Notes under the pieces: model-generated
The model's input: the letters and a program-made list of their open reading frames with translations, nothing else
What the model was told of the DNA's origin: nothing
Database searches by the model: none
Translations under genes and position numbers: made by a program
Shown here: piece after piece, positions 1 to 64,000 of the stretch
How positions within the stretch are numbered: the stretch's first letter is position 1
Layout: each line of letters begins with the position of its first letter
From: Halococcus agarilyticus
Lineage (GTDB): Archaea > Halobacteriota > Halobacteria > Halobacteriales > Halococcaceae
Assembly: GCF_000334895.1 (NCBI RefSeq)
Contig: NZ_BAFM01000005.1
Coordinates: forward strand, 1 to 64,000
Direction: 5' to 3'
Length of the DNA: 64,000 nt

Positions 1-350
1 AAAAGAGCGAGGTCGCCCGGACGTACCGGTACGTGGTGCGCGAGCTCGGCCTGGAGATCCAGCCTGCCGACCCCGCGAGCTACGTCCCCCGGTTCGCCTC
101 CGATCTCGACCTCTCCGAGGAGGCCGAGCGCCGCGCCAGGCAGCTCCTCGACACCGCGAAGGAAGAGGGCGTACACAGCGGGAAGAGCCCCGTTGGACTG
201 GCGGCCGCCGCGGTCTACGCCGCCGCCCTCCTCACCAACGAGAAGGTCACCCAAGGCGCAGTCAGCGAAGTCGCCGACATCTCCGAGGTCACCATCCGCA
301 ATCGGTATCACGAACTGCTCGAAGCCGAAGAGCGGGTCCAGGCTCCGTAG
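1..350 (+). CDS. tfb: Transcription initiation factor IIB (TFB), C-terminal part, 5' truncated by window edge
   Basis: General transcription factor that recruits RNA polymerase to TBP-bound promoters through two cyclin-like repeats. Only the last ~115 residues are present; the reading frame is open from base 3 and the true start lies outside the window. The visible part matches the second cyclin repeat: the segment SGKSPVGLAAAAVYAAALL followed by VSEVADISEVTIRNRYHEL is the characteristic helix pair that contacts BRE DNA. Haloarchaea carry several TFB paralogues; which one this is cannot be told from the fragment. It ends normally at a TAG, 64 bases before the Nudix gene. Confidence 0.93.
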   Translation, partial: KSEVARTYRYVVRELGLEIQPADPASYVPRFASDLDLSEEAERRARQLLDTAKEEGVHSGKSPVGLAAAAVYAAALLTNEKVTQGAVSEVADISEVTIRNRYHELLEAEERVQAP

Positions 351-413
351 ATCGTTTTCCACTTTTCGTCCGCGGGTCGTAAGGCCGAAGCCGGATCGTC
401 GTGTCCTCCGGCC

Positions 414-890
414 ATGGAAACGACCCGCCACCTTACGTCGACGGTGTACGTCGTCAACGACGGCGCGACCGTGCTCCACGCGCACTCACGACTCGGCATC
501 ACGATCCCGCCAGGCGGCCACGTCGACCGCGACGAACTCCCCCACGAGGCCGGGCTCCGCGAAGTCCACGAGGAAACCGGCCTCGACCCCGATCTCGTCG
601 CCGACGCGCCGGACATCGACGCGCCTGGCGGCCGGGCGCTGCCACAGCCCCAGTATCAGATGCTCTACGATGTCGACGTCCACCCGGATGGTCGGGTCGC
701 CCACCAGCACATCGATCTCGTCTACTTCGCCCGCGCCGATCGCCGCAGGATCGAGCCCGCTGGCGACGACGAACTCGGGCCGGCCGCGTGGGAGTGGTAC
801 ACGCCCGACGAACTCCGGACGAGCGATCTCGACGCCGATACGGTGCGGATCGGGTGTGAAGCCATCGCTGCTGTCGAGAACGGTTTCTGA
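414..890 (+). CDS. Nudix hydrolase
   Basis: A 158-residue Nudix-family pyrophosphohydrolase. The Nudix box is complete at residues 35-57: G35, E41, then REVHEETGL with the metal-binding glutamates at 50, 53 and 54. The family cleaves nucleoside diphosphates linked to another moiety; the substrate cannot be predicted. The C-terminal half is acidic as usual for a halophile. It starts at ATG 414 and stands alone between the TFB gene and a convergent squalene/phytoene synthase. Confidence 0.9.
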   Translation: METTRHLTSTVYVVNDGATVLHAHSRLGITIPPGGHVDRDELPHEAGLREVHEETGLDPDLVADAPDIDAPGGRALPQPQYQMLYDVDVHPDGRVAHQHIDLVYFARADRRRIEPAGDDELGPAAWEWYTPDELRTSDLDADTVRIGCEAIAAVENGF

Positions 891-937
891 GAGCGGACGA
901 TCGACGGCACTCGACGAAAGCGATCGTCTGTGGCTGT

Positions 938-2008
938 TCAGTTCGACTGCTGACGCCGAGCGTGCTGGTGGAAGGGTGCGGCGGCGATCTCGGCTCGGAG
1001 CCGTTCGATCGCGGTGCGGTCGACGCCGTTCGAGAAGCGGTCGACGATCGCGAGCACCTCCGCGCGCGAGATCTTCACGCCGCCCTCGCGGACGACGTCC
1101 TCGGCGCGCTCGTCGAGTTCGCGGAGGGTGCCCACGGCGAGCAGGTAGGGAACCGTCCACGCCGCGAGCGTGTTGCCACGGGTCTCGGGCGTGGCCTCGA
1201 GGTAGGTGAGCGCGCCGCCGACGTAGCCCGAGGCGTGGTCGGCGACCCGCCGGATCACGCTCGCGACCGCGGAGGTGTTCTCGGGCTCGCAGACGCCCTC
1301 GGGTTCGACGCCGTGCTCGCGGAGCCACGTCGCGGGGAGATAGACGTTGTTCTCCTCGCGGTAGTCGTCGGTGACGTCCTTCGCGACATTGACGAGCTGG
1401 AGCAGGAGGGCGAACGAGCGGTCGTTCTCACGGAGCTGGCGCGTCCGCTCCGGGGAGGCGTCCCGTGCGAGGAGGTTCGTGATCAGCGTCCCGATCGTGC
1501 CCGCGACGTACCAGCAGTACTCCTCCAGTTCGTCGACGGTCTCGATTCGGATTCCCTCGGTGTCGGCGTAGCGTTCGACGAACATCGCCATCCCGGAGAC
1601 GAGTTCGCGGATGGGATCGCGGGCCGCCTCGCGCGCGCTCGGATCGAGATCCTCGAACGCACGGACGACGCGCGGGGCATTTGCGACCACGGTCCAGTCG
1701 GCGTCGGGATCGGCGGGGAGCCACGGCTCGACCGCTTCGGCGAATGCTTCGATCCCGGTCGCGTCGTCGGGATCGAGCGCGCGGTCGTACGTCTCTAACA
1801 GATCGACCTGGACATCGGAGGGGATGTGGCCGGCGTCCTCGACGGTGTCGGCGACGCGACAGAGGAGGTAGCTGACGCAGATCTGGGTGGCCATCGGCTC
1901 GTCGAGCACGTCGACGGTGATGGCGAACGTGCGCGAGGTCCCGTCGAGCGCATCGTGACACCACCGTCGACGCTCCGCGTCCGTCGACTCGCCGGAGCCA
2001 GCAGTCAT
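938..2008 (-). CDS. Squalene/phytoene synthase family protein
   Basis: Head-to-head prenyl synthase of 356 residues. Both Asp-rich motifs for Mg-diphosphate are present: one in CRVADTVEDAGH near residue 55 and one in VNVAKDVTDDYREENNVYLP in the middle. The segment EYCWYVAGTIGTLITNLL resembles squalene synthases (YCxYVAG) more than CrtB phytoene synthases, so formation of squalene from two farnesyl diphosphates is the likelier reaction; phytoene synthesis for carotenoids is the alternative. The length fits the family. ATG start at 2008. It converges on the Nudix gene and no carotenoid gene is adjacent. Confidence 0.88.
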   Translation of the reverse strand: MTAGSGESTDAERRRWCHDALDGTSRTFAITVDVLDEPMATQICVSYLLCRVADTVEDAGHIPSDVQVDLLETYDRALDPDDATGIEAFAEAVEPWLPADPDADWTVVANAPRVVRAFEDLDPSAREAARDPIRELVSGMAMFVERYADTEGIRIETVDELEEYCWYVAGTIGTLITNLLARDASPERTRQLRENDRSFALLLQLVNVAKDVTDDYREENNVYLPATWLREHGVEPEGVCEPENTSAVASVIRRVADHASGYVGGALTYLEATPETRGNTLAAWTVPYLLAVGTLRELDERAEDVVREGGVKISRAEVLAIVDRFSNGVDRTAIERLRAEIAAAPFHQHARRQQSN

Positions 2009-2139
2009 CTCTCCCCGATGTTCGTCGTTGAGCTACAAAAGCCCTGAGAAACGAACCCCCGTTTTCGACGGATCGTCGCCCGTTCCACGAACTGTCGCGA
2101 TCGATCGGCGTCGGGGATCGTCCGAACGACGCCGAGACG

Positions 2140-2826
2140 CTACCCGAAGACGCCCGCGATCCGAGCCTTGATCCGCCGTTTGACGCCGCCGCTCGCCTGG
2201 CGAAAGCTGATCCGCCACGGGGTTCGCTTGCCGATCACCCTGGTGCGGCCCGCACGGATCGCATCGAGCACACCGTCGACCGACCGCTCGTCGGCGTCGA
2301 TCTCGGTGACCGCCTGTCCCACCATCTCCGCGATGTGGGCGTCCGAGCCGGCAGTCATCGGGAGATCGTTGGTTTCGGCGAACCGCTCGGCTCGGCGGTT
2401 CGAGCGTCCGGTGAGCAGCCGGGAGTTGTACGTCTCGATCGCGTCGGCGCTCGCGAGCGTGTCGCGGGTGATGTGGGGGGCGACGCCGCTGCGCGAGCGC
2501 TGGAACGGGTGAGGAACGACCGCGATCCCGTCCTGCTCACGGATGCGCGCGAGGGTCTCCTCGAACGGCAGCCCGGCGGGAACCCGCTCGCCGATCCCGA
2601 GTGCGAGCACGTGGCCGGCGGCGCTGCTCACCTCCGAACCGGGAATCCCGATCAGGTCATAGTCCGCCGCCCGTTCGGCGGCCGCGAGGCTGGCGTCGAT
2701 CTCGTCGTGGTCGGTGACGGCGAGCGCGTCGAGACCGACGGCCTCGGCCTGGGCGAGGAGGAGGTCGACCGGATCACGGCCGTCGAAGGACAGTTCGGAG
2801 TGACAGTGGAGCTCGGCCGACAGCAC
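2140..2826 (-). CDS. PHP domain metal-dependent phosphoesterase
   Basis: About 228 residues. The PHP motifs are clear: ELHCHSELSFDG at the N-terminus, LDALAVTDHDEIDAS next, HPF in the middle and GSDAH near the end, together forming the metal-binding site. The fold is known in phosphoesterases and polymerase-associated PHP proteins; the substrate is unknown. I chose the GTG at 2826, right before LSAELHCH, because PHP proteins begin with this strand. The frame is open upstream to 2925, but that stretch (RRVWGRYRGTFAPP) does not look like part of the domain. Confidence 0.85.
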   Translation of the reverse strand: MLSAELHCHSELSFDGRDPVDLLLAQAEAVGLDALAVTDHDEIDASLAAAERAADYDLIGIPGSEVSSAAGHVLALGIGERVPAGLPFEETLARIREQDGIAVVPHPFQRSRSGVAPHITRDTLASADAIETYNSRLLTGRSNRRAERFAETNDLPMTAGSDAHIAEMVGQAVTEIDADERSVDGVLDAIRAGRTRVIGKRTPWRISFRQASGGVKRRIKARIAGVFG

Positions 2827-2990
2827 GGGTGTGAGTTCGGTCGGTGGAGCAAAAGTCCCCCGGTATCGACCCCACACCCGCCGAACGGCCGGACGACCGT
2901 CGTCGCCCGATCGTCCACCGTCCACCCGTGCTACTGAGTATCCCTACTAGTATATCTCCTCGCGAGACGTACGGTATCACTGGTGATTGG

Positions 2991-3410
2991 ATGCACGACG
3001 AGTCCCAACAGTCGTCCGGAGAACTGCAACTGACGAAAGGATACGAGGAACTGGTGGCCGAAGCCGCCGCCGAAATCACGACACACCCGGTCGAGACGGC
3101 GATCGATCGACTCGACGACGTCGTGTTCGTCGATGTCCGAGATGGGCCAGAGCTCGATGCGAAGGGGCGGATCCCGGGCTCCATCCACGCGTCCCGCGGA
3201 ATGCTGGAGTTCCACATCGATCCCGAGAGTCCCTACCACATCGAGGAGTTCGTCTCGGGCTCGGAGCTCCTGTTTTACTGTGCGGTGGGTGGGCGCTCGG
3301 TGCTCGCCGCGCAGACGGCCCAGGAGATGGGGCTGTCCGCAGTCGCGAACGTCGAGGGGGGCTTCGAGGCGTGGACGGAAGCCGGCGGCCCGGTCGAGAT
3401 GGCTGCCTGA
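2991..3410 (+). CDS. Rhodanese-like sulfurtransferase domain protein
   Basis: A single rhodanese domain of 139 residues. It shows the FVDVRDGPELDAKGRIPGSI strand-loop and the active-site loop FYCAVGGRS, with the catalytic cysteine that would carry a persulfide, followed by GGFEAWTEAG at the C-terminus. It probably transfers sulfur or acts in redox chemistry in the cytoplasm; no signal peptide is visible. Start taken at ATG 2991. Upstream codons in the same frame (from 2844) have no family resemblance. It lies 62 bases before purL on the same strand. Confidence 0.88.
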   Translation: MHDESQQSSGELQLTKGYEELVAEAAAEITTHPVETAIDRLDDVVFVDVRDGPELDAKGRIPGSIHASRGMLEFHIDPESPYHIEEFVSGSELLFYCAVGGRSVLAAQTAQEMGLSAVANVEGGFEAWTEAGGPVEMAA

Positions 3411-3472
3411 CGTGCGATATCGACCACGGACATTCACAACCGCTTTGATGGCCCGCTCGTAACCCGCCGGCA

Positions 3473-5734
3473 ATGCCCCTTCCCGAGGCCGACCGCGAGC
3501 GGATCGTCGCGGAGCTCGGCCGCGAGCCGACGCCGGCGGAGGCCGCGCTGTTCGAAAACCTCTGGAGCGAACACTGTGCGTACCGCTCCTCGCGCCCGCT
3601 GCTGTCGGCGTTCGACAGCGAGAGCGAGGACGTGGTGATCGGGCCAGGCGACGATGCCGCCGTGGTGGCCGTGCCGACGTCCGATGAGGCGGACGACGCG
3701 AACGGAAACGAAGACGACGAACTCTATATCACGCTCGGGATCGAGAGCCACAACCACCCCTCCTACGTCGACCCCTACGACGGCGCAGCCACAGGAGTCG
3801 GCGGGATCGTCCGCGACACGCTCTCGATGGGTGCGTACCCGATCGCGCTGACCGACTCGCTGTATTTCGGCGAGTTCGACGCCGAACACTCGCGATACCT
3901 GTTCGACGGCGTGGTGGAGGGGATCGCGGACTACGGCAACGCGATCGGCGTGCCGACTGTCGGCGGCAGCGTCGCGTTCCATTCCGGCTACGAGGGCAAT
4001 CCCCTCGTGAACGTGGCGTGTGCGGGACTCCTTCCAGCGGATCGACTCGTCACCGCCGAGGCACAGCGTGCGGGGAACAAGCTGGTGCTCGTCGGGAACG
4101 CCACCGGGCGCGACGGATTGGGCGGGGCGAGTTTCGCGAGCGAGGACCTCGCGGAGGACGCCGAGACCGAGGACCGGCCGGCGGTCCAGGTCGGCGATCC
4201 CTATACTGAAAAACTTCTGATCGAAGCGAACGAGGCGCTGCTCGACGAGGACCTCGTGCAGGCAGCGCGGGATCTCGGGGCCGCTGGGCTCGGCGGGGCC
4301 TCGTCGGAGCTGGTCGCCAAGGGCGACCTCGGGGCCGAGATCGATCTCGACGCGGTCCACCGGCGCGAGCCGGGGATGAACGCGACCGAGATCCTGCTCG
4401 CCGAGTCTCAGGAACGGATGTGCTACGAGATCCGACCCGAGGATACCGATCGAGTGCGGGAGATCGCCGAGCGATTCGATCTGGGCTGTTCGGTCATCGG
4501 CGAGATCACCGAGGGCAACTACACCTGTTCGTTTGAGGGGAGCGAGGCGCGAAGCGCCTCGAGCGAGCCGCGAGGCAGCGAGACCGTGGTCGACGTCCCC
4601 GCGACCTACCTCGCCGACGGCGCACCGATGAACGACCTGCCCGCCGAATCGCCCACCCAACCCGAACGCGACCTTCCCGACGCCGCCGTCGAACAGTCCT
4701 TCGAGCGGGTTCTGAGCGATCCGAACACCGCGAGCAAGGAGTGGGTTTATCGCCAGTACGACCACGAAGTCGGGCTCCGAACTGCCGTCCGGCCAGGCGA
4801 CGACGCCGCGGTGATGGACCTCCACGAGGTCGGCGTCGGCCTCGCGATCTCGGCGGGCGCGGAGCCCCGCTGGACGAGCGCCGCCCCCTACGAGGGTGCG
4901 TGCGCGATCGCGCTCGAAAACGCCACCAATCTCGCCGCAATGGGTGCAACGCCGCTCGCCGCCGTCGACTGTCTCAACGGCGGCAACCCCGAGAAACCCG
5001 ACGTCTACGGCGGCTTTGCCGCGATCGTCGACGGACTGGCCGAGATGTGCAGCGATCTCGCGGTGCCGGTCGTCGGCGGCAACGTCTCGCTCTACAACGA
5101 CTCGGCGGCGGGCCCGATCCCGCCGACACCGACGCTCGCGATGGTCGGTACGCGAGCGTGGGACGACAGCTCCGGCCGGAACACGGACGCCGACGAGGGA
5201 CCGACACACGCCGACGCCGGGCCGTCGACCGCGCTCGCTGGCGAGGGGACACTCCTCGTGGTCGGCGATCGCGTTCTCGACGGTGAACCGGCGGGGCTCG
5301 GTGGCTCGGCGTATCTCGCTGCGGAGGGTTCCGACCGGTTCCCGTCGCTACCGACGAACCCGGCCGCACTCGTCGACCGGCTCGCGGCGGTGGCCGGCCG
5401 GGAAACGACGACCGCGGTCCACGACGCGAGCCACGGAGGGTTGGCAGTGACGCTCGCGGAGATGGTCACGTCGGACGCAGGTGCGAGCGTCGAAATCGAG
5501 GGCCCGGCGAGTCCGGTCGAACACCTCTTTCACGAGCAGCCGGGCCGCGCAGTGATCGAGACCCGGGACCCGAAGGCGGTCCGCGAGGCGTTCGCGGGCG
5601 TCGCGCCGGTCCACGAACTCGGGTCGACGGCCGACACCGGCCGGCTCGAAGCGAGCGTCGGCGACACCGAACTCTCGATGTCGGCCGCGACGATCGCCGA
5701 ACGCCGGGCGGTGCTCGATCGCGAGATGGACTGA
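3473..5734 (+). CDS. purL: Phosphoribosylformylglycinamidine synthase subunit PurL
   Basis: Large subunit of FGAM synthase, converting FGAR, glutamine and ATP to FGAM in purine biosynthesis together with PurS and PurQ (neither is in the window). At 753 residues it has the two AIRS-type halves of small-type Pur[45 protein letters not shown], and in the second half [31 protein letters not shown] and [11 protein letters not shown]. Two low-complexity linkers look like insertions, one around residue 360 (see the palindrome at 4543) and one around residue 565 ([17 protein letters not shown]). Confidence 0.97.
4543..4561. repeat. GC-rich mini-palindrome inserted in frame in purL
   Basis: CGAGGCGC-GAA-GCGCCTCG is an 8-bp perfect inverted repeat with a 3-base loop. 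It encodes a Ser/Glu/Ala/Arg-rich patch ([15 protein letters not shown]) between conserved PurL segments. The surrounding PurL sequence shows no reason for such a patch, which suggests an in-frame insertion of a small hairpin element. Confidence 0.55.
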
Positions 5735-5802
5735 GCTACGGACGTCGACGACGAACGACGACGTACCACAACCGTTTCGTCCGCCGGACCGGAGATGGGC
5801 GT

Positions 5803-6381
5803 GTGAACGGTTCGCTCGACCGTCGTCTCGCCGTGGTCTCGGGTGCGCTCGCTCCGATGGTCGCGCTCGGATCGATCGTCCTCGGAACCGTCCTCTCGCC
5901 GACGTTCTCGTGGGCGGGAAGCGCGCTCTCGGATCTCGGCGTGACGCCCGCGAGCGCGCTCGCGTTCAACGGCGGTCTCGTCGCCGGCGGCGTGCTTGCG
6001 CTCCCGTTCGCGTGGGTGCTCGCGGCCGACGGTCGATCGACTCTGGGAGCGGTGTTCGGCCTCACAGCCGTCTCGATGGCGCTCGTCGGGGTTTTCCGAT
6101 CGGGACACCCGCTTCACTTCCCGGTCGCGCTCGGCTTCTATCTCGGGGCGACCCTGACGATGCTCGTCGACGGGATCGGGGAACTTCGAGCGGGCGCGCG
6201 GACGTGGGGTCTCACCGCCCTCGGATTCGCACTCGTCCACATCGGCTCGTGGGCCGCGTGGAGCGCCGGCATCCGTCCCGGATCGGGGCTCGCGATCCCC
6301 GAAACGGTCGGTGCGGTGCTGTTCGCGCTATGGGTGTGGGAAGCCGCGTTGCGGCTCCGATCGTCCGAAACTCGGGCGTAG
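5803..6381 (+). CDS. DUF998-type polytopic membrane protein
   Basis: A 192-residue integral membrane protein with about six hydrophobic segments. The opening (LAVVSGALAPMVALGSIVL) and the following PTFSWAGSALSDLG are typical of DUF998, where the short Ser-x-Leu-Ser-(D/E)-Leu-Gly motif follows the first helix. No biochemical role is established. The GTG at 5803 is used because the first transmembrane helix follows directly. It starts 68 bases after purL and is probably transcribed with or shortly after it. Confidence 0.75.
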   Translation: MNGSLDRRLAVVSGALAPMVALGSIVLGTVLSPTFSWAGSALSDLGVTPASALAFNGGLVAGGVLALPFAWVLAADGRSTLGAVFGLTAVSMALVGVFRSGHPLHFPVALGFYLGATLTMLVDGIGELRAGARTWGLTALGFALVHIGSWAAWSAGIRPGSGLAIPETVGAVLFALWVWEAALRLRSSETRA

Positions 6382-6568
6382 CCGGCGGTCACCGGCACTG
6401 TGGAGGAGAGGGAAAGCGGGGACGAAACGGGGAGGGTATGATGCCAGGCAACGGAGTCGCCCCCGCCGATGCGGAGCCGGTCGGGCTCCATCTGAACGCT
6501 TTTCGAGGTATTGTAATAAGCTTTGTGTGGGGTGTGGATGAACTGCCGCACCGATCGACGCCACTGGA

Positions 6569-7294
6569 TCAGTCGGCGTCGACGAGAACGAACTCGATCC
6601 GGTCGACGTCCGCCCCCTTCGAGGTCCGGTCGACGATCTCGATCCGGCCGAGTTCGCCGAGGCTGTCGACGTGGGTGCCGCCGCACGGACAGACGTCGAC
6701 GTCGCCGATCGTGACCGCCCGGAGCGGGTCGACGTGATCGGGGATGAGATCGAGATTGGTCCGGCCTTCGGGGGTTTCGGCTTCGAGCGCGTCGCGTGAC
6801 CGGAGCGCTTTCTCGACCGGGAGGTCCCGCTCGATCAGGTCGTTCGAGAGCCGCTCGATCGTTCGGAGGTCCTCGGCGTCGAAGTGTGCGGGCTCGAAGT
6901 CGATCCTGGCGCGGTCGGCGTGGATCCGATTGCCCGCCGTGCTCGCGCCGAACTCGTCGAGCACGACCTTCGAGACGACGTGCTGGGCTGTGTGGTAGCG
7001 CATGTGGGCGTAGCGGCGCTCCCAGTCGAGCTCGGCGTGGATCGTGGTTCCGGGGTCGGGGAGATCGCCCTCCAGCGTGTGGCGGATCTCGCCGTGATCC
7101 TGGCGGACGTCGACCACGCGCGCCGAGCCGTCGTTCCACGAGAGGCTGCCGTGGTCGGCGGGCTGGCCGCCGCCCTCCTTGTAGAAGTACGTGCCGTCGA
7201 GAACCACGGTGCGGTCCGCCTCGTCGGCGCTCGTCACGCGGGCTTCGAACTCGCGGGTGTACTCGTCGTCGGGGAGATAGCGCTGGTCGCTCAC
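6569..7294 (-). CDS. alaX: AlaX-type alanyl-tRNA editing protein
   Basis: Stand-alone homologue of the editing domain of AlaRS, hydrolysing mischarged Ser-tRNA(Ala) or Gly-tRNA(Ala). The four zinc ligands are visible: HTAQH (His101 and His105) and CPCGGTH (Cys204 or Cys202, and His208). TYFYKEGGGQPADHG near residue 35 is the conserved glycine-rich substrate loop. At 241 residues it is a type-II-like AlaX. A second putative deacylase (YbaK-like) follows upstream on the same strand, so the two form a proofreading pair. Confidence 0.92.
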   Translation of the reverse strand: MSDQRYLPDDEYTREFEARVTSADEADRTVVLDGTYFYKEGGGQPADHGSLSWNDGSARVVDVRQDHGEIRHTLEGDLPDPGTTIHAELDWERRYAHMRYHTAQHVVSKVVLDEFGASTAGNRIHADRARIDFEPAHFDAEDLRTIERLSNDLIERDLPVEKALRSRDALEAETPEGRTNLDLIPDHVDPLRAVTIGDVDVCPCGGTHVDSLGELGRIEIVDRTSKGADVDRIEFVLVDAD

Positions 7295-7359
7295 ACGACG
7301 GGTTCGACGCGGAGGGGTATCTGCGTTGTGCCGTCACGCGACGAATCAGGATCGTTCCG

Positions 7360-7833
7360 TCACTCGATCACGCCGACCGGCCGTGCGTCCGCGAGCGTTT
7401 CGAGTCGGTCCGGCGCGATCGGAAACACCGCCTCGGGAGTGCCGGCGGCGGCCCAGACCGTCTCGAACCCGGCGAGGGATTCGTCGAGATACACCGGCAC
7501 GTCCGTCTCGTGACAGAACGGTGGGACGCCGCCGATCGACCAGCCGAGCGTCTCGCGCACGTCGTCGGCGTCGGCCATTTCGACCTCGTTCTCGGGAACG
7601 TCCCGAATCCGGGCGAGGCGCGCCTCGCTCACACGATTCGCCCCGCTCGTGACCACGACGACGAGATCGGGCGCGCGGAAGGCGAGCGAGCTCGCGATCT
7701 GGGCGACGTCACACCCGATCGCGTCGGCGGCGTCGGCCGCCGTCTTCGTGCCTTCGGGGAACTCGTGGACGTCGACGTCGAGATCGTACTCTGCGGCGGC
7801 GCGCTCGGCGAACGCGCGTGCTCGGGGATGCAT
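7360..7833 (-). CDS. YbaK/ProX-type aminoacyl-tRNA deacylase family protein
   Basis: 157 residues from the ATG at 7833 (MHPRARAFAERAA). The YbaK fold signature is visible: HEFPEGTKTAADAADAIGC with the conserved lysine-adjacent segment, AQIASSLAF, LVVVVTSGANRVS, and the glycine loop WSIGGVPPF followed by YLDESL. The family clears misacylated tRNA (Cys-tRNA(Pro), Ala-tRNA(Pro) and others); the specificity here is unknown. An in-frame ATG at 7848 is an alternative start; reading to 7917 adds an arginine-rich stretch that is unlikely to be translated. Confidence 0.87.
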   Translation of the reverse strand: MHPRARAFAERAAAEYDLDVDVHEFPEGTKTAADAADAIGCDVAQIASSLAFRAPDLVVVVTSGANRVSEARLARIRDVPENEVEMADADDVRETLGWSIGGVPPFCHETDVPVYLDESLAGFETVWAAAGTPEAVFPIAPDRLETLADARPVGVIE

Positions 7834-7871
7834 GCCGACCGCTCGCATCGCGGGCGAGAAAACGCTACGGG

Positions 7872-8045
7872 TCAGCGGACCTCGTCGACGCCGACCGCGC
7901 CGCTCGATTGGATCCACGCCGTCGGCTCGCGCTCGTCGTAGATGACGATCGCGCCGTCGTCGCGCTCGAAGGCAGCGATGCGTTCGGCCGTCACGGGCGT
8001 GTCACTGGACGACTCGGAGGGAGTCTCGTGCGGGGACGTGCTCAT
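7872..8045 (-). CDS. Small conserved haloarchaeal protein, DUF7331-like
   Basis: A 57-residue ORF from ATG 8045 to TGA 7872. It has a low-complexity Ser/Thr/Pro-rich start and a compact end, AAFERDDGAIVIYDERE then TAWIQSSGAVGVDEVR. The pattern of aromatic/acidic residues and the WI(Q/A) tail matches small DUF7331-type haloarchaeal proteins; function unknown. It resembles the small protein at 9148-9333, so two paralogues flank dpsA. It is divergent from dpsA, with which it shares a 242-base intergenic region. Confidence 0.65.
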   Translation of the reverse strand: MSTSPHETPSESSSDTPVTAERIAAFERDDGAIVIYDEREPTAWIQSSGAVGVDEVR

Positions 8046-8217
8046 TGTTGTCTGGTTTGCCGCCGTCGTCTTTCACTCGACGGTCGAACGGACGGGCCGT
8101 GATGTGTTAAAGGTTATCACCCTCGCAGGCCGTTCCGCAACCCGACACCGATGGTGTCCGTCGCATCACCGACAGCCGTCGAGTGCCGAGCGACCGGACC
8201 GAAAAGCACAAACTTTG

Positions 8218-8233
8218 TTTTGGCTACCCAAAA
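8218..8233. promoter_or_regulatory. DtxR/IdeR-like iron operator upstream of dpsA
   Basis: TTTTGG-CTAC-CCAAAA, a perfect 6-bp inverted repeat with a 4-base spacer, 54 bases before the dpsA ATG. The same architecture occurs before four other genes in the window. It fits the operator type of iron-dependent DtxR-family regulators (Idr/SirR-like in haloarchaea). Confidence 0.7.
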
Positions 8234-8287
8234 ATGATTTTCTCGATAGCAATGACTAAGTGGACGGGGTTCGTAGACAGGAACGCA

Positions 8288-8845
8288 ATGAGCACCCAGG
8301 AATCCGACTCGCGACTCCGCCAGGAGTTCGGGACCGTCGAGGAATCACCGGCGCTCCGGATCGAGGGCGACCGGGCCGAACAGATCGTCGACGCGCTGAA
8401 CGCCGACCTCGCGGCGTCGTACGTCCTCTATCACCAGCTCAAGAAACACCACTGGAACGTCGAGGGCGCGGAGTTCCTCGAAGTCCACCGCTTCCTCGAA
8501 GAGGCCTACGAGGCCGTCGAGCACCACTCGGACGTGATCGCCGAACGCGCCCAGGCGCTCGGGGGCGTCCCGGTCGCCGGCCCCGTGAACCTCGAAGACC
8601 ACAGCTACGTCGAGTTCGAGGGCGAGGACGTCTACGACGTCCGGACGTCGCTCCACAGCGACATGGAGACGTTCGCGGACATCATCGAGCGGATGCGCGA
8701 TCACATCGAGCTCACGAACAGTCTCGGTGACTACACCTCCGAAGAAGTCCTCCGCGGTGCGATCGCCGACTACGAGGAGTACGCCCACCACCTCGAACAC
8801 TACCTCGAAGACGACACCCTCGTGCTCGACGAAGCGACCCACTGA
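8288..8845 (+). CDS. dpsA: DNA-protecting/iron-storing ferritin-like protein DpsA
   Basis: A 185-residue Dps-family protein that oxidises and stores iron in a dodecameric shell. The signature YHQLKKHHWNVEGAEFLEVH around residue 50 contains the ferroxidase histidine of Dps, followed by LEEAYEAVEHHSDVIAERAQ with the acidic ligands. The ATG at 8288 matches the usual haloarchaeal DpsA N-terminus; an in-frame extension to 8183 runs through the operator and is rejected. An iron-type operator sits upstream and a T-run follows at 8870. Confidence 0.95.
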   Translation: MSTQESDSRLRQEFGTVEESPALRIEGDRAEQIVDALNADLAASYVLYHQLKKHHWNVEGAEFLEVHRFLEEAYEAVEHHSDVIAERAQALGGVPVAGPVNLEDHSYVEFEGEDVYDVRTSLHSDMETFADIIERMRDHIELTNSLGDYTSEEVLRGAIADYEEYAHHLEHYLEDDTLVLDEATH

Positions 8846-9147
8846 GACGCGGCGAGACCAGCGACCACCTTTTTACGACGTGCGTCGGCGCGCGCTGCGC
8901 GCCGTTTATCGGCGCGCAGTCGGCGTGCGAGGGATGAGCGCCGCGACCAGCGGAAGCGGCGCGAATCGGCTGGGGAGGCTCGTGGGCGGCTGCGGTGCTG
9001 GGTGGTGCCGGGCGGTTCTCAAATGGACCGGCATCAGTGCGGTCACGAAAACCAGCGACGACAAGTCACAGAAGAGGAGGCGATACCAGCGATAGCCATC
9101 GAAACGGGAACGACGATCGTCGAAAAGACCCAAACCGACCCGCGTGC
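8846..9147. other. Intergenic region between dpsA and the small DUF7331-like gene
   Basis: About 300 bases with no convincing gene. It holds the dpsA terminator T-run and, at about 8885-8930, repeated TCGGCGCGC/GCGCGC stretches with dyad symmetry. Open frames cross it on both strands but lack family resemblance and natural start sites. Confidence 0.5.
8870..8874 (+). terminator. T-run terminator after dpsA
   Basis: Five consecutive T, 25 bases after the dpsA stop, following a GC-rich stretch. Archaeal RNA polymerase terminates at such U-tracts. It is the only clear T-run downstream of dpsA. Confidence 0.45.
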
Positions 9148-9333
9148 CTACCGCCACAACTCGACGGTCAGATCGGTCGCGATCCAGCCGTCGACGTTGT
9201 CCTCCTCGACGAACACGGTGCGCTCGGGGCGCGTCGAGTGCATCGAGACCGTCGTGTTCGGGGTGGAGGAGTCGGGTTCGGCACGGTCGTCGGGAGCAGC
9301 GTCGGCCTCCGTTCCGCGGGCGGGGACTGCCAT
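9148..9333 (-). CDS. Small DUF7331-like protein under an iron-type operator
   Basis: A 61-residue acidic protein from ATG 9333. The C-terminal part (RTVFVEEDNVDGWIATDLTVELWR in outline: FVEEDN, then GWIAT, ending in LWR) parallels the small protein at 7872-8045 (IVIYDERE, AWIQS, ending in EVR). The ATG lies only 8 bases from a perfect TTAGG-N4-CCTAA repeat, so the operator would cover a leaderless transcript start. No known function; its iron-type operator suggests a role in metal homeostasis. Confidence 0.65.
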   Translation of the reverse strand: MAVPARGTEADAAPDDRAEPDSSTPNTTVSMHSTRPERTVFVEEDNVDGWIATDLTVELWR

Positions 9334-9341
9334 GCCAGGAC

Positions 9342-9382
9342 TTAGGCGAGCCTAATTCTAAAAGGGTTTTGGTCGACCTAGC
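9342..9382. promoter_or_regulatory. Double DtxR/IdeR-like operator
   Basis: Two elements. The first, 9342-9355, is TTAGGCGAGCCTAA, a perfect palindrome with 6-bp arms around GA. The second, 9367-9382, is TTTTGGTCGACCTAGC, with one good half-site and one degenerate. They lie between the small minus-strand gene (start 9333) and the plus-strand gene at 9457, so they could act on both. Confidence 0.7.
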
Positions 9383-9456
9383 TCCGGCGTGGGCGAACAG
9401 TCCCTCGCCCGTCCCGAGCACCCGCCCTTTTCCCCACGCGCCGCCAACGGGTCGTC

Positions 9457-10137
9457 ATGAGCGACCGACCGGACGGCGACCGACGATCCGGCGACGACAG
9501 ACGGCAGGAGCGCGACCGCAACCGGGGGGCCGATCCCGACCTCGAACGGCTCGCCGGCGATCTCTCGACCACGCTCGACGATCTCCGCGACGAGCTGGAG
9601 GGCGAGCGCGGTCCACCGCGGGGGCCGCTCGGACTGCCGCGACCGCCGACGCCCGGCGAGCTCGTCCGGTTCACCGACGAGTACACCATCCCGACCCTGA
9701 TCGCGGTGCTCGAAGCCAACATCCGACTGCTCGAAGCGCTTCAGGGGGCGATCCGACTGGCGCGCACCGGCGAGCGCGGGCGCGAGATGCGAGCGCTCAC
9801 CGGGGAGCTCGGTCGCGACGGGCTCGACCGACTCGACGACGTGCTCGTTGATCTCCAGGACGCGCTCGACGGTCGGCCCGAGAACCCCGAGGCCAGAACC
9901 CTGCTCGACGACGCTCGCGCGCTCCGTCACGAGATCGACGACCGGCTCGCCGAAGCGGGCAACGGTCGCCGTCCGGACGCGACGCGACCGCGCGACACCG
10001 CGGACGGCGAACGGGACGACGTGGACCCGGAAGCGACCGACGACTCGGATGAGGGCGTCGCCATCGACGTCGATTCCGAGCTGGACTCGATCCGCGACGA
10101 GGTCGACGGCGACGACGATGGCGAGGAAGACTCGTAG
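9457..10137 (+). CDS. Conserved haloarchaeal protein of unknown function (DUF7547-like)
   Basis: 226 residues, no signal peptide. An Arg/Asp-rich start is followed by a helical section beginning DLERLAGDLSTTLDDLRDEL, then a proline-rich turn (RGPLGLPRPPTPGELVRF) and a long helical region (TLIAVLEANIRLLEALQGAI onward). The last ~60 residues are a very acidic, disordered tail. The PRPPTPGELVRFTDEYTIPTLI block recalls small helical proteins conserved in haloarchaea (DUF7547 as I recall it). No enzymatic motif is seen. It is divergent from the small iron-operator gene. Confidence 0.65.
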   Translation: MSDRPDGDRRSGDDRRQERDRNRGADPDLERLAGDLSTTLDDLRDELEGERGPPRGPLGLPRPPTPGELVRFTDEYTIPTLIAVLEANIRLLEALQGAIRLARTGERGREMRALTGELGRDGLDRLDDVLVDLQDALDGRPENPEARTLLDDARALRHEIDDRLAEAGNGRRPDATRPRDTADGERDDVDPEATDDSDEGVAIDVDSELDSIRDEVDGDDDGEEDS

Positions 10138-10190
10138 CGACGGGCGGTCGTCCTGGCTCGAACGCTCGCTCTGACGGCCGGTCTCGCGAG

Positions 10191-10619
10191 TTAGGCCGGT
10201 TCGAACCGATAGCCGTCCCAGTCCTGACTCTCGGGTTCGCGGATCCCGGCCGCGGGGTCGCGTAGCTCCGCGGCGTACACCGGCGCGACCTCGTCGCCGA
10301 TCTCGATCTCGTCGGTCGTGAGCTGACCGAGCGCCCGGACCGTCTCATCGTCCACAGCAAACTCGACGATCGCGAGGTGGTTGGGAGCGTCCACGCCGGG
10401 TGGCGGCGCGGTGCTCGTCGTCCACGTCACCACCGTCGCGGTGTGTGCGCTCAGATCCACGGTGCCGACCGGCTCCGCACCGTCGGGACCGATCGGGTGG
10501 CCGGGGTAGCTGATCGAGCCGTCGGCGTACCGTGTCGCTTCCATCGGCGGTGTCTCGTCCGCACCGCGGTTTCGGTCGGCTGCGTCACCCTCCTCCTCTC
10601 CGCCGTCCTCGTGGCTCAT
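10191..10619 (-). CDS. OB-fold protein (DUF35), probable beta subunit of the haloarchaeal thiolase
   Basis: 142 residues with an OB-fold DUF35-type core: YADGSISYPGHPIGPDG, AHTATVVTWTTSTAPP, NHLAIVEFAVDDETVRALGQ and the closing WDGYRFEPA. The zinc-ribbon cysteines of many DUF35 proteins are absent. In Haloferax mediterranei, PhaA and BktB beta-ketothiolases are built from a thiolase alpha subunit and a small OB-fold beta subunit; this gene has exactly that position. Its ATG overlaps the thiolase stop by 4 bases (ATGA), indicating translational coupling. Confidence 0.85.
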   Translation of the reverse strand: MSHEDGGEEEGDAADRNRGADETPPMEATRYADGSISYPGHPIGPDGAEPVGTVDLSAHTATVVTWTTSTAPPPGVDAPNHLAIVEFAVDDETVRALGQLTTDEIEIGDEVAPVYAAELRDPAAGIREPESQDWDGYRFEPA

Positions 10620-11782
10620 GCGCCCGCCTCCATGATCGTGGTGATGACGCAGTTCCCGAACCCGCCGACGTTGCACGCGAGCCCCACGTCGGCGTCGACC
10701 TGGCGCGGCCCCGCCTCGCCGAGCAGCTGTTTGTAGATCTCGTAGCCCTGCGCGACACCGCTCGCGCCGAGGGGATGGCCCTTCGACTTCAACCCTCCCG
10801 AAGTGTTGATCGGGAGGTCGCCGTCGCGCTCCGTTCGACCTGCCTCGATCGCGCGCCACGCCTCGCCAGGCTCGGCGAACCCGAGCCCCTCCATCTGGAG
10901 GAATTCGAGGATCGTGAACATATCGTGGAGTTCGGCGACATCGATATCGTCGGGATTGTAGCCGCTCCGCTCGTACGCCTGGCGGCCGGATTCGACCACG
11001 CCACCCATCGTGGTGGGGTCGCTCCGCTCGTGGACCACGTGGGTGTCGGTCGCGCCGCCGACGCCCGCGATCACGACGTACTCGTCGGTGTACTCCCGCG
11101 CCACGGATTCCGGACAGAACAACAGGGCCGCGCTGCCGTCGGTGATGGGGCAGAAGTCGTAGAGGCGGAGGGGATCGGCGACGATCGGACTCTCTAGAAC
11201 CGTTTCGAGGTCGACTTCCTTCTGAAACTGCGCGTGGGGGTTGTCGACGCCGTTTCGGTGGTTTTTGACCGCGACCTTCCCGAGGCTCTCGCGCGGCGCG
11301 TCGTACCGATCGAGATAGCGGCGTGCGGTCAGCCCCGCGAAACTCGGGAGCGTGACGCCGTGTTTGTACTCGACCGGGTGGGTGAGCGAGGCGATGACGT
11401 CGGTGGCCTCGCTCGTCGATCGATGGGTCATCTTCTCGCCACCCACCAGCAGGGTCATCTCGCTCGCACCCGAGGCGATCGACTGCCACGCGGCGTACAT
11501 CCCGGCCCCACCCGACGAAGAGGTCTGATCCACCCGCTGGGTGTACGCCGGCAGGCAGTCGAGATCGTGAGCGAGCGCGTTCGGGACGCCCGTCATCCCC
11601 TCGAACTCGCCGCTCGCCATGTTCGAGGCGTAGAGATGGTCGACGTTTTCGGGCGCGACGCCCGCGTCGTCGAGACACGCCGCGCCCGCCTCGGCGAGCA
11701 GCTCGCGCACCCACGCGTCGCGCCCGCCGAACTGGGTCATCGACGCCCCGACGATCGCAACGTCCGAGGTAGCCGTGCTCAT
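10616..11782 (-). CDS. Haloarchaeal-type beta-ketothiolase / acetyl-CoA acetyltransferase, alpha subunit
   Basis: 388-residue thiolase-superfamily protein condensing or cleaving acyl-CoAs. The position of the usual nucleophilic cysteine carries serine: DQTSSSGGAGMYAAW at residues 85-99. Known haloarchaeal PhaA/BktB alpha subunits use a Ser-His-His triad, so this is expected for the group and not a defect. ELHDMFTILE and the GHPLGASG motif carry the other catalytic histidines, and NVGGFGN lies at the C-terminus. Start at ATG 11782 (MSTATSDVAIVG); a longer frame upstream is unconvincing. It is coupled to the OB-fold gene downstream. Confidence 0.92.
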   Translation of the reverse strand: MSTATSDVAIVGASMTQFGGRDAWVRELLAEAGAACLDDAGVAPENVDHLYASNMASGEFEGMTGVPNALAHDLDCLPAYTQRVDQTSSSGGAGMYAAWQSIASGASEMTLLVGGEKMTHRSTSEATDVIASLTHPVEYKHGVTLPSFAGLTARRYLDRYDAPRESLGKVAVKNHRNGVDNPHAQFQKEVDLETVLESPIVADPLRLYDFCPITDGSAALLFCPESVAREYTDEYVVIAGVGGATDTHVVHERSDPTTMGGVVESGRQAYERSGYNPDDIDVAELHDMFTILEFLQMEGLGFAEPGEAWRAIEAGRTERDGDLPINTSGGLKSKGHPLGASGVAQGYEIYKQLLGEAGPRQVDADVGLACNVGGFGNCVITTIMEAGA

Positions 11783-11892
11783 GGGCCGAACTCTCGCCGG
11801 TGTGTTATGGACGTTTCGACACGGTGAGTCGGATCCCGGTTCGGAGCCGGGCCGCCCGGATCGCTTCGGAGAACGACGGTTCGAACCGACGA

Positions 11893-12000
11893 CTACGTCA
11901 GCACGAACGCCACGACGAGCACCAGCAGGACGAACAGCGCGGCGACGGCCGCGAAGAAGACGACGTTCTGCCGGCCCCGCCCTCTGTCGGGCATCGACAT
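11893..12000 (-). CDS. Single-pass small membrane protein (35 aa)
   Basis: A 35-residue ORF: a basic start (MPDRGRGRQN) followed by one hydrophobic helix of about 22 residues (FFAAVAALFVLLVLVVAFVL), stop at 11893. Positive-inside topology is clear. It sits between the carboxylase beta-subunit gene and the thiolase gene in the same orientation, so it may be part of the operon. Not recognised; it is not the PccX subunit, which is soluble. A start 6 bases later is equally possible. Confidence 0.5.
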   Translation of the reverse strand: MSMPDRGRGRQNVVFFAAVAALFVLLVLVVAFVLT

Positions 12001-12116
12001 ACCGGCGGCTCGCCCTGCTCCGCAATGAGCGCTGTGGAGTCGTTCTGCCGATCGCGACCGTCGTCACGTCGATCGGTGTGGCCCGGCAGCGACACACCGC
12101 CGGCCATCCGTCGGGC

Positions 12117-13718
12117 TCAGAACTGGATGTTCCCGTGCTTCTTCGGCGGGTCGTCGGCCCGCTTGCGGGCGAGGACGTCGAGATCACTCGCGAGGCGTGC
12201 GCGTGTCTCGTGGGGCTCGATGACGTCGTCGACGTAGCCGCGTTCGGCCGCCGAGTAGGGGTTCGCGAACGTCTCGCGGTACTCGTCCATCAGCACCTGT
12301 CGGGTCGCTTTCGGATCGTCGGCCGCCTCGATCTCGTCGCCGTGGAGGACCTCGACCGCACCACGCGGGCCGAGGACGGCGGTCTCCGCGCCGGGCCACG
12401 CGTAGTTCGCGTCCGCGCCGAGGAGCTTCGAGCCCATCACGATGTACGCGCCGCCGTAGGCCTTCCGGAGGATGACAGTGAGGAGGGGAACGGTGGCTTC
12501 GGCGTAGGCGTAGATCAGCTTCGCGCCGTGACGGATGATGCCGTCGTGCTCCTGGTCGGTGCCCGGCATGAACCCGGGAACGTCGACCAGCGTCACGACG
12601 GGGAGGTTGAACGAATCACAGAACCGAACGAACCGCGCGCCCTTCCCGCTCGCATCGATGTCGAGCGTGCCCGCGTTGACCCGTGGCTGGTTCGCGACCA
12701 CGCCGACCGGCCGGCCGTCGAGGCGGGCGAACCCGGTCACGAGGTTGCGCGCGAACCCGCCGTGAACCTCGAAGAAGGAGTCCGTGTCGACGATCCCCGA
12801 GACGACCTCGCACACGTCGTAGGGCTTCCGTGGCTCGTCGGGCACGACCGAACCGATCCCGTCCTGATGTCCGGGATCGTGCCCCGAGTCGATCCGCGGC
12901 GGCTCCTCGGCGTTGTTCGTCGGGAGGTAGGCGAGCAGCCGCCGGACGTCGTCGAGTGCGTCCAGCTCCGTGGCGCAGGCGAGGTGGGCGACCCCGCTCT
13001 CGGTCGCGTGGGTTCGCGCCCCGCCCAGCTCCGCCATCGAGATCTCCTCGCCCGTCACGGTCTCGATCACGTCCGGCCCCGTGATCATCATATGCGACGT
13101 GTCCTCGACCATCACCGTGAAGTCCGTCAGCGCGGGCGAGTAGGTCGCACCGCCGGCGCAGGGCCCCATGATCGCCGAGATCTGCGGGACGACCCCGCTC
13201 GCCCGGACGTTCCGCCGGAAGATCTTCGCGAAGCCCGCGAGCGAGTCGATCCCCTCCTGGATGCGCGCGCCCGCAGAGTCGTTGAGGCCGACGATCGGCG
13301 CACCGGTCTCGATCGCCCTGTCCATCACCGCACAGATCTTGTCGGCGACCGCCTCGCCGATCGATCCCCCGAGAACGGTGAAATCGTGGGCGAAGACGAA
13401 CACTTTGCGACCGTCGACCTCGCCGTACCCCGTGACGACGCCGTCGCCCGGCACACCACGTTCGTCCATGTCGAAGTCGGTCGCGCGGTGTTCGACGAAC
13501 GTCCCGAGCTCGCGGAACGTGTCGTCGTCCATGAGATACTCGATCCGCTCGCGCGCGGTCAGCTTTCCCTTCGCGTGCTGGGCCGCGACCCGCTCCTCGC
13601 CGCCGCCCGCTGCCGCCGCCGCGCGCCGCCGTCGGAGCGACTCGATCGGCGTCTCGCTCGCGGCACGCTCCGCCACCTCGGTGGCTTCCTCGCGGCTGAT
13701 GGACTCTTCCGTCGCCAC
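12117..13718 (-). CDS. pccB: Acyl-CoA (propionyl/acetyl/methylmalonyl-type) carboxylase, carboxyltransferase (beta) subunit
   Basis: 533 residues, the usual length of PccB/AccB-type carboxyltransferases. Motifs: AAQHAKGKLTARERIEYLMD, GDGVVTGYGEVDGRKVFVFA, the oxyanion loop LNDSAGARIQEGIDSLAGF, GPCAGGATYSPAL in the N-half, and VDVPGFMPGTDQEHDGIIRHGAKL and AYGGAYIVMGSK in the C-half. It transfers carboxylate from biotin to propionyl- or acetyl-CoA. The biotin-carboxylase (PccA) partner is not in the window. GTG start; one base separates it from the reductase gene upstream, so they are co-transcribed. Confidence 0.93.
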   Translation of the reverse strand: MATEESISREEATEVAERAASETPIESLRRRRAAAAAGGGEERVAAQHAKGKLTARERIEYLMDDDTFRELGTFVEHRATDFDMDERGVPGDGVVTGYGEVDGRKVFVFAHDFTVLGGSIGEAVADKICAVMDRAIETGAPIVGLNDSAGARIQEGIDSLAGFAKIFRRNVRASGVVPQISAIMGPCAGGATYSPALTDFTVMVEDTSHMMITGPDVIETVTGEEISMAELGGARTHATESGVAHLACATELDALDDVRRLLAYLPTNNAEEPPRIDSGHDPGHQDGIGSVVPDEPRKPYDVCEVVSGIVDTDSFFEVHGGFARNLVTGFARLDGRPVGVVANQPRVNAGTLDIDASGKGARFVRFCDSFNLPVVTLVDVPGFMPGTDQEHDGIIRHGAKLIYAYAEATVPLLTVILRKAYGGAYIVMGSKLLGADANYAWPGAETAVLGPRGAVEVLHGDEIEAADDPKATRQVLMDEYRETFANPYSAAERGYVDDVIEPHETRARLASDLDVLARKRADDPPKKHGNIQF

Positions 13719-13719
13719 G

Positions 13720-14463
13720 CTACCACTCCATCCCGCCGTTGACCGCGAGGATCTGGCCGGTCATGTACGAGGACTCCTCGCCCGCGACGAACCGGACGAT
13801 CCCGGTGACGTCCTCGATCGAGGCGAACCGATTCAACGGAATGCGCTGGAGGATCTTCTCTTGAACCTCCTCGGAAACCTCGTCGAGCATGTCGGTCTCG
13901 ACGAACCCCGGTGCGACGCAGTTCGCGGTCGACCCCGTTCGAGCGAGTTCGAGCGCGATCGTCCTGGTGAACCCGAAGAGGCCGCTCTTGGTGGTGGCGT
14001 AGTTCGCCTGACCGTAGTTGCCCTGCTGGCCGACGACGCTCGAAATGTTGATCAGCCGGCCGTGGTCGGCCTCCTGGATGTCGTCGAACAGGCAGTGCGT
14101 GCAGTTGTACACCCCGCCGAGGTTCACATTGATAACGCGCTCCCAGTCCTCGCGGGACATGTTTCCGAAGGTGCGATCGACGGTGAGGCCCGCGTTGTTC
14201 ACCAGTACGTCGGCCGGACCGAACGCGTCGTGGACGCTTTCGGCCATCGCCGCGACCGCGTCGTACTCGGCGACGTCGGCCTGGACCGCGATCGCCTCCC
14301 CGCCGTCGTCCTCTACGGTGTCGACGACCTCGTGGGCGGCCGCCTCCGACGAGCGGTAGTTCACTACGACGTTCGCGCCTTGGCGTCCGAGTTCCTCGGC
14401 GATGCCCCGGCCGATCCCCCGTGACGCACCGGTGACCACACAGGTCTGATTTTCGAGCGACAT
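13720..14463 (-). CDS. SDR-family 3-oxoacyl-/acetoacetyl-CoA reductase (PhaB/FabG-like)
   Basis: 247-residue classical short-chain dehydrogenase. The cofactor loop is TGASRGIGRGIA, NNAG follows, the catalytic Ser-Tyr-Lys occurs as ISSVVGQQ... and YATTKSG, and PGFVETDM precedes the flexible lid. The arginine after the second strand (NYRSSE) suggests NADPH. With the thiolase pair and acyl-CoA carboxylase downstream, reduction of acetoacetyl-CoA to 3-hydroxybutyryl-CoA is the likely role, feeding PHA or a related acyl pathway. No PHA synthase is present. The start at ATG 14463 gives the standard SDR N-terminus. Confidence 0.9.
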   Translation of the reverse strand: MSLENQTCVVTGASRGIGRGIAEELGRQGANVVVNYRSSEAAAHEVVDTVEDDGGEAIAVQADVAEYDAVAAMAESVHDAFGPADVLVNNAGLTVDRTFGNMSREDWERVINVNLGGVYNCTHCLFDDIQEADHGRLINISSVVGQQGNYGQANYATTKSGLFGFTRTIALELARTGSTANCVAPGFVETDMLDEVSEEVQEKILQRIPLNRFASIEDVTGIVRFVAGEESSYMTGQILAVNGGMEW

Positions 14464-14575
14464 GAACTCTACCGGGAGGCTACATCCCGGGGTACGTAAG
14501 TGTACTGTCGGCGGGGAATTTTCGAACGGATGCACAACAGAGGTCCACGGCCGCGACCGGACGGCGAACCCTCGC

Positions 14576-14968
14576 TCACTCGTCCGTCGCGTCGCGGAGC
14601 CGGTCGACCTCGCGCCGGAACCCGACGAGTTCGGCACGCTGCGCTGCGAGGTTCGCGAGGCGCTCGTCGAGCGTGTCGAGGGCGTCGTCGATCCCCGTCG
14701 CGAGCCCGTCGAGGTCGTACTCGCCCGCCTCGATCCGGGCACGCCGAATGTGCTTGCAGTCGGCCTCGCGATACTGAAAGTCCGGACAGGTACACGACGG
14801 CGCGCGGATCTCGACCAGGTACTCCTCACCCGCCTCGCTGTACACCTGGTAGACGTCGGGCGCGTGTTCGAGGACGGTCAGCCGTTCGCCGACCGCCCGC
14901 CGGTCGCGCTTGTCGATGCGGTGCTTGAACGGTCGCGTCGCGAGCGCTTCGTCGTACGATATGCTCAT
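14576..14968 (-). CDS. SWIM zinc-finger domain protein
   Basis: 130 residues. The central SWIM motif is CxCx(n)CxH: CTCPDFQYREADCKH at about residues 59-73. The preceding strands (VYQVYSEAGEEYLVEI) form the usual beta-part, and the C-terminal half is a helical region. SWIM domains bind DNA or proteins; this stand-alone form is common in haloarchaea with unknown partners. Its ATG overlaps the stop of a 35-residue ORF upstream (ATGA). Confidence 0.87.
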   Translation of the reverse strand: MSISYDEALATRPFKHRIDKRDRRAVGERLTVLEHAPDVYQVYSEAGEEYLVEIRAPSCTCPDFQYREADCKHIRRARIEAGEYDLDGLATGIDDALDTLDERLANLAAQRAELVGFRREVDRLRDATDE

Positions 14969-15072
14969 TGGATGGGTCGAATCAGTCGGTATTCATCGGT
15001 GAGGCCGGCTTCCTCGGCGCACATTACGGCCTCGCCGTCGGGGACGCTCTCCAGCGCTGCTGTCGTCTTCAT
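14965..15072 (-). CDS. Small ORF translationally coupled to the SWIM gene
   Basis: 35 residues starting MKTTAALESVPDGEAVMCAE and ending in RLIRPIQ. Its TGA overlaps the SWIM gene ATG by four bases, the arrangement of coupled haloarchaeal genes. Composition is acidic and codon use looks normal for the window. I do not recognise a family. It is too short to exclude chance; the coupling is the main support. Confidence 0.45.
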   Translation of the reverse strand: MKTTAALESVPDGEAVMCAEEAGLTDEYRLIRPIQ

Positions 15073-15294
15073 ACTCCCGCTTACCGATCTCTCGGGATAA
15101 GCTGGCGTCTACACCGCACCGGAAGTGAAACCATACCTCCTGAAACGCCCGTATTCGCCGCCCAGGCGTCTCGAAAGGCGCGTTTCGGTTCACGTTCACG
15201 AGATCCGCTTCGGTGCGGAGGATCGGTCGTCGGGAAAGGAGCCAGTCGCGCCGGAGCAGCGGGGCTTTTGGGGGTCGATCCGCTATCGACGGTG

Positions 15295-15669
15295 ATGGAG
15301 TACGCCGCGCTGGTCGACGTCTACGAGCGCCTCCAAGCCACGTCGTCGAACCTCGAGAAGACCGCGATCCTCGCCGAGGCGCTCGCGGACGCGGACGAAG
15401 CGCAGCTCCCGCTGCTCGTCAAACTCCTCCGCGGGAAGCTGTTCGCGCCGTGGGAGGTCGAGGAGCTCGGGATCTCCTCGCGCCTCACGACGGAGACCAT
15501 CGCGACCGCGACCGGCGTCGACGCAGACGCGATCGAGACGACGTGGCGCGATACGGGCGACCTCGGCGACGCCGCCGCAGCGATCGCGAACCGGAAACAG
15601 CGAACCCTGGTCACGACGCGGCTTGACGTCCGCACCGTCCACGACACGCTTCAGGAGCTCGCGACGTGA
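15295..15669 (+). pseudogene. Truncated ATP-dependent DNA ligase (N-terminal fragment)
   Basis: 124 residues from ATG 15295 that read as the N-terminal DNA-binding domain of archaeal ATP-dependent ligase: MEYAALVDVYERLQATSSNL, EKTAILAEAL, LLVKLLRGKLFAPWEVEELG and TRLDVRTVHDTLQELA. A normal enzyme has over 550 residues with an adenylation domain holding KxDG and an OB domain; all of that is missing. The frame stops at 15669, immediately followed by the C-terminal end of a ligase-associated exonuclease. This is best read as the left edge of a large deletion through a ligase-exonuclease gene pair. Confidence 0.75.
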
Positions 15670-15831
15670 CCTTCCCGCTCTCGGATCACTGCGATTTCGC
15701 CGAGCTCGAAACCGTCGACCCGGAGATCGTCTACACCCACCACGGGTCGGCAGAGACGTTCGCGACCCACTGCACACTCGGCTACGAGGCACGCGCTCAA
15801 GCGCGACCAGGCGACCCTCGGCGAGTTCTGA
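15670..15831 (+). pseudogene. C-terminal remnant of ligase-associated (beta-CASP/MBL) DNA exonuclease, frameshifted
   Basis: FPLSDHCDFAEL followed by VDPEIVYTHHGSAETFATHC and LGYEARA is the C-terminal signature of the MBL-fold exonuclease (mRNA 3'-end-processing-factor-like) usually encoded beside ATP-dependent ligase. The block between AEL and ETVDPE is shorter than in the family. At about 15792-15798 two bases are missing, after which the ancestral ending ALKRDQATLGEF and a TGA (15829-15831) are found in another frame. No N-terminal metal-binding part exists. Clearly non-functional. Confidence 0.7.
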
Positions 15832-15861
15832 CGGACGGATCGCCGAGGACGTTCGGTACAA

Positions 15862-16518
15862 GTGCGTGGGCGTCGTTTTTCCGGACTGCACACGAACCGA
15901 ACCCGTCTCGGACTCGTCGGCGCGGCCGCCGTCGGCGGTGCGGTGGCGCTGTGGAGCGGGTACAGCCTGCTCGCGGCGCGATCGGCCGAGAGCGTCGCGT
16001 ACACCGTCGAGCGACCCCTCGACGACCGCACGGAGATCCGGCGGTATCCCGAGCTCGTCCGGGTCGAGACCACCGGTTCCTCGAATCGGGAGGCGTTCGG
16101 CCGGCTGTTCGAGTACCTCCAGGGCGCGAACGAGTCGCGTTCGGACGTGGCGATGATCGCGCCCGCCCGCACCGACGGCGAATCGATCGAGATGACGTCA
16201 CCGGTTCGCACCGACGACGACGGTGACGAGGTGCGAATGGGGTTTTATCTCCCCGAGAGCTACACCCCGAACACGGCTCCGCGGCCGACCGATCCGGCCG
16301 TCTCGCTCGCCGTCGAGCCACCACGGTCGGTCGCGGCGCGGCGCTTCTCGTGGTGGGCGACCGACTGGCGGACGAGCCGCCAGCAGTCGAAGCTCCTCGA
16401 AACGCTCGCCGAGTCCGACGTCACTCCGGTCGGCGAGCCGTTCAGCCTCGGGTACGACGCTCCGGGCACCTCTCCCTTCCTCCGGACGAACGAGGTCGCG
16501 GTCGATGTCACGTGGTAG
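15862..16518 (+). CDS. SOUL family heme-binding protein
   Basis: 218 residues. An N-terminal hydrophobic segment (LGLVGAAAVGGAVALWSGYSLLA) anchors the protein or serves as signal, followed by the SOUL/HBP domain: YTVERPLDDRTEIRRYPELV, FGRLFEYLQGAN, IEMTSPVRT, FYLPESYTP and a closing FLRTNEVAVDV. SOUL proteins bind heme or tetrapyrrole in eukaryotes; the archaeal role is unknown. GTG 15862 is chosen since it is the only start ahead of the hydrophobic segment. It follows directly the decayed ligase/exonuclease locus. Confidence 0.85.
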   Translation: MRGRRFSGLHTNRTRLGLVGAAAVGGAVALWSGYSLLAARSAESVAYTVERPLDDRTEIRRYPELVRVETTGSSNREAFGRLFEYLQGANESRSDVAMIAPARTDGESIEMTSPVRTDDDGDEVRMGFYLPESYTPNTAPRPTDPAVSLAVEPPRSVAARRFSWWATDWRTSRQQSKLLETLAESDVTPVGEPFSLGYDAPGTSPFLRTNEVAVDVTW

Positions 16519-16712
16519 CGCGGACGAGGACCGCTCCTTCGATAGGGGACGGACGAGATGATCGCGAACCGAACCCACCCTCTGGCTGGCGATCCGACCC
16601 GTCCTGACACACCGGGCGTTCAACGGCCGTCCGTAGATCGTGACGACAGCCTTTTGACGTGATACTATCGCAAGCACAAAGTATAGGTGGGTCACAGGTG
16701 CCCGAACACAAA

Positions 16713-19193
16713 ATGCACTTCGACCAGGGGATAAAATATCTAACAGGAATCGTGCTCGCTACGGTGGTGGTCGGTTCGGCCGCCGTCGGCGTGGGCGTGC
16801 TCACCGGCGGGGTCGCGGGCCAGGCGAGCGGCCCGACACAGGCACCCGACCTCCAGTCGGTCGAGAACTTCCGGGAGAACGACCTGGGCAGCGAGGGGGC
16901 GGTGCTCGTCGACTTCACGTTCGACGAGAACGCGACGACCGTCAGTTCGGGCGGGAACTTCAGGCTCGTCCCGACCGACGGCAGCACTGACATCGGCGGT
17001 GTGAACATCGTTGAGGGCGAGGGAACCGAGACGATCACGGTCGCGTTCGACGAACCGGTGACGGAGGGCGAGATCGCCCGCGGCGTCGTCAAGGCGAACA
17101 CGGTCCGCGTGACGGGTGAGGGCGACGAGACCAACAACCCACTGCAGGCGGCTACCGTCTCGAACGACGGCAACTCCGACGATCCTGATCTGGTGAGCGT
17201 CACGAAAAACGAGACCGGCGACGCGCTGATCTACGCGTTCGACGATCCCGTCACGGTCAACAGCGACAGCGGTTTTCAGGCCTACGAAGCGAACGCGAAG
17301 GAGACAGGTGGCAACGGGGCGGTCGCCTCGCTCGCCACCCCGAAGCGCGTGAAAGTCACCTTCGACGGTCTCGATCCTGCGAACGCAGTCGGCGGTTCCG
17401 TTGTCGAAGGGGCGGTCACGAACGCGAGCGACGACACGCTAACGAACTCGCTCGACGAGGTGGCAGTAGATGACGGACCGGCAGCTCCGTTCAGCAAGTG
17501 CGGCGGGGGTGGCACGAACGACACCGGCGACGGCGGCAGCGGCGACGGCCCGACCCAGGCCCCCGACCTCGTGAACATCGACAACGTCACTTACCGGCAG
17601 AACCCCGAGGGTCAGAACTGCCAGACGCTCGTCGAGTTCGACTTCGACGAGTCGGTGAAGCTCCAGGGCGGCGCTGGCAACTTCCAGCTGATCCCGATCG
17701 ATGGCGAGGGCACGTTCGACGGCAACAACGAGGTCGTCGGGCCGACGAACCAAACGACCTCGCTCACGGTCCCCTTCGATGGCCGGATCGATCCCGATAC
17801 GATCGCTCGCGGCTTCGTCGACCGCCGGGTTGTTCAGGTCAGCGGCGGGGGTGATTCGACTCTCAATCCGAAGCAGGCCGCCGACCTGAACAACGACGGC
17901 AACACGGCGAACCCAGACCTCGTGAGCGTCACCGAAAGCGACGCGCCCGACAACGCGCTGCTGTTCGAGTTCGACGAGAACGTTTCGGAGGTCGGCGACA
18001 CGAGCGGGTTCAACTTCTACAACATGAACGGCACCGAAACCGACGCGACGACGGTCGCCATGACCGACGATCCGACGGTGCTGTCGGTGGCGTTCGAGCC
18101 CGGCAGCTCCCCGGTGGGCAAGGCGGTCGGCGGATCGGTCGACGCCAACGCGGTCGTCGGCGAGGACACCGGTCGCGCGGACGGCGACGTGAACCAGCCC
18201 GACGAGACGGAACTCACCGGCGATCGCACGGTCGAATGCGGGAACGCCACGGTGGCGAACGACTCCGGACCGACCGCCGCACCCGACCTCGGCGCGATCA
18301 GCGGGTTCTGCACCGGAAATCTGGCCTCGTTGAACGGTCAGCAGACGTTCGTCAACTTCACCTTCGATCAGCCGGTCGACCTGGTGGGCGGCGCGGGTAA
18401 CTTCCAGCTCGTGCCGGTCGACAGCCAGAACTTCCAGAACCAGCTGTTCGACGGCAAGGGCGAGGTCGTCGCCGGCGACGGGACGAAGACGCTCACGATC
18501 GCGTTCGACGACAGGGTAAACGAGTCGGTCGTCGCCCGCGGGTTCGTCGACGCAGGAACGGTCGCGAGACCCGACACCCAGAGCCCGCCGACCAACCCGA
18601 AACAGGCCGCAGACGTCTCGAACGACGGCAACTCGGCGAATCCGGACCTCGTATCGGTTTCGTCGGGCGGCGAGAACGAGCTCCGATTCGAGTTCGATGA
18701 GAACATCTCCGAATTCGGCGACACGAGCGGGTTCAACTCCTACGACTCGAACGGCGACGAGACCGATGCGCAGGACCTCGAACGGACGGACGATCCGCAA
18801 GTGGTCGCCGTACAGTTCGAACCGCAAGCGAACGTCTCAGCCAACGCAGTCGGCGGGTCGGTCGACGCCAACGCGGTCGTCGGTGAGGACACCGAGCGCG
18901 AGGACGGCGACGTGAACCAGCCCGACGAGACCACACTCGAAAACGGGACCGGAAGCGGTCCCGGGCCCGTCGGCGACGTCGAGAACCCGCCGTCGGACGT
19001 CGACGGTGACGGGCTGTACGAGGACGTCGATGGCGACGGCAGCCTGACCGAAGCCGACTCACAGGCACTCTACGACAACCTCGACAGTTCGGAAGTCCAG
19101 AACAACGTCGACGCGTTCGACTTCAACGGCGACGGCAGCGTGACTCAGGCCGACGCCCAGGCACTCTACGACGAGTGGTCGAACACCAACTGA
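16713..19193 (+). CDS. Secreted repeat protein with C-terminal dockerin-like EF-hand pair
   Basis: 826 residues from ATG 16713. A signal/anchor helix (YLTGIVLATVVVGSAAVGVGVL) is followed by three homologous units of about 220-240 residues starting near residues 40, 279 and 519, each opening with P(T)xAPDL. Each unit has two related halves: one with a GAGNFQL(I/V)P block and ARGFVD, and one with GDTSGFNxY and AVGGSVDANAVVGEDT. The last ~70 residues carry two EF-hand-like loops, DVDGDGSLTEADSQAL and DFNGDGSVTQADAQAL, spaced as in dockerins. Many NxT/NxS sequons suggest N-glycosylation. It ends 15 bases before a cohesin-like protein gene. Confidence 0.8.
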   Translation: MHFDQGIKYLTGIVLATVVVGSAAVGVGVLTGGVAGQASGPTQAPDLQSVENFRENDLGSEGAVLVDFTFDENATTVSSGGNFRLVPTDGSTDIGGVNIVEGEGTETITVAFDEPVTEGEIARGVVKANTVRVTGEGDETNNPLQAATVSNDGNSDDPDLVSVTKNETGDALIYAFDDPVTVNSDSGFQAYEANAKETGGNGAVASLATPKRVKVTFDGLDPANAVGGSVVEGAVTNASDDTLTNSLDEVAVDDGPAAPFSKCGGGGTNDTGDGGSGDGPTQAPDLVNIDNVTYRQNPEGQNCQTLVEFDFDESVKLQGGAGNFQLIPIDGEGTFDGNNEVVGPTNQTTSLTVPFDGRIDPDTIARGFVDRRVVQVSGGGDSTLNPKQAADLNNDGNTANPDLVSVTESDAPDNALLFEFDENVSEVGDTSGFNFYNMNGTETDATTVAMTDDPTVLSVAFEPGSSPVGKAVGGSVDANAVVGEDTGRADGDVNQPDETELTGDRTVECGNATVANDSGPTAAPDLGAISGFCTGNLASLNGQQTFVNFTFDQPVDLVGGAGNFQLVPVDSQNFQNQLFDGKGEVVAGDGTKTLTIAFDDRVNESVVARGFVDAGTVARPDTQSPPTNPKQAADVSNDGNSANPDLVSVSSGGENELRFEFDENISEFGDTSGFNSYDSNGDETDAQDLERTDDPQVVAVQFEPQANVSANAVGGSVDANAVVGEDTEREDGDVNQPDETTLENGTGSGPGPVGDVENPPSDVDGDGLYEDVDGDGSLTEADSQALYDNLDSSEVQNNVDAFDFNGDGSVTQADAQALYDEWSNTN

Positions 19194-19208
19194 AAACCTA
19201 ACGCTCCC

Positions 19209-20861
19209 ATGACGAAACTCCTCGACACACGACGCGAATCGCTCCTCAGTCTCGCACTCGCCGCCCTCGTGCTCGTCTCGGCCGGCTCGGCCGTGACGTT
19301 CACCGCCAACGCGGCCGGCAGCACCACCGTCTCGCTCTCGCCGACCGAGCAGCGGGTCGACACCGGCGAGACGACGACCTACGAGGTCGTCGTCGAGAAC
19401 ACCGACGGCGGGATCGGCACGACCGATGCAGCCGTCACGCTCGACGACCCCTCGGTCGGATCGATCACCGACCTCACGATCGCGGGCGAACCGGCCAACG
19501 AGAACATCGCGATCGCCGACGACGGCTCCAGCGCCTCGTTCGACGCGGTCTACTTCGGCAACGCACTGTCCGACGACCCCGGCGGCGTCGTGATCGCGAC
19601 GGTCACAGTCCGGGGCACCGAGGCGGGATCGAGCGGTCTCTCGCTCGACGTGACCGAGATCAGCGACGCCGCGGGCGACGTCTACGACGTGACCGGGACC
19701 GACGGGGCGTCTCTCGCCGTCGGCGGCCAGGTGACGACAACGGAAACGCCGACGGAGACCCCGACCACGACGCGGACTCCGACCGAAACGGGAACGCCGA
19801 CGACGACACAGCCGACCGCGACTGAGACCGAAACCTCGACCACCACACAGACCACCACCGGAACGGAGACAACGACGACGGCGATCGAAACCACGACCCA
19901 GACCACGACGACCGCAGGAACGACGACCGAAACCGAAACTGAGACACCGGCCCCGACGACCACGGCGACCGAAACCGAGACCACCACGACCGAAACTACC
20001 ACGACAGCATCACCAACCTCGACGGACACCGAAACGACGACTGAAGCGCCGACCACAGGAACGACGTCGAGCGAGACCACGACCGCAGCAGACACCACGA
20101 CGGCCACGCAGACGGCGACCGAAACGACCACGACGGCCGACGACGGCGAGCGAACGCTCGACGGAGAGTCGATCGCCGACTCGCTCGCCGACAGCGATCT
20201 CGACGATACCCAGACCGGTGGAGTCAGTACGGCGCTCGACACGAGTGACCTCAGCGACGCAGAGATCACCGCGATCACGGACGCACTCGCCAGCGACGAC
20301 CTGTCCGGCGAGCAGCGTGAAACGATCGCCGACGCCGTCGCGGCTGGCGACCTCAGCGACGAGCAGTTGCGGGCGCTCGCCGACGCACTGAGCGACGGCC
20401 GGCTCACGGACGCGGAACGCGACGCGCTCGGCTTCCTCGGCGAAGCGGGCGTGACGTACTACCAGGTGGACTTCGTGACCGGCGAACCGATCGAGGAGCT
20501 CCGCGGACCGGAGGGCACGTACACCGAGGATCAGCTGATCAGGTTCGCCCACGGCAGCACCGAGGAGCCGATAGTCCGTCGCTCGGCGGGCGAGTTCACC
20601 ACCGATCACGTGTTGGCCGACCGGATCGAGAGCCAGGACATCGAGGTCACAAACGGCACCGCGACCACGACGTTCACCGTCGCCGAGGGCGAATCGATCA
20701 CCCTGACGCTCGCGAGCTACGAGAAGATCGGTCCGGGCTGGAGCCCCGAGACCGAGGCACTCCAGGAGTTCGTCGACAGCGAGACCCGAACGTTCGAGTC
20801 CGGCACTCACACCCTCACCGTCGATCTCCCCGACGAGGACGGCTCGAACGGCACGGAATAG
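19209..20861 (+). CDS. Secreted protein with cohesin-like domain, Thr-rich stalk and C-terminal domain
   Basis: 550 residues. Signal peptide 1-37 ends ...FTANAA. Residues 38-175 form a beta-sandwich resembling cohesins: TTVSLSPTEQRVDTGETTTY, VVVENTDGGIGTTDAAVTLD, ASFDAVYFGNAL, GVVIATVTVRGTEAGSSGL and SLAV. Residues ~176-310 are an almost pure Thr/Glu/Pro stalk, probably O-glycosylated. Residues 311-410 are Asp/Ala/Leu helical repeats (SDLDDTQTGG, SDLSDAEITAI, DDLSGEQRETI, GDLSDEQLRAL). The last ~140 residues are an unrecognised domain. No transmembrane or PGF anchor. Directly downstream of the dockerin-like gene, so co-transcribed. Confidence 0.78.
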   Translation: MTKLLDTRRESLLSLALAALVLVSAGSAVTFTANAAGSTTVSLSPTEQRVDTGETTTYEVVVENTDGGIGTTDAAVTLDDPSVGSITDLTIAGEPANENIAIADDGSSASFDAVYFGNALSDDPGGVVIATVTVRGTEAGSSGLSLDVTEISDAAGDVYDVTGTDGASLAVGGQVTTTETPTETPTTTRTPTETGTPTTTQPTATETETSTTTQTTTGTETTTTAIETTTQTTTTAGTTTETETETPAPTTTATETETTTTETTTTASPTSTDTETTTEAPTTGTTSSETTTAADTTTATQTATETTTTADDGERTLDGESIADSLADSDLDDTQTGGVSTALDTSDLSDAEITAITDALASDDLSGEQRETIADAVAAGDLSDEQLRALADALSDGRLTDAERDALGFLGEAGVTYYQVDFVTGEPIEELRGPEGTYTEDQLIRFAHGSTEEPIVRRSAGEFTTDHVLADRIESQDIEVTNGTATTTFTVAEGESITLTLASYEKIGPGWSPETEALQEFVDSETRTFESGTHTLTVDLPDEDGSNGTE

Positions 20862-20938
20862 GGCCGGCGACGGGCCGATTGCCAGCTACGTACCTGCCGT
20901 TTCTGCGAACGAGCCGTTCGTCCCGTCCGACTCCATCG

Positions 20939-20992
20939 TTTTTCCGATAGCGAACACCGCTGCTCGGTCCTGGAGACTGGACGGTCCGAGCA
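20939..20992 (+). terminator. T-run and hairpin after the cohesin-like gene
   Basis: Five T at 20939-20943, then an inverted repeat: TGCTCGGTCC (20961-20970) pairs with GGTCCGAGCA (20983-20992) with one mismatch and a 12-base loop. It probably ends transcripts from the upstream pair; the hairpin may alternatively be a regulatory structure before the iron-operator promoter. Confidence 0.4.
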
Positions 20993-21022
20993 AGCGTCCA
21001 CGCATCCCGTAACGACAGTTTC

Positions 21023-21038
21023 TTTAGGCCGTCCTAAA
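21023..21038. promoter_or_regulatory. DtxR/IdeR-like iron operator before RGP-like glycosyltransferase
   Basis: TTTAGG-CCGT-CCTAAA, perfect 6-bp arms with a 4-base spacer, 16 bases before the ATG at 21055. At this distance it would cover the start of a leaderless or short-leader transcript and act as a repressor site. Confidence 0.72.
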
Positions 21039-21054
21039 AAACGACCGTACCGCA

Positions 21055-22221
21055 ATGACCGCCGACATCTGCGTTATCGTGCCGACGATCCGCGAGTACG
21101 AGTGCGTGCGCTCGTACGTCGAGAACGCCCGAAATCACGGGTTCGACACCGACCGACTTCACACTGTTCTCGTGACCGAGGACTTCTGTGCGACCGACGC
21201 GATGGCGTCGATGCTCGACGAGCTCGAGCTCTCGGGTGCGGTCTTCGACGGGACTGCCCGTGAAGAATGGTATGCGGAACAGGGCATCACGGAGTTCTCG
21301 CATCTGGTGCCGGCGGCGAGTCACGCCGAGACCAGCTTCGGGCTGCTCTATCTCTGGGCCAACGAGTTCGAGTACGGGATCTTCATCGACGACGACACTC
21401 GGCCAGATCCCGAAGACGACTTCTTCGGTACCCACCTCGCGAACCTCGCCCACGACGGCGAGATCACGTCGGTCCGCTCGGACGAGCAGTGGGTGAACGT
21501 CCTGCATCAGAACGCCGACGAGCACGGCCTCTACCCCCGGGGGTATCCCTACTCCGCGATGGACGAGACGATCGAGACCGACGAAACGCACGTCGACAGC
21601 GTGGTGGCATCCCAGGGGCTCTGGACCCACGTCCCCGACCTCGACGCGGCACGCATCCTCGCCGACGGCGATCTGCGCGGACAGTCAGAGACCAGGCTCT
21701 CGCGCGCGGACTACGGCGAGGAGTTCGTCGCTGGCGAGGGCCAGTACCTCACCGTGTGTTCGATGAACCTCGCCTTCCGGCGCGAGGTCGTTCCTGCGTT
21801 CTACCAGCTCCCGATGGACGACAACCCGTGGGACGTGGGCCGGTTCGACGACATCTGGAGCGGCGTGTTCCTGAAGCGCGCCTGCGACGTGCTCGACACG
21901 CAGATCGTGACTGGGGGGCCGCTCTGCGAACACCACAAGGCCCCGCGCTCGACGTTCGACGACCTCCGCTCCGAACTCCCGGCGCTCGAAGCCAACGAAC
22001 ACCTCTGGGCGATCGTCGACGACGCCGCCGAGGGTGCCGACAGCTACGCCGAAGCCTACGCCGCGATGGCCGACGCGCTCGTCGCGGGCGAGTTCGAGGA
22101 GTACGAGAACGGCGACTTCCTCACGTACGTCGGCGAGCACATGCACGACTGGCTCGACTGCCTCGCCGCGCTCGACCCGGAATCGATCGCGACGCCGACC
22201 GCCGCGACCGCCGACGACTGA
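21055..22221 (+). CDS. RGP-like (reversibly glycosylated polypeptide / alpha-1,4-glucan-protein synthase type) glycosyltransferase
   Basis: 388 residues of GT-A type. ICVIVPTIREYECVRSYVEN at the N-terminus binds the nucleotide, FIDDDTRPDPEDD is the DxD-like metal site, and NPWDVGRFDDIWSGVFLKR with TGGPLCEHHKAPRS matches the conserved C-terminal half of RGP-family proteins. In plants RGPs act as UDP-arabinopyranose mutases; archaeal members are annotated as alpha-1,4-glucan-protein synthase, with no assay I know of. No membrane segment. It has its own iron-type operator and precedes the iron ABC operon by 144 bases. Confidence 0.8.
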   Translation: MTADICVIVPTIREYECVRSYVENARNHGFDTDRLHTVLVTEDFCATDAMASMLDELELSGAVFDGTAREEWYAEQGITEFSHLVPAASHAETSFGLLYLWANEFEYGIFIDDDTRPDPEDDFFGTHLANLAHDGEITSVRSDEQWVNVLHQNADEHGLYPRGYPYSAMDETIETDETHVDSVVASQGLWTHVPDLDAARILADGDLRGQSETRLSRADYGEEFVAGEGQYLTVCSMNLAFRREVVPAFYQLPMDDNPWDVGRFDDIWSGVFLKRACDVLDTQIVTGGPLCEHHKAPRSTFDDLRSELPALEANEHLWAIVDDAAEGADSYAEAYAAMADALVAGEFEEYENGDFLTYVGEHMHDWLDCLAALDPESIATPTAATADD

Positions 22222-22337
22222 GCCGAATCCCGAACTGGAAGCCACGGGACGGACGATCGCTACCGGCCAGGTACCACACGAGACGATCGTGGCGAGCGGC
22301 CGAACGCGATCGTGGAAGCGAACGGAACGACAGACTC

Positions 22338-22353
22338 TTTTGGCTGGCCTAAA
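22338..22353. promoter_or_regulatory. DtxR/IdeR-like iron operator before the iron ABC operon
   Basis: TTTTGG-CTGG-CCTAAA, 12 bases before the ATG at 22366. Arms match the other boxes (TTT(A/T)GG and CC(A/T)AAA). Placement over the transcription start suggests repression when iron is sufficient. Confidence 0.75.
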
Positions 22354-22365
22354 TCATGGACGACA

Positions 22366-23661
22366 ATGACGCGACGGGACGTTGACGACTCGGCCGAAGC
22401 ACGGAACAGCGATCGAGAGGACCGTTCGTCGAGCGTCGCTCGCCGGCGATTCCTCCGGTGTGTGCCCGTCGCCGGCGTCGCGGCGCTCGCGGGCTGTCAG
22501 GGTGGCGGGAACGATGCCCAGAACGGAAGCGGTGACAACGGGAGCACTACCGAGGGATCGGGCGGGACGACCGTCGCGAGCGGTAGGAACGGGACGAACG
22601 GGACCGCGGCGAACGCCACGTCGGCGAACCAAAGCGCGGCGAACGGGAGCGCGGAGTTCGTCGGCTCCGGGTCGCGCGACCCCGCGGCGCTCGGCGGCAT
22701 CTCGATGACCGAGATGCCGGCGCTGAGCGGCACGCTCCAGGTCTACTCGGGCCGGGGCGAGGCGCTCGTCGGCGAGCTCGTGGAGTACATCCGGAACCTG
22801 TACCCCGACTTCACGCTCGAAATACGCTATCAGGGTTCGACCGAGCTCGCGAACCAGATCCTGACCGAAGGCCAGAGCAGTCCCGCCGACGTCTTCTTCT
22901 CGGTCAACGCCGGCTCGCTCGGCCTGCTCGCCGAGGAGGGACGGACCCAGCAGCTCCCACAGAACGTGCTGTCGAAGGTCCCACAGCAGTTCCGCGATCC
23001 GGCGGGTAACTGGGTCGGGATCTCCGGGCGCGCGCGCTCGATCCCCTACAACACCAACGCGTTCGACAGCAGCGCGATTCCCACGGACATCTTCGCGTTT
23101 CCGGAGCAATCGAAGTTCGAGGGCGTGATGGGATGGGCTCCGACCTACGGCTCGTTCCAGGCGTTCGTCACCGCGATGCGCGTTCTCAATGGCGAGCAGC
23201 AGACAAAGCAGTGGCTCCAGGGGATGCAGGATCAGGGTATCGAGTCGTACTCCGACGAGTTCCTGATCGCCCAGGCGGTCGCCGACGGCGAGATCGAGGC
23301 CGGGTTCACCAACCATTACTACATCCAGCGGGTGCTCGCCGCCCGGTCCGACGCGCCGCTGGCGACCGCGTTCACGACAAACGACGCCGGCTCGGTGTTC
23401 AACGTCGCCGGTGCGGCCGTCCTCGACACCGCGGCGAATACCGAACTCGCGGCGAACTTCGTGCGTCACCTTCTCTCGTCGGAGGCCCAGGACTACTTCG
23501 CGCGCACCACGAAGGAGTATCCCCTGGTGCCGGCGGTCGCGCCGGTGGGCGCGCTCCCGCGGATCAACGACCTGAACCCGCCCGGGGATCTCGACCTCAC
23601 CCAGCTGTCGAACCTCGAACCGACGATCGAGCTGATGCGCGAGGTCGGACTCGACGTCTGA
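22366..23661 (+). CDS. Ferric iron ABC transporter substrate-binding lipoprotein
   Basis: 431 residues. Tat-type signal (SSVARRRFLRCVPVAGVAAL) with lipobox LAGC, then a disordered Gly/Asn/Ser linker of ~70 residues. The binding fold begins at GTLQVYSGRGEALVGELVEY, followed by DVFFSVNAGSLGLL, WVGISGRARSIPYNTN, and AGFTNHYYIQRVL near the end, with the Tyr/His pattern of Fe(3+)-binding FbpA/Idi-type proteins. It captures iron outside the membrane. ATG 22366 gives a clean Tat signal. First gene of an operon with permease, ATPase and a GT-C protein, behind an iron-type operator. Confidence 0.92.
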   Translation: MTRRDVDDSAEARNSDREDRSSSVARRRFLRCVPVAGVAALAGCQGGGNDAQNGSGDNGSTTEGSGGTTVASGRNGTNGTAANATSANQSAANGSAEFVGSGSRDPAALGGISMTEMPALSGTLQVYSGRGEALVGELVEYIRNLYPDFTLEIRYQGSTELANQILTEGQSSPADVFFSVNAGSLGLLAEEGRTQQLPQNVLSKVPQQFRDPAGNWVGISGRARSIPYNTNAFDSSAIPTDIFAFPEQSKFEGVMGWAPTYGSFQAFVTAMRVLNGEQQTKQWLQGMQDQGIESYSDEFLIAQAVADGEIEAGFTNHYYIQRVLAARSDAPLATAFTTNDAGSVFNVAGAAVLDTAANTELAANFVRHLLSSEAQDYFARTTKEYPLVPAVAPVGALPRINDLNPPGDLDLTQLSNLEPTIELMREVGLDV

Positions 23662-23662
23662 G

Positions 23663-25276
23663 ATGGCCACGAACACCGAGGTATCGCGAGACGATCGCCC
23701 GGCCACGGACGGCGACGCCGCCGCGAGCGACGACGACGCCGACCGCGGCCCGCTCGGGCTCGTCGTGCTCGCGGGGGCGATCGCGGCCGCCGTCCTCACG
23801 CCGTTGCTCTGGGTGTTCCTCGCCGTCGTCGACGTCGGTCCGGCCGCGCTCGACCTCCTCACGGAGCCGGGAACGATCGAGGTCTTTCTGAATAGCGCGG
23901 CGATGGTCGTCGCGGTCACCGGGCTCTCGATCGGTCTCGCCGTGCCGCTCGCCTTCCTCACCACCCGGACCGACCTCCCCTTTCGCCGCCTTTGGACCGT
24001 CGCGATCTCGTTGCCGCTGGTGATCCCGAGCTACATCGGCGCGTTCGCGTTCGTCTCGGCGTTCGGTGCGAACGGGATCCTCGCACGGGAACTCGGGATC
24101 GCGTGGCTGCCCGCGGTGGACGGCTTTCTGGGGGTGGTGTTCGTGCTCACGCTGTACACCTACCCCTACGTGTTCATCGCGACGCGGGCGGCGCTGAAGA
24201 CGATGGACACCCAGCTGGTGGACGCCGCGCGCACTCTCGGCGACTCGCGGTGGAAGGCGTTCCGTCGGGTGACGCTCCCCCAGATCCGTCCGGCGATCGC
24301 CGCTGGCGGGCTGCTGGTCGCGCTCTACGCGCTCTCGGATTTCGGCACGCCGTCGATCATGGGTGTCGACGTGCTCACACGGGTGATCTACGTCGAGCTC
24401 AACGCGTTCGGGCGCGACCTCGCCGCCGTGCTCTCGCTTCAGTTGGTGGCGATCACGCTGGTGATCCTCGCGCTCGAATCCCGGGTGCGGGCCCGGTCGC
24501 CCTCCGGTGGTGGGTCGCGGCGGGCATCGGCCGTGCGGCTCGGCCGGTGGCGGTGGCCCGCGCTCGCGCTCCCTGCCGGCGTCAGCCTGCTCGGGCTCGC
24601 GGTCCCGATCGGCGTGCTCGTGGGCTGGCTGGTCGGCAGCGAGGCGGGCGCGGGGGCGCTCGAACTCGACACCGTGATCAACTCGGTCGTGGCCGCGGGG
24701 GCCACAGCACTGGTCGCGGCCGCGTGCTGTCTCCCGATCGCGTACCTCGCGGCGTACCACCGCTCGCGGCTCGCCGCCCTGTTCGAGCGCGCGACCTACG
24801 TCGGCTACGCGATGCCCGGCGTCGTGCTCGGGCTCGCGCTCGTCTTCTTCGGCTCGCGATACCTCCCCGCCGTCTACCAGACGCTGCCCCTGCTGGTCTT
24901 TGCCTACGTCGTCCGCTTCCTTCCCCAGGCGATCGGCTCGACCCGGGCCGCGTTCGTCCGGGTCGACGACCGACTCCCCGGCGCGGCGCGCACGCTCGGC
25001 GACGGACCCTTCAAATCGTTCCGCCGGGTGACGCTCCCGCTGATCGCGCCCGGCCTGCTCGCGGGCGCGGCGCTGGTCTTTCTGACCACGATGAAGGAGC
25101 TGCCGGCGACGCTGCTGCTCCGCCCGACCGGGTTCGAGACCCTCGTGACCAGGGTCTGGCAGGCCGAAAGCGCCGGATACTTCGGGCAGGCGGCTGTACC
25201 CGCGCTCGTCCTCGTGCTCGTCTCCGGGTGCTCGATGCTCGTGCTGCTCTCACAGGAGGGATACGATGGGAGATAG
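23663..25276 (+). CDS. Ferric iron ABC transporter permease (two-domain, FbpB-type)
   Basis: 537 residues with about 12 transmembrane helices in two homologous halves. Each half has an EAA loop that contacts the ATPase: LVDAARTLGDSRWKAFRRVT and LPGAARTLGDGPFKSFRRVT. The fused two-domain architecture is typical of ferric-iron and thiamine importers. It begins one base after the binding-protein stop and overlaps the ATPase gene by 11 bases. Confidence 0.94.
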   Translation: MATNTEVSRDDRPATDGDAAASDDDADRGPLGLVVLAGAIAAAVLTPLLWVFLAVVDVGPAALDLLTEPGTIEVFLNSAAMVVAVTGLSIGLAVPLAFLTTRTDLPFRRLWTVAISLPLVIPSYIGAFAFVSAFGANGILARELGIAWLPAVDGFLGVVFVLTLYTYPYVFIATRAALKTMDTQLVDAARTLGDSRWKAFRRVTLPQIRPAIAAGGLLVALYALSDFGTPSIMGVDVLTRVIYVELNAFGRDLAAVLSLQLVAITLVILALESRVRARSPSGGGSRRASAVRLGRWRWPALALPAGVSLLGLAVPIGVLVGWLVGSEAGAGALELDTVINSVVAAGATALVAAACCLPIAYLAAYHRSRLAALFERATYVGYAMPGVVLGLALVFFGSRYLPAVYQTLPLLVFAYVVRFLPQAIGSTRAAFVRVDDRLPGAARTLGDGPFKSFRRVTLPLIAPGLLAGAALVFLTTMKELPATLLLRPTGFETLVTRVWQAESAGYFGQAAVPALVLVLVSGCSMLVLLSQEGYDGR

Positions 25277-26543
25277 CGACCTCACCGATCGATCGCGCTC
25301 GCCCCGACCGGCCGATAGCCTCGAACCGACGGAACGAGCGGATCCGACCGACGGCCCACGCTCTGACGAACGGGTGTCTGGAGAGTCCACGCCGAGCGAG
25401 TCCGTAGGCGACGCCGCCACCGACGCACCGACCACCACCGACGCACCGGCCGCCGCGCCCGAGACGGTGCTCGAACTCGACGGGCTCGCGAAGCGCTACG
25501 GGGAGGAAACCGTCCTCGACGACCTCTCGCTGTCGGTGTTCGACGGCGAGATCCTCACGCTGCTCGGCCCGAGCGGCTGCGGCAAGACCACCACGCTCCG
25601 GCTGATCGCGGGGCTCGAACGCCCCGCCGACGGCACGGTCCGGCTCGACGGCGATCCCGTCGCGGGCGGACAGGGACAATTCGTCGCGCCCGAGGATCGC
25701 GATGTGGGTGTCGTCTTTCAGGAGTTCGCGCTGTTCCCCCACCTCACCGCGGCCGAGAACGTCGGGTTCGGGCTCGACGACTGGACCACCGAGAAGCGCG
25801 ATTCCCGCGTGGCCGAACTCCTCGATCTCGTCGGGCTCGACGGTCGGGGCGGGAGCTACCCCGACGAGCTCTCCGGCGGCGAGCGCCAGCGGGTCGCGCT
25901 CGCGCGCTCGCTCGCACCCGAACCCTCGATCCTCCTGCTCGACGAGCCGTTCTCGAACCTCGACGTCGATCTCCGGGTCGAGATGCGCGAGGAGGTCCGG
26001 CGAATCATTCGCGAGGCGGGCGTCACCGCGATATCGGTGACGCACGACCAGGAGGAGGCGTTCTCGATCTCGGATCGGGTCGCGGTCATGAACAGGGGGG
26101 AGATCGAGCAGGTCGGCACACCCGAGCGGGTCTTCCAGCAGCCCGAATCGCGGTTCGTCGCGGGCTTCCTCGGTCACGCGAGCTTCCTCGCCGGTTCGGT
26201 GACGGGCGACGCGGTCGAAACGCCGCTCGGCCGCCTGGCGCGCGAGCGCATCCACGGGCTGACCGCGGAGTACGACGGCACCGAGATCGACGTGCTGATT
26301 CGCCCTGACGACGTGTTCGCCCAGCCCGCACCCGAGGCGAGCGCCGACGGCCGCGTGGTCTATCGTCGGTATCTCGGGCCCACAGTCCTCTACCGGGTGG
26401 AGCTCGACGACGGCGGCGTGGTCGAGTGCATGCACAACCACGCCGCGCGGATCGACCTCGACACGTTCGTCACCGTCGACCTGACCGCCGACCACGACCT
26501 CGCGTGGTTCCCGCGCGCCGACGACCTCGCCGATCACGAGTGA
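25266..26543 (+). CDS. Ferric iron ABC transporter ATP-binding protein (FbpC-type)
   Basis: 425 residues. A ~70-residue acidic N-terminal tail precedes the ATPase: Walker A GPSGCGKTT, Q-loop VFQEFALFPHLTA, signature LSGGERQRVALARSL, Walker B SILLLDEPFSNLD and the switch histidine in VTHDQEEAF. The last ~110 residues form a TOBE-type regulatory domain (VLIRPDDVFAQPAPEA...). It energises uptake by the permease upstream. The N-terminal tail is unusual in length; an internal start near the ATPase fold cannot be excluded. Confidence 0.94.
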   Translation: MGDSDLTDRSRSPRPADSLEPTERADPTDGPRSDERVSGESTPSESVGDAATDAPTTTDAPAAAPETVLELDGLAKRYGEETVLDDLSLSVFDGEILTLLGPSGCGKTTTLRLIAGLERPADGTVRLDGDPVAGGQGQFVAPEDRDVGVVFQEFALFPHLTAAENVGFGLDDWTTEKRDSRVAELLDLVGLDGRGGSYPDELSGGERQRVALARSLAPEPSILLLDEPFSNLDVDLRVEMREEVRRIIREAGVTAISVTHDQEEAFSISDRVAVMNRGEIEQVGTPERVFQQPESRFVAGFLGHASFLAGSVTGDAVETPLGRLARERIHGLTAEYDGTEIDVLIRPDDVFAQPAPEASADGRVVYRRYLGPTVLYRVELDDGGVVECMHNHAARIDLDTFVTVDLTADHDLAWFPRADDLADHE

Positions 26544-28801
26544 GCCCTCCCGATTCGCCCCGCGAGGGTCGCCCCCGACGGCTCGCCGCCTGGTCGACGC
26601 CGGCACTCCTCGCCGCCCTCCTCTCGGTCCTCGCTGGCGTTCTGGTCCTCTTCGTCGCGACCGATCTCTTCCCGTATCACTCGGCCAACCACGACGAGGC
26701 GGTGTACCTCCAGCAGGCCCGACTCCTGCTCGACGGCCAGCTGTGGTTCACGACCGACCATCCGGCGGCGTTCCGACCGTGGTTCTTCGTCCGCGACGGT
26801 GCGCAGCTCTACCCCAAGTACTCGCCCGTTCCTGCTGCAGTCTTCGCGCTCGGCGTCGCGATCGACGTTCCACGGCTCGCGCTCGCGCTCGTCGCCGTCG
26901 CCAACGCCGGCCTGGTCGCGTGGCTCGCGAGCGTGGCGTTCGACGCCCGGACGGGAGCCCTCGCGGTCGTCTTCCTCGTCGCCTCGCCGCTGTTCGTGTT
27001 CACCTCGTCGGTGTTCCTGCCCTACGCGCCGACGGCGATGTTCGATCTCGCGTTCGCAGTCTGTTACGTCAAAGCGCATCGCCAGCGAAGCCTGCGATAC
27101 GCCGCGCTCGCCGGCGTCGCGATCGGGGTCGCCTTCTTCGCGCGACCCTACACCGCCGTGGTGTTCGCCACACCGTTCATCGTCCACGCGCTCTGGTCGC
27201 TCGCGCGCGCCTCGCGGGACGGTTCGCACGGTCGCGCTCGCCAGGCGGTCGCGCGGTACGCCGCCGTCGCGCTCCCTGGATTGGCGTTCGTCGCCCTCAC
27301 GCTCGCGTACAACCACGTCGTGACCGGGGCTGCGCTCCGCTTTCCCTACGCGGCGTTCGCGCCGCTCGACGGGCTCGGGTTCGGCCGACGACGCATTCTC
27401 GGCCACGAGGTCGATTACACGCCAACCCTCGCGCTCCGGGCGAACGCGCACGTTCTTTGGGAGTTCGCCACGCGATGGATCGCCTTCGGCGCGCTCGGAA
27501 CCGCGCTCGCCGGAATCGGTATCGCGGCGACGGTCGGGCGCACGGCGGTCGTGCGGCTCCGTGATCGTGTTCGCGGCGACACGAGCGCCGGGCCTGGCGG
27601 CCGATCGATCGCCGACGACCGTACCGCGCCCCCCGACGACCGCGCCGGGCTTCCCGACCGTCACGTTCGGTGGCTGCTGGTCGGCGTGCTCGTCGCGGTC
27701 GCGGTCGGCAACGTCGCGTTCTGGGGGAACCTGAACGTTCTCGGAACGTTCGCCGATCCGACCGATGGGCTGATTTCGGGGTTCGGCCCGTACTATCACT
27801 TCGACGCCCTCGCGCCGCTGTCGGTCTTCGGTGCGGCGGGCGCGCTCTGGCTGGTTGGTGGGATCGCGTCGATCGCACACACCCGACTGTCGGCGCGTGG
27901 CGTCCGCGCGGTCGTGCTCGCCCTCCTGCTCGTCGCGGCCCCGGTGCTGGCGATGGCGGAGCAAGACGTCGTCGGACCGCCGCTCGACGACCACCGGGCG
28001 TACACCGAGCGCTACGAGCGGGCGTACGACCCCTTCGAGAACCGGGAGTTCGACCGTGCGCTCGTGTTCGTGCCGACGCCGTACGGCGACTGGCTCGCCC
28101 ACCCGTTCCAGTCGCTCTACAACCGTCCCGGGTTCGCCGGCGATCGAGTGTACGCACTCGACCGCGGCGGCGGGAACCTCGCGGTCCTCGACTCGTTCCC
28201 GAACCGGACGCCGTACCGCTACACGTACCGCGGGACGTGGCAGCCCGACGCGATGGCCGATACCGGACGGATCGTCCCACAGCTCCAGCGCCTCCGGGTG
28301 CGCTCGGGCACGAGCCACCGGATCACGACGACCGTCGGCGTGCCGAACGGCAGCGACACCGCCTCGGTCAGACTCGTCACCGACGGCGGAGCGGTCCAGC
28401 ACACCGTCCGCGGCGAGCTCGGCGGGACGCTCGGCGTCGAGTGGCGAGTCACGCCCGGCGGCGCACGGATCGTCGGCGCAGGATCGAGACGGCTCGACGA
28501 CACGACGAACGTCTCGGTCGGGGACGATCTCGCGCTCACCGTGACGTTCGTCCAGACGGGCGGAGCCACGGTGACCTACCGCTACGGGATCGTCACGAGC
28601 GTCCAGAACGGACGCGCTCGACTGCTCTGGCCGCCCGAGACCGAGGTCTGTCGACTCACCACCGACTGCGGCCACGAGGGAACCTACGTGCCTGGCGCGG
28701 ACGACTACCTCCGCGGCGTGTCGTCGAACGCGACCATCGAGACGGCGAACGCGAGCGACGCGAAAACAGTGGCCGTGGATACCGAAACAGCTGACGACTG
28801 A
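26540..28801 (+). CDS. GT-C type membrane glycosyltransferase (PMT/ArnT-like)
   Basis: 753 residues. About ten N-terminal transmembrane helices, with the acidic motif NHDEAVYLQQARLLLDGQ in the first outside loop, as in dolichyl-phosphate-mannose/ArnT-type transferases, and FRPWFFVRDGAQLYPKYSP next. A large extracytoplasmic C-terminal domain (from about residue 460) is beta-rich with no helix. It probably transfers a lipid-linked sugar on the outer face. GTG 26540 overlaps the ATPase stop by 4 bases, so it is translationally coupled to iron transport, an unexpected partner. Converges with a GT2 gene. Confidence 0.78.
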   Translation: MSPPDSPREGRPRRLAAWSTPALLAALLSVLAGVLVLFVATDLFPYHSANHDEAVYLQQARLLLDGQLWFTTDHPAAFRPWFFVRDGAQLYPKYSPVPAAVFALGVAIDVPRLALALVAVANAGLVAWLASVAFDARTGALAVVFLVASPLFVFTSSVFLPYAPTAMFDLAFAVCYVKAHRQRSLRYAALAGVAIGVAFFARPYTAVVFATPFIVHALWSLARASRDGSHGRARQAVARYAAVALPGLAFVALTLAYNHVVTGAALRFPYAAFAPLDGLGFGRRRILGHEVDYTPTLALRANAHVLWEFATRWIAFGALGTALAGIGIAATVGRTAVVRLRDRVRGDTSAGPGGRSIADDRTAPPDDRAGLPDRHVRWLLVGVLVAVAVGNVAFWGNLNVLGTFADPTDGLISGFGPYYHFDALAPLSVFGAAGALWLVGGIASIAHTRLSARGVRAVVLALLLVAAPVLAMAEQDVVGPPLDDHRAYTERYERAYDPFENREFDRALVFVPTPYGDWLAHPFQSLYNRPGFAGDRVYALDRGGGNLAVLDSFPNRTPYRYTYRGTWQPDAMADTGRIVPQLQRLRVRSGTSHRITTTVGVPNGSDTASVRLVTDGGAVQHTVRGELGGTLGVEWRVTPGGARIVGAGSRRLDDTTNVSVGDDLALTVTFVQTGGATVTYRYGIVTSVQNGRARLLWPPETEVCRLTTDCGHEGTYVPGADDYLRGVSSNATIETANASDAKTVAVDTETADD

Positions 28802-28802
28802 C

Positions 28803-29519
28803 TCAGCGACGACGCTCGTCGCGACAGACGTCGATGATCGACCGGGCGATCGCCGCCCCGCCGGCGAGCGGATCGAGCGTGGTCTCGCCGCGGCGCTCGC
28901 CGTACTCGATCGGGATCTCGTGGACGGTGTACCCGCGCGCGAGCGGTCGGATGAGCAGTTCCGCGGACAGTCCGGTGTTCTCGGTCCACTCGATCGCGTC
29001 GATCACTTCGCGTCGGTAGGCGCGCATCCCGGTGGTGGTGTCGTGGACGCGCTCGCCGAGCAGGCCGCTCGCGAGGAGGGCGAAGGCGTGGTTGCCGAGC
29101 CGGTTGAACGCGGGCATCGTCTCGGCTCCGTAGTAGAGCCGATCGCCGCTCACCACGTCGTCGCCCGCGTTGATGCGAGCGAGGAAATCGGGCAGTCGGT
29201 CCATCGGATAGGTGCCGTCGCAGTCGGTCGTCATCACGACAGGTCTCTCGGCCGCCGCTAGCGCTGCTTCCACCGCGACGCCGTAGCCCTGGGGCTCCTG
29301 TTCGATGACGCGCGCGCCGTGCTCGCGCGCGATCTCGGGCGTTCGATCGGTCGAGCCGTCCACGCAGACGACCTCGGCCGCCCCGTCCGTGGCGTCGTCG
29401 ATGGCCGCGAGCACGCCGCCGACGGCGGCCTCCTCATTGTAGGTCCCCATCACGACGCTCACGTCCTCGAAGGTGTACTCCTCGTCTCGCTCGCTGTCCG
29501 CATCGGCGATCTCCTGCAT
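28803..29519 (-). CDS. GT2 family glycosyltransferase (dolichyl-phosphate sugar synthase-like)
   Basis: 238 residues, GT-A fold: VSVVMGTYNEEAAVGGVL, VVCVDGSTDRTPEIA, PQGYGVAVEAALA, VVMTTDCDGTYPMD with the DxD metal site, and RRGETTL near the end. It resembles DPM1-type enzymes making dolichyl-phosphate-sugars, and no C-terminal transmembrane helices are present. A polyprenyl-phosphate sugar made here could feed the GT-C enzyme encoded convergently next door. A DtxR-like operator lies 33 bases before the ATG. Confidence 0.85.
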   Translation of the reverse strand: MQEIADADSERDEEYTFEDVSVVMGTYNEEAAVGGVLAAIDDATDGAAEVVCVDGSTDRTPEIAREHGARVIEQEPQGYGVAVEAALAAAERPVVMTTDCDGTYPMDRLPDFLARINAGDDVVSGDRLYYGAETMPAFNRLGNHAFALLASGLLGERVHDTTTGMRAYRREVIDAIEWTENTGLSAELLIRPLARGYTVHEIPIEYGERRGETTLDPLAGGAAIARSIIDVCRDERRR

Positions 29520-29552
29520 CGAACCGGGTTCGGTCCCGGCCCTATTTGACTT

Positions 29553-29568
29553 TTTAGGTCTGCCAAAA
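29553..29568. promoter_or_regulatory. DtxR/IdeR-like iron operator before the GT2 gene
   Basis: TTTAGG-TCTG-CCAAAA on the plus strand; read on the minus strand it is TTTTGG-N4-CCTAAA, the same form as the box before the iron ABC operon. It lies 33 bases upstream of the GT2 start at 29519. Confidence 0.7.
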
Positions 29569-29587
29569 GCGTCGCGAACGGCCGCCG

Positions 29588-30703
29588 TCAGTCGAGCCGG
29601 CGTACGAGTCCGACCGCCGCGAGGAGGAGAGTTGCGGCCACGAGCGCCGCCACGACGCCGAATCCGGGACCGAACGCGCCGCTCGAACCGTCGTCGGTGG
29701 TCGCGGTGCTGGCGTTCGTCGCCGTCGGTGCATCGGTTGCGGTGGCGGTGGCCGTTGCCGTCTCGGTCGGCGTCGCGGTGGGCGACGGGGTCGGTGTCGG
29801 CGTTGCGGTTTCGGTCGCAGTCGGCGTCGCCGTCTGTGTCGGCGTGGCGGTTCGGGTCGTGGTCGGCGTCGCCGTCGTCACGGTCCCCGTCGTGTTGCCG
29901 TCGGTGGTCCCGGTCGTCGTGCCGTTCGTTCCGTTTGGGGTCGGCGTCGGGGTCTGAGTGTACGTCTCGACGCCGCCGCTACAGGTGCCGGGGCTGATCT
30001 CCACGGGTTGACTCATGTCGAGCTCGGTGGTCTCGCCCGAACCGGAGCGGAGGATCCAGCGCTCGATCCGGTTGTCCTCGGGTGCGCCGTCCCACTCCTC
30101 GAACGGGTAGTTGTTCGATTCCTCGTTGAACTGCACGTCGGCGGTGATCGTGCGGTAGTTCGAGCTTCCGAGCCCGCGGAACGCGGCCCCGTCGGTGCGA
30201 CCGCCGTTCGAGAACCACTCGATGTGGCTGGTATCGTTGTCGTGCTCGAACACGTCGTCGCGGTTGGTGTAGCTGTCGTCCTCGACGGGCCACTCGCCGT
30301 CGGCCGGGAGCCCCGAAAGGTCGGCCGTGGCGACGAACCCGTTCGGTTCGTCGATTGCGTCGTGGAGGAAGACGAGGCTCAGTCCCTCGCTGCCGCGGTA
30401 GACGAACAGTTGGCTCGTCTGGTCGATCTGCATGTCGATTGTCCCGAGCGAGCTGTAGTTCGCCCTGTCGTCGAGCGCTTCGTAGTCGTAGAACGCCTCG
30501 ACCGACTGCGAGCCGTCGCCGAGCGCCGTGACCTCGGTGCACTGGCCGCCCTGTTCGACGATGAACGTGTCCGCGCCGTCCTGGGCCGTCGCCGGCGCGA
30601 CGGCGAGCACCGAGCCGACGAGAACGACTGCGAGCACGACGCTCGCGATCCGCGACCAAACGCCGACACCGTCCCGCCGGTGCCGTGCTGCATCACCACT
30701 CAT
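29588..30703 (-). CDS. Secreted surface protein with Thr/Pro stalk and PGF-type C-terminal anchor
   Basis: 371 residues from ATG 30703. Signal peptide VWSRIASVVLAVVLVGSVLA ends at ...PATAQ. An N-terminal domain of ~200 residues (two Cys, in GGQCTEV and PGTCSGG) is unrecognised. A ~110-residue Thr/Pro/Ala stalk follows, and the C-terminus is FGPGFGVVAALVAATLLLAA then VRRLD, the PGF-CTERM arrangement processed by archaeosortase A. Reading from 30766 adds a non-signal extension and is not adopted. The protein is expected on the cell surface. Confidence 0.78.
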   Translation of the reverse strand: MSGDAARHRRDGVGVWSRIASVVLAVVLVGSVLAVAPATAQDGADTFIVEQGGQCTEVTALGDGSQSVEAFYDYEALDDRANYSSLGTIDMQIDQTSQLFVYRGSEGLSLVFLHDAIDEPNGFVATADLSGLPADGEWPVEDDSYTNRDDVFEHDNDTSHIEWFSNGGRTDGAAFRGLGSSNYRTITADVQFNEESNNYPFEEWDGAPEDNRIERWILRSGSGETTELDMSQPVEISPGTCSGGVETYTQTPTPTPNGTNGTTTGTTDGNTTGTVTTATPTTTRTATPTQTATPTATETATPTPTPSPTATPTETATATATATDAPTATNASTATTDDGSSGAFGPGFGVVAALVAATLLLAAVGLVRRLD

Positions 30704-30799
30704 TGGAGTGCGGTGCTCGATCCGAACGGATATAGATACCGTTCTGCTGCTGCCGAGTATGAGCATCCGTCGAACCGGGTCGGTGGTGGCGTGACCCGT

Positions 30800-31081
30800 T
30801 CAGACCATCCCTTCCGACTCCAAGCGATCCCAGACGCGCTCGCCCTTGTCGGTGATGCCGTACACCCGGCCCTTCTTCTGGTCCTCGCTCACGAGGAGTT
30901 CGACCATGTCGCGGTCGTCCTCGCGCAGCCCCCCGAGCGCGCGTGAGACGTGCGCGATGGCGATGTCCTTGTCCCCGGCGATCCGCGACGGGGTCGCCGG
31001 GCCCTCGGACAGTCGTTCGAGCACGTCGACCCGGTACTGCGACCGGATCACGTAGCTTACTGTGTCCCAATCCTCCGACAT
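30800..31081 (-). CDS. Winged-helix transcriptional regulator (ArsR-like)
   Basis: 93 residues, a single winged-helix domain: YVIRSQYRVDVLERLSEGPA, TPSRIAGDKDIAIAHVSRAL (recognition helix) and the wing GRVYGITDKGERVW. No metal-binding cysteines, so not a metal-sensing ArsR. This small type is common in haloarchaea. Targets unknown; it is divergent from the DUF1616 gene, with 212 bases of shared upstream DNA. Confidence 0.8.
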   Translation of the reverse strand: MSEDWDTVSYVIRSQYRVDVLERLSEGPATPSRIAGDKDIAIAHVSRALGGLREDDRDMVELLVSEDQKKGRVYGITDKGERVWDRLESEGMV

Positions 31082-31293
31082 AGCACTCTCCTCGTTGATG
31101 GGGCTACTCGTTGGAGGGATATAACGAGTGTGTATCGTTTACCTCGAAATACACGTTTCCGTCGTTAGTATCCGTAACCACTCGACTCGAAACGAGCGAC
31201 TGTCGGCCGACTCGCGACCGAGAGCGGTCGAACGACGACGCCACGCCGCGGATAGCCAAATTTTTACGAGTCTGCTCGGTAGGGAGTCCAAGC

Positions 31294-32469
31294 GTGTCTC
31301 GTGACTCCCTCTCGGGCAACGACACGACCATCGAACGCTACGACAGCGACGCGTCGGGGCTTCGCGGGCTGCCCGGCGACCTCCTCGTCGTCGTGGTGTA
31401 TGCGGCAGTCGTCGGGGGGTTGATCGGCGTCGTCGGCGGTCTCCCGACGGTGGTTCGCGTCGTGCTCGGCGTGCCGCTGTTGTTGGTGTTGCCCGGCTAC
31501 GCGCTGGTGGCGGCGCTGTTCCCGGGTCGGCCGTCCCGCACCGCCGACCGGAGCAGTTCGCTCTCGCGGCTCTCCCAGCGCTTCGACAGCGCGCGCTCGA
31601 TTCAAGAGCGTGGGATCCGGTGGGGCGAGCGCCTCGCCCTCTCCTTCGGCGTCAGCCTGTTCACCATCCCGCTGCTCGCGCTCGCGCTCGATCTCGCCGC
31701 CACGCTGCTCGGCACCGGCTCGCCGTACCGCACCGGGCCGATCGTCGGGGTTTTGGTGGCGTTCATCGTGGTGTTCGCCGTCGTGGGGATCGTTCGTCGA
31801 CTCAGCCTGCCGCGCTCGGAGCGGTTCTCGGTGCCGGTCGGCTACTGGATCGACGACTTCACCGACGGGCTCTCGGGCTCGCCGGCGGACGTGCTGCTCA
31901 ACGGCGTGTTGGTCCTCAGCATCCTCGTCGCGGCCGCGAGCATGAGCTACGTGCTCGCGGTGCCGAAAGACGGCGCGACGGGGACCAACGTGGCGCTCCT
32001 GAACCAGGCCGGGGGCGAGGGCGGGGACGGGACGCTCGTCGAGTACAACGAGAGCGTCACGCTCACCGCGGGCGAGCCGAGCGAGCCGATCACCCTCGAA
32101 GTCGAGAACCACGAGGGCGAGGCGACGAACTACACGGTCGTGGTCCAGCTCCAGCGGCTCGACGACGCCGGCAACGTCGTCGGGCGGAGCGAAGTCAGAC
32201 GGTTCGAATCGCCGACCGTCCCGGCGAACCGATCGTGGCAGCGCCAACACCGGATCACACCGAGCGTGACCGGCGAGCGCCTCCAGCTCGAATACCTCCT
32301 CTACAGGGGCGAACCACCGCAGAACCCCACCGAGCGCAACGCTTACATCTCACCGGCACAGCATCTGTCGGTCGACATCGTCGCCGGTGGCGGGACCGCC
32401 GGCGCTGACGGCGGCACGGGCAGCGGCAGTAGCGACACGGGCAACGCAAGCGCCGGCGGTGGCGGCTGA
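31294..32469 (+). CDS. DUF1616 family membrane protein
   Basis: 391 residues from GTG 31294. The first half has about five transmembrane segments, starting LPGDLLVVVVYAAVVGGLIG, with the DUF1616 helix pair VVLGVPLLLVLPGYALVAALFP. The second half is extracytoplasmic, with a CARDB-like strand set (PITLEVENHEGEATNYTVVV and LQLEYLLY). A Gly/Ser-rich tail ends it. DUF1616 proteins recur next to surface-glycan genes in archaea; the role is unknown. It precedes the DUF457-type gene by 6 bases and opens the glycan cluster. Confidence 0.8.
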   Translation: MSRDSLSGNDTTIERYDSDASGLRGLPGDLLVVVVYAAVVGGLIGVVGGLPTVVRVVLGVPLLLVLPGYALVAALFPGRPSRTADRSSSLSRLSQRFDSARSIQERGIRWGERLALSFGVSLFTIPLLALALDLAATLLGTGSPYRTGPIVGVLVAFIVVFAVVGIVRRLSLPRSERFSVPVGYWIDDFTDGLSGSPADVLLNGVLVLSILVAAASMSYVLAVPKDGATGTNVALLNQAGGEGGDGTLVEYNESVTLTAGEPSEPITLEVENHEGEATNYTVVVQLQRLDDAGNVVGRSEVRRFESPTVPANRSWQRQHRITPSVTGERLQLEYLLYRGEPPQNPTERNAYISPAQHLSVDIVAGGGTAGADGGTGSGSSDTGNASAGGGG

Positions 32470-32475
32470 GAGCGC

Positions 32476-33081
32476 ATGTTCCCGTGGGAACACCTCGCGG
32501 TCGGCTACCTGTGTTACTCGCTGTTCGCCCACCTCCGGGGTCGGACGCCGAGCGGTCCCGCCACCCTCGCGCTCGCCGTCGGCACGCAGTTCCCCGATCT
32601 CGTCGACAAACCGCTGACGTGGACGTTCAACGCGCTGCCTGCCGGCGTGTTCGCTCACTCGCTGTTCGTCGCCGTCCCGCTCGTCGCGCTCGTGATCGCC
32701 GTCGCGTCGCGGGTCGATCGAACCGAACCCGCGATCGCGTTCGCGATCGGCTACCTCCTCCACCTGCCCGGCGACGTCGTTCCCGCGGTCGCCCTCGGCA
32801 ACGACCTCACCTACTGGTTCCTGTTCTGGCCCGCGATGGAGCGACCGGGCGTCGACATCTCGAACCCGATCGTCGGCCCCGGCGGGGGTGCGGGGATCCT
32901 GACGAACACTCGGTTCTACTTCCTCAACTATCTCGACGAGCTGGCGACCCCGCGCGGGCTCGTCTTCATCGGGGTCGAACTCCTCGTGCTCGGCGTGGTA
33001 ATAGGGCTCTGGCTCCGCGACGGCCGGCCCGGAACTCGACTACTCGCCCGCCTCCTCGACCGACGCTCGTCGCGTCACTGA
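32476..33081 (+). CDS. DUF457/YdjM-like membrane-bound metal-dependent hydrolase family protein
   Basis: 201 residues, about four transmembrane helices. Conserved polar residues in and near the helices: MFPWEHLAVGYL (His), GTQFPDLVDKPL (Asp pair), FAHSLFVAVP and YLLHLPGDVV (His-Asp). These are the predicted metal ligands of the DUF457 family. Function unproven. Starts 6 bases after the DUF1616 gene, so co-transcribed. Confidence 0.78.
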   Translation: MFPWEHLAVGYLCYSLFAHLRGRTPSGPATLALAVGTQFPDLVDKPLTWTFNALPAGVFAHSLFVAVPLVALVIAVASRVDRTEPAIAFAIGYLLHLPGDVVPAVALGNDLTYWFLFWPAMERPGVDISNPIVGPGGGAGILTNTRFYFLNYLDELATPRGLVFIGVELLVLGVVIGLWLRDGRPGTRLLARLLDRRSSRH

Positions 33082-33132
33082 TCGTCACTCGTTACTGTCG
33101 GAGAAGCTCGCCGCTCCGCCGTCGGTCGCGCC

Positions 33133-34137
33133 TCAGCGCAATCGGAGGTAGGCTTCGCGCGCGAGTTCCATCGCCGGCCCGGCGCGTTCGGCCTGGTGGT
33201 AGGTCAGGAGCTCGGGGTTGAACTTCGCCTTGTACCCATTGAGCCGGCGCGAGTTCGCCCCCACGAGGTCGTAGCCCTCGATGTCGCGCTCGATCGCGTC
33301 GCGCATGACGTGCCAGTCGACGAGATCGTTCGCGGGCACGTCGGCGTCGTGTTTCGCGCCGCCCTGCCACCGGTAGATCGTGTCGCCGTCCTCCAGCGTG
33401 ATCATTCCGCCGACGAACCGACCGTCGACCCGGCAGCCGTACGTCCGCACACAGCCCTCGGGCAGGCGCTCGCGGAGGTCGATCACGAACCCCGGCGTGA
33501 CGGCGTAGTACTCGTCTTGAGCCTCGTAGCGTCGATTGACCTGGGTGACGATCCGCCGGATCGCGCTCTCGCCACCCTCCTCGATCGTACAGTTCTCTGG
33601 GGTTCCGTTCTTCACGTTGCTCCGCGCGTCGCTGCTGAACCCCTTCAGAAGGGCGTCAGCGCCCGGCGTGAGATCGACGCGGTAGGAGTAGTTCGGCGTG
33701 GCCTCCAGCCCGTTCCACCCGAGCGGCCGGAGGTCGTCGTATCGGGGGTCGGTGTTGACGTGGACGTAGCGCGGCTCACACGCCCGATCGAGCCACTCGA
33801 AACACCCATCGATGAACTTCTCGTGGCGGCGCTCGCGCTTTCGCTGTTTCAACTTCTCGACGTTGCACAGCGCCGGCCCGAGATACGGAACCAGGAGGTC
33901 AGGCGGCGGCGAGAACACCGTCGAGATCCCGAGGCGCTCGATCTCGAAAATCGGAAAGATCCCCACGGGTTCCTGTCCCTTGTATCCGACCAGCGGGTGG
34001 AGGTCGGCGTTCGCGTGGTCGGCCAGCGTCCTGAGGCTCCCGAGACGGTGAAACGGGTTCGCGTGTGGGGAGCGCTCGACGTGGCGGTTCCAGTCGTCCA
34101 GTTCGTCGTCGGCCGCTTTCGTGATTGCGATGCTCAT
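33133..34137 (-). CDS. FemAB-like/GNAT-fold acyltransferase (peptidyl- or aminoacyl-transferase type)
   Basis: 334 residues of the FemAB superfamily (double GNAT). Visible parts: NPFHRLGSLRTLADHANADL, LVPYLGPALC, GFSSDARSNVKN, then YYAVTPGFVIDLRERLP, GGMITLEDGDTIYRWQGGA and VGANSRRLNGYKAKFNPEL. Bacterial FemX adds glycine from Gly-tRNA to lipid II; archaea lack murein, so the acceptor should be another glycan. Paralogue of the protein at 48952-49977. Its ATG overlaps the stop of the phosphatase-family gene, in the same operon. Confidence 0.82.
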   Translation of the reverse strand: MSIAITKAADDELDDWNRHVERSPHANPFHRLGSLRTLADHANADLHPLVGYKGQEPVGIFPIFEIERLGISTVFSPPPDLLVPYLGPALCNVEKLKQRKRERRHEKFIDGCFEWLDRACEPRYVHVNTDPRYDDLRPLGWNGLEATPNYSYRVDLTPGADALLKGFSSDARSNVKNGTPENCTIEEGGESAIRRIVTQVNRRYEAQDEYYAVTPGFVIDLRERLPEGCVRTYGCRVDGRFVGGMITLEDGDTIYRWQGGAKHDADVPANDLVDWHVMRDAIERDIEGYDLVGANSRRLNGYKAKFNPELLTYHQAERAGPAMELAREAYLRLR

Positions 34138-35801
34138 AGGTATCCGAGGTCCGAGAGGCGTTCCTCGACGGCGCGTTCGTCGGTCGCCTCGCGGTCGCGC
34201 TCGTCGATCGCGGGGTACGCTCGTTCGCCGGCCGATTCGACCACCGCCAACACGTCGCCGTCCATGTGTTCGCCGCGGGCCAAACCAAGCGATGCGAGCA
34301 CCGTCGGTGCGACGTCGAAGAGGTGCGCGCCCGCGAGCGAAGCGTCGGTGTCGACCCCTTCACCCGCGGCGGCGATCAGCCCGTCGCGCTTGTGATTGAA
34401 GGGTTCGGTCGGCGGGCCGAACGCCGTCTCGCGCACCTGGGTCGAGAGGAACTGATCGAACGCGCGCGGGACGACCACCACGTCGACCCCCCGATCGGCC
34501 TCCGGTCCCTCGAAGTACGCCTCGCGCGGCGCGACGTCGTCGAACGCCGGCTCGCCGTCGGGTGTCTCGATCCCCGAAAGGAACGCGATGATCGCCTCGC
34601 GCACCGCGTCGTATTCTTCTTGGGGAACGACGCCATCGGGCTCGCGACCCGCGACGTTGAGACGGATCCCGCACTCGATGTGCGAGCGGGCGTAGGCCCG
34701 GGAGGCGGGGAAGTCGACCTGTTCGGTGCCGGCGCGGATCATTCCCTTCGGGACGTGACGCACCACGATCTCGGCGAGGCCGAGGCGTTCGAGCACTCGC
34801 CCGACGCGCTGGCTCGTGATCCCGACACGTGCGGCCGTTCGCATCGCGCGTTCGAGCGCGCTCGACTCTGCTCCGCTGCCGTCACCGTCGCGCTCGTCGT
34901 GCTCGTCCGTCGAGTCGCTGGCGTCGAGGAACTGCTCGTCCCGGATGACGTCCCACGACGGCATTCCGCGCCCGCCGCGGGCGGTCTCGGTGAATCCCGC
35001 GTCGCGGAGGAGGGTGTTGAGTCGCACGTCGTAGCCGGTGTACTTCCCGATGCCGTGGTCGCTGGCGATCAGGACAGTCGCGGGATCGCACGCGTCGATG
35101 ATCGCGCCCACCTGCTCGTCGACCGCCTCGTAGACGGCCCGGACGGCGTCGAGCTCGCCGGGACACTCGTGGAAGACGGTGTCCGTCGCCTGAAACTCCA
35201 CGAACCCGAAGTCGGGGGCGAACCGGTCTTCGAGATACCGGAAGGCGTCGGCGCGCATCCCGATCGTTTCGCGGTACTCGGCGACCTTCTCGGCGGTCGT
35301 GGTCTCGCCCCCGCCGGTGTGACGGGGGTACACTCGATACTCGCCGATCGCCGCGCGAACGTCGTCGAGGAGGTCGGCTGGGTGACAGGTCGGGTCGTCG
35401 GGGGCGACGTACCCAGGGACGAGCGCGCCGTCGAACGCTCGGGGTGGGTCGGTGACGGGCACGTTGACGACGACGCTCGACAGTCCCTGGGAGTCGAGGA
35501 GCTCCCAGAGCGCGCGTTCCTTGACGTCAGTGGCGTTCACCACGTCCCAGTCGTAGCCGTCGAAGTCGAGGAAACCGAACACGCCGTGTTTGCCCGGGTT
35601 CGTGCCGGTGTACAGGGAGGGCCACGCGCTCGCGGTCCACGGCGGGACCTGCGACTCCAGAGACCCGCTCGTACCGCCCTCGAGGACCGCTCGGAGGTTC
35701 GGGAGGTCGGCCCCTGCGTCGGCCAGGCGATCGAGCACGGGCTCGCAGGCCGCATCGATCCCGACGAGGAGCGTTTCCGGTCCCGTTCCACGGCTCGGCA
35801 T
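34134..35801 (-). CDS. Alkaline phosphatase superfamily protein (type I phosphodiesterase/nucleotide pyrophosphatase-like)
   Basis: 555 residues. The metal and nucleophile motifs fit the AlkP superfamily: LLVGIDAACEPVL, PPWTASAWPSLYTGTNPGKH (the Thr is the likely nucleophile), FQATDTVFHE and ASDHGIGKYTG. No signal peptide, so cytoplasmic or on the inner face. Such genes occur in haloarchaeal glycan clusters and may act on phosphodiester- or sulfate-bearing sugar intermediates. It overlaps the FemAB-like gene by 4 bases. Confidence 0.85.
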   Translation of the reverse strand: MPSRGTGPETLLVGIDAACEPVLDRLADAGADLPNLRAVLEGGTSGSLESQVPPWTASAWPSLYTGTNPGKHGVFGFLDFDGYDWDVVNATDVKERALWELLDSQGLSSVVVNVPVTDPPRAFDGALVPGYVAPDDPTCHPADLLDDVRAAIGEYRVYPRHTGGGETTTAEKVAEYRETIGMRADAFRYLEDRFAPDFGFVEFQATDTVFHECPGELDAVRAVYEAVDEQVGAIIDACDPATVLIASDHGIGKYTGYDVRLNTLLRDAGFTETARGGRGMPSWDVIRDEQFLDASDSTDEHDERDGDGSGAESSALERAMRTAARVGITSQRVGRVLERLGLAEIVVRHVPKGMIRAGTEQVDFPASRAYARSHIECGIRLNVAGREPDGVVPQEEYDAVREAIIAFLSGIETPDGEPAFDDVAPREAYFEGPEADRGVDVVVVPRAFDQFLSTQVRETAFGPPTEPFNHKRDGLIAAAGEGVDTDASLAGAHLFDVAPTVLASLGLARGEHMDGDVLAVVESAGERAYPAIDERDREATDERAVEERLSDLGYL

Positions 35802-35951
35802 ACACTACCCATCCTACTCCATCCGTTCTTATGTCCTGCGCTTGCCGCCGTCCCGAGGCCGACACCGTTCGGGACGGAACGCCGGCCGAATCGCGCGTTG
35901 CGTCTGCCGGGCGACCGACTAATCCGCTGGAGCCGGTACCATCGCTCATCG

Positions 35952-36473
35952 ATGGCGAACCGATCCTCGGCGTCGCCCGACCGGCCGCCCGAGACGGCCG
36001 GCACGACGACGCGCGCACTCCTCGGGGCCGGAATCTTCGGGTTCGGGTTCAGTGGGCTGATCGACGTTCTCGTGCTCCACCACGTCCTCCAGTGGCACCA
36101 CCTCGTCTCGGCGATCTACCCGATGACCACCCTCGACGGGCTCCGGACCAACGTACTGGCCGACGGCCTGTTCTCGATCGGGATGGTTCTCGTCGCGGGG
36201 ATCGGCGCTGGTGTGGTGTGGCGGGCCGAACGCCGGACGACCGTGCCGCTCGCGATCCGGCCGCTGGCCGGCGCGGCGGTCGTCGGTCTCGGCGGGTTCG
36301 ATCTCTTCGACGTCGTGGTGGACCACACGCTGCTCGGCCTCCACCACGCGGTCTCGCAGGGCGGTCGCTACGACCCCCACTGGGCGGTCGTGAGCCTCCT
36401 GATCGTGCTCGCTGGCGTCTACGTCTATCGGACCGGAACGCGCGACACGAACGAAACGGCCGGCGAGGGATGA
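35952..36473 (+). CDS. DUF2243 family membrane protein
   Basis: 173 residues from ATG 35952, about four transmembrane segments. The DUF2243 signature LGAGIFGFGFSGLIDVLVLH followed by HVLQWHHLVS is complete, and FDLFDVVVDHTLLGLHHAV has the second His/Asp-rich helix, suggesting a metal or heme site. No known function. It is followed 3 bases later by a small membrane protein on the same strand. Confidence 0.85.
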   Translation: MANRSSASPDRPPETAGTTTRALLGAGIFGFGFSGLIDVLVLHHVLQWHHLVSAIYPMTTLDGLRTNVLADGLFSIGMVLVAGIGAGVVWRAERRTTVPLAIRPLAGAAVVGLGGFDLFDVVVDHTLLGLHHAVSQGGRYDPHWAVVSLLIVLAGVYVYRTGTRDTNETAGEG

Positions 36474-36476
36474 GCC

Positions 36477-36716
36477 GTGGCGACGCTCGACGACGGAAGG
36501 GAGAACGGACCCTTCAGACGATCGATCCAGGGGACGATCTGGGTAGCGTCGCTCCCGATCCCGGGATGGCTGTTCCCGCTTCACGGGTGGTCGACGACAA
36601 CTCCGGTGCCACACTGGGTGGTGTTGCTCGTCACGGTCCCCTGTCTCTGGCTCGCGATCGGCGGTGGTGTGGTGGCCGTCGAGCGGGTGCTTGGTGCGCT
36701 CTTCGATTCGTCGTAG
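36477..36716 (+). CDS. Small membrane protein downstream of DUF2243
   Basis: 79 residues from GTG 36477, with hydrophobic stretches WVASLPIPGWLFPLH and VVLLVTVPCLWLAIGGGVVA. Not recognised. Its start is 3 bases after the DUF2243 stop, so it is co-transcribed and may be a partner of that protein. Confidence 0.6.
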   Translation: MATLDDGRENGPFRRSIQGTIWVASLPIPGWLFPLHGWSTTTPVPHWVVLLVTVPCLWLAIGGGVVAVERVLGALFDSS

Positions 36717-37089
36717 CACGCTCGCGCCGCGACCGTGACTGACGCGTCGGACGGAGCCCACGTCGTTCCACGATCGACGTGGTCGCGAGCGCGAAGTGAC
36801 ATCTGGATTGCGGAAATTTTGACCGCGACCGATAGGAAAACACTATATGCAAGAAACGAGTCCTTATTCGAAATAACGGTGCTCCTGAGACCACGGGAAA
36901 CGGAACCGCCCCGTCCCCGCCACCACATCCGCCACCGAATGAGCAACCACAGCCCTCACCGGACGCGACGGCGACCGAGCGCGACGACGCTCCCATCTCG
37001 GCGCGCCCGATCACCGTGGGCCGTCCGGTGCCCTCCACCGAGCTCCCAGCCGAATCGCCACGGTGTGCGATCGCCGGAAGTCCCACTCC
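36717..37089. other. Intergenic region with promoter of the amino-sugar operon
   Basis: About 370 bases. The first part is GC-rich without features. An AT-rich block at 36814-36880 contains a TATA-like ACTATAT at 36842-36848 in a region with GGAAATTTT and TTATTCGAAAT. The remaining ~200 bases are GC-rich; a Pro-rich frame ending at 37093 has no usable start and is not called. If the TATA is real the operon has a long (about 215-base) leader, unusual for haloarchaea. Confidence 0.45.
36842..36848 (+). promoter_or_regulatory. Probable TATA box of the 37.1-44.2 kb operon
   Basis: ACTATAT in the only AT-rich patch upstream of the acetyltransferase gene. Start expected 25-30 bases downstream. Confidence 0.4.
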
Positions 37090-37680
37090 ATGACTGACGA
37101 CGCACACGCAACCACCGGAAGCGAATGTCACGTCGACCCGGGAGCGACGGTCGGCTACGAGCACGCGCCGGACGCCCGGCCCACCCACATCGGCGATCGG
37201 GCGACGATCCGCGCCGGCACCATCGTCTACGCCGACGTCGCGATCGGCGACGACTTCACGACGGGTCACAACGCCCTGATCCGCGAGGACACGGCGATCG
37301 ACGACGACGTTCTCGTCGGCACCGACGTCACGATCGACGGCACCACGACCATCGGCACACACGTCAGCCTGCAAACGGGGGTGTACGTCCCCACCCACAC
37401 CGAGATCGGGAACCAGGTGTTCGTCGGTCCGCGGGCGGTGCTCACGAACGATCCGTACCCGGTCCGCCGTGAAAGCGATCTCGCCGGCCCCACCCTCGAG
37501 GATCACGTCTCGGTCGGGGCGAACGCCACGCTCCTCCCCGGGATCACGGTCGGTCGCGGGTCGTTCGTCGCCGCTGGCGCGGTCGTCGCCGAGAACGTCC
37601 CGCCCGAGACGCTCGCGGTCGGCGTCCCCGCCCGCCACGAACCGTTGCCCGACGAGCTCGCCGGGGAGAACGCGATATGA
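37090..37680 (+). CDS. Left-handed beta-helix sugar N-acetyltransferase (WbpD-like)
   Basis: 196 residues with hexapeptide repeats throughout (HIGDRATIRAGTIVYADVAI, DDVLVGTDVTIDGTTTIGTH, TLEDHVSVGANATLLPGITV, GRGSFVAAGAVVAENVPP). TNDPYPVRR is a feature of the WbpD/WlbB group, which acetylates the 3-amino group of UDP-GlcNAc3NA. A general virginiamycin-type acetyltransferase is the alternative. First gene of a tightly packed operon; its TGA overlaps the aminotransferase ATG. Confidence 0.85.
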   Translation: MTDDAHATTGSECHVDPGATVGYEHAPDARPTHIGDRATIRAGTIVYADVAIGDDFTTGHNALIREDTAIDDDVLVGTDVTIDGTTTIGTHVSLQTGVYVPTHTEIGNQVFVGPRAVLTNDPYPVRRESDLAGPTLEDHVSVGANATLLPGITVGRGSFVAAGAVVAENVPPETLAVGVPARHEPLPDELAGENAI

Positions 37681-38792
37681 TCCCGATCGCCGACCCACAG
37701 CTCGGCGAGCGCGCGAAAGCCCGCGTCGGCGAGGTTATCGACAGCGGTCACCTCGCCGATGGTCCCGAAGTCCGGGCGTTCGAGCAGGAATTCGCCGAAT
37801 TTTGCGGCGCTTCGCACGGCGTGGCGACCACGAACGGCACGACCGCGCTCCACACTGCCATCGAGGCGCTCGGTCTCGGCGAGGGCGACACGGTGGTGAC
37901 GACACCGTTTTCGATGATCGCCAGCGCGAACACCGTTCGCCTCGCTGGCGCGGAGCCCGTTTTCGCCGACATCGACCCGGAGTCGTTCAATCTCGATCCA
38001 CACGCCGTCGAGGCGATCGTCCGCGAGCGGGACGTGGACGCGTTGATTCCCGTCCACCTCTACGGCCTCCCCGCAGCGATGGACCACCTGTGTGAGATCG
38101 CCGACGAGCACGACCTCCTCCTGATCGAGGACGCCGCCCAGGCCCACGGTGCGGCGATCGACGGCGAGCGCGTCGGGACGTTCGGCGACGCCGCCTGTTT
38201 CTCCTTTTATCCGACGAAAAACATGACCACCGGCGAAGGGGGGATGGTGCTCACCGACGACGAGCGGGTTGCGGCGCGTGCGGCGCGGTTCGTCAACCAC
38301 GGCCGACCGGCGGCGCGGTTGGGCGACGACGCAGGTGGAACCTACGACCACGTCTCGCTCGGCCAGAACTATCGGATGACGAGCGTGCTCGCGGCCATCG
38401 GCCGGGTTCAGCTCGACCGACTACCGGAGTACAACGAGGCGAGACGCGCGAACGCTGCGCGATTGACCGGTGAGTTCGCGGGAATCGACGGGATCGAGAC
38501 GCCGATCGAGCCGGACGGTCGGCGGCACGTCTACCACCAGTACACGATCCGCTCCGACGACCGCGACGCGCTGCGCGCGCATCTCGACGACGAGGGGATC
38601 GGGACGGGGATCTACTACCCGACACCGATCCACGAACAGCCCGTCTACGACGGGGTGGAGTGTGACGTGCCGGTCACCGAACGCGCCGCCGGAGCGGTGC
38701 TCTCGCTACCGGTACATCCAAACCTCTCGGCGTCGGATCTCGAATCCATCATGACTGCGGTCGGCGAGTTCGAGGAGGTGTCGGATGAGTAG
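37677..38792 (+). CDS. DegT/DnrJ/EryC1-family sugar aminotransferase (WbpE-like)
   Basis: 371 residues, PLP-dependent. The lysine lies in CFSFYPTKNMTTGEGGMVL. Also visible are GVATTNGTTALHTAIEALGL at the phosphate site and LIEDAAQAHGA with the PLP-contacting Asp. WbpE moves an amino group from glutamate to UDP-3-keto-GlcNAcA. Position between WbpD-like and WbpB-like genes supports this. ATGA overlap upstream and 8-base overlap downstream. Confidence 0.9.
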   Translation: MIPIADPQLGERAKARVGEVIDSGHLADGPEVRAFEQEFAEFCGASHGVATTNGTTALHTAIEALGLGEGDTVVTTPFSMIASANTVRLAGAEPVFADIDPESFNLDPHAVEAIVRERDVDALIPVHLYGLPAAMDHLCEIADEHDLLLIEDAAQAHGAAIDGERVGTFGDAACFSFYPTKNMTTGEGGMVLTDDERVAARAARFVNHGRPAARLGDDAGGTYDHVSLGQNYRMTSVLAAIGRVQLDRLPEYNEARRANAARLTGEFAGIDGIETPIEPDGRRHVYHQYTIRSDDRDALRAHLDDEGIGTGIYYPTPIHEQPVYDGVECDVPVTERAAGAVLSLPVHPNLSASDLESIMTAVGEFEEVSDE

Positions 38793-39795
38793 TGTGGAGC
38801 CGCTCCGGGTCGGCGTGATCGGGGTCGGCAGCATGGGCCAGAACCACGCACGGGTCTACAGCGAGCTCCCGACCGTCGAACTGGTGGGGATCGCCGACGC
38901 CGACGCCGACCGAGCGTGCGACGTCGCGGCGAGGCACGACACGCGCGCGATGGACCGCTGCGATCTGGTCGGGGCCGTGGACGCGATCTCGATCGCCGTG
39001 CCGACCGCCCACCACTACGAGGTCGCGCGCGAGTGCATCACGGCGGGCGTTCACGTGCTCGTCGAGAAACCGTTCGTGGCCGAGCCGGCGGAGGGCCACG
39101 AGCTCGTCTCGCTCGCCGACGAACACGATGTCACGATCCAGGTGGGACACATCGAGCGGTTCAACCCGGCGATCCGGGCGCTCTCGGACATCCTCGACGG
39201 AAGGGAGATCATCGCCGTCGACGCCCGGCGGCTCGGGTCACCGCGCGAACGCGAGATCAAGGACGGCGCGGTGATGGATCTGATGATCCACGACATCGAC
39301 GTGACGCTCTCGCTCGTGGACGACGACCTCGATCTCGTCAACGCGGTCGGCACGCAGGGCGGTCGCTACGTCGACGCACAGCTGCGCTTCGACGACGGGA
39401 TCGTGGCCAGCCTGACGGCCAGTCGCGTCACCCAGCGGAAGGTCCGCGAGCTCACGATCACGACCCGTGACTCGTGGATCGTCGTCGACTACATCGATCG
39501 ATCGATCGAGATCCACCGTCAGTCCGCCGAGCGGTACGAACCGAGCGACGACGCCCGGCACACGAAGTTCCACTCCCAGGTGTGGCGTCGGGGCATCGAG
39601 AGCAACGAGGGGATCATCGAACAGCCGATGGTCGGCGGCGGCGAACCGCTGAAGAAGGAGCTCGCGGCGTTCGTCGACTGTGTCGAGACCGGCGACGAGC
39701 CGGTCGTGACCGCTGCCGACGGGCTGCGCGCGCTCGAAGTCGCCCGGACGATCGATCGCCTCGCGAGCGAGGGCGTCGTGGAGGTCGACGCGTGA
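38785..39795 (+). CDS. Gfo/Idh/MocA-family NAD-dependent sugar oxidoreductase (WbpB-like)
   Basis: 336 residues. N-terminal Rossmann fold GVIGVGSMGQNHARVYSELP, catalytic EKPF motif (VLVEKPFVAEPAEGHELV), then GHIERFNPAIRAL and MIHDIDVTLSLV of the substrate domain. WbpB oxidises C3 of UDP-GlcNAcA to the keto form used by the aminotransferase. Overlaps its neighbours by 8 and 4 bases. Confidence 0.88.
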   Translation: MSSVEPLRVGVIGVGSMGQNHARVYSELPTVELVGIADADADRACDVAARHDTRAMDRCDLVGAVDAISIAVPTAHHYEVARECITAGVHVLVEKPFVAEPAEGHELVSLADEHDVTIQVGHIERFNPAIRALSDILDGREIIAVDARRLGSPREREIKDGAVMDLMIHDIDVTLSLVDDDLDLVNAVGTQGGRYVDAQLRFDDGIVASLTASRVTQRKVRELTITTRDSWIVVDYIDRSIEIHRQSAERYEPSDDARHTKFHSQVWRRGIESNEGIIEQPMVGGGEPLKKELAAFVDCVETGDEPVVTAADGLRALEVARTIDRLASEGVVEVDA

Positions 39796-41174
39796 GCCGA
39801 ACCGCCGGGGTCACGGCGCTCTACGGCAACAACGCGACCGCGGAGCGCCAGCGCGAGGCGTTTCGGGGCGGTGAGGTGCCGGTCGCGGTCTACGGCCTCG
39901 GGAAGATGGGACTGCCGCTCGCGGCGGCCTACGCCGAGGTCTGTGGCAACGTCACGGGTGCCGACGCCGACAGCAAGGTGGTGGCGTCGGTCGACGCGGG
40001 CGAGTGCCACGTCGGGGGCGAACCGGGCCTCGACGATCTCGTCGCGGATCTGGTCGCGCGGGACGCGCTTTCGGCGACCGACAACCGTAGTGCGGCCGCG
40101 ACGGCGTCGGTCCACGTCGTGATCGTGCCGACCCGGATCGACGCCGGGAACGCACCCGATCTCTCGATCCTCGAATCCGTGATCGACGACGTCGCACGGG
40201 GGCTCGATCCGGGCGATCTCGTCGTCGTCGAATGTACGGTCCCGCCGAAGACCTGCCGGGAGGTCGTCGTCCCTCGGCTGGAGCGCGAGAGCGGTCTCGC
40301 GCTCGGCGAGTTCGGCGTCGCGTTCTGCCCCGAGCGCACGTCGAGCGGGCGTGCGCTGGAGGACATCCGCGGGGCGTACCCGAAGATCGTCGGCGGGATC
40401 GACGACGAGAGCGCCCGCGCCGCGACGCTGTGCTACGAGGCGATCAACGCGAAGGGCGTCATCGAGGTTTCGGACGCCACGACGGCCGAAGCAGTCAAAC
40501 TGTTCGAGGGTGTCTATCGCGACGTGAACATCGCGCTCGCCAACGAACTCGCGCGGTTCACCGACGACCTCGCTGTCGACGTCCGCGAGGCGATCGACAC
40601 CGCGAACACCCAGCCGTTCTGTGACATCCACGATCCCGGACCGGGTGTCGGCGGTCACTGCATCCCCTACTACCCCTACTTCCTGCTCGACGGCCGCGAC
40701 AGGGATGGACCGCTGCTCGAAACCGCGCGCGCGGTCAACGACGGGATGCCCGATTTCGTCGTCGAGAAGCTCCGCGAGGAGTTCGGGGCCGAGGGATCGG
40801 CGCTCGACGGCGCGCGGGTGCTCGTGCTCGGCCTCACCTACCGGCCGGGCGTCGCCGAAACCGCCGCGACGCCGGCGGGCCCGATCGTCGACGGGCTTTC
40901 GAGTGCCGGGGCCGAGGTATTGTGCACTGACCCGCTTCTCGACGAGTATGACGAGTTCGATGCGACCCCCGTCGCCGTCGCGGACGTCACCGACCGACCG
41001 CTCGACGGGGTCGTGCTGGTGACGCCGCACGAGGCGTTCGAGACGATCGACTGGTCCGCGTTCGAGCGCCGTGGCGACCGTGACGGCCTGGTGGTGATCG
41101 ACGGGCGCGACAGCCTCGACCTCTCGGGAACGCCACACCGGACATACACCATCGGACGTGGTCGGGATGTATAA
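39792..41174 (+). CDS. UDP-sugar 6-dehydrogenase (WbpA/WecC-like nucleotide sugar dehydrogenase)
   Basis: 460 residues from GTG 39792 (4-base overlap with the oxidoreductase). VAVYGLGKMGLPLAAAYAE is the NAD site, VVECTVPPKTCREVVVPRLE and CPERTSSGRALEDI follow, and the catalytic cysteine lies in GPGVGGHCIPYYPYFLL. The C-terminal UDP-binding domain has VLVLGLTYRPGVAETAATPA. It oxidises C6 of a UDP-N-acetyl hexosamine (GlcNAc as in WbpA, or ManNAc as in WecC); the neighbouring genes favour a start for diacetamido-uronic acid. Confidence 0.92.
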   Translation: MSRTAGVTALYGNNATAERQREAFRGGEVPVAVYGLGKMGLPLAAAYAEVCGNVTGADADSKVVASVDAGECHVGGEPGLDDLVADLVARDALSATDNRSAAATASVHVVIVPTRIDAGNAPDLSILESVIDDVARGLDPGDLVVVECTVPPKTCREVVVPRLERESGLALGEFGVAFCPERTSSGRALEDIRGAYPKIVGGIDDESARAATLCYEAINAKGVIEVSDATTAEAVKLFEGVYRDVNIALANELARFTDDLAVDVREAIDTANTQPFCDIHDPGPGVGGHCIPYYPYFLLDGRDRDGPLLETARAVNDGMPDFVVEKLREEFGAEGSALDGARVLVLGLTYRPGVAETAATPAGPIVDGLSSAGAEVLCTDPLLDEYDEFDATPVAVADVTDRPLDGVVLVTPHEAFETIDWSAFERRGDRDGLVVIDGRDSLDLSGTPHRTYTIGRGRDV

Positions 41175-42219
41175 GGGCAAGACGGTCGGCGTGGTGGTGC
41201 CCGCCCACAACGAGGAGGCGTTCGTCGGGCGCGTGATCGAGACGCTGCCCGGGTTCGTCGATCGGGTGTACGTCGTCGACGACTGCTCGACCGACGGCAC
41301 GTGGGAGGAGATCCAGCGCTACGCCGAGCGCGCGAACGAGGCACGCACCGAGGACGCGACGCTCGCCGACGGCGGGCTGTACTTCGATCGGGTGGTCGAG
41401 CCGATCCGTCACGAGACGAACCAGGGTCGCGGCGGCGCGGTCAAGACCGGCTACCGACGCGCGCTCGCCGAACGGATGGACGTCACCGCGGTGATGGACG
41501 CCGACGGCCAGATGAACCCCGACATGTTGAGTCGGATCATCGACCCGATCGTGGCGGGCGATGCGGACTACGCGAAGGGGACGCGACTGCTCCATCGCGA
41601 CCGTCGGGAGATGTCGGGCTGGCGCTTCTTCGGCAACTCGCTCCTCACGTATCTCACGAAGATATCGAGCGGCTACTGGAAGATGAGCGACCCGCAGAAC
41701 GGCTACACCGCGATCTCGCGGGAAGCGCTCCAGCGGATCGACATCGACGGACTTTACGACGACTACGGCTTTCTGAACGACGTGCTCTCGACGCTCAACG
41801 TCCACCGGCTGCGTGTCGCCGACGTCGCCCATCCGGCGGTGTACGGCGACGAGCAAAGCGGGATCCGGTACTCCTCGTTCGTGCCGAAGCTCTCCGCGCT
41901 GCTCGCGCGCAACTTCGTCCGCCGGCTCGTCATGCGGTACGTGGTGCGGGACTTCCACCCGCTCGTCCTCCTCTATTTCTTCGGCGTCGTCGGGACGCTC
42001 GCCGGTCTCGCCGGTGGCGTGGTCGCCCCGCTCGCGCTCGTCGGTTCGGGTTCGGCCTTCCTCCGGGGCTCGATCTCGTTACTGCTGGTGATCGTCGGCG
42101 GGATCTCGCTCGCCGTGGCGATGACCTACGACCTCCAGACCAACGAGGAACTCGGCGTGCGGGAACACGAGGCCGGCGAGCCCGAGGAACCGGCGCGGCA
42201 GTCGGAGGCCGAGCAGTGA
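41167..42219 (+). CDS. GT2 glycosyltransferase with C-terminal transmembrane helices
   Basis: 350 residues from ATG 41167 (GTG 41158 possible). GT-A domain: VGVVVPAHNEEAFVGRVIET, VYVVDDCSTDGTWEEI, NQGRGGAVKTGYRRAL, AVMDADGQMNPDML, then SDPQNGYTAISREALQRI. Two helices near residues 260-320 (YFFGVVGTLAGLAGGVVAP and SISLLLVIVGGISLAVAM). This matches polyprenyl-phosphate glycosyltransferases such as AglJ-type dolichol-linked sugar transferases. It sits inside the amino-sugar operon with 4-8 base overlaps. Confidence 0.87.
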   Translation: MYKGKTVGVVVPAHNEEAFVGRVIETLPGFVDRVYVVDDCSTDGTWEEIQRYAERANEARTEDATLADGGLYFDRVVEPIRHETNQGRGGAVKTGYRRALAERMDVTAVMDADGQMNPDMLSRIIDPIVAGDADYAKGTRLLHRDRREMSGWRFFGNSLLTYLTKISSGYWKMSDPQNGYTAISREALQRIDIDGLYDDYGFLNDVLSTLNVHRLRVADVAHPAVYGDEQSGIRYSSFVPKLSALLARNFVRRLVMRYVVRDFHPLVLLYFFGVVGTLAGLAGGVVAPLALVGSGSAFLRGSISLLLVIVGGISLAVAMTYDLQTNEELGVREHEAGEPEEPARQSEAEQ

Positions 42220-43331
42220 GGGTCGTCTCGGTCGTCGGCGCGCGCCCGCAGTTCGTGAAGGCGTTCCCGGTCTCGCGCGCGCTCCGCGAACGCCACGAGG
42301 AGATCCTCGTCCACACCGGCCAGCACTACAGCCAGACCATGTCCGACGTGTTCTTCGAGGAGCTCGACATCCCGACACCGGAGTACAACCTCGGGGTCGG
42401 GTCGGACTCACAGGGCCAACAGACCGGGGCGATGGTGAGTCGGTTCGGGGAGCTCGTCGAACGCGAATCGCCGGACGTCATCGTGGTCTACGGCGACACC
42501 AACTCGACGCTCGCGAGCGCGATCGTGGCCGCGAAGACCGACGCCTGCCTCGCCCACGTCGAGGCCGGCCTCCGGAGCTACAACCGATCGATGCCCGAGG
42601 AGATCAACCGCGTGCTCACCGACCACGTTTCGGACCTCCTGTTCGCGCCGACCCAGCGCGGCGTCGAGAACCTCCGGAAGGAGGGGGTCGACGACGGGAT
42701 GGTCCACCGGACCGGCGACGTGATGTACGACGCGATCCGGTGGGCGCGCACCCGCGCCGCCGAACGCTCGACGGTGCTCGACGAGCACGACCTCGCCGCC
42801 GACGAGTACGTGCTCGCGACCGTCCACCGTGCGGGCAACACCGACGATCCCCAGAGGCTAGAGGCCATCATGGCGGCGCTGTGTGACGCCGAGCGCGAGG
42901 TCGTCTTCCCCGTCCATCCGCGGACGAGCGAGCGGCTCGACGCCGACGGGCTCCGGGAGACGGTGGCGGAGCAGCTCACGCTGATCGATCCCGTCGGCTA
43001 CGTCGACTTCGTCCGACTGCTCGACGGGGCCGAGCGCGTCGCCACCGATTCGGGGGGTGTGCAGAAGGAGGCCTTCTTCCTCGATACGCCCTGTGTCACG
43101 CTTCGGGACGAGACCGAGTGGGTCGAGACCGTCGACGCGGGCTGGAACACCCTCGTCGGCGCGGACGAGGCCGCCATCGCGCGCGAGCTCGCACGGCCGG
43201 TCTCGCTCCCCGCGAAGCCCGAGCTCTACGGCGACGGCGACGCCGCCGAGCGGATCGTCTCGGTCATCGAGAACGACGGGCGCGACGAACGAAGCGGGAT
43301 CGCGGCGGCGAACAGGGCGACCGATGGCTGA
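42216..43331 (+). CDS. UDP-N-acetylglucosamine 2-epimerase family (WecB/WbpI-like)
   Basis: 371 residues from GTG 42216. VVSVVGARPQFVKAFPVSRA, the VHTGQHYSQTMSDVFFEELD loop, VVYGDTNSTLASAIVAA, HVEAGLRSYNRSMPEEINRV and TDSGGVQKEAFFL are all family hallmarks. WecB makes UDP-ManNAc; the homologous WbpI epimerises UDP-GlcNAc(3NAc)A to the manno form. With WbpA/B/D/E-type genes in the same operon the second reaction is plausible. ATGA overlap with the upstream GT gene. Confidence 0.93.
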   Translation: MRVVSVVGARPQFVKAFPVSRALRERHEEILVHTGQHYSQTMSDVFFEELDIPTPEYNLGVGSDSQGQQTGAMVSRFGELVERESPDVIVVYGDTNSTLASAIVAAKTDACLAHVEAGLRSYNRSMPEEINRVLTDHVSDLLFAPTQRGVENLRKEGVDDGMVHRTGDVMYDAIRWARTRAAERSTVLDEHDLAADEYVLATVHRAGNTDDPQRLEAIMAALCDAEREVVFPVHPRTSERLDADGLRETVAEQLTLIDPVGYVDFVRLLDGAERVATDSGGVQKEAFFLDTPCVTLRDETEWVETVDAGWNTLVGADEAAIARELARPVSLPAKPELYGDGDAAERIVSVIENDGRDERSGIAAANRATDG

Positions 43332-44193
43332 GTTCGCGCTCTGTCTCACCCACGACGTCGATCGGCCGTACAAGACCTACCAGTCGCTCTACTACGCGCT
43401 GGTCGAACGCGATCCCGCCCACCTCGCCGCGCTCCGGCCGGGCCACAACCCCTACTGGCAGTTCGAGTCGCTGATGGCGCTCGAAGACGATCTCGGCGTG
43501 CGGTCGGCGTTTTACTTCCTCTCGGAGCCGGGCCTCCGCGGACGGCCGTTCGAAGAGTGGCTCCGCCCGCGATCGTGGATCGAACACCTCACCCGGTACG
43601 ACGTCGAGACGCCCGAACTCGCGAACATCGTCCGCGCGCTCGACGCTGGCGGGTGGGAGGTCGGCCTCCACGGCTCGTTCGACTCGTTCGACGACTGCGA
43701 CCGCCTCCGCGAGGAGAAAGAAAAAATCGAGCGCGCGCTCGGCCACGAGGTGTCGGGCGGCCGCCAGCACTTCCTCAATCTCGCGCCTGGCGCGGAGACG
43801 TGGCGACACCACCGCGCGATCGGGCTCGATTACGACAGCTCGCTCGGATCGAGCACGGAGTACGGCTTCCAGCACGGCTACGACCCGTTCCGGCCGTTCG
43901 ACGACGAGTTCGTGGTCTTTCCGCTCACGGCGATGGAGACCGCGCTGGTCGAGGAGGGGGATTTCGAAACGGCGTGGGATGCCTGCGAGGAGCTGCTTGC
44001 GGAGGCGGCGGCGAACGACGCGGTGATGACGGTGCTCTGGCACCCGCGCCTCGTGAGCGAGGAGTTCCCCGGCTACCGCGAGCTCTACCGCCGGTTGATC
44101 GAGCGCGCGCTCGAACTCGGGGCGTGGGTCGGACCGCCTCGCGATCTGTACGAACGCCTCGACGATCCCGAGATCGACGCTATCGAGGTCTGA
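43324..44193 (+). CDS. Polysaccharide deacetylase-like (CE4/NodB-related) protein
   Basis: 289 residues. CLTHDVDRPYKT holds the Asp-Asp-like metal motif of the CE4 fold (THDVD), GWEVGLHGSFDSF the His-x-x-x-His-like ligand region, and GLDYDSSLGSS and TVLWHPRLVSEEFPGY the later motifs. It may deacetylate an N-acetylated sugar of the glycan made by this cluster. Last gene of the operon, 8-base overlap with the epimerase. Convergent with gdhB. Confidence 0.82.
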   Translation: MAEFALCLTHDVDRPYKTYQSLYYALVERDPAHLAALRPGHNPYWQFESLMALEDDLGVRSAFYFLSEPGLRGRPFEEWLRPRSWIEHLTRYDVETPELANIVRALDAGGWEVGLHGSFDSFDDCDRLREEKEKIERALGHEVSGGRQHFLNLAPGAETWRHHRAIGLDYDSSLGSSTEYGFQHGYDPFRPFDDEFVVFPLTAMETALVEEGDFETAWDACEELLAEAAANDAVMTVLWHPRLVSEEFPGYRELYRRLIERALELGAWVGPPRDLYERLDDPEIDAIEV

Positions 44194-44219
44194 TCGCGGG
44201 ATCGTCCGCGAAAAGCGGT

Positions 44220-45521
44220 CTACGGCCAGAGGCCACGCGCTTCCTGGGCCGCCGCGAGCCGCGAGAGCGCGACGATGTAGGCGGCGTCGCGCCACGTCAC
44301 GCCCCGCTCGTCGACTTGCGTTCGGACGTCCTCGAACGCCGCCAGCATCTCGGCTTCGAGCTCCTCGTTGACCTCCTCCAGCGTCCACGCCCGACGGTTG
44401 ATGTCCTGGAGCCACTCGAAATAGGAGACCGTGACCCCGCCGGCGTTCGCGAGGATATCGGGGATCACCGGCACACCGCGATCGTCGAGGACCGTATCGG
44501 CCGCCGACGTGGTCGGACCGTTCGCGCCCTCGACGACGAGATCGGCCCGGACGTCGCCGGCGTTCGCCTCGGTCAGGACGTTGCCGACCGCCGCCGGGAT
44601 CAGGACATCGACATCAAGTTTGAGCAGCTTCTCGTTCGGGAGGACGTCGTCGACGCCGGCGGTGACCGCCTCGGGCTCCTCCTCGTGGGTGGGGATCGCG
44701 TGGACGTCGAGACCGGCGGGGTCGTGGACGGCTCCGTTCACGTCGCTCACCGCGACGACCGAGGCCCCCCAGTCGTCGAGCTGACGGGCGGCGTTCGCGC
44801 CCACGCTGCCGAACCCCTGCACCGCGACCGTGGTCTCGGCCAATGATCGGTCGTAGTACTTGCACACCTCGCGCGCGACGATCGCCACGCTCCGGCCGGG
44901 GGCCTCCTCGCGGCCGTAGCTCCCGCCGACGACGGGCGGTTTGCCGGTGACGACGCCCGGCGTGGTCTCGCCCTGCTGCATCGAGTAGACGTCCATGATC
45001 CACGCCATCGTCTGGGCGTCGGTGCCCATGTCGGGGGCGGGAATGTCCCGGTTCGGCCCGATCACGTCGCGAATCTCTTGGGCGAACCGCCGGGTGAGGC
45101 GTTCGTTCTCGTCGGCGCTCAACTCCTTCGGATCGACCACGATCCCGCCCTTCGCGCCGCCGAACGGGAGGTCGAGCACGGCTGACTTCCACGTCATCCA
45201 CATCGAGAGTCCCACACACTCGTCGTGGGTCACGCCCGGATGGAAGCGGAGGCCGCCCTTGTACGGCCCACGAACGCTGTCGTGTTGGGCGCGGTACCCA
45301 GTGAAGACCTCGACGATACCGTCGTCGCGTTCGAGCGGGATCGAGACCTCGTGGACCGCGTTGGGGTGGGCGAGGCGCTCGACGACGTTCGGATCGATCT
45401 CGACGTGCTCGCCCGCGCGGGCGAGCTGGCGACGGGCGGTGTCGAGCGCGGATTCGGTCTCGGCTGCATCGGCGGTCGATACTGCCGAAGAGGCTTCGCC
45501 CGGTGTGGAATCCGAACTCAT
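44220..45521 (-). CDS. gdhB: Glutamate dehydrogenase
   Basis: 433 residues. The active-site lysine loop is complete: [11 protein letters not shown], then [18 protein letters not shown](P) domain with [17 protein letters not shown] and the end [19 protein letters not shown]. Catalyses the interconversion of glutamate and 2-oxoglutarate plus ammonia. Haloarchaea have several paralogues; coenzyme preference is not decided here. ATG at 45521; it begins 1 base past the end of a small zinc-ribbon gene in the same direction. Confidence 0.95.
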
Positions 45522-45522
45522 C

Positions 45523-45666
45523 TCATTCGAGCGGGATCAGCCGGTTGCGCATCTCCCCGCCACAGTCGGGACATTGGCCGGGGTTCGTCGCCGTCAGCAC
45601 GATCGTGCCACAGTCGAAGCACTCGTACGGCGTCTCGCTATCGGGGCTCTGGTCGACGTCTCGCAT
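45523..45666 (-). CDS. Small rubrerythrin-like zinc-ribbon protein (DUF7129-like)
   Basis: 47 residues from ATG 45666 ([17 protein letters not shown]). Two CxxC knuckles, CFDCGT and CPDCGGE, form a rubredoxin/rubrerythrin-type zinc or iron ribbon. An extension to 45723 would add a non-conserved stretch. Located 1 base before gdhB on the same strand, so probably co-transcribed. Confidence 0.82.
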
Positions 45667-45826
45667 CGTCTTCCAGTAGGGACTTCCGGCGGATGACCAG
45701 CAGCGTTCAACAACGAACGCCAACTAGATTTGGGGGTTCGTTATTGAACCATCACCGGTGAACTCTTTCGCCCGGTTTCGCCTGGCCAGTCCGCTGTTCG
45801 GGGGTCACGCCGTTTCGCGACGCCGC

Positions 45827-48694
45827 TCAGCCGGCAGTGACGGCGGACGGGACGCTGATATCGTCGAACAGGGTGGTGAACAGCTTGCGCTGGACCGTCC
45901 GCGCGTGTCGGTAGAACGCTGGCGGCGAGATCCCGAGGGTCGCCGCGATCTCCTCGCCCGTGCTCTCGCGCGGCGACTCGAAATAGCCGCTGTAGTACGC
46001 CGTCCGCAGCACCTCCAGCTGGCGGTCGGTCAGCCGGTCGAGAAAGGCCGCGTGGAGGTCCCGCGACGACGCGCGGTCGAGCGACCGCTTCGACAGGAGG
46101 TCGATGTCCGCGAACGTCTCCGTGACGAGACGATCGATCCGACGGACGTCGACGCTGTTCGGCACGTCGACGACGAGCGTCGCGGTCTCGCCGTCGGCCG
46201 TGGTGCGCCGGAGGACGGCCCCGTGGTCGGCGAGATCGAGCGCGAGGAACGGCCCCGAGAGTCGGAGCCGGAGCACGCCCGACTCGTCGTCCGCTCCGAT
46301 CCGCTCGACCTCGTCGATCGACACGAGCTCCCGCGCCGCGGCGACGACGTTCTCGATTGGGGCGTCGGCCACAGTGACGAAGGCGTAGACGCCGTCGGCG
46401 GTCCGCTGGACGCCGCCCTGGTACGTCAGGGTACAGTCCGCACGTCGGGCGAGCCTGGCGAACACGAACGCCGAGTCCCGCGTCTCGAACTCCAGACGCG
46501 TGTTCGCGGTGGTCAACAGCGCGTTCTTCCGTTCGACCGCGCTCGTCGCCGACGCGATGGTCTCGCCGAGCTCCGCGAGGACGGCCTCTGCGGTTCCGTC
46601 GAACGCGTTCGCCGTCCCGGCGTAGACGGTCAACACGCCGTACTCGAACTCGTCGTGCGCCAGCGGCACGCTGAGCACCGACAGGAACTCGCGCGTGAGC
46701 GCCGCCGATCGCCACGGTGCCTCCCGGAGTCGGTCGGCCACGTTCGAGACTGTCCGCACCTCCTGGGTGGCCGCCGCCTGGCCTGCCGGCTCCGCCGCCC
46801 CCGACGTGTCGACCGAAAACGACACGCTGTCGAGGTAGCCCTGCTCGGCCCCGGCCCACGCCCGCGGCTCCAGCGTCTCGGCGGTCGGGTCGACGTCGCC
46901 GATCCACGCGAACGCGAACCGGTCCTCGGCCGTCAGGAGCTCACAGACGGCGCGGTCGATCCCCTCGCGAGTCTCCGCCCGGACGAGTGCGCCGTCGATC
47001 TCCCGGATGATCCCGTTGAGTCCGTCGAGCCGCGTGAGCTGGGCGTTCCGGCGCTGGAGTTCGCGCTCCTGCTCGCGGAGCCGACTCTCGCGTTCGACCC
47101 GATCGAGGGCGGCCTCGGCGGTGGCCGCGAGCAGGTCGGTGAGTTCCCGGAGAACCTCGTCGAACGCCCCGACCGTCCCGGCGGCGGCGACGAACACGCC
47201 GTGTTCGCCGAGCGGGATGTACGCTCCGCTCCGGATCCCGGTCGCCTCGTTCGCGAGCCGGTCGGCGTCGTGAACGTCGTCGAAGAACCGGGCGTCGTCC
47301 GCGACGAAGACGTGGCCCGGGATTGTCTCGTCATTAGCCCGCCGCGTCGGCAACGGCCCGTCGAGTCGCTTCATCCCGTTCGAGGCGGCGACCGGTTCGA
47401 GCACGTTCTCGTCGGCGTCGAAGAGGTAGACCGCGCTCGCGTCGAGATCGAGCACCGTGGCCGCGTCGTCGACCACGACCTGGCCGATCTCCCGGGCAGT
47501 GCCGGCGTACTGGAGTTCCCGCGTCGTCGTGTGGAGCCCGGCCAGCGCCTCCTCGCGTCGCTTTCGCTTGGTGATGTCGCGGCAGCTGTAGAGCAGCGTC
47601 CCGCCCTGAATCGACACCTCCCGCACGTTCACCAGCAGGGTGTGCTCGCGGCCCGCCTTGTCGGTCGCCGTACACTCGATGTTCTTCAGCACGCCGTCGG
47701 CGGCCAGCTCGTCCCGATCGAACAGGTCCGGCCCGAGGAGACGCTCGATCGTTTCCAAACTATGGATCTCCTCGGCGGTGTAGCCGAAGATGAAGTGGAC
47801 GTTGGGACAGACGTAGGTGAACGCGCCGTCGTCGTCGGTGATCAACACCGTGTCGGTCATGTTGTTGAGCGTGACCCGGTGGAGCTCCTCGGACTCGCGG
47901 AGCTCGCGTTCGAGCGAGACGCGTTCGGTGACGTCGACACCCTCGACGACGACCGAGACGACCGTCCCAGTCTCGTCCCGAACGGGCCGAGCCGAGAGGT
48001 CGAGCGTCCGTGGGGTCCCGTCCTCGCGCCCCCTCGTGACGGTCGAGCTGTCGAACCGACCGTCGATGGCGTGTCCGACCGTCCGCTCGACGGTCTCTCT
48101 GACTCCGTCCGTCCACCACGGCAGCGTCCAGAACGGTTCCTCGACGACGCTTTCAGTGTCTGTCTCGATCATCCCGCGCGCCGTTTCGTTGGCGCGCCGG
48201 AGCGCTCCCTCGGGACCGAGCACCCAGGTCGCGGTCCGATCGTCGTGAAACGTCGCATCGAACTGGCGGGCCCGCTCCCGCCTGGTGTCGGTCCGCTCGG
48301 CCGTGCGCACGACCCCGCCGAGTCGCGCGAGGACGTCGTCGATCCGCTCGAAGGGCTCGGAGACAGCGACGTAGTCCGTCACACCGGCGGCGATCGCCTC
48401 GCTGGCGACGACTTCCGAACCCGACGCCGTACAGAGCACTACGGGCAGGGTCGCCGATCCCTCGCGGATCGTCCGCAGGAGGTCGAGCCCCGTCCGCCCG
48501 TCGAGGGCGTACTCGCTCACGACACACTCGACCGAGCGGTCGTCGAGCACGGAGAGCGCGGCGTCCGCGGTCGCGACCGTCCGAACCGTCGCCCCGGCGC
48601 GCGTTCCGAGCGCGTCCGCGAGAGGTGTGGTCCACTCGGCCGTGCCGACGAGAAGGACGTGCGTCCCATCCAGCGTGTCCGCAGCACTCGCCAT
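45827..48694 (-). CDS. Multidomain sensor-regulator with REC-like, PAS, GAF and HTH-10 (bacterio-opsin activator) domains
   Basis: 955 residues from ATG 48694 (GTG 48709 possible). Order: REC-like domain (1-115), PAS (about 140-240), PAS with PAC (250-370; LYSCRDITKRKRREEALAGL), GAF (380-530), a second GAF/bacterio-opsin activator sensor (560-720), a linker domain, and C-terminal HTH-10 starting LTDRQLEVLRTAYYSGYFES. No kinase domain, so it senses and binds DNA itself. In the REC-like part the phospho-accepting Asp is replaced: VECVVSEYALDG where the family has SDY. Stand-alone gene. Confidence 0.9.
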   Translation of the reverse strand: MASAADTLDGTHVLLVGTAEWTTPLADALGTRAGATVRTVATADAALSVLDDRSVECVVSEYALDGRTGLDLLRTIREGSATLPVVLCTASGSEVVASEAIAAGVTDYVAVSEPFERIDDVLARLGGVVRTAERTDTRRERARQFDATFHDDRTATWVLGPEGALRRANETARGMIETDTESVVEEPFWTLPWWTDGVRETVERTVGHAIDGRFDSSTVTRGREDGTPRTLDLSARPVRDETGTVVSVVVEGVDVTERVSLERELRESEELHRVTLNNMTDTVLITDDDGAFTYVCPNVHFIFGYTAEEIHSLETIERLLGPDLFDRDELAADGVLKNIECTATDKAGREHTLLVNVREVSIQGGTLLYSCRDITKRKRREEALAGLHTTTRELQYAGTAREIGQVVVDDAATVLDLDASAVYLFDADENVLEPVAASNGMKRLDGPLPTRRANDETIPGHVFVADDARFFDDVHDADRLANEATGIRSGAYIPLGEHGVFVAAAGTVGAFDEVLRELTDLLAATAEAALDRVERESRLREQERELQRRNAQLTRLDGLNGIIREIDGALVRAETREGIDRAVCELLTAEDRFAFAWIGDVDPTAETLEPRAWAGAEQGYLDSVSFSVDTSGAAEPAGQAAATQEVRTVSNVADRLREAPWRSAALTREFLSVLSVPLAHDEFEYGVLTVYAGTANAFDGTAEAVLAELGETIASATSAVERKNALLTTANTRLEFETRDSAFVFARLARRADCTLTYQGGVQRTADGVYAFVTVADAPIENVVAAARELVSIDEVERIGADDESGVLRLRLSGPFLALDLADHGAVLRRTTADGETATLVVDVPNSVDVRRIDRLVTETFADIDLLSKRSLDRASSRDLHAAFLDRLTDRQLEVLRTAYYSGYFESPRESTGEEIAATLGISPPAFYRHARTVQRKLFTTLFDDISVPSAVTAG

Positions 48695-48951
48695 GTCGCG
48701 CGAGTACACGTTCGACCGAGTTCAACGCACCGACGATCGTCGTCACAGCTATCGGGTGGGGTTCCGACGACGACCGGCCGTCGACGATCGCAAAACCGAT
48801 CGTTCGCAACCCACGGAGCGGAAGGGGTCGGCACACTCGATCGGGCACGAACGAGCGTGGGTCGACGCCACCCCAACGAAACATTTTCTTCGGTCGCCGG
48901 AGTGAGACAGATACCGATGACAGACAGCACACGCTCTCTCGCTCCCATCTC

Positions 48952-49977
48952 ATGAACATCGAACGCTTGGATCTCGCGGCGTGGGACGACGGGCTCCCGA
49001 AGACGGGTTTCGAGCCGTTTCACACCGCGTCGGCGCTCTCGGTGCTCGACCGCCACGCACCCGGCGATCTCCTCCTCCTGGGTGGTTACCGCGGCGAACA
49101 GCTCGTGGGGATGCTCCCGGTGTTCGTCCGGAACGCCGGGCGGGCTCGGGTGCTCTCGTCGCCGCCACCCGGGATGAGCGTGCCACATCTGGGGCCGATC
49201 GTGATGCCGACGAGCCCGAAGCAGCGCAAACGCGAGAAGGTCACCCGCGAGTTCACCGAGGGCGTGCTCGACGCGCTCGGCGTCGATGCCCCGACGACGC
49301 TGTGTCGGTTCCTGTGTCACACCGACTACCCCGATCCACGTCCGTACCGGTGGGCCGGGCTCTCGGTCGAGCCCTCGTTCACCTACCGACTTCAGGTGGG
49401 CGATCGCGCTCCCGAGGACATCATGGGTTCGTTCAGCCGGAGCCTCCGGCGCGAGATCCGGTCGGGCGAGGACCTCGACGTCGAGATCGGGACGGAGGAG
49501 ATCGACGGTGCCGAGACGGTCTTTCGGGAGACACAGGCCCGATATGCGGAACAGAACGAGGGGTTCGGACCGACGTGGCCCTACGTTCGAGACGTCGTCG
49601 CCGATCTCGACGAGCGATCGCGGGTGTACGTCGCGCGCGACCCGGACGGCGAGTACCTCGGCGGCGTCATCACGCTCTTCTCGAACGATGCGGCGTACTA
49701 CTGGCTCGGCGGCGCGCGCACGACCCACGACGGTGTCAGCATCAACAGCTTACTCCACTGGCGGATCATCCGCGACGTCGCCGAGGACCCGCCGATCGAG
49801 TCGGTCACGGAGTACGACCTCGTCGGCGCGAACACCGAGCGGCTCTGCCGGTACAAATCGAAGTTCGGGGCCGACCTCGCCCCGTACTACGTGATCGAGT
49901 CCGGCGGCCCCGCGATGGACGCCGCCAAAGGGGCGTATCGGATGGTGAACCAGGCTGTCGATCGGCTCGGCCTGTAG
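48952..49977 (+). CDS. FemAB-like/GNAT-fold acyltransferase, second copy
   Basis: 341 residues from ATG 48952. Same family and layout as the protein at 33133-34137: VGMLPVFVRN, MSVPHLGPIVMPTSPKQRKR, GSFSRSLRREIRSGE, YLGGVITLFSNDAAYYWLGG and LVGANTERLCRYKSKFGADL. It likely transfers an aminoacyl or acyl group to a cell-surface glycan precursor. Unlike the first copy it stands alone, between the sensor-regulator and a metal-related region. Confidence 0.82.
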   Translation: MNIERLDLAAWDDGLPKTGFEPFHTASALSVLDRHAPGDLLLLGGYRGEQLVGMLPVFVRNAGRARVLSSPPPGMSVPHLGPIVMPTSPKQRKREKVTREFTEGVLDALGVDAPTTLCRFLCHTDYPDPRPYRWAGLSVEPSFTYRLQVGDRAPEDIMGSFSRSLRREIRSGEDLDVEIGTEEIDGAETVFRETQARYAEQNEGFGPTWPYVRDVVADLDERSRVYVARDPDGEYLGGVITLFSNDAAYYWLGGARTTHDGVSINSLLHWRIIRDVAEDPPIESVTEYDLVGANTERLCRYKSKFGADLAPYYVIESGGPAMDAAKGAYRMVNQAVDRLGL

Positions 49978-50050
49978 TAGTTTTCTCTCTCGCCGATCGA
50001 GAATCAGTTCGTCTCGTCGTTGGTTGGATGGACGGACGAGTGCGTCGGCG

Positions 50051-51271
50051 TTAGGCCGGCACCACGCACTGCTCGGGCTCGGTGCTGGCCGTCGATCCGG
50101 CTGCGTTGACGAGCGTCCCGGCGAGGATCGCCACGCTGGCGACGAAAAACAGCGAGCCGATCGACGACGAGGGGTCGGCGAACAGCAGGTAGAACGGGGC
50201 CGCGGCCGACGGGCCGAGTGTCACGATCGCGAGCTGGGAGAGCAACGGGCCACAGCAGCAGCACGCCTGCGGGGCGGCGAGACCGACCGCGCCCGCCGTC
50301 GTCGGCGACGCGCCGCCCGCCGCAGTCCCCCACTGGTGGGCGAACATCGCGGCGTTCAGCCCGAGGAGGCCGCCGAGTACGGCAAGCAAGATCAGCGTGC
50401 CGACCGACACCATGCCGGCGAACGGGATCGAAGGGGCCCAGACCTCGACCGATGGCCACGTCACTAGCGGCCCGAGGGTCGGCAGCGTCGTGACGAACCC
50501 TTCCGTCCACGAGAGCCCCTCGCCGCTGTCGGGGACGACCGTGGCCATCCCCGCCGAGAAGAGGAAGAACACGACCCCGAGCAGTCCGACGGCGACGCCG
50601 AACCGGCGCGCCGTCCGGTCGGCGACGACCGCGCTCAACACGCCGCGGGCGTCGCGCCAGAGGACGTACCCGACCGCCACCGGCAGCGAGAGCACGATGA
50701 GATGTCCGAGCGGGTTCGTCGGCGTGTAGACACCGAACACCGAGAACCCGGGGTAGGCGACCCAGAGACCGAGGAGGGCACCGAGGCCGGCGTAGCGGGG
50801 CCGTCGCGGCCACCGGAGCTGGCCGCCGATCACGCTGCCGAGCATGATCGTCCCACCGAGCAGGAGCAGTAGCGGTTCGTGGATCGAGCGCGGGATCACC
50901 GGCTCCGCGGTCAGCCACTCGTACGGCGAGAGCTGGACGACCGCGATCCCACCGACGACCGCGACGGCGAGGCCAACGAGAACGCCGTGAAGTGCGTAGT
51001 CCGAAAGCGCTGGCCGCAGTCGGGGCAGATAGACACTGCCGACGGCAATGGCGGCCCCGAGAACGAGCGGGATCAACGCGTACGACTGTGAGAGGTGGAC
51101 ACCGTTGACGTAGATGTGACCGCCGTGAGCCGACGCGAGCGGGACGGTCCCGATGGTTGCAACGAGCGTGATAGCGAGCACGAGAAGACGACGACCGAGG
51201 CCGACACCTGCGGACGCCGATCGATATAAATCGCCAGCCACGGTGTGGTTCCGGTCGGTTCGACTGCTCAT
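50051..51271 (-). CDS. Polytopic membrane protein with CCCC motif
   Basis: 406 residues, start ATG 51271. About nine transmembrane helices follow a cleavable-looking N-terminus (LLVLAITLVATIGTVPLASA, then HGGHIYVNGVHLSQ). A cluster of four cysteines lies near residue 340 (LAAPQACCCCGPLLSQLAI), at the start of a late helix; such a motif could bind copper or another soft metal. The last residues include EQCVVPA. Not recognised as a named family. It neighbours a P19-like lipoprotein, HiPIP and ferritin-like proteins, suggesting metal or electron transfer at the membrane. Confidence 0.72.
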   Translation of the reverse strand: MSSRTDRNHTVAGDLYRSASAGVGLGRRLLVLAITLVATIGTVPLASAHGGHIYVNGVHLSQSYALIPLVLGAAIAVGSVYLPRLRPALSDYALHGVLVGLAVAVVGGIAVVQLSPYEWLTAEPVIPRSIHEPLLLLLGGTIMLGSVIGGQLRWPRRPRYAGLGALLGLWVAYPGFSVFGVYTPTNPLGHLIVLSLPVAVGYVLWRDARGVLSAVVADRTARRFGVAVGLLGVVFFLFSAGMATVVPDSGEGLSWTEGFVTTLPTLGPLVTWPSVEVWAPSIPFAGMVSVGTLILLAVLGGLLGLNAAMFAHQWGTAAGGASPTTAGAVGLAAPQACCCCGPLLSQLAIVTLGPSAAAPFYLLFADPSSSIGSLFFVASVAILAGTLVNAAGSTASTEPEQCVVPA

Positions 51272-51369
51272 TGGTGGATCCACGTCCCCCTGGTATATGT
51301 GTTCGTTGGAGACGACGCTTCGGCCCCGCCTCGACGCTTCCGCCACAACGGCCCCTACCGAGACGGTCC

Positions 51370-51883
51370 GGTAGTGATGGCGGCGGTAGCGGTGGTGGCA
51401 GCGATAGCGGTGGTGGCAGCGATAGCGGTGGTGGCAGCGATAGCAGTAGTGACGGTAGCGGTGGTGGCAGCGATAGCGGTGGTGGCAGCGATAGCAGTAG
51501 TGACGGTAGCGGTGCTGGCGGTGGTGGGCAGACTCGGATTCGACGACCGAACCAGTAGTCGTATGTGGACCTGGAACAACCGCCGTCGAGTCGGTGGATT
51601 CGGTCCATCTGATGGCGACGATCTGGGACGAGCGAAGCGGCATCGTGATCCCGCTCGATGCCGACATTAGATACCACTACGCCACCGCTGTGGAGGACAT
51701 CCAACCCGGCGACGACCTGAAAATCATAGTAACCACGCCGCCACAGATCGCCCGACGGGTACGAAACCGCGTTCATCGATATGCAGCCAGTGAAAATGAC
51801 GGTCCCGAACTCAGCCACCTCTTGGCTCTCGCACTCATCGGACGCTCGGATCGCTCGCCGTTTCGAACGATCTATACGGTGAA
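51370..51883 (+). pseudogene. Decayed P19/DUF7350-like gene
   Basis: Fragments in different frames align in order to the intact neighbour (51872-53083, opposite strand): MWTWNN (from 51563) to its FWTVNG; DSVHLMATIWDERSGIVI (51597) to DSVHLMASVWEPKTRTVL; then, after a large internal deletion, YHYATAVEDIQPGDDLKIIV and TTPPQIAR to its HYGTVVDSIESGDELGLSV and ETPPQVAR; then in another frame DGYETAFIDM (51754) to EGYETAFLDM. At least two frameshifts and one deletion. The Gly/Ser/Asp repeats upstream may be the relic of the low-complexity region. Its end overlaps the intact gene's 3' end. Confidence 0.72.
51391..51510. repeat. Nested tandem repeat (18-bp and 15-bp units)
   Basis: Five exact copies of GGTGGTGGCAGCGATAGC (starts 51391, 51409, 51427, 51460, 51478) and two exact copies of AGTAGTGACGGTAGC (51445, 51496). 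The order 18+18+15 repeats exactly as a 51-bp unit (51409-51459 and 51460-51510). One frame encodes GGGSDS/SSDGS repeats. No spacers, so not a CRISPR. Confidence 0.92.
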
Positions 51884-53083
51884 CGTCATCGGCGGCATAT
51901 CGAGGAACGCGGTCTCGTAGCCCTCGTGACGAGCGACTTGTGGGGGGGTCTCGACCGAAAGTCCGAGTTCGTCGCCCGATTCGATACTGTCGACGACCGT
52001 TCCGTAGTGGTAGTCGAGTTCGGGATCGAGCGTCGGTTGTAACGGACCGTCGAAGACGGTCCTGCCGTTGCGGCGGAGCGTCCCCGAGAGCGCCATCGCG
52101 GGGAGCACCATCCGGTTGTACGGCGTTCGCGCCGAGACTGCGAGGTACGGCCCGCTCGCGTCGATACCTCGTGGTGGCTCGTCGAGCACGGTCGCGAGGA
52201 ATCGACCGTCGCCGCTGGTCCGTGTGCCGACGATCTCGCCGGGGAGGTCGGCCTTCGGGGGGACAGTCGAGTTCGGGACCATCTCCATTGCCATCGGTTT
52301 GGCCGCGTCTCGGCTCCCCTCGCGCTGTCCTTTCGTCCGGGTGTAATCGATCGACTTCTTGTCGGTACGGCTGTACTCGAACTCGATATCGACGCTCGCT
52401 GGCTCGGCGAACATCCCGACGAACTCGCCCGTCCGGCGCGTCGACATCCCGCCGACGCTGAGCGTCGCCGTGTAGGTGCCATTCCCTTCGAGTCCGAAGT
52501 TCGCGCCGTAGTGAAACCCCATCCGCTGGGACAGCATCGGGTAGATCACTTCCTGAGAGACGATTTCTCCGTCCTGCGTGATCTCGACAGAAAGGCCGGT
52601 ATCCGGCAGCACAGTGCGGGTTTTCGGCTCCCAGACCGACGCCATCAGATGTACGGAATCGTCCTGCTGGATCGAGACCTTCCGAGTCTCGCTGCCGTTG
52701 ACGGTCCAGAAGCGGTGGGGATACGAGTACATCACTCCGAACGCGTAGTTGCTCGCGCCGTTCCTGTCCCCGTTCGTCGAGGCGTTCGACGACATCGCGC
52801 TCGAATCGTTCATCGCCATTCCGCCCGAGTCGTTCATACTGTCCATCCCGCCCATGTCGCTCATGTTCCCCATTCCGCCCGAGTCGTTCATCGCCATCCC
52901 ACCCATCCCGCTCATGCCGACCATCTCCATACCCTCGGTGTGGGTCGGATAGTAGACTGCATTGGGGCGGTTTTCGACGAGCGGCGGGTCGCCCCGTCTG
53001 ACGGAGAACAGGCCGGCACAGCCGGCGAGGGCGACGCTACCCGTCATGCCGGCGGAAGCCCGCAGAAACGTTCGGCGATCCAT
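51872..53083 (-). CDS. P19-like (iron transport family) lipoprotein with Met-rich region
   Basis: 403 residues. Tat-type signal DRRTFLRAS and lipobox LAGC (Cys22). Residues ~51-99 are a Met/Gly/Asn/Ser-rich stretch (MEMVGMSGMGGMAM and similar) as seen in copper-binding proteins. Two P19-like beta domains follow: the first has FGVMYSYPHRFWTV and RMGFHYGANFGLEGNGTY, the second ASGPYLAVSARTPYN and LDYHYGTVVDSIE. Conserved His/Met residues in P19 proteins bind copper and iron outside the cell. Start at ATG 53083; frame upstream to 53317 is not signal-like. Confidence 0.8.
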   Translation of the reverse strand: MDRRTFLRASAGMTGSVALAGCAGLFSVRRGDPPLVENRPNAVYYPTHTEGMEMVGMSGMGGMAMNDSGGMGNMSDMGGMDSMNDSGGMAMNDSSAMSSNASTNGDRNGASNYAFGVMYSYPHRFWTVNGSETRKVSIQQDDSVHLMASVWEPKTRTVLPDTGLSVEITQDGEIVSQEVIYPMLSQRMGFHYGANFGLEGNGTYTATLSVGGMSTRRTGEFVGMFAEPASVDIEFEYSRTDKKSIDYTRTKGQREGSRDAAKPMAMEMVPNSTVPPKADLPGEIVGTRTSGDGRFLATVLDEPPRGIDASGPYLAVSARTPYNRMVLPAMALSGTLRRNGRTVFDGPLQPTLDPELDYHYGTVVDSIESGDELGLSVETPPQVARHEGYETAFLDMPPMTFTV

Positions 53084-53200
53084 CGTGCGTCGTATCGGGG
53101 CTCCGTGGAAAAACCGGTTCTGGTCCGTCTCTCGAATCCGTGCCGCAGCTTCGACGATCGTACCAGAATTCCTAATCGATAGCGCTCGACAGATCGAATC

Positions 53201-53803
53201 ATGGAGTTCGAACGGCGACGACGGACGTTCCTCCGACTCGCGGGGAGCGCGGCACTCGCCGCGCTCGCCGGTTGCAGTGGCGACGGAGGAACGGATGGAA
53301 ACGACGACACGACGCAAACGAACGCCGATGGTGCCGCGGGAAACGACACGACGACCGGCGACGAAGCCCGCACGACGACGGCCAGCGGTAGTACCGAAAC
53401 GGGGACGGCGACCGCGAGAGCACGTCCCGAGACGACGAACGCGACAGCGCCGACCGAAACGACGAATGGGACGAACAGTGGCGGAGCGAACGACAGCGGA
53501 ACGAACGTCGGTGGAACGAACGACACCGGAACGACGACGAGGGTAGACGACCTGAGTGGTCCCGTTCCGACAGCCTACCGAACGGCGTCGAGTCAGGGCG
53601 GAACGGAGCGAAATCGCGACTCACTCCAGTCGAAGGAGGCCGTCGAATACCAGTCACAGCCGAAGGACGGCCAGCAGTGCTCGGGCTGTCTGTTCTATCT
53701 CGCAGACAAAAACGGGGACGGACTCGGCGCGTGCAGCGTGGTGGAGGGCTACATCGAGCCGGAGGCGTGGTGTGTGAGCTACAGTCCATACCAGGACGGC
53801 TGA
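53201..53803 (+). CDS. High-potential iron-sulfur protein (HiPIP) lipoprotein
   Basis: 200 residues. N-terminus RRRRTFLRLAGSAALAALAGC gives a Tat signal with lipobox LAGC in outline; a ~90-residue Thr/Gly/Asn/Ala linker follows. The C-terminal HiPIP domain has four cluster cysteines: CSGCLFYLADKNGDGLGAC, then AWC, followed by VSYSPYQDG. It carries one [4Fe-4S](3+/2+) centre and acts as an outer-face electron carrier. Divergent from the P19-like gene (117 bases between starts), so the two may share control. Confidence 0.9.
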   Translation: MEFERRRRTFLRLAGSAALAALAGCSGDGGTDGNDDTTQTNADGAAGNDTTTGDEARTTTASGSTETGTATARARPETTNATAPTETTNGTNSGGANDSGTNVGGTNDTGTTTRVDDLSGPVPTAYRTASSQGGTERNRDSLQSKEAVEYQSQPKDGQQCSGCLFYLADKNGDGLGACSVVEGYIEPEAWCVSYSPYQDG

Positions 53804-53918
53804 AAGCGTCCCTCACACTCCCGCGAGCCGACGTTCGTTTCGAGAGTCGTGCCAGAAATCACTATACGGAACCGCTTGAACGTCCGAACAGCCCCACCCA
53901 AGGGGTACTGGAACCCAC

Positions 53919-54983
53919 ATGAACTCCCCGAAAGAATCCACGAGCGCTCCGTCGGAGAACACCGATCGTCGTCGATTCATGAAAGCCGCCATCGGGACGG
54001 CGGCGACGGCTGCCGCGATTCCGGCCGTCAGTACGACCGCCGCCGCCCACTTCCCGGAGGAGCTCGCTATCGATATCGCTCCGGAACGTGAAGGGAATCG
54101 GGTCGAACCGGACGAGAACGGCCGGGTTTCGGTCGCGGTACGGTACACCGAGTTCACGGACGAGAACGGTGAGACGGTCGTGTTCGATCCGACCGACCGC
54201 GCCGTCAGATATCGCTTCGGCACTCACGAGATCCTCGGCAACGGCGGCGGTGTTCGGCCGGTCGACGACGGTGCGGTCAGCGACGTCGACGGCGACGGCA
54301 ACGACGACCTCGTGTTGGAGTTCCCGCTCGACGGCGCGGGCTTCACCGGCGACGAGTCGACGGGAACGCTGTTCTGGGAACGAGACGACTCGGGCGAGCA
54401 CGGCTACGCCGGGACGGACGATATCGCCCTCCTGGACGACATGGCGATCAGCGACATCGACGTCCTGAACTACGCACTCACGCTCGAACACCTCGAACAC
54501 GCCTTCTACCGCGATGGCCTGGCATCGAGCGCCGGAACGTTCAGCGAACACGACGTCGAGCGATCGGCGGTCGCGCGGTACTTCGACCGGCCGACGCTTC
54601 GGTTCTCGATGTACCAGCAGCTCGAAGACATCCGCGATCACGAGAAAGCCCACGTCGAGAAACTGACACAGACCATCACCGATCTCGGCGGCAACCCCGT
54701 CGAGGAGGCCGACTACGCGTTCGACTACGACACGTTCGAGGAGTTCGTCGCGATCGCCGCCCGTCTCGAGGACGTCGGCGTCTCCGCGTACGCCGGGGCG
54801 GCACCCCTGCTCTCCGATCCGGATCTCGTGCCCCCCGCGTTGAGCATCCACTCGGTCGAGGCACGGCACGCGAGCTTCCTCGATACGCTGAACCTTCGCC
54901 GAGCGGCCCCCGATGCGTTCGATTCCGCCCGCTCGATGGAGCAGGTGCTCCCCATCGCGAAGGAGTTCGTCGCCACGGAGTGA
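53919..54983 (+). CDS. Tat-exported ferritin-like domain protein
   Basis: 354 residues. Tat signal TDRRRFMKAAIGTAATAAA, cleavage near AAAHF. Residues ~40-175 form an unrecognised beta-rich domain with an Asp-rich Ca-like loop (SDVDGDGNDD). The four-helix ferritin-like part has the iron-ligand motifs LEHLEHAFYRDGL, DIRDHEKAHVEKL and SVEARHASF (two ExxH). Extracytoplasmic ferritin-like proteins of this sort are common in archaea, function unproven. It follows the HiPIP gene by 115 bases on the same strand. Confidence 0.85.
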   Translation: MNSPKESTSAPSENTDRRRFMKAAIGTAATAAAIPAVSTTAAAHFPEELAIDIAPEREGNRVEPDENGRVSVAVRYTEFTDENGETVVFDPTDRAVRYRFGTHEILGNGGGVRPVDDGAVSDVDGDGNDDLVLEFPLDGAGFTGDESTGTLFWERDDSGEHGYAGTDDIALLDDMAISDIDVLNYALTLEHLEHAFYRDGLASSAGTFSEHDVERSAVARYFDRPTLRFSMYQQLEDIRDHEKAHVEKLTQTITDLGGNPVEEADYAFDYDTFEEFVAIAARLEDVGVSAYAGAAPLLSDPDLVPPALSIHSVEARHASFLDTLNLRRAAPDAFDSARSMEQVLPIAKEFVATE

Positions 54984-55065
54984 GACGGGCGACGGCGGTT
55001 CGGACCGCCTCGGAGACCCCTCCGAAAACGGAACGGCACTCGTCGCAGCCCTCTCGTTCGCTGGA

Positions 55066-55581
55066 TTACGGATCGTCGAGCAGTCTGTCGGCCACCCGCG
55101 TGAACCGATCCACCAGGCGCGCCGGCGTCGACGGGTCGGTCTCGTCGAGCAACTGCGTCGTCTCCTTCGGTCGAACGAGCGCGAGCGTGACGTGATTGCG
55201 CTCGTCCCGCCGTTTCGCGACCACCGCCTGCTCGACGAGGTGATCGAGATGCCATTCGAGCGTGCTCCGCGCGATGTCGAGCTCGTCGGCCACCCGCTGG
55301 GGTCGTGCCGTCCCGTGCTCGGCGAGGACGGTGACGACGTCACTCGCGGTCTCGCGGCACAACAGCGCGAGCGCGCCGCGCTCCCACTCGTCACAGTCGA
55401 GCGGGTAGTAGTGGGTCTGGCCGTACAGCTGCTCGTCGACGAGATCCTCGGCCGAAAGCAGTCGCTTGAGGTGGTACTGGACCTGGCCGGGCGCGAGATC
55501 GAGCGTGCGGACGAGACCGCTGAAGTGGACGCCGGGGTGGGCGTGAACGTGCCGAGCGATCCGCTTGCGGGTCTCGCTCAC
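55066..55581 (-). CDS. Two-domain winged-helix regulator (DUF7343-like)
   Basis: 171 residues from GTG 55581. Two winged-helix domains: RIARHVHAHPGVHFSGLVRT then LAPGQVQYHLKRLLSAEDLV, and ETASDVVTVLAEHGTARPQR then LDIARSTLEWHLDHLVEQAV. Both recognition helices are intact. Probably a DNA-binding regulator, perhaps of its own operon. It overlaps the upstream four-helix membrane protein gene by 4 bases (stop 55578), a pairing that recurs in haloarchaea. Confidence 0.83.
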   Translation of the reverse strand: MSETRKRIARHVHAHPGVHFSGLVRTLDLAPGQVQYHLKRLLSAEDLVDEQLYGQTHYYPLDCDEWERGALALLCRETASDVVTVLAEHGTARPQRVADELDIARSTLEWHLDHLVEQAVVAKRRDERNHVTLALVRPKETTQLLDETDPSTPARLVDRFTRVADRLLDDP

Positions 55582-55928
55582 GTGCTGCCTCCGCCGGTCG
55601 CGGGTTCTGTCGTGCGACCGAAGTACACCGCGGCGATGAGCAGGACGGCCATGACGCCATCGAGCGAGTGCTCCACGAGGTGGTGCGTCCCGGTGGGAAG
55701 CAGTTCCCCCATCGCCAACCCGCCGGCGACGGTTTTGGCCAACAGGGTCACGAGCGCCAGCGCGATCAGCAGGTACGATCGCGACCGCCGTTGGGCGAAC
55801 GCGGCGATCGCGAGGCCGGCGACGATCAGCGACGCTGCCCCCGCGAGGACGAGCACGCCTGGCAGCGCGAGACTGCCCACGGACACGGCGTCGTACCCCA
55901 TCCCGAGATGTAGTGTGTGAGTCGACAT
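55578..55928 (-). CDS. Small membrane protein paired with the winged-helix regulator (DUF7471-like)
   Basis: 116 residues from ATG 55928, about three to four transmembrane segments: LALPGVLVLAGAASLIVAGL, SYLLIALALVTLLAKTVAGG and HSLDGVMAVLLIAAVYFG. A His pair (THHLVEH) lies between helices. Not characterised. Coupled by a 4-base overlap to the regulator, suggesting a membrane sensor and its transcription factor. Confidence 0.75.
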   Translation of the reverse strand: MSTHTLHLGMGYDAVSVGSLALPGVLVLAGAASLIVAGLAIAAFAQRRSRSYLLIALALVTLLAKTVAGGLAMGELLPTGTHHLVEHSLDGVMAVLLIAAVYFGRTTEPATGGGST

Positions 55929-56089
55929 CTGTTTCGTGAACTGACGACCGCAACTCCCACCCCGTCCGAGACGGTGGAGTGTCGTCCCGTTCGCCGAGAC
56001 GGCAGTCGTCGACGGTTTACTACCGTACGCTTGCCGAGGCGCGTGAATAACGGTTCTGGTGCGATCGCCGAATCCCCCATCACGGACCG

Positions 56090-57535
56090 CTACCCGGCGA
56101 CGACGGGTCGGGAGATGATCCAGAGCGACAGCACCGTGTATCCGACCATCAGGATCACGAGCGGGAGGTGGGCCCGTCGCGCGCGCCCGAGCGACCCGTA
56201 GCGATCGAGCGCCACGCGGTGGGCGGCCACGACGGCGACGACGTGTCCGACGACGATGAGGAGCACCTGCGATCCCCAGAACGCTTCGAGGGAGAGCCAC
56301 GCGAGCGGCTCGGCAGGCTCGACCGGCGCGACCGCGATCGACCACCCGATGGCCGCGAGTCGCCCGACGTTCTCGATCACGAACGGGTAGTTGTGTGCGA
56401 CCTCGTAGGCGGCGGCGATCGGGAGCACCGTCGGCGCGAACGCGAGCGCCGTCTCACGCCACGTCCCGCTCTCGTCGGCCACGAACGCCATCAGCGCGCC
56501 GACGCCGACGAACGCCGCGACGAACCCGCCGAGTCCGATCGCGTAGACGAGCACGCTGGTCGTCGGGCCGGATCCGAGCGCGTTCCTGAGTCCGAACAGC
56601 ACCGTCTGGTACGTCGAGGTGTTCGCGAACCCGTCGAAACTCACCGTGTACACCGTGGCGACGACGAACGCGACGAGAGCGAGATCCCCGACGCACCGCG
56701 TACAGCCCGCCCACGGCGGACGGAGCGCGACGGTGTACGCCGACCGCGGCTCCGATGCCGAATCCGATCCCGACCGCGACACCGATCCCGATTTCGGCTC
56801 CGTCTCGACGAACCGTATCGGCGCGACCCGACCGAACAGCCGATACAGCACCGACAGCGCGTCGGCGTGTCGGAACCATGCCTCCCCGAACGCCACCCCG
56901 CCGAGCACCATCACCGCGGCGTAGCCCGCGACGATGACGGCGGTCGCGGCGGGCGAACGCGGGAGCACCGTCAGGTTCTCGACGATCCCGATGCCGACGA
57001 CGAACCCGATGAACGCGGGCCAGTGGCCGAGCCACGACGGGTACGCACCGACGGCGGCGATCTCGTGTCCCTCCAGTCGCACCAGGCCGTCGTAGAGCGT
57101 CCGCCACGGCGACAGCACTCGCCACGGACTGCCGAGAAGGATCGAGAGGAGACCGACGCCCTTGATCCAGACCGCCCACACGAACACCGTCGCGACGTTC
57201 TCGGCCTCGATCTGCGGACCGAGGAGACCGTGGCCGACCGTGACGAGGAATCCGAGGAAGAACACTGCCCGTGTCCCGTAGCGGAGGCCGGCCGCGAACT
57301 CGCCTGATATCGAGGAACGAGAACGCCACGTTCGCGCCGTTGAGGCGGTTTCGGCCGTCACACCGAGCCACGCCGCGGTTGCGGCGACCGTGACGCCCGC
57401 CCCGCCGAACAGGAGTTCGAGGGGGATCGGCGCGGCGAACCGCGAGTCCGCGACCTGGTGTGCGCCCGCGACGCCAGTGGCGACGAGGAAAGCGAGGGCG
57501 AGCCAGACGGTGATCGTCGGTCGACGCCACCTCAT
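56090..57535 (-). CDS. Large polytopic membrane protein of unknown function
   Basis: 481 residues from ATG 57535, about 11-12 transmembrane helices. Notable parts: GVAGAHQVADSRFAAPIPLE after the first helix, LLGSPWRVLSPWRTLYDGLV, GIVENLTVLPRSP, a cytoplasmic linker rich in Ser, and GCTRCVGD. Related proteins occur in actinobacteria and haloarchaea, all uncharacterised as far as I know. No neighbour gives a clear hint. Confidence 0.75.
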   Translation of the reverse strand: MRWRRPTITVWLALAFLVATGVAGAHQVADSRFAAPIPLELLFGGAGVTVAATAAWLGVTAETASTARTWRSRSSISGEFAAGLRYGTRAVFFLGFLVTVGHGLLGPQIEAENVATVFVWAVWIKGVGLLSILLGSPWRVLSPWRTLYDGLVRLEGHEIAAVGAYPSWLGHWPAFIGFVVGIGIVENLTVLPRSPAATAVIVAGYAAVMVLGGVAFGEAWFRHADALSVLYRLFGRVAPIRFVETEPKSGSVSRSGSDSASEPRSAYTVALRPPWAGCTRCVGDLALVAFVVATVYTVSFDGFANTSTYQTVLFGLRNALGSGPTTSVLVYAIGLGGFVAAFVGVGALMAFVADESGTWRETALAFAPTVLPIAAAYEVAHNYPFVIENVGRLAAIGWSIAVAPVEPAEPLAWLSLEAFWGSQVLLIVVGHVVAVVAAHRVALDRYGSLGRARRAHLPLVILMVGYTVLSLWIISRPVVAG

Positions 57536-57649
57536 GGTGGCTCTCACCGGAGAGCGTCAAAGAACCTGCTGATACGCGTCCCTGGTACGATTCTCGAATC
57601 CACCGGGGCGACGGGAGCGTTTATCCTCCGACGGGCGCACACGAGCACA

Positions 57650-58909
57650 ATGCGCGTGCGGACGGCGGTCGCGGCGGTCGTCGTGCTCGTCGGACTCGCC
57701 GGCGCGGCGGCGTTCGGTCTCGCTGGCACCGGTGGCGTCGGGAGCGACGGGATCGACGACGGCACGCTCGCCGAACGGTGGGTGAGCGACCCGCAGGCAG
57801 CGCTCGAATCCAACCACCACACCCCGGCCGTCGCGTTCGTCGACGGCGAGTCGTTCGTCGCCGTGCCGATCAACAGCCGCCAGGGGAAGACGTGCGTCCT
57901 CAGCGTGCTCGACGGGAACGGCTCCGAGCGGTGGCGGCGGACCGTCGCCTCCGAGGCCTGCACCGTTCACTCGGTTTCGGACCCGACGATCGCGGACTTC
58001 GACGGCGACGGCGATCGGGAGGTGATCGCGGCGACGAGCACGAAGGAGATCGTCGTCTACGGCCTCCGAAGTGGCCGCGAGGAGTTCCGCCACGATCTCA
58101 CCTCCTACGGCTACGCGAAACCCCTCGTCGCCGATCTCCTCCCCGCCGAGGGCAACGAAACCGTCGTCACCGACCTCCTCGGCGGGGTGTTCGCGTTCCG
58201 GGGGGACGGCTCCGTCGCGTGGCAACGGACGTTCGACGACGCCCGCGTTCGCCAACCGGCCGTCGCGGACTTCGACGCCGACGGCCAGCCGGAGATAGCG
58301 ATCGGCCAGCTCGACGGGGAGGCGATCGTGCTCGAACGCGACGGTCGCGTCGCGTGGCGGACGTCGCTGCCGAACGCGACGTCGGTCAAGTGGATGGCGA
58401 CGGGCCAGGCCGACGGCGACGACCCGATCGAGCTGGTGTTCGCGACCTTCTTCGGCGAAGTGATGGCGCTCGACGGGACGAACGGGTCGGTCGAGTGGCG
58501 ACGGAACCTCAGCGCCCGCGGCGCGACGGTGCATACGCTCGGCGACGGGGACGGCGACGGTCGGCCCGAGGTGTACGTCGGCGCGAGGGACGGCACGCTT
58601 CGGAGCCTCGACGCGGCCAACGGCAGCGTCGAATGGACGACCCAGCTCACGGGCGAGACCGTGCTGGCGATGCCGCCGCCGAGCCTCGGCGATCTCGACG
58701 GCGACGGCAACCTCGAACTCGTCGCCGTGACCGGCAACGGGCTCGTGAGCGTCGTCGATCCGACGACCGGCGAAACGGTCGACGCCTACGAGCGCGAGGT
58801 GCCGATCTGGACGTTCCCACGACTCGCGGATGCCGACGGTGACGGCCGCGACGAGGTGTTCGTGATCTACGGCGACGGCCGGGTGGTCGCGCTCTCGTAC
58901 CGATCGTAG
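57650..58909 (+). CDS. Secreted beta-propeller (FG-GAP/VCBS-like) protein, copy 1
   Basis: 419 residues. Signal TAVAAVVVLVGLAGAAAFGL, then repeats of an FG-GAP/PQQ-like propeller. Asp-rich calcium loops recur: DFDGDGDREVIAAT, DFDADGQPEIAIG, DGDGDGRPEVYVG, DLDGDGNLELVAVT and DADGDGRDEVFVIYGD. Two free cysteines early (CVL and CTV) might pair. Likely an extracellular Ca-binding adhesion or structural protein. Tandem paralogue directly downstream. Confidence 0.83.
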   Translation: MRVRTAVAAVVVLVGLAGAAAFGLAGTGGVGSDGIDDGTLAERWVSDPQAALESNHHTPAVAFVDGESFVAVPINSRQGKTCVLSVLDGNGSERWRRTVASEACTVHSVSDPTIADFDGDGDREVIAATSTKEIVVYGLRSGREEFRHDLTSYGYAKPLVADLLPAEGNETVVTDLLGGVFAFRGDGSVAWQRTFDDARVRQPAVADFDADGQPEIAIGQLDGEAIVLERDGRVAWRTSLPNATSVKWMATGQADGDDPIELVFATFFGEVMALDGTNGSVEWRRNLSARGATVHTLGDGDGDGRPEVYVGARDGTLRSLDAANGSVEWTTQLTGETVLAMPPPSLGDLDGDGNLELVAVTGNGLVSVVDPTTGETVDAYEREVPIWTFPRLADADGDGRDEVFVIYGDGRVVALSYRS

Positions 58910-59001
58910 CCGGCGAGCGAGGTGGCATGATCGGTGGTGTGACTCTCGAATCCGTCCGCCCGACACGAGGGCTTATTCACGCGTGCCCGATACGGACGAG
59001 T

Positions 59002-60246
59002 ATGCAGCCCCGGACCGGCCTGGCGGCGGTGCTCGTCGTTGCGGTGCTCGCCGGGACGGCGGTCCTCGGGTTCGGTGCCGTCGCCGACTCGGGCGGGTCG
59101 CTCACCGAGCGGTGGGTGAGCACCACGGCCAGCGACACCCGAGCCAACCACCACGCCCCGGCGGCCGGACGGATCGACGGCAGTGGGATGGTCTTCGCCC
59201 CGATCAGCGGCGAGGACGACACCGACCAGTGTGCGCTGGTCGCCCAGAACGCATCCGATGGCTCGTCGCGCTGGCGCGAGCCGATCCCGTCGGCGAACTG
59301 TACGATCCACGCGGTCGCCGACCCCCTCCTCGCGGACTTCGTCGGCGACGACACACGGGAGGTCATCGCCGCGACGACCGAGCAGGAGGTCGCCGCTTAC
59401 GATCCACGGACCGGCGAGCTGGTCTTCCAGCACGATCTCACGGACTACGGCTACACCCAGCCCGTGGTCGCCGACCTCACCGGCGACGGGACGAACGAAC
59501 TCGTCGCGGTCGACGTTCGGGGTACCGTCTCCGTGCTGCGACCGGACGGGACGACGGCGTGGACGGCGACGCTCGACTCGTACACGTGGGGACAGCCGAC
59601 GGTCGCGGATTTCGACGGGGACAGCGGGAACGAGCTCGTCGTCGGGACCAGCAGCGGGCGGCTCGTGCTGTTCGAGTCGGACGGATCGGTGGTGTGGAAC
59701 CGGTCGCGCCCGTTCGCGTCGTCGATCACGTGGATGACCACGGGCCAGGCCGACGACGACCGCGCGACGGAGATCGTGACCGCAACCGACGGCGGGCGAG
59801 TGGTGGCGATCGACGGCGAGCGTGGCGCGGTCCAGTGGAGGCGCGATCTCGGCGCGTTCGCGGCGGTCCACGCGTTCGGGGACGGCGACGGTGACAACCA
59901 GTCCGAGGTGTACGCGGTCGCGAAGGACGGCACACTCAGGAGTCTCGACGCGAGCGACGGCAGCGTCGAGTGGACGACCCAGCTCACGACCGAATCAGTG
60001 CAGATGATGCCCCCGCCGAGCCTGGGGGACGTCGACGGCGACGGGAATCGGGAACTGGTCGCCACGACCAACGACGGGATCGTCTCGGTCGTCGATCCCC
60101 GATCGGGCGACGTCCTCGCCTCGTACGACCGTGACGTGCCGATCTACGTCCACCCGACGGTGGTCGACACCGACGACGACGGCACTGCGGAGGTGTACGT
60201 CGTCTACGGCGACGGCCGGGTGGTCGCGCTCTCGTACGACGACTGA
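59002..60246 (+). CDS. Secreted beta-propeller (FG-GAP/VCBS-like) protein, copy 2
   Basis: 414 residues from ATG 59002. Signal TGLAAVLVVAVLAGTAVLGF. Same layout as copy 1: both have LTERWVS/LAERWVS near residue 40, NHHAPA/NHHTPA, and end with (V/I)YGDGRVVALSY. Calcium loops here include DFDGDSGNELVVG, DGDGDNQSEVYAV and DVDGDGNRELVATT. Recent or retained tandem duplication. Intergenic distance 92 bases; each copy may have its own promoter. Confidence 0.83.
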   Translation: MQPRTGLAAVLVVAVLAGTAVLGFGAVADSGGSLTERWVSTTASDTRANHHAPAAGRIDGSGMVFAPISGEDDTDQCALVAQNASDGSSRWREPIPSANCTIHAVADPLLADFVGDDTREVIAATTEQEVAAYDPRTGELVFQHDLTDYGYTQPVVADLTGDGTNELVAVDVRGTVSVLRPDGTTAWTATLDSYTWGQPTVADFDGDSGNELVVGTSSGRLVLFESDGSVVWNRSRPFASSITWMTTGQADDDRATEIVTATDGGRVVAIDGERGAVQWRRDLGAFAAVHAFGDGDGDNQSEVYAVAKDGTLRSLDASDGSVEWTTQLTTESVQMMPPPSLGDVDGDGNRELVATTNDGIVSVVDPRSGDVLASYDRDVPIYVHPTVVDTDDDGTAEVYVVYGDGRVVALSYDD

Positions 60247-60260
60247 GAAAGCAAGACGGT

Positions 60261-61376
60261 TCAGCGATCGGCGGATGCGGGCACGTCCCGGGGCGGGCGA
60301 GCGGAGAGTTCGCCGCGCGAGAGCCCTGCGACGCCCTCCGGCCCCTCAGGATTCGTGGCGAGATCGACGATCACCTCGGTGAGATTCACAGTGCTCGCGA
60401 TGTAGTCGTCGCGCTTTTCGGCCCACTCGGCCGGCACCGACTCGTCGTCGAGCAGCGCGCACGCGCGCTCGACCGCGGGGGCGAACTCGCCGATGTTGTA
60501 GATCAGGCCCTCGCGTTCGAGCTCGACGAAGTTGCCCATGTCGGCGTCGCCGACGAAGGAGTTCGACCGGATCGCGGGCGTGCCGAGCAGCGCGGCCTCG
60601 GTCACCATCGTCTGGGTGTCGGCGACGAGGAGGTGGGCCTCGGCGAGCGCGTCGTGGAGGAGGCCCGGATGGAGGTCGAACGGCCGCGCGTCTACGCCTT
60701 CGAACGCCATCGCGTCGCTCTCGTCGGAGACGAACACGGTGGCGTGGTCGGCGAGCCTGGCGACGAGCTCGCGGCGTTCTGACGGACTGATCCCCGAGTG
60801 GCTGACGTCGTGATGCGAGCCGAACGCGTTGAACCGGCAGATGACGTACTTCTCGTCCGGACCGACCCCGAGGCGCTCGCGGATGTCGTCGCGGGGCGAG
60901 AACACGTCGGGATGGAGGTACGCCGACTCCTTGAACCCGCGAAACCGGTAGTGCTTGGGCCCGAGATCCTTCCCGAACGCGTGGGGGGTGAGGATGCTCT
61001 CGGCGAACGGCCGCGAGACCGCGTGATCCAGCGAGGTGGGCTCGGAGTCGAGGAGCAGCGTGACGGGCGTGCGCGTGAGCGCGCCGGCGTGGGCGGCGTA
61101 CGCCCCCATGCCGAAGATGCGGTCGGGGTCGTACTGTCGCGTGTATCTGAGGATCGTGTAGTAGTGGTGGGGGAGCTGGCGCACCAGCGACCACTTCGTG
61201 GTTTCGAGCCGACCGTAGCATCGGTAGGGGAGACTGTGATAGTCGAGCAAGTCCTCGGTCACGCCGTAGTCCCGGGCGAGCAACAGCACGTCGTGACCGC
61301 GGTCGTCGAGCGCCGCCGCAGCGTGCTTATACAGATGGACGTGAGCAGGCGTGTTCGTAAAAAACAGATATCTCAT
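60261..61376 (-). CDS. DUF354 family protein (glycosyltransferase-B / epimerase-like fold)
   Basis: 371 residues. MRYLFFTNTPAHVHLYKHAA begins the N-terminal Rossmann-like domain; GHDVLLLARDYGVTEDLLDY and MGAYAAHAGALTRTPVTLLL follow. The C-terminal domain has VICRFNAFGSHHDVSH and VADTQTMVTEAALLGTPAIR, the nucleotide-sugar-binding region of GT-B folds. DUF354 proteins accompany polysaccharide genes in archaea; the reaction is unproven. Start at ATG 61376; longer frames upstream lack the fold. Confidence 0.8.
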   Translation of the reverse strand: MRYLFFTNTPAHVHLYKHAAAALDDRGHDVLLLARDYGVTEDLLDYHSLPYRCYGRLETTKWSLVRQLPHHYYTILRYTRQYDPDRIFGMGAYAAHAGALTRTPVTLLLDSEPTSLDHAVSRPFAESILTPHAFGKDLGPKHYRFRGFKESAYLHPDVFSPRDDIRERLGVGPDEKYVICRFNAFGSHHDVSHSGISPSERRELVARLADHATVFVSDESDAMAFEGVDARPFDLHPGLLHDALAEAHLLVADTQTMVTEAALLGTPAIRSNSFVGDADMGNFVELEREGLIYNIGEFAPAVERACALLDDESVPAEWAEKRDDYIASTVNLTEVIVDLATNPEGPEGVAGLSRGELSARPPRDVPASADR

Positions 61377-61539
61377 GTGTCCGTGCCGACGCGAACGAAC
61401 GCGGCCCTGGTAAACACACCGGTCCGGTTCGACCACGACGTCCCCACCGCCACCGTCACGCAGTCGATCGGGGCCAGCGACCGGACCGTCCCGGCCCCAG
61501 CGACGCCGAACGCCCTGTTCGGTCGTCGGAACGTTCACA

Positions 61540-61562
61540 AGTATGCAGGGGATAACAAAGCC
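61540..61562 (+). promoter_or_regulatory. Conserved upstream element A of the surface-protein genes
   Basis: A 23-base block (AGTATG, two variable bases, then GGGGATAACAAAGCC) located 89 bases before the ATG at 61651. 21 of 23 bases are shared with the element at 63231-63253 before the paralogous gene. It may mark a shared 5' leader or transcription start; it also contains an ATG in frame with the gene. Confidence 0.55.
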
Positions 61563-61650
61563 GCTTCGGGAGAACCTCCCCGGAAGGACGGTTTCGTCGC
61601 AGCCACGACGACCGACGGCTGATCGACGAAACGGCTCCCAGTACGAACGC

Positions 61651-63165
61651 ATGACACGCAAACTCTCTACTGTGGTGATGGTCGCGGTGGTACTGCTCTC
61701 GACGGTCGGCGGCGTCGTCGCCCTCGGCGGGTCGGCGGTCGCCTTCGAGTCGAACGGGGGATCGACGTACCCCGCGACGACGAACACGAGCACGATCGGG
61801 ACGGGGCTGTACGCCGTCAGGCCGGACGACGCCGTCGCCGAGGACGGTATCGAGACGATCACGCTCGATGTCGGGCCGGAGGCCAGCGTCGCGAACGTGA
61901 CCGCCGAAGACGTCTACGTCGCGATCCGTGGCACCACGCGGTACGAGATCGACAACGTCACCGTCTCGTCGAGCGCGGACGGCAGCCAACTCGAGATCAC
62001 CCTCCCGCGGACCGTCCAGCCGCCGCTCGGAGAGGGGCCGAGCACCGGCTCGGAGGTCGCAGTCAAGTTCCGCAACTTCACGACGCCGAGCGAGCCAGGC
62101 ACCTACAGCATCGAGGGGAGCGTCTCGACGCCCTCGGGCGAGACCGATGGCCCGGCGTCGGTCTCGTACACCGTCACGCGGCCCGAACTCTCCTTCGCGA
62201 ACCAGAGCCTCTCGCAGTTCGACGAGCAACAGCAACTCGACCTCACGGCGGCGATCCGCGGCGGCGGCTACGTCGGGCTGTTCACCGTCGCCGAGAACGG
62301 CTCCCGTGGGCAGCTCGTCGGTTCGACCAACGTCTCGACCGGCCGCGAGGCGGAGAACTACACCGTCGACGTGAGCGGGAACGTCACCGAGACCCAGGAG
62401 CTCGTCGCGGTCGCGTACACCGAATCCGTCGGTCGTTCCGTCGGCATTCGACGGGAACAGACGTTCGATCCGGCGACTGACGACCCGCTCGTGGTCGGCG
62501 GCGATCTCGTGAACGCGACGGCGACGATCGCGACGATCGACGTCGACGGCCGGCTCACGGCCGGCGGCGAGTACGACCAGGGCGAACGCCTGTACTTCGA
62601 CCAGGGCGAGGCGAGCACGGGCTATCAGATCACCAGGATCGAGAGCGGCGAGCTCGGTGCGGCGGCGGATCAGTTCCAGACCGCCGCGAACGGCACGGCG
62701 ATCGTCGACACCGGGGGGCTCGACGAGGGCCAGTACGCCATCACGCGGGTCGACGACGGCTCGCTCGTGGGTCTCGACGACGACAGCACCACCGGGCCCG
62801 GCGACGACAGCTTCGTCGTCACCGGCCAGCAGGTGAACGCGACCACCACCGGAACCACCAACGCAACGACGACCGGAGCCACCAACGCGACGACGACCGC
62901 CGGTGGAACCGACACGACCGTCGACGAAACGACCACGGACGACGGGGAGGGGAACGTGACGGAAACGACACCCGAAACATCGATGGAGGAGACGACGGCG
63001 AGTGGTGAAGACACGACCGAGGGCGGGGCCGACACCGAAACCAGCGGCGGCGAAACGAACGGTAGCGGCGGTGAAGCGACTGAAGAGGGCGGGCCGGGCT
63101 TCACCGTGATCGCCGCGGTGGTGGCGCTGCTCGCGGTCGCGCTGGTCGCGGCCACGCGACGCTAA
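61651..63165 (+). CDS. BGTF-like S-layer/surface protein with PGF-type anchor, copy 1
   Basis: 504 residues from ATG 61651. Signal TRKLSTVVMVAVVLLSTVGG. Two beta-rich domains (GIETITLDVGPEASVANVTA and ELSFANQSLSQFDEQQQLDL), a C-terminal Thr/Asn/Glu/Gly stalk, and GGPGFTVIAAVVALLAVALV with basic end, the PGF-type sorting tail. Many N-x-T/S sequons. An in-frame ATG at 61543 within the conserved element would give a 36-residue extension ahead of the signal; the inner start is preferred because the signal peptide then is N-terminal. Confidence 0.82.
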   Translation: MTRKLSTVVMVAVVLLSTVGGVVALGGSAVAFESNGGSTYPATTNTSTIGTGLYAVRPDDAVAEDGIETITLDVGPEASVANVTAEDVYVAIRGTTRYEIDNVTVSSSADGSQLEITLPRTVQPPLGEGPSTGSEVAVKFRNFTTPSEPGTYSIEGSVSTPSGETDGPASVSYTVTRPELSFANQSLSQFDEQQQLDLTAAIRGGGYVGLFTVAENGSRGQLVGSTNVSTGREAENYTVDVSGNVTETQELVAVAYTESVGRSVGIRREQTFDPATDDPLVVGGDLVNATATIATIDVDGRLTAGGEYDQGERLYFDQGEASTGYQITRIESGELGAAADQFQTAANGTAIVDTGGLDEGQYAITRVDDGSLVGLDDDSTTGPGDDSFVVTGQQVNATTTGTTNATTTGATNATTTAGGTDTTVDETTTDDGEGNVTETTPETSMEETTASGEDTTEGGADTETSGGETNGSGGEATEEGGPGFTVIAAVVALLAVALVAATRR

Positions 63166-63230
63166 CGGATCCCACGCCGCATTACCCGAACCGGAAGCTA
63201 CTTTTCACCGGGCGTCGCACCGAGAAACCG

Positions 63231-63253
63231 AGTATGGTGGGGATAACAAAGCC
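63231..63253 (+). promoter_or_regulatory. Conserved upstream element B of the surface-protein genes
   Basis: Second copy of the AGTATG-N2-GGGGATAACAAAGCC block, 114 bases before the ATG at 63368. The flanking DNA is not conserved, so selection seems confined to the element. A TACTTTT stretch lies about 30 bases upstream (63199-63205) as possible TATA. Confidence 0.55.
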
Positions 63254-63371
63254 CTCGACGCGAGCGGTTCCCATCGTCGTGGCTTCCCGCATCGATGTTC
63301 CGGCTCCGTCGCCGACGGGACGCCAGCGGACACTACCACCGACAATGACTGAATCCATCACCCATCCATGA
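63234..63371 (+). other. Upstream ORF overlapping the second surface-protein start
   Basis: 45 codons starting at the ATG in element B (MVGITKP...) and ending at TGA 63369-63371, which overlaps the ATG of the surface gene (ATGA). The first paralogue's element opens MQGITKP. It could be a translated leader or coincidence. The peptide beyond GITKP is not conserved between the two. Confidence 0.35.
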
Positions 63372-64000
63372 CGAAGGCAGGACACAGCGCGTTCATGACT
63401 GCGATCGTCGTCGTTGCGGCGGTCGCGGCGGTCGCGGTCGGCGGCCCCGCCGCGGTGGCGCTCGAACCCGACACGGCCGCCCCGTACCCACACTCGCCGG
63501 GCACGACCGTCCAGGAGTTCCCGGTCTCGGTCGTCGCCGAACGCAACGACGCCGTCGTGCAGAACGGGATGAGTTCGATCACGCTCGACTTCGGGGCCGA
63601 CAACCGCTTCGACGGGAGCGTCTCGAACGTGAGCACCGACGACGTCGAGATCACGGTCATCGGCGCGAGCAACCAGCGGACGGTCGGTGCGTTCGAGGTC
63701 GCCGAGAGCGGCGACGGGACGATCGCGATCAACTTCTCCCAGCGCGTTCGGGTCGCGGCCGGCGACCGGATCCTCGTCGAGGTCGCGGGCATGACCACCC
63801 CGAGCACCGACGGCGACTACACGGTGTCGATGTCGACCACCTCGCCCGACGGCACGACCGACGGTCCCGTGTCGGTCGGCTACCGGGTGGCCTCGGCGTC
63901 GCTCACCTTCCCGAACCAGACCGCCTCGCAGTTCAACGACACCCAGTCGATCTCGCTGTCGGGCGTGGTGCCGAACGCCGGGTACATCGGCGTGTTCACC
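63368..64000 (+). CDS. BGTF-like surface protein, copy 2 (3' truncated by window edge)
   Basis: First 211 residues only. Signal TKAGHSAFMTAIVVVAAVAA, cleavage near GGPAAVA. Then the same beta-rich domains as copy 1: GMSSITLDFGADNRFDGSVS against GIETITLDVGPEASVANVTA, GPVSVGYRVASASLTFPNQT against ASVSYTVTRPELSFANQS, and SQFNDTQSISLSGV against SQFDEQQQLDLTAA. So the two are tandem paralogues. The stalk and anchor lie outside the window. Confidence 0.82.
   Translation, partial: MTKAGHSAFMTAIVVVAAVAAVAVGGPAAVALEPDTAAPYPHSPGTTVQEFPVSVVAERNDAVVQNGMSSITLDFGADNRFDGSVSNVSTDDVEITVIGASNQRTVGAFEVAESGDGTIAINFSQRVRVAAGDRILVEVAGMTTPSTDGDYTVSMSTTSPDGTTDGPVSVGYRVASASLTFPNQTASQFNDTQSISLSGVVPNAGYIGVFT

Follow-up and report, generated by a model that had tools for sequence, protein, structure and literature searches.

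A dockerin gene and a predicted divergent cohesin gene lie side by side in Halococcus agarilyticus and recur as neighbours across haloarchaea

The main survey of cohesins and dockerins outside cellulosomes is said to be that of Peer et al. from 2009. Non-cellulosomal pairs of archaea and bacteria, such as those of Archaeoglobus fulgidus (2xdh) and ANME archaea (PMC9012536), combine a cohesin fold with a type I dockerin on secreted proteins. The same combination, here not tied to cellulose, is predicted for two adjacent genes, P1 and P2, in the window, i.e. the whole stretch of 64,000 nucleotides of Halococcus agarilyticus DNA that was analysed. This locus differs from these known pairs in that the haloarchaeal cohesins form a divergent clade mostly missed by the Pfam model PF00963, the two-gene layout is conserved with the dockerin gene mostly first, and P2 carries a stalk rich in Thr together with a C-terminal module of its own. 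Cellulosomes of clostridia and ruminococci (e.g. 1ohz, 3ul4, 5nrm) are built from the same two folds, but the window pair comprises one cohesin and one dockerin, without enzyme or carbohydrate-binding module. Having no enzyme domain, it does not qualify as a cellulosome, which requires a multi-cohesin scaffoldin and dockerin-bearing carbohydrate-active enzymes. Some haloarchaeal relatives do resemble cellulosomes in having proteins with several cohesins, glycoside hydrolases that bear dockerins, and cohesins with membrane tails. Two cellulase-rich haloarchaea carry multi-cohesin proteins and 47-71 dockerins, many of them on glycoside hydrolases, and one of their multi-cohesin proteins joins a GH5 to five or more cohesins. 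Dockerin-bearing hydrolases and a three-cohesin protein are attributed to Halococcoides cellulosivorans. Type I dockerins have been annotated in secreted proteins of natronoarchaeal polysaccharide degraders, as in P1, but were taken there as substrate-binding and no cohesin partner was mentioned (PMC10963439). A 2023 genome comparison of cellulolytic haloarchaea, where the mechanisms of halophilic archaea are described as almost unknown, mentioned neither cohesins nor dockerins (PMC10267330).

The original prediction held that the second protein starts 15 bases downstream of the first, that the first ends in two EF-hand loops with dockerin spacing, and that a Thr-rich stalk follows a beta-sandwich in the second. 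All of this is borne out by the reading frames, the located loops with their Dockerin_1 match above the cut-off, and the composition of the stalk (Table 1). Both genes lie on the same strand, and their co-transcription is inferred only from the short gap. The ATG at 16713 is supported as the start of P1, because homologues align from residue 1. The export of P1 and its role as an adhesin or surface filament are inferred; the predicted structure of its second repeat unit, a model of moderate confidence, matched nothing informative in the PDB.

By the curated cut-off of Pfam Dockerin_1 (PF00404; 22.9 bits), the C-terminus of P1 is, as far as its sequence tells, a type I dockerin, with 31.2 bits (E 2.5e-7) for the whole protein and 34.4 bits for the domain taken by itself. 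The model also matches 33 of 34 relatives of this domain, and the lead-in and loops are strongly conserved. The type I signature is met by two near-identical loop-helix segments, DVDGDGSLTEAD and DFNGDGSVTQAD, both with acidic or Asn ligands at loop positions 1, 3, and 5 and Asp at position 12, and the AlphaFold model has helical segments at 24-32 and 56-68 (model numbering). The binding of Ca2+ and of a cohesin by this domain is inferred.

In P2, whose export is likewise inferred from an N-terminal hydrophobic segment, the beta-sandwich spans residues 38-171. Beyond what had been described earlier, the protein runs on past the stalk into helical repeats and then a module of about 130 aa (residues 413-543) that is common to other secreted haloarchaeal proteins; a sequence search of the PDB found no relative of this module. 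Many short cohesin proteins among the relatives carry a Ser/Thr stalk and end in a C-terminal hydrophobic helix, and the C-terminal transmembrane helix present in many relatives is absent from P2. The module is inferred to act as an envelope anchor, the means of anchoring being unknown.

Table 1. Features of the P1-P2 locus (positions within the window)
Feature	Position	Strand	Remarks
P1	16713-19193	+	826 aa; three ~225-aa tandem repeats and C-terminal dockerin; proposed cargo partner
P1 signal peptide (probable), hydrophobic N-terminus	16713-16820	+	Read from sequence
P1 repeat unit 1	16833-17474	+	44% identity to unit 2
P1 repeat unit 2	17550-18221	+	Predicted all-beta, moderate confidence (pLDDT 73)
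P1 repeat unit 3	18270-18944	+	57% identity to unit 2
P1 dockerin domain including conserved lead-in DVDGDGLYED	18996-19166	+	Pfam Dockerin_1 part 19017-19166
Dockerin loop-helix 1, DVDGDGSLTEADSQAL	19023-19070	+	First EF-hand loop
Dockerin loop-helix 2, DFNGDGSVTQADAQAL	19119-19166	+	Second EF-hand loop
Intergenic gap	19194-19208		15 bases; P1 (TGA stop) and P2 share frame
P2	19209-20861	+	550 aa; putative secreted cohesin protein; proposed receptor or anchor side
P2 signal peptide (probable), hydrophobic N-terminus	19209-19313	+	Read from sequence; hydropathy highest at residue 12
P2 predicted cohesin domain, haloarchaeal clade unrecognised by PF00963	19320-19724	+	Profile comparison, predicted structure
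P2 Thr-rich stalk	19734-20144	+	58% Thr, residues 176-312
P2 short helical repeats, DLSDxQxxALADAL type	20154-20423	+	Weak sub-threshold Pfam match
P2 C-terminal module, ~131 aa	20445-20837	+	Function unknown; possible cell-surface attachment

Scans of P2 with Pfam and NCBIfam matched no cohesin model, and of 41 relatives PF00963 recognised only 2, with E no better than 1.2e-4. Together with the weak hits that a few relatives gave to the Big_2 and fn3 models, the absence of a Pfam match would suit a domain that is merely one more Ig-like spacer of haloarchaeal surface proteins. Such a reading can scarcely be upheld, as the profile and structure comparisons clearly separate the P2 domain from CARDB and from the P1 repeats. 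In hhalign, the domain aligned to Pfam-verified cohesins with a probability of 97.3 over 129 columns, against 40.1 over 50 columns for CARDB, below 1 for P1's own repeats, at most 1.4 for column shuffles, and 1.0 for the reversed control; haloarchaeal against other archaeal cohesins, the positive control, gave 98.5. The cohesin region of the AlphaFold model has pLDDT mostly above 90, and Foldseek matches 1-45 of this model in the PDB are all cohesins or cohesin-containing chains, with the A. fulgidus cohesin 2xdh as match 6 and a top TM against PDB cohesins of 0.76 by target length. The best hit of a cohesin-like profile HMM among PDB sequences was a Ruminococcus cohesin (E 0.076), not significant alone. 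A cohesin-like domain had been predicted behind the signal peptide of the second protein, and both the profile comparison and the predicted structure agree with it; the unrelated Ig-type fold that would have refuted this claim did not appear. The P2 domain is thus a predicted cohesin fold, with profile-level homology specific against other Ig-like families. The miss by PF00963 is read as a shortcoming of the model rather than of the fold, and P2 is classed among cohesin-fold domains, in a divergent clade, and not as a member of PF00963.

The survey sample comprised 295 genomes, 85 with the cohesin family and 210 without. A P1-type dockerin was present in 78 of the former and 43 of the latter (p about 2e-31). 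Similarly, among 84 cohesin-like genes, 78 are accompanied by a dockerin, either in an adjacent gene or within their own reading frame: the dockerin gene is the immediate neighbour for 60, lying directly upstream on the same strand in 49 of these, and 18 of the remaining 24 carry a dockerin of their own. When 25 loci were picked by cohesin alone, a dockerin gene lay no more than 1 kb from the cohesin in 21 of them. The dockerins of relatives sit on subtilase, PQQ propeller, malectin/PKD, MG, and beta-helix proteins. The P1-P2 pairing is no local oddity and is conserved across many haloarchaea. Because the same gene pairing recurs so, it points to a widespread, largely overlooked way of building cell-surface protein assemblies.

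What is established comprises the dockerin family match, the predicted cohesin fold of P2, the conserved pairing, and the standing of P2 as the sole recognised cohesin in the genome. The explanation favoured here, and held to be quite probable as a whole, is that P1 and P2 form a dedicated pair of dockerin and cohesin in which P1 is displayed on the surface by docking, the binding itself being inferred. The original prediction of such a pair is supported in this sense, and binding, at high salt or otherwise, is unproven. Both proteins would be exported, as inferred from their N-terminal hydrophobic segments. The C-terminal dockerin of P1 would fold around two Ca2+ ions and bind the N-terminal cohesin of P2 in a non-covalent, Ca2+-dependent manner. 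P2 would present this cohesin on its Thr-rich, probably O-glycosylated stalk and be held at the cell envelope by its C-terminal module, and P1, a rod of beta-rich repeats, would as the outcome be shown on the surface. Dockerin binding by the P2 cohesin remains an inference with the docking pose unevaluated; a fused dockerin-cohesin AlphaFold model (pTM 0.60) does not establish an interface. The rows of the dockerin-cohesin alignment were natural in-frame neighbours.

It is conceivable that P2 has a cohesin fold and binds carbohydrates or surfaces, that the dockerin of P1 forms an independent tail binding Ca2+ or a substrate, and that the adjacency is merely that of two surface-protein genes. 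Published accounts do treat haloarchaeal dockerins as substrate-binding domains, with cohesins unmentioned (Sorokin et al., 2024, PMC10963439; PMC13260240). Moreover, the mirror-tree tests leave the partnership unproven, as dockerins correlated with neighbouring cohesins at r 0.52 (0.51 in the subset with both kinds of cohesin) and with same-chain cohesins at r 0.63, the neighbour not being singled out; a nearest-neighbour partner test gave 14/28. Separate functions are nevertheless improbable, since adjacency and co-occurrence of such specificity would not be expected of two unrelated surface genes, the dockerin lead-in and loops are under strong conservation, and dockerins and neighbouring cohesins match in two classes. 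Where a small residue follows loop Asp12 of the dockerin, the neighbouring cohesin has an aromatic residue at a particular alignment position in 17 of 19 cases, against none of 30 where the residue is aliphatic, and where same-chain and neighbouring cohesins differ in class throughout, the dockerin follows the neighbour (5/5). This association is no more than a hint, because the residues were chosen post hoc and the sequences are related to one another. Even less credible, in our estimate, is that the neighbours are not each other's main partners, the P1 dockerin pairing with another cohesin or the P2 cohesin with another dockerin. The genome does hold another dockerin, encoded by a frame of 1793 aa on contig C14 and matching PF00404 strongly (52 bits), and some relatives have at least 34 dockerins for few cohesins. 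However, a PF00963 search of the genome yields no cohesin even with E relaxed to 10, P2 is the sole hit of the haloarchaeal profile, and the C14 dockerin scores a weak 21 bits with the P1-type profile, leaving P1 as the one strong dockerin of its type. In six other genomes of the genus (G002, G003, G005, G007, G008, and G009), cohesin and dockerin of these types occur once each, and G001 has neither. The counts in the genus are near one-to-one, though not universally, G004 being an exception with 3 cohesin domains against 8 dockerins.

At the sequence level, cellulosome features appear in the relatives G174 and G020 only, and an unreported cellulosome in cellulase-rich haloarchaea is possible. 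More broadly, we lean, with some reserve, towards a general haloarchaeal cohesin-dockerin system built on a clade missed by standard models, ranging from simple pairs through chained scaffolds to true cellulosome-like complexes in cellulose degraders. The chained form is represented by one gene run of Doc, then Coh-Coh-Doc, then Coh-Coh-Coh. If true, archaea living at near-saturating salt would have a strong, non-covalent, Ca2+-dependent surface fastener suited to an acidic proteome. Such a system also suggests partners for the many haloarchaeal dockerins that are currently labelled as substrate-binding or lack an explanation, and provides a testable account of how enzymes are held by cellulolytic haloarchaea. 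Salt-stable cohesin-dockerin pairs could also serve as assembly tools.

The original prediction held that two adjacent genes encode a dockerin-like and a cohesin-like secreted protein, with a non-covalent surface complex being proposed. These genes, P1 and P2, are separated by 15 bases, and both products are low in Lys/Arg and high in Asp/Glu. P1 consists of a hydrophobic N-terminus, three tandem repeats of ~225 aa, the outer ones sharing 44-57% identity with the middle one, and a C-terminal dockerin. Pfam Dockerin_1 (PF00404) scores above its cut-off in P1 and recognises 33 of the 34 relatives of its dockerin domain, a family that carries an extra conserved lead-in, DPDGDGxYEDVNGDG, continuous with the first loop. 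Judged from sequence, the dockerin assignment is secure.

Coordinates of the dockerin-cohesin pair and of a gene cluster in a relative
Feature	Position	Strand	Length or residues
P1 (dockerin)	16713-19193	+	826 aa
P2 (cohesin-like)	19209-20861	+	550 aa
P2 beta-sandwich domain			residues 38-171
P2 C-terminal module	20445-20837		residues 413-543
G174 cluster	L233:4-19999 = G174:C23:1-20000		

In P2, a hydrophobic N-terminus is followed by a beta-sandwich, a stalk with 58% Thr content, a stretch of short helical repeats and finally a C-terminal module. The beta-sandwich is named by no Pfam or NCBIfam model; the Pfam cohesin model PF00963 has no match in the window's whole genome, even at E 10, and touches just 2 of 41 relatives. 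A family profile made from homologues in other genomes was compared by hhalign with PF00963-passing cohesins from other archaea, and matched them at 97.3% over 129 columns (positive control, 98.5%). The control CARDB, a different Ig-like domain found in surface proteins of haloarchaea, gave 40.1% over 50 columns; the P1 repeats gave <1%, shuffled columns ≤1.4% and reversed ones 1.0%. Since P1 and P2 share a reading frame, taking the P1 TGA stop as Trp yields a single dockerin-to-cohesin chain, a device to fold both domains in one AlphaFold2 job, with no read-through being claimed. The model, built on an alignment of 32 rows (6 of them similar natural neighbours), had a mean pLDDT of 85.5, mostly >90 in the folded parts of both domains. 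Its best 45 PDB matches were all cohesins or cohesin-containing chains, comprising several cohesin types from cellulosomes as well as the non-cellulosomal cohesins of Clostridium perfringens and Archaeoglobus fulgidus. The predicted structure agrees with the profile match, and P1-P2 is a dockerin-cohesin pair as first proposed, in the absence of binding data. The fused model says nothing firm on docking because its pTM is 0.60 and the linker is disordered.

In the genus, seven genomes (counting that of the window) each hold a single cohesin of the P2 clade, and six of them exactly one dockerin matching the P1 profile; the window's genome has one strong and one weak (21 bits) match. In G004 the counts rise to three cohesin domains and eight dockerins, and G001 has neither a P2-clade cohesin nor a P1-type dockerin. 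In the window's genome, P1 has no recognised candidate partner other than P2. The second dockerin there, of a different subtype, lies in a 1793-aa frame with CARDB domains (L097:6351-11621, on G000:C14), and no cohesin was found for it.

Among 295 genomes of the order, a P1-type match occurs in 121 and a cohesin-like domain in 85, of which 78 hold both families (Fisher p 2e-31, phylogeny ignored). Dockerin absence is over-counted, since the P1 search scored just three candidates per genome; for example, G270 was entered as lacking a dockerin, yet has one at L118. At loci collected by the cohesin domain, a dockerin gene is the immediate neighbour of 60 of 84 cohesin genes, in 49 cases lying just upstream and on the same strand; in 18 further cohesin genes the ORF itself includes a dockerin. 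Part of this set (L085-L124) was chosen from the best cohesin matches after the pairing had been noticed. This selection does not affect 25 named loci, including those of Halobellus, Halorussus, Haloarcula/Halomicroarcula, Halorubrum and Haloferax, and a dockerin gene lies within 1 kb of the cohesin in 21 of them. Overall tree similarity did not distinguish the neighbouring cohesin from a same-chain one; a two-class dockerin-cohesin residue association, its residues chosen after viewing the data, favours the neighbour.

Protein pairs in relatives have a cargo-and-anchor layout. The cohesin proteins frequently terminate in a stalk rich in Ser/Thr plus a hydrophobic C-terminal helix, some with a PGF motif, a possible sign of archaeosortase anchoring, and their dockerin partners carry subtilase, PQQ propellers, malectin plus PKD, macroglobulin-type or beta-helix domains. 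In Haloferax (L095, L176, L177, L178), dockerin genes and the gene for a stalked, membrane-tailed cohesin are divergently oriented; the L095 dockerin protein is a subtilase, which suggests a surface-tethered protease. In the window, P1 would serve as cargo, in the form of a beta-rich repeat rod, with P2 as the anchor, ending in its C-terminal module rather than a membrane helix. Further proteins encoded in the window's genome contain this module, two of them alongside 5'-nucleotidase domains, as do cohesin proteins from other genera, so a common role in attachment is a plausible inference. The secreted module (~131 aa; YYQVDFVxGEPIE...LASYEKPGPxW...GTHTLTVDLP) has no Pfam or PDB relative that could be found; its loci in the window's genome, encoding 5'-nucleotidase-type and other proteins, are L098:7964-11596, L099:9203-12208 and L100.

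Larger gene sets occur in other relatives. G020, a single contig (C1), has 71 P1-type dockerins, with runs of dockerin-bearing GH5, GH10, GH43 and GH9 enzymes (L227, L228, L102), one ORF with three cohesins, and a cohesin protein that ends in a membrane helix; it also has a Pfam-positive cohesin-dockerin protein. G174 has 47 dockerins, and in one ORF, which runs off the contig end, at least five cohesin-like domains stand in tandem after a GH5 cellulase. This ORF adjoins dockerin-GH5 and dockerin-GH9 genes, and the same cluster (L233), cellulosome-like by its gene content, includes a cohesin of 209 aa that has a hydrophobic helix at its C-terminus. PF00963 misses the five tandem domains; the cohesins of G174, G020 and G004 combined score 99.3% against the P2 family profile and 96.1% against verified cohesins (CARDB, 18%). 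The metagenome-assembled genome QS_4_69_34 (G010, L217-L226) has 34 dockerin matches and five cohesin domains; the ORFs that bear its dockerins encode unusual enzymes (MmgE/PrpD, GMC oxidoreductase, penicillin amidase, S15 peptidase, rhamnosidase). Gene runs of the X-Doc, Coh-Coh-Doc, Coh-Coh-Coh type in Haloarcula and Halorubrum suggest chains. At L157, L158, L159 and L161, a dockerin is followed by Coh-Coh-Doc and finally by proteins with several cohesins, as though each product docked onto the one after it, and the residue class shifts jointly in dockerin and downstream cohesin.

Neither cohesins nor dockerins are mentioned in a 2023 comparison of cellulolytic haloarchaea (PMC10267330), and no paper describing haloarchaeal cohesins was found in the open-access literature, Peer et al. 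(2009) not being covered. The P1-P2 pair is a new variant within the known cohesin-dockerin kind, its binding not shown, and it is of greater interest as a way into a cohesin clade of haloarchaea overlooked by standard models.
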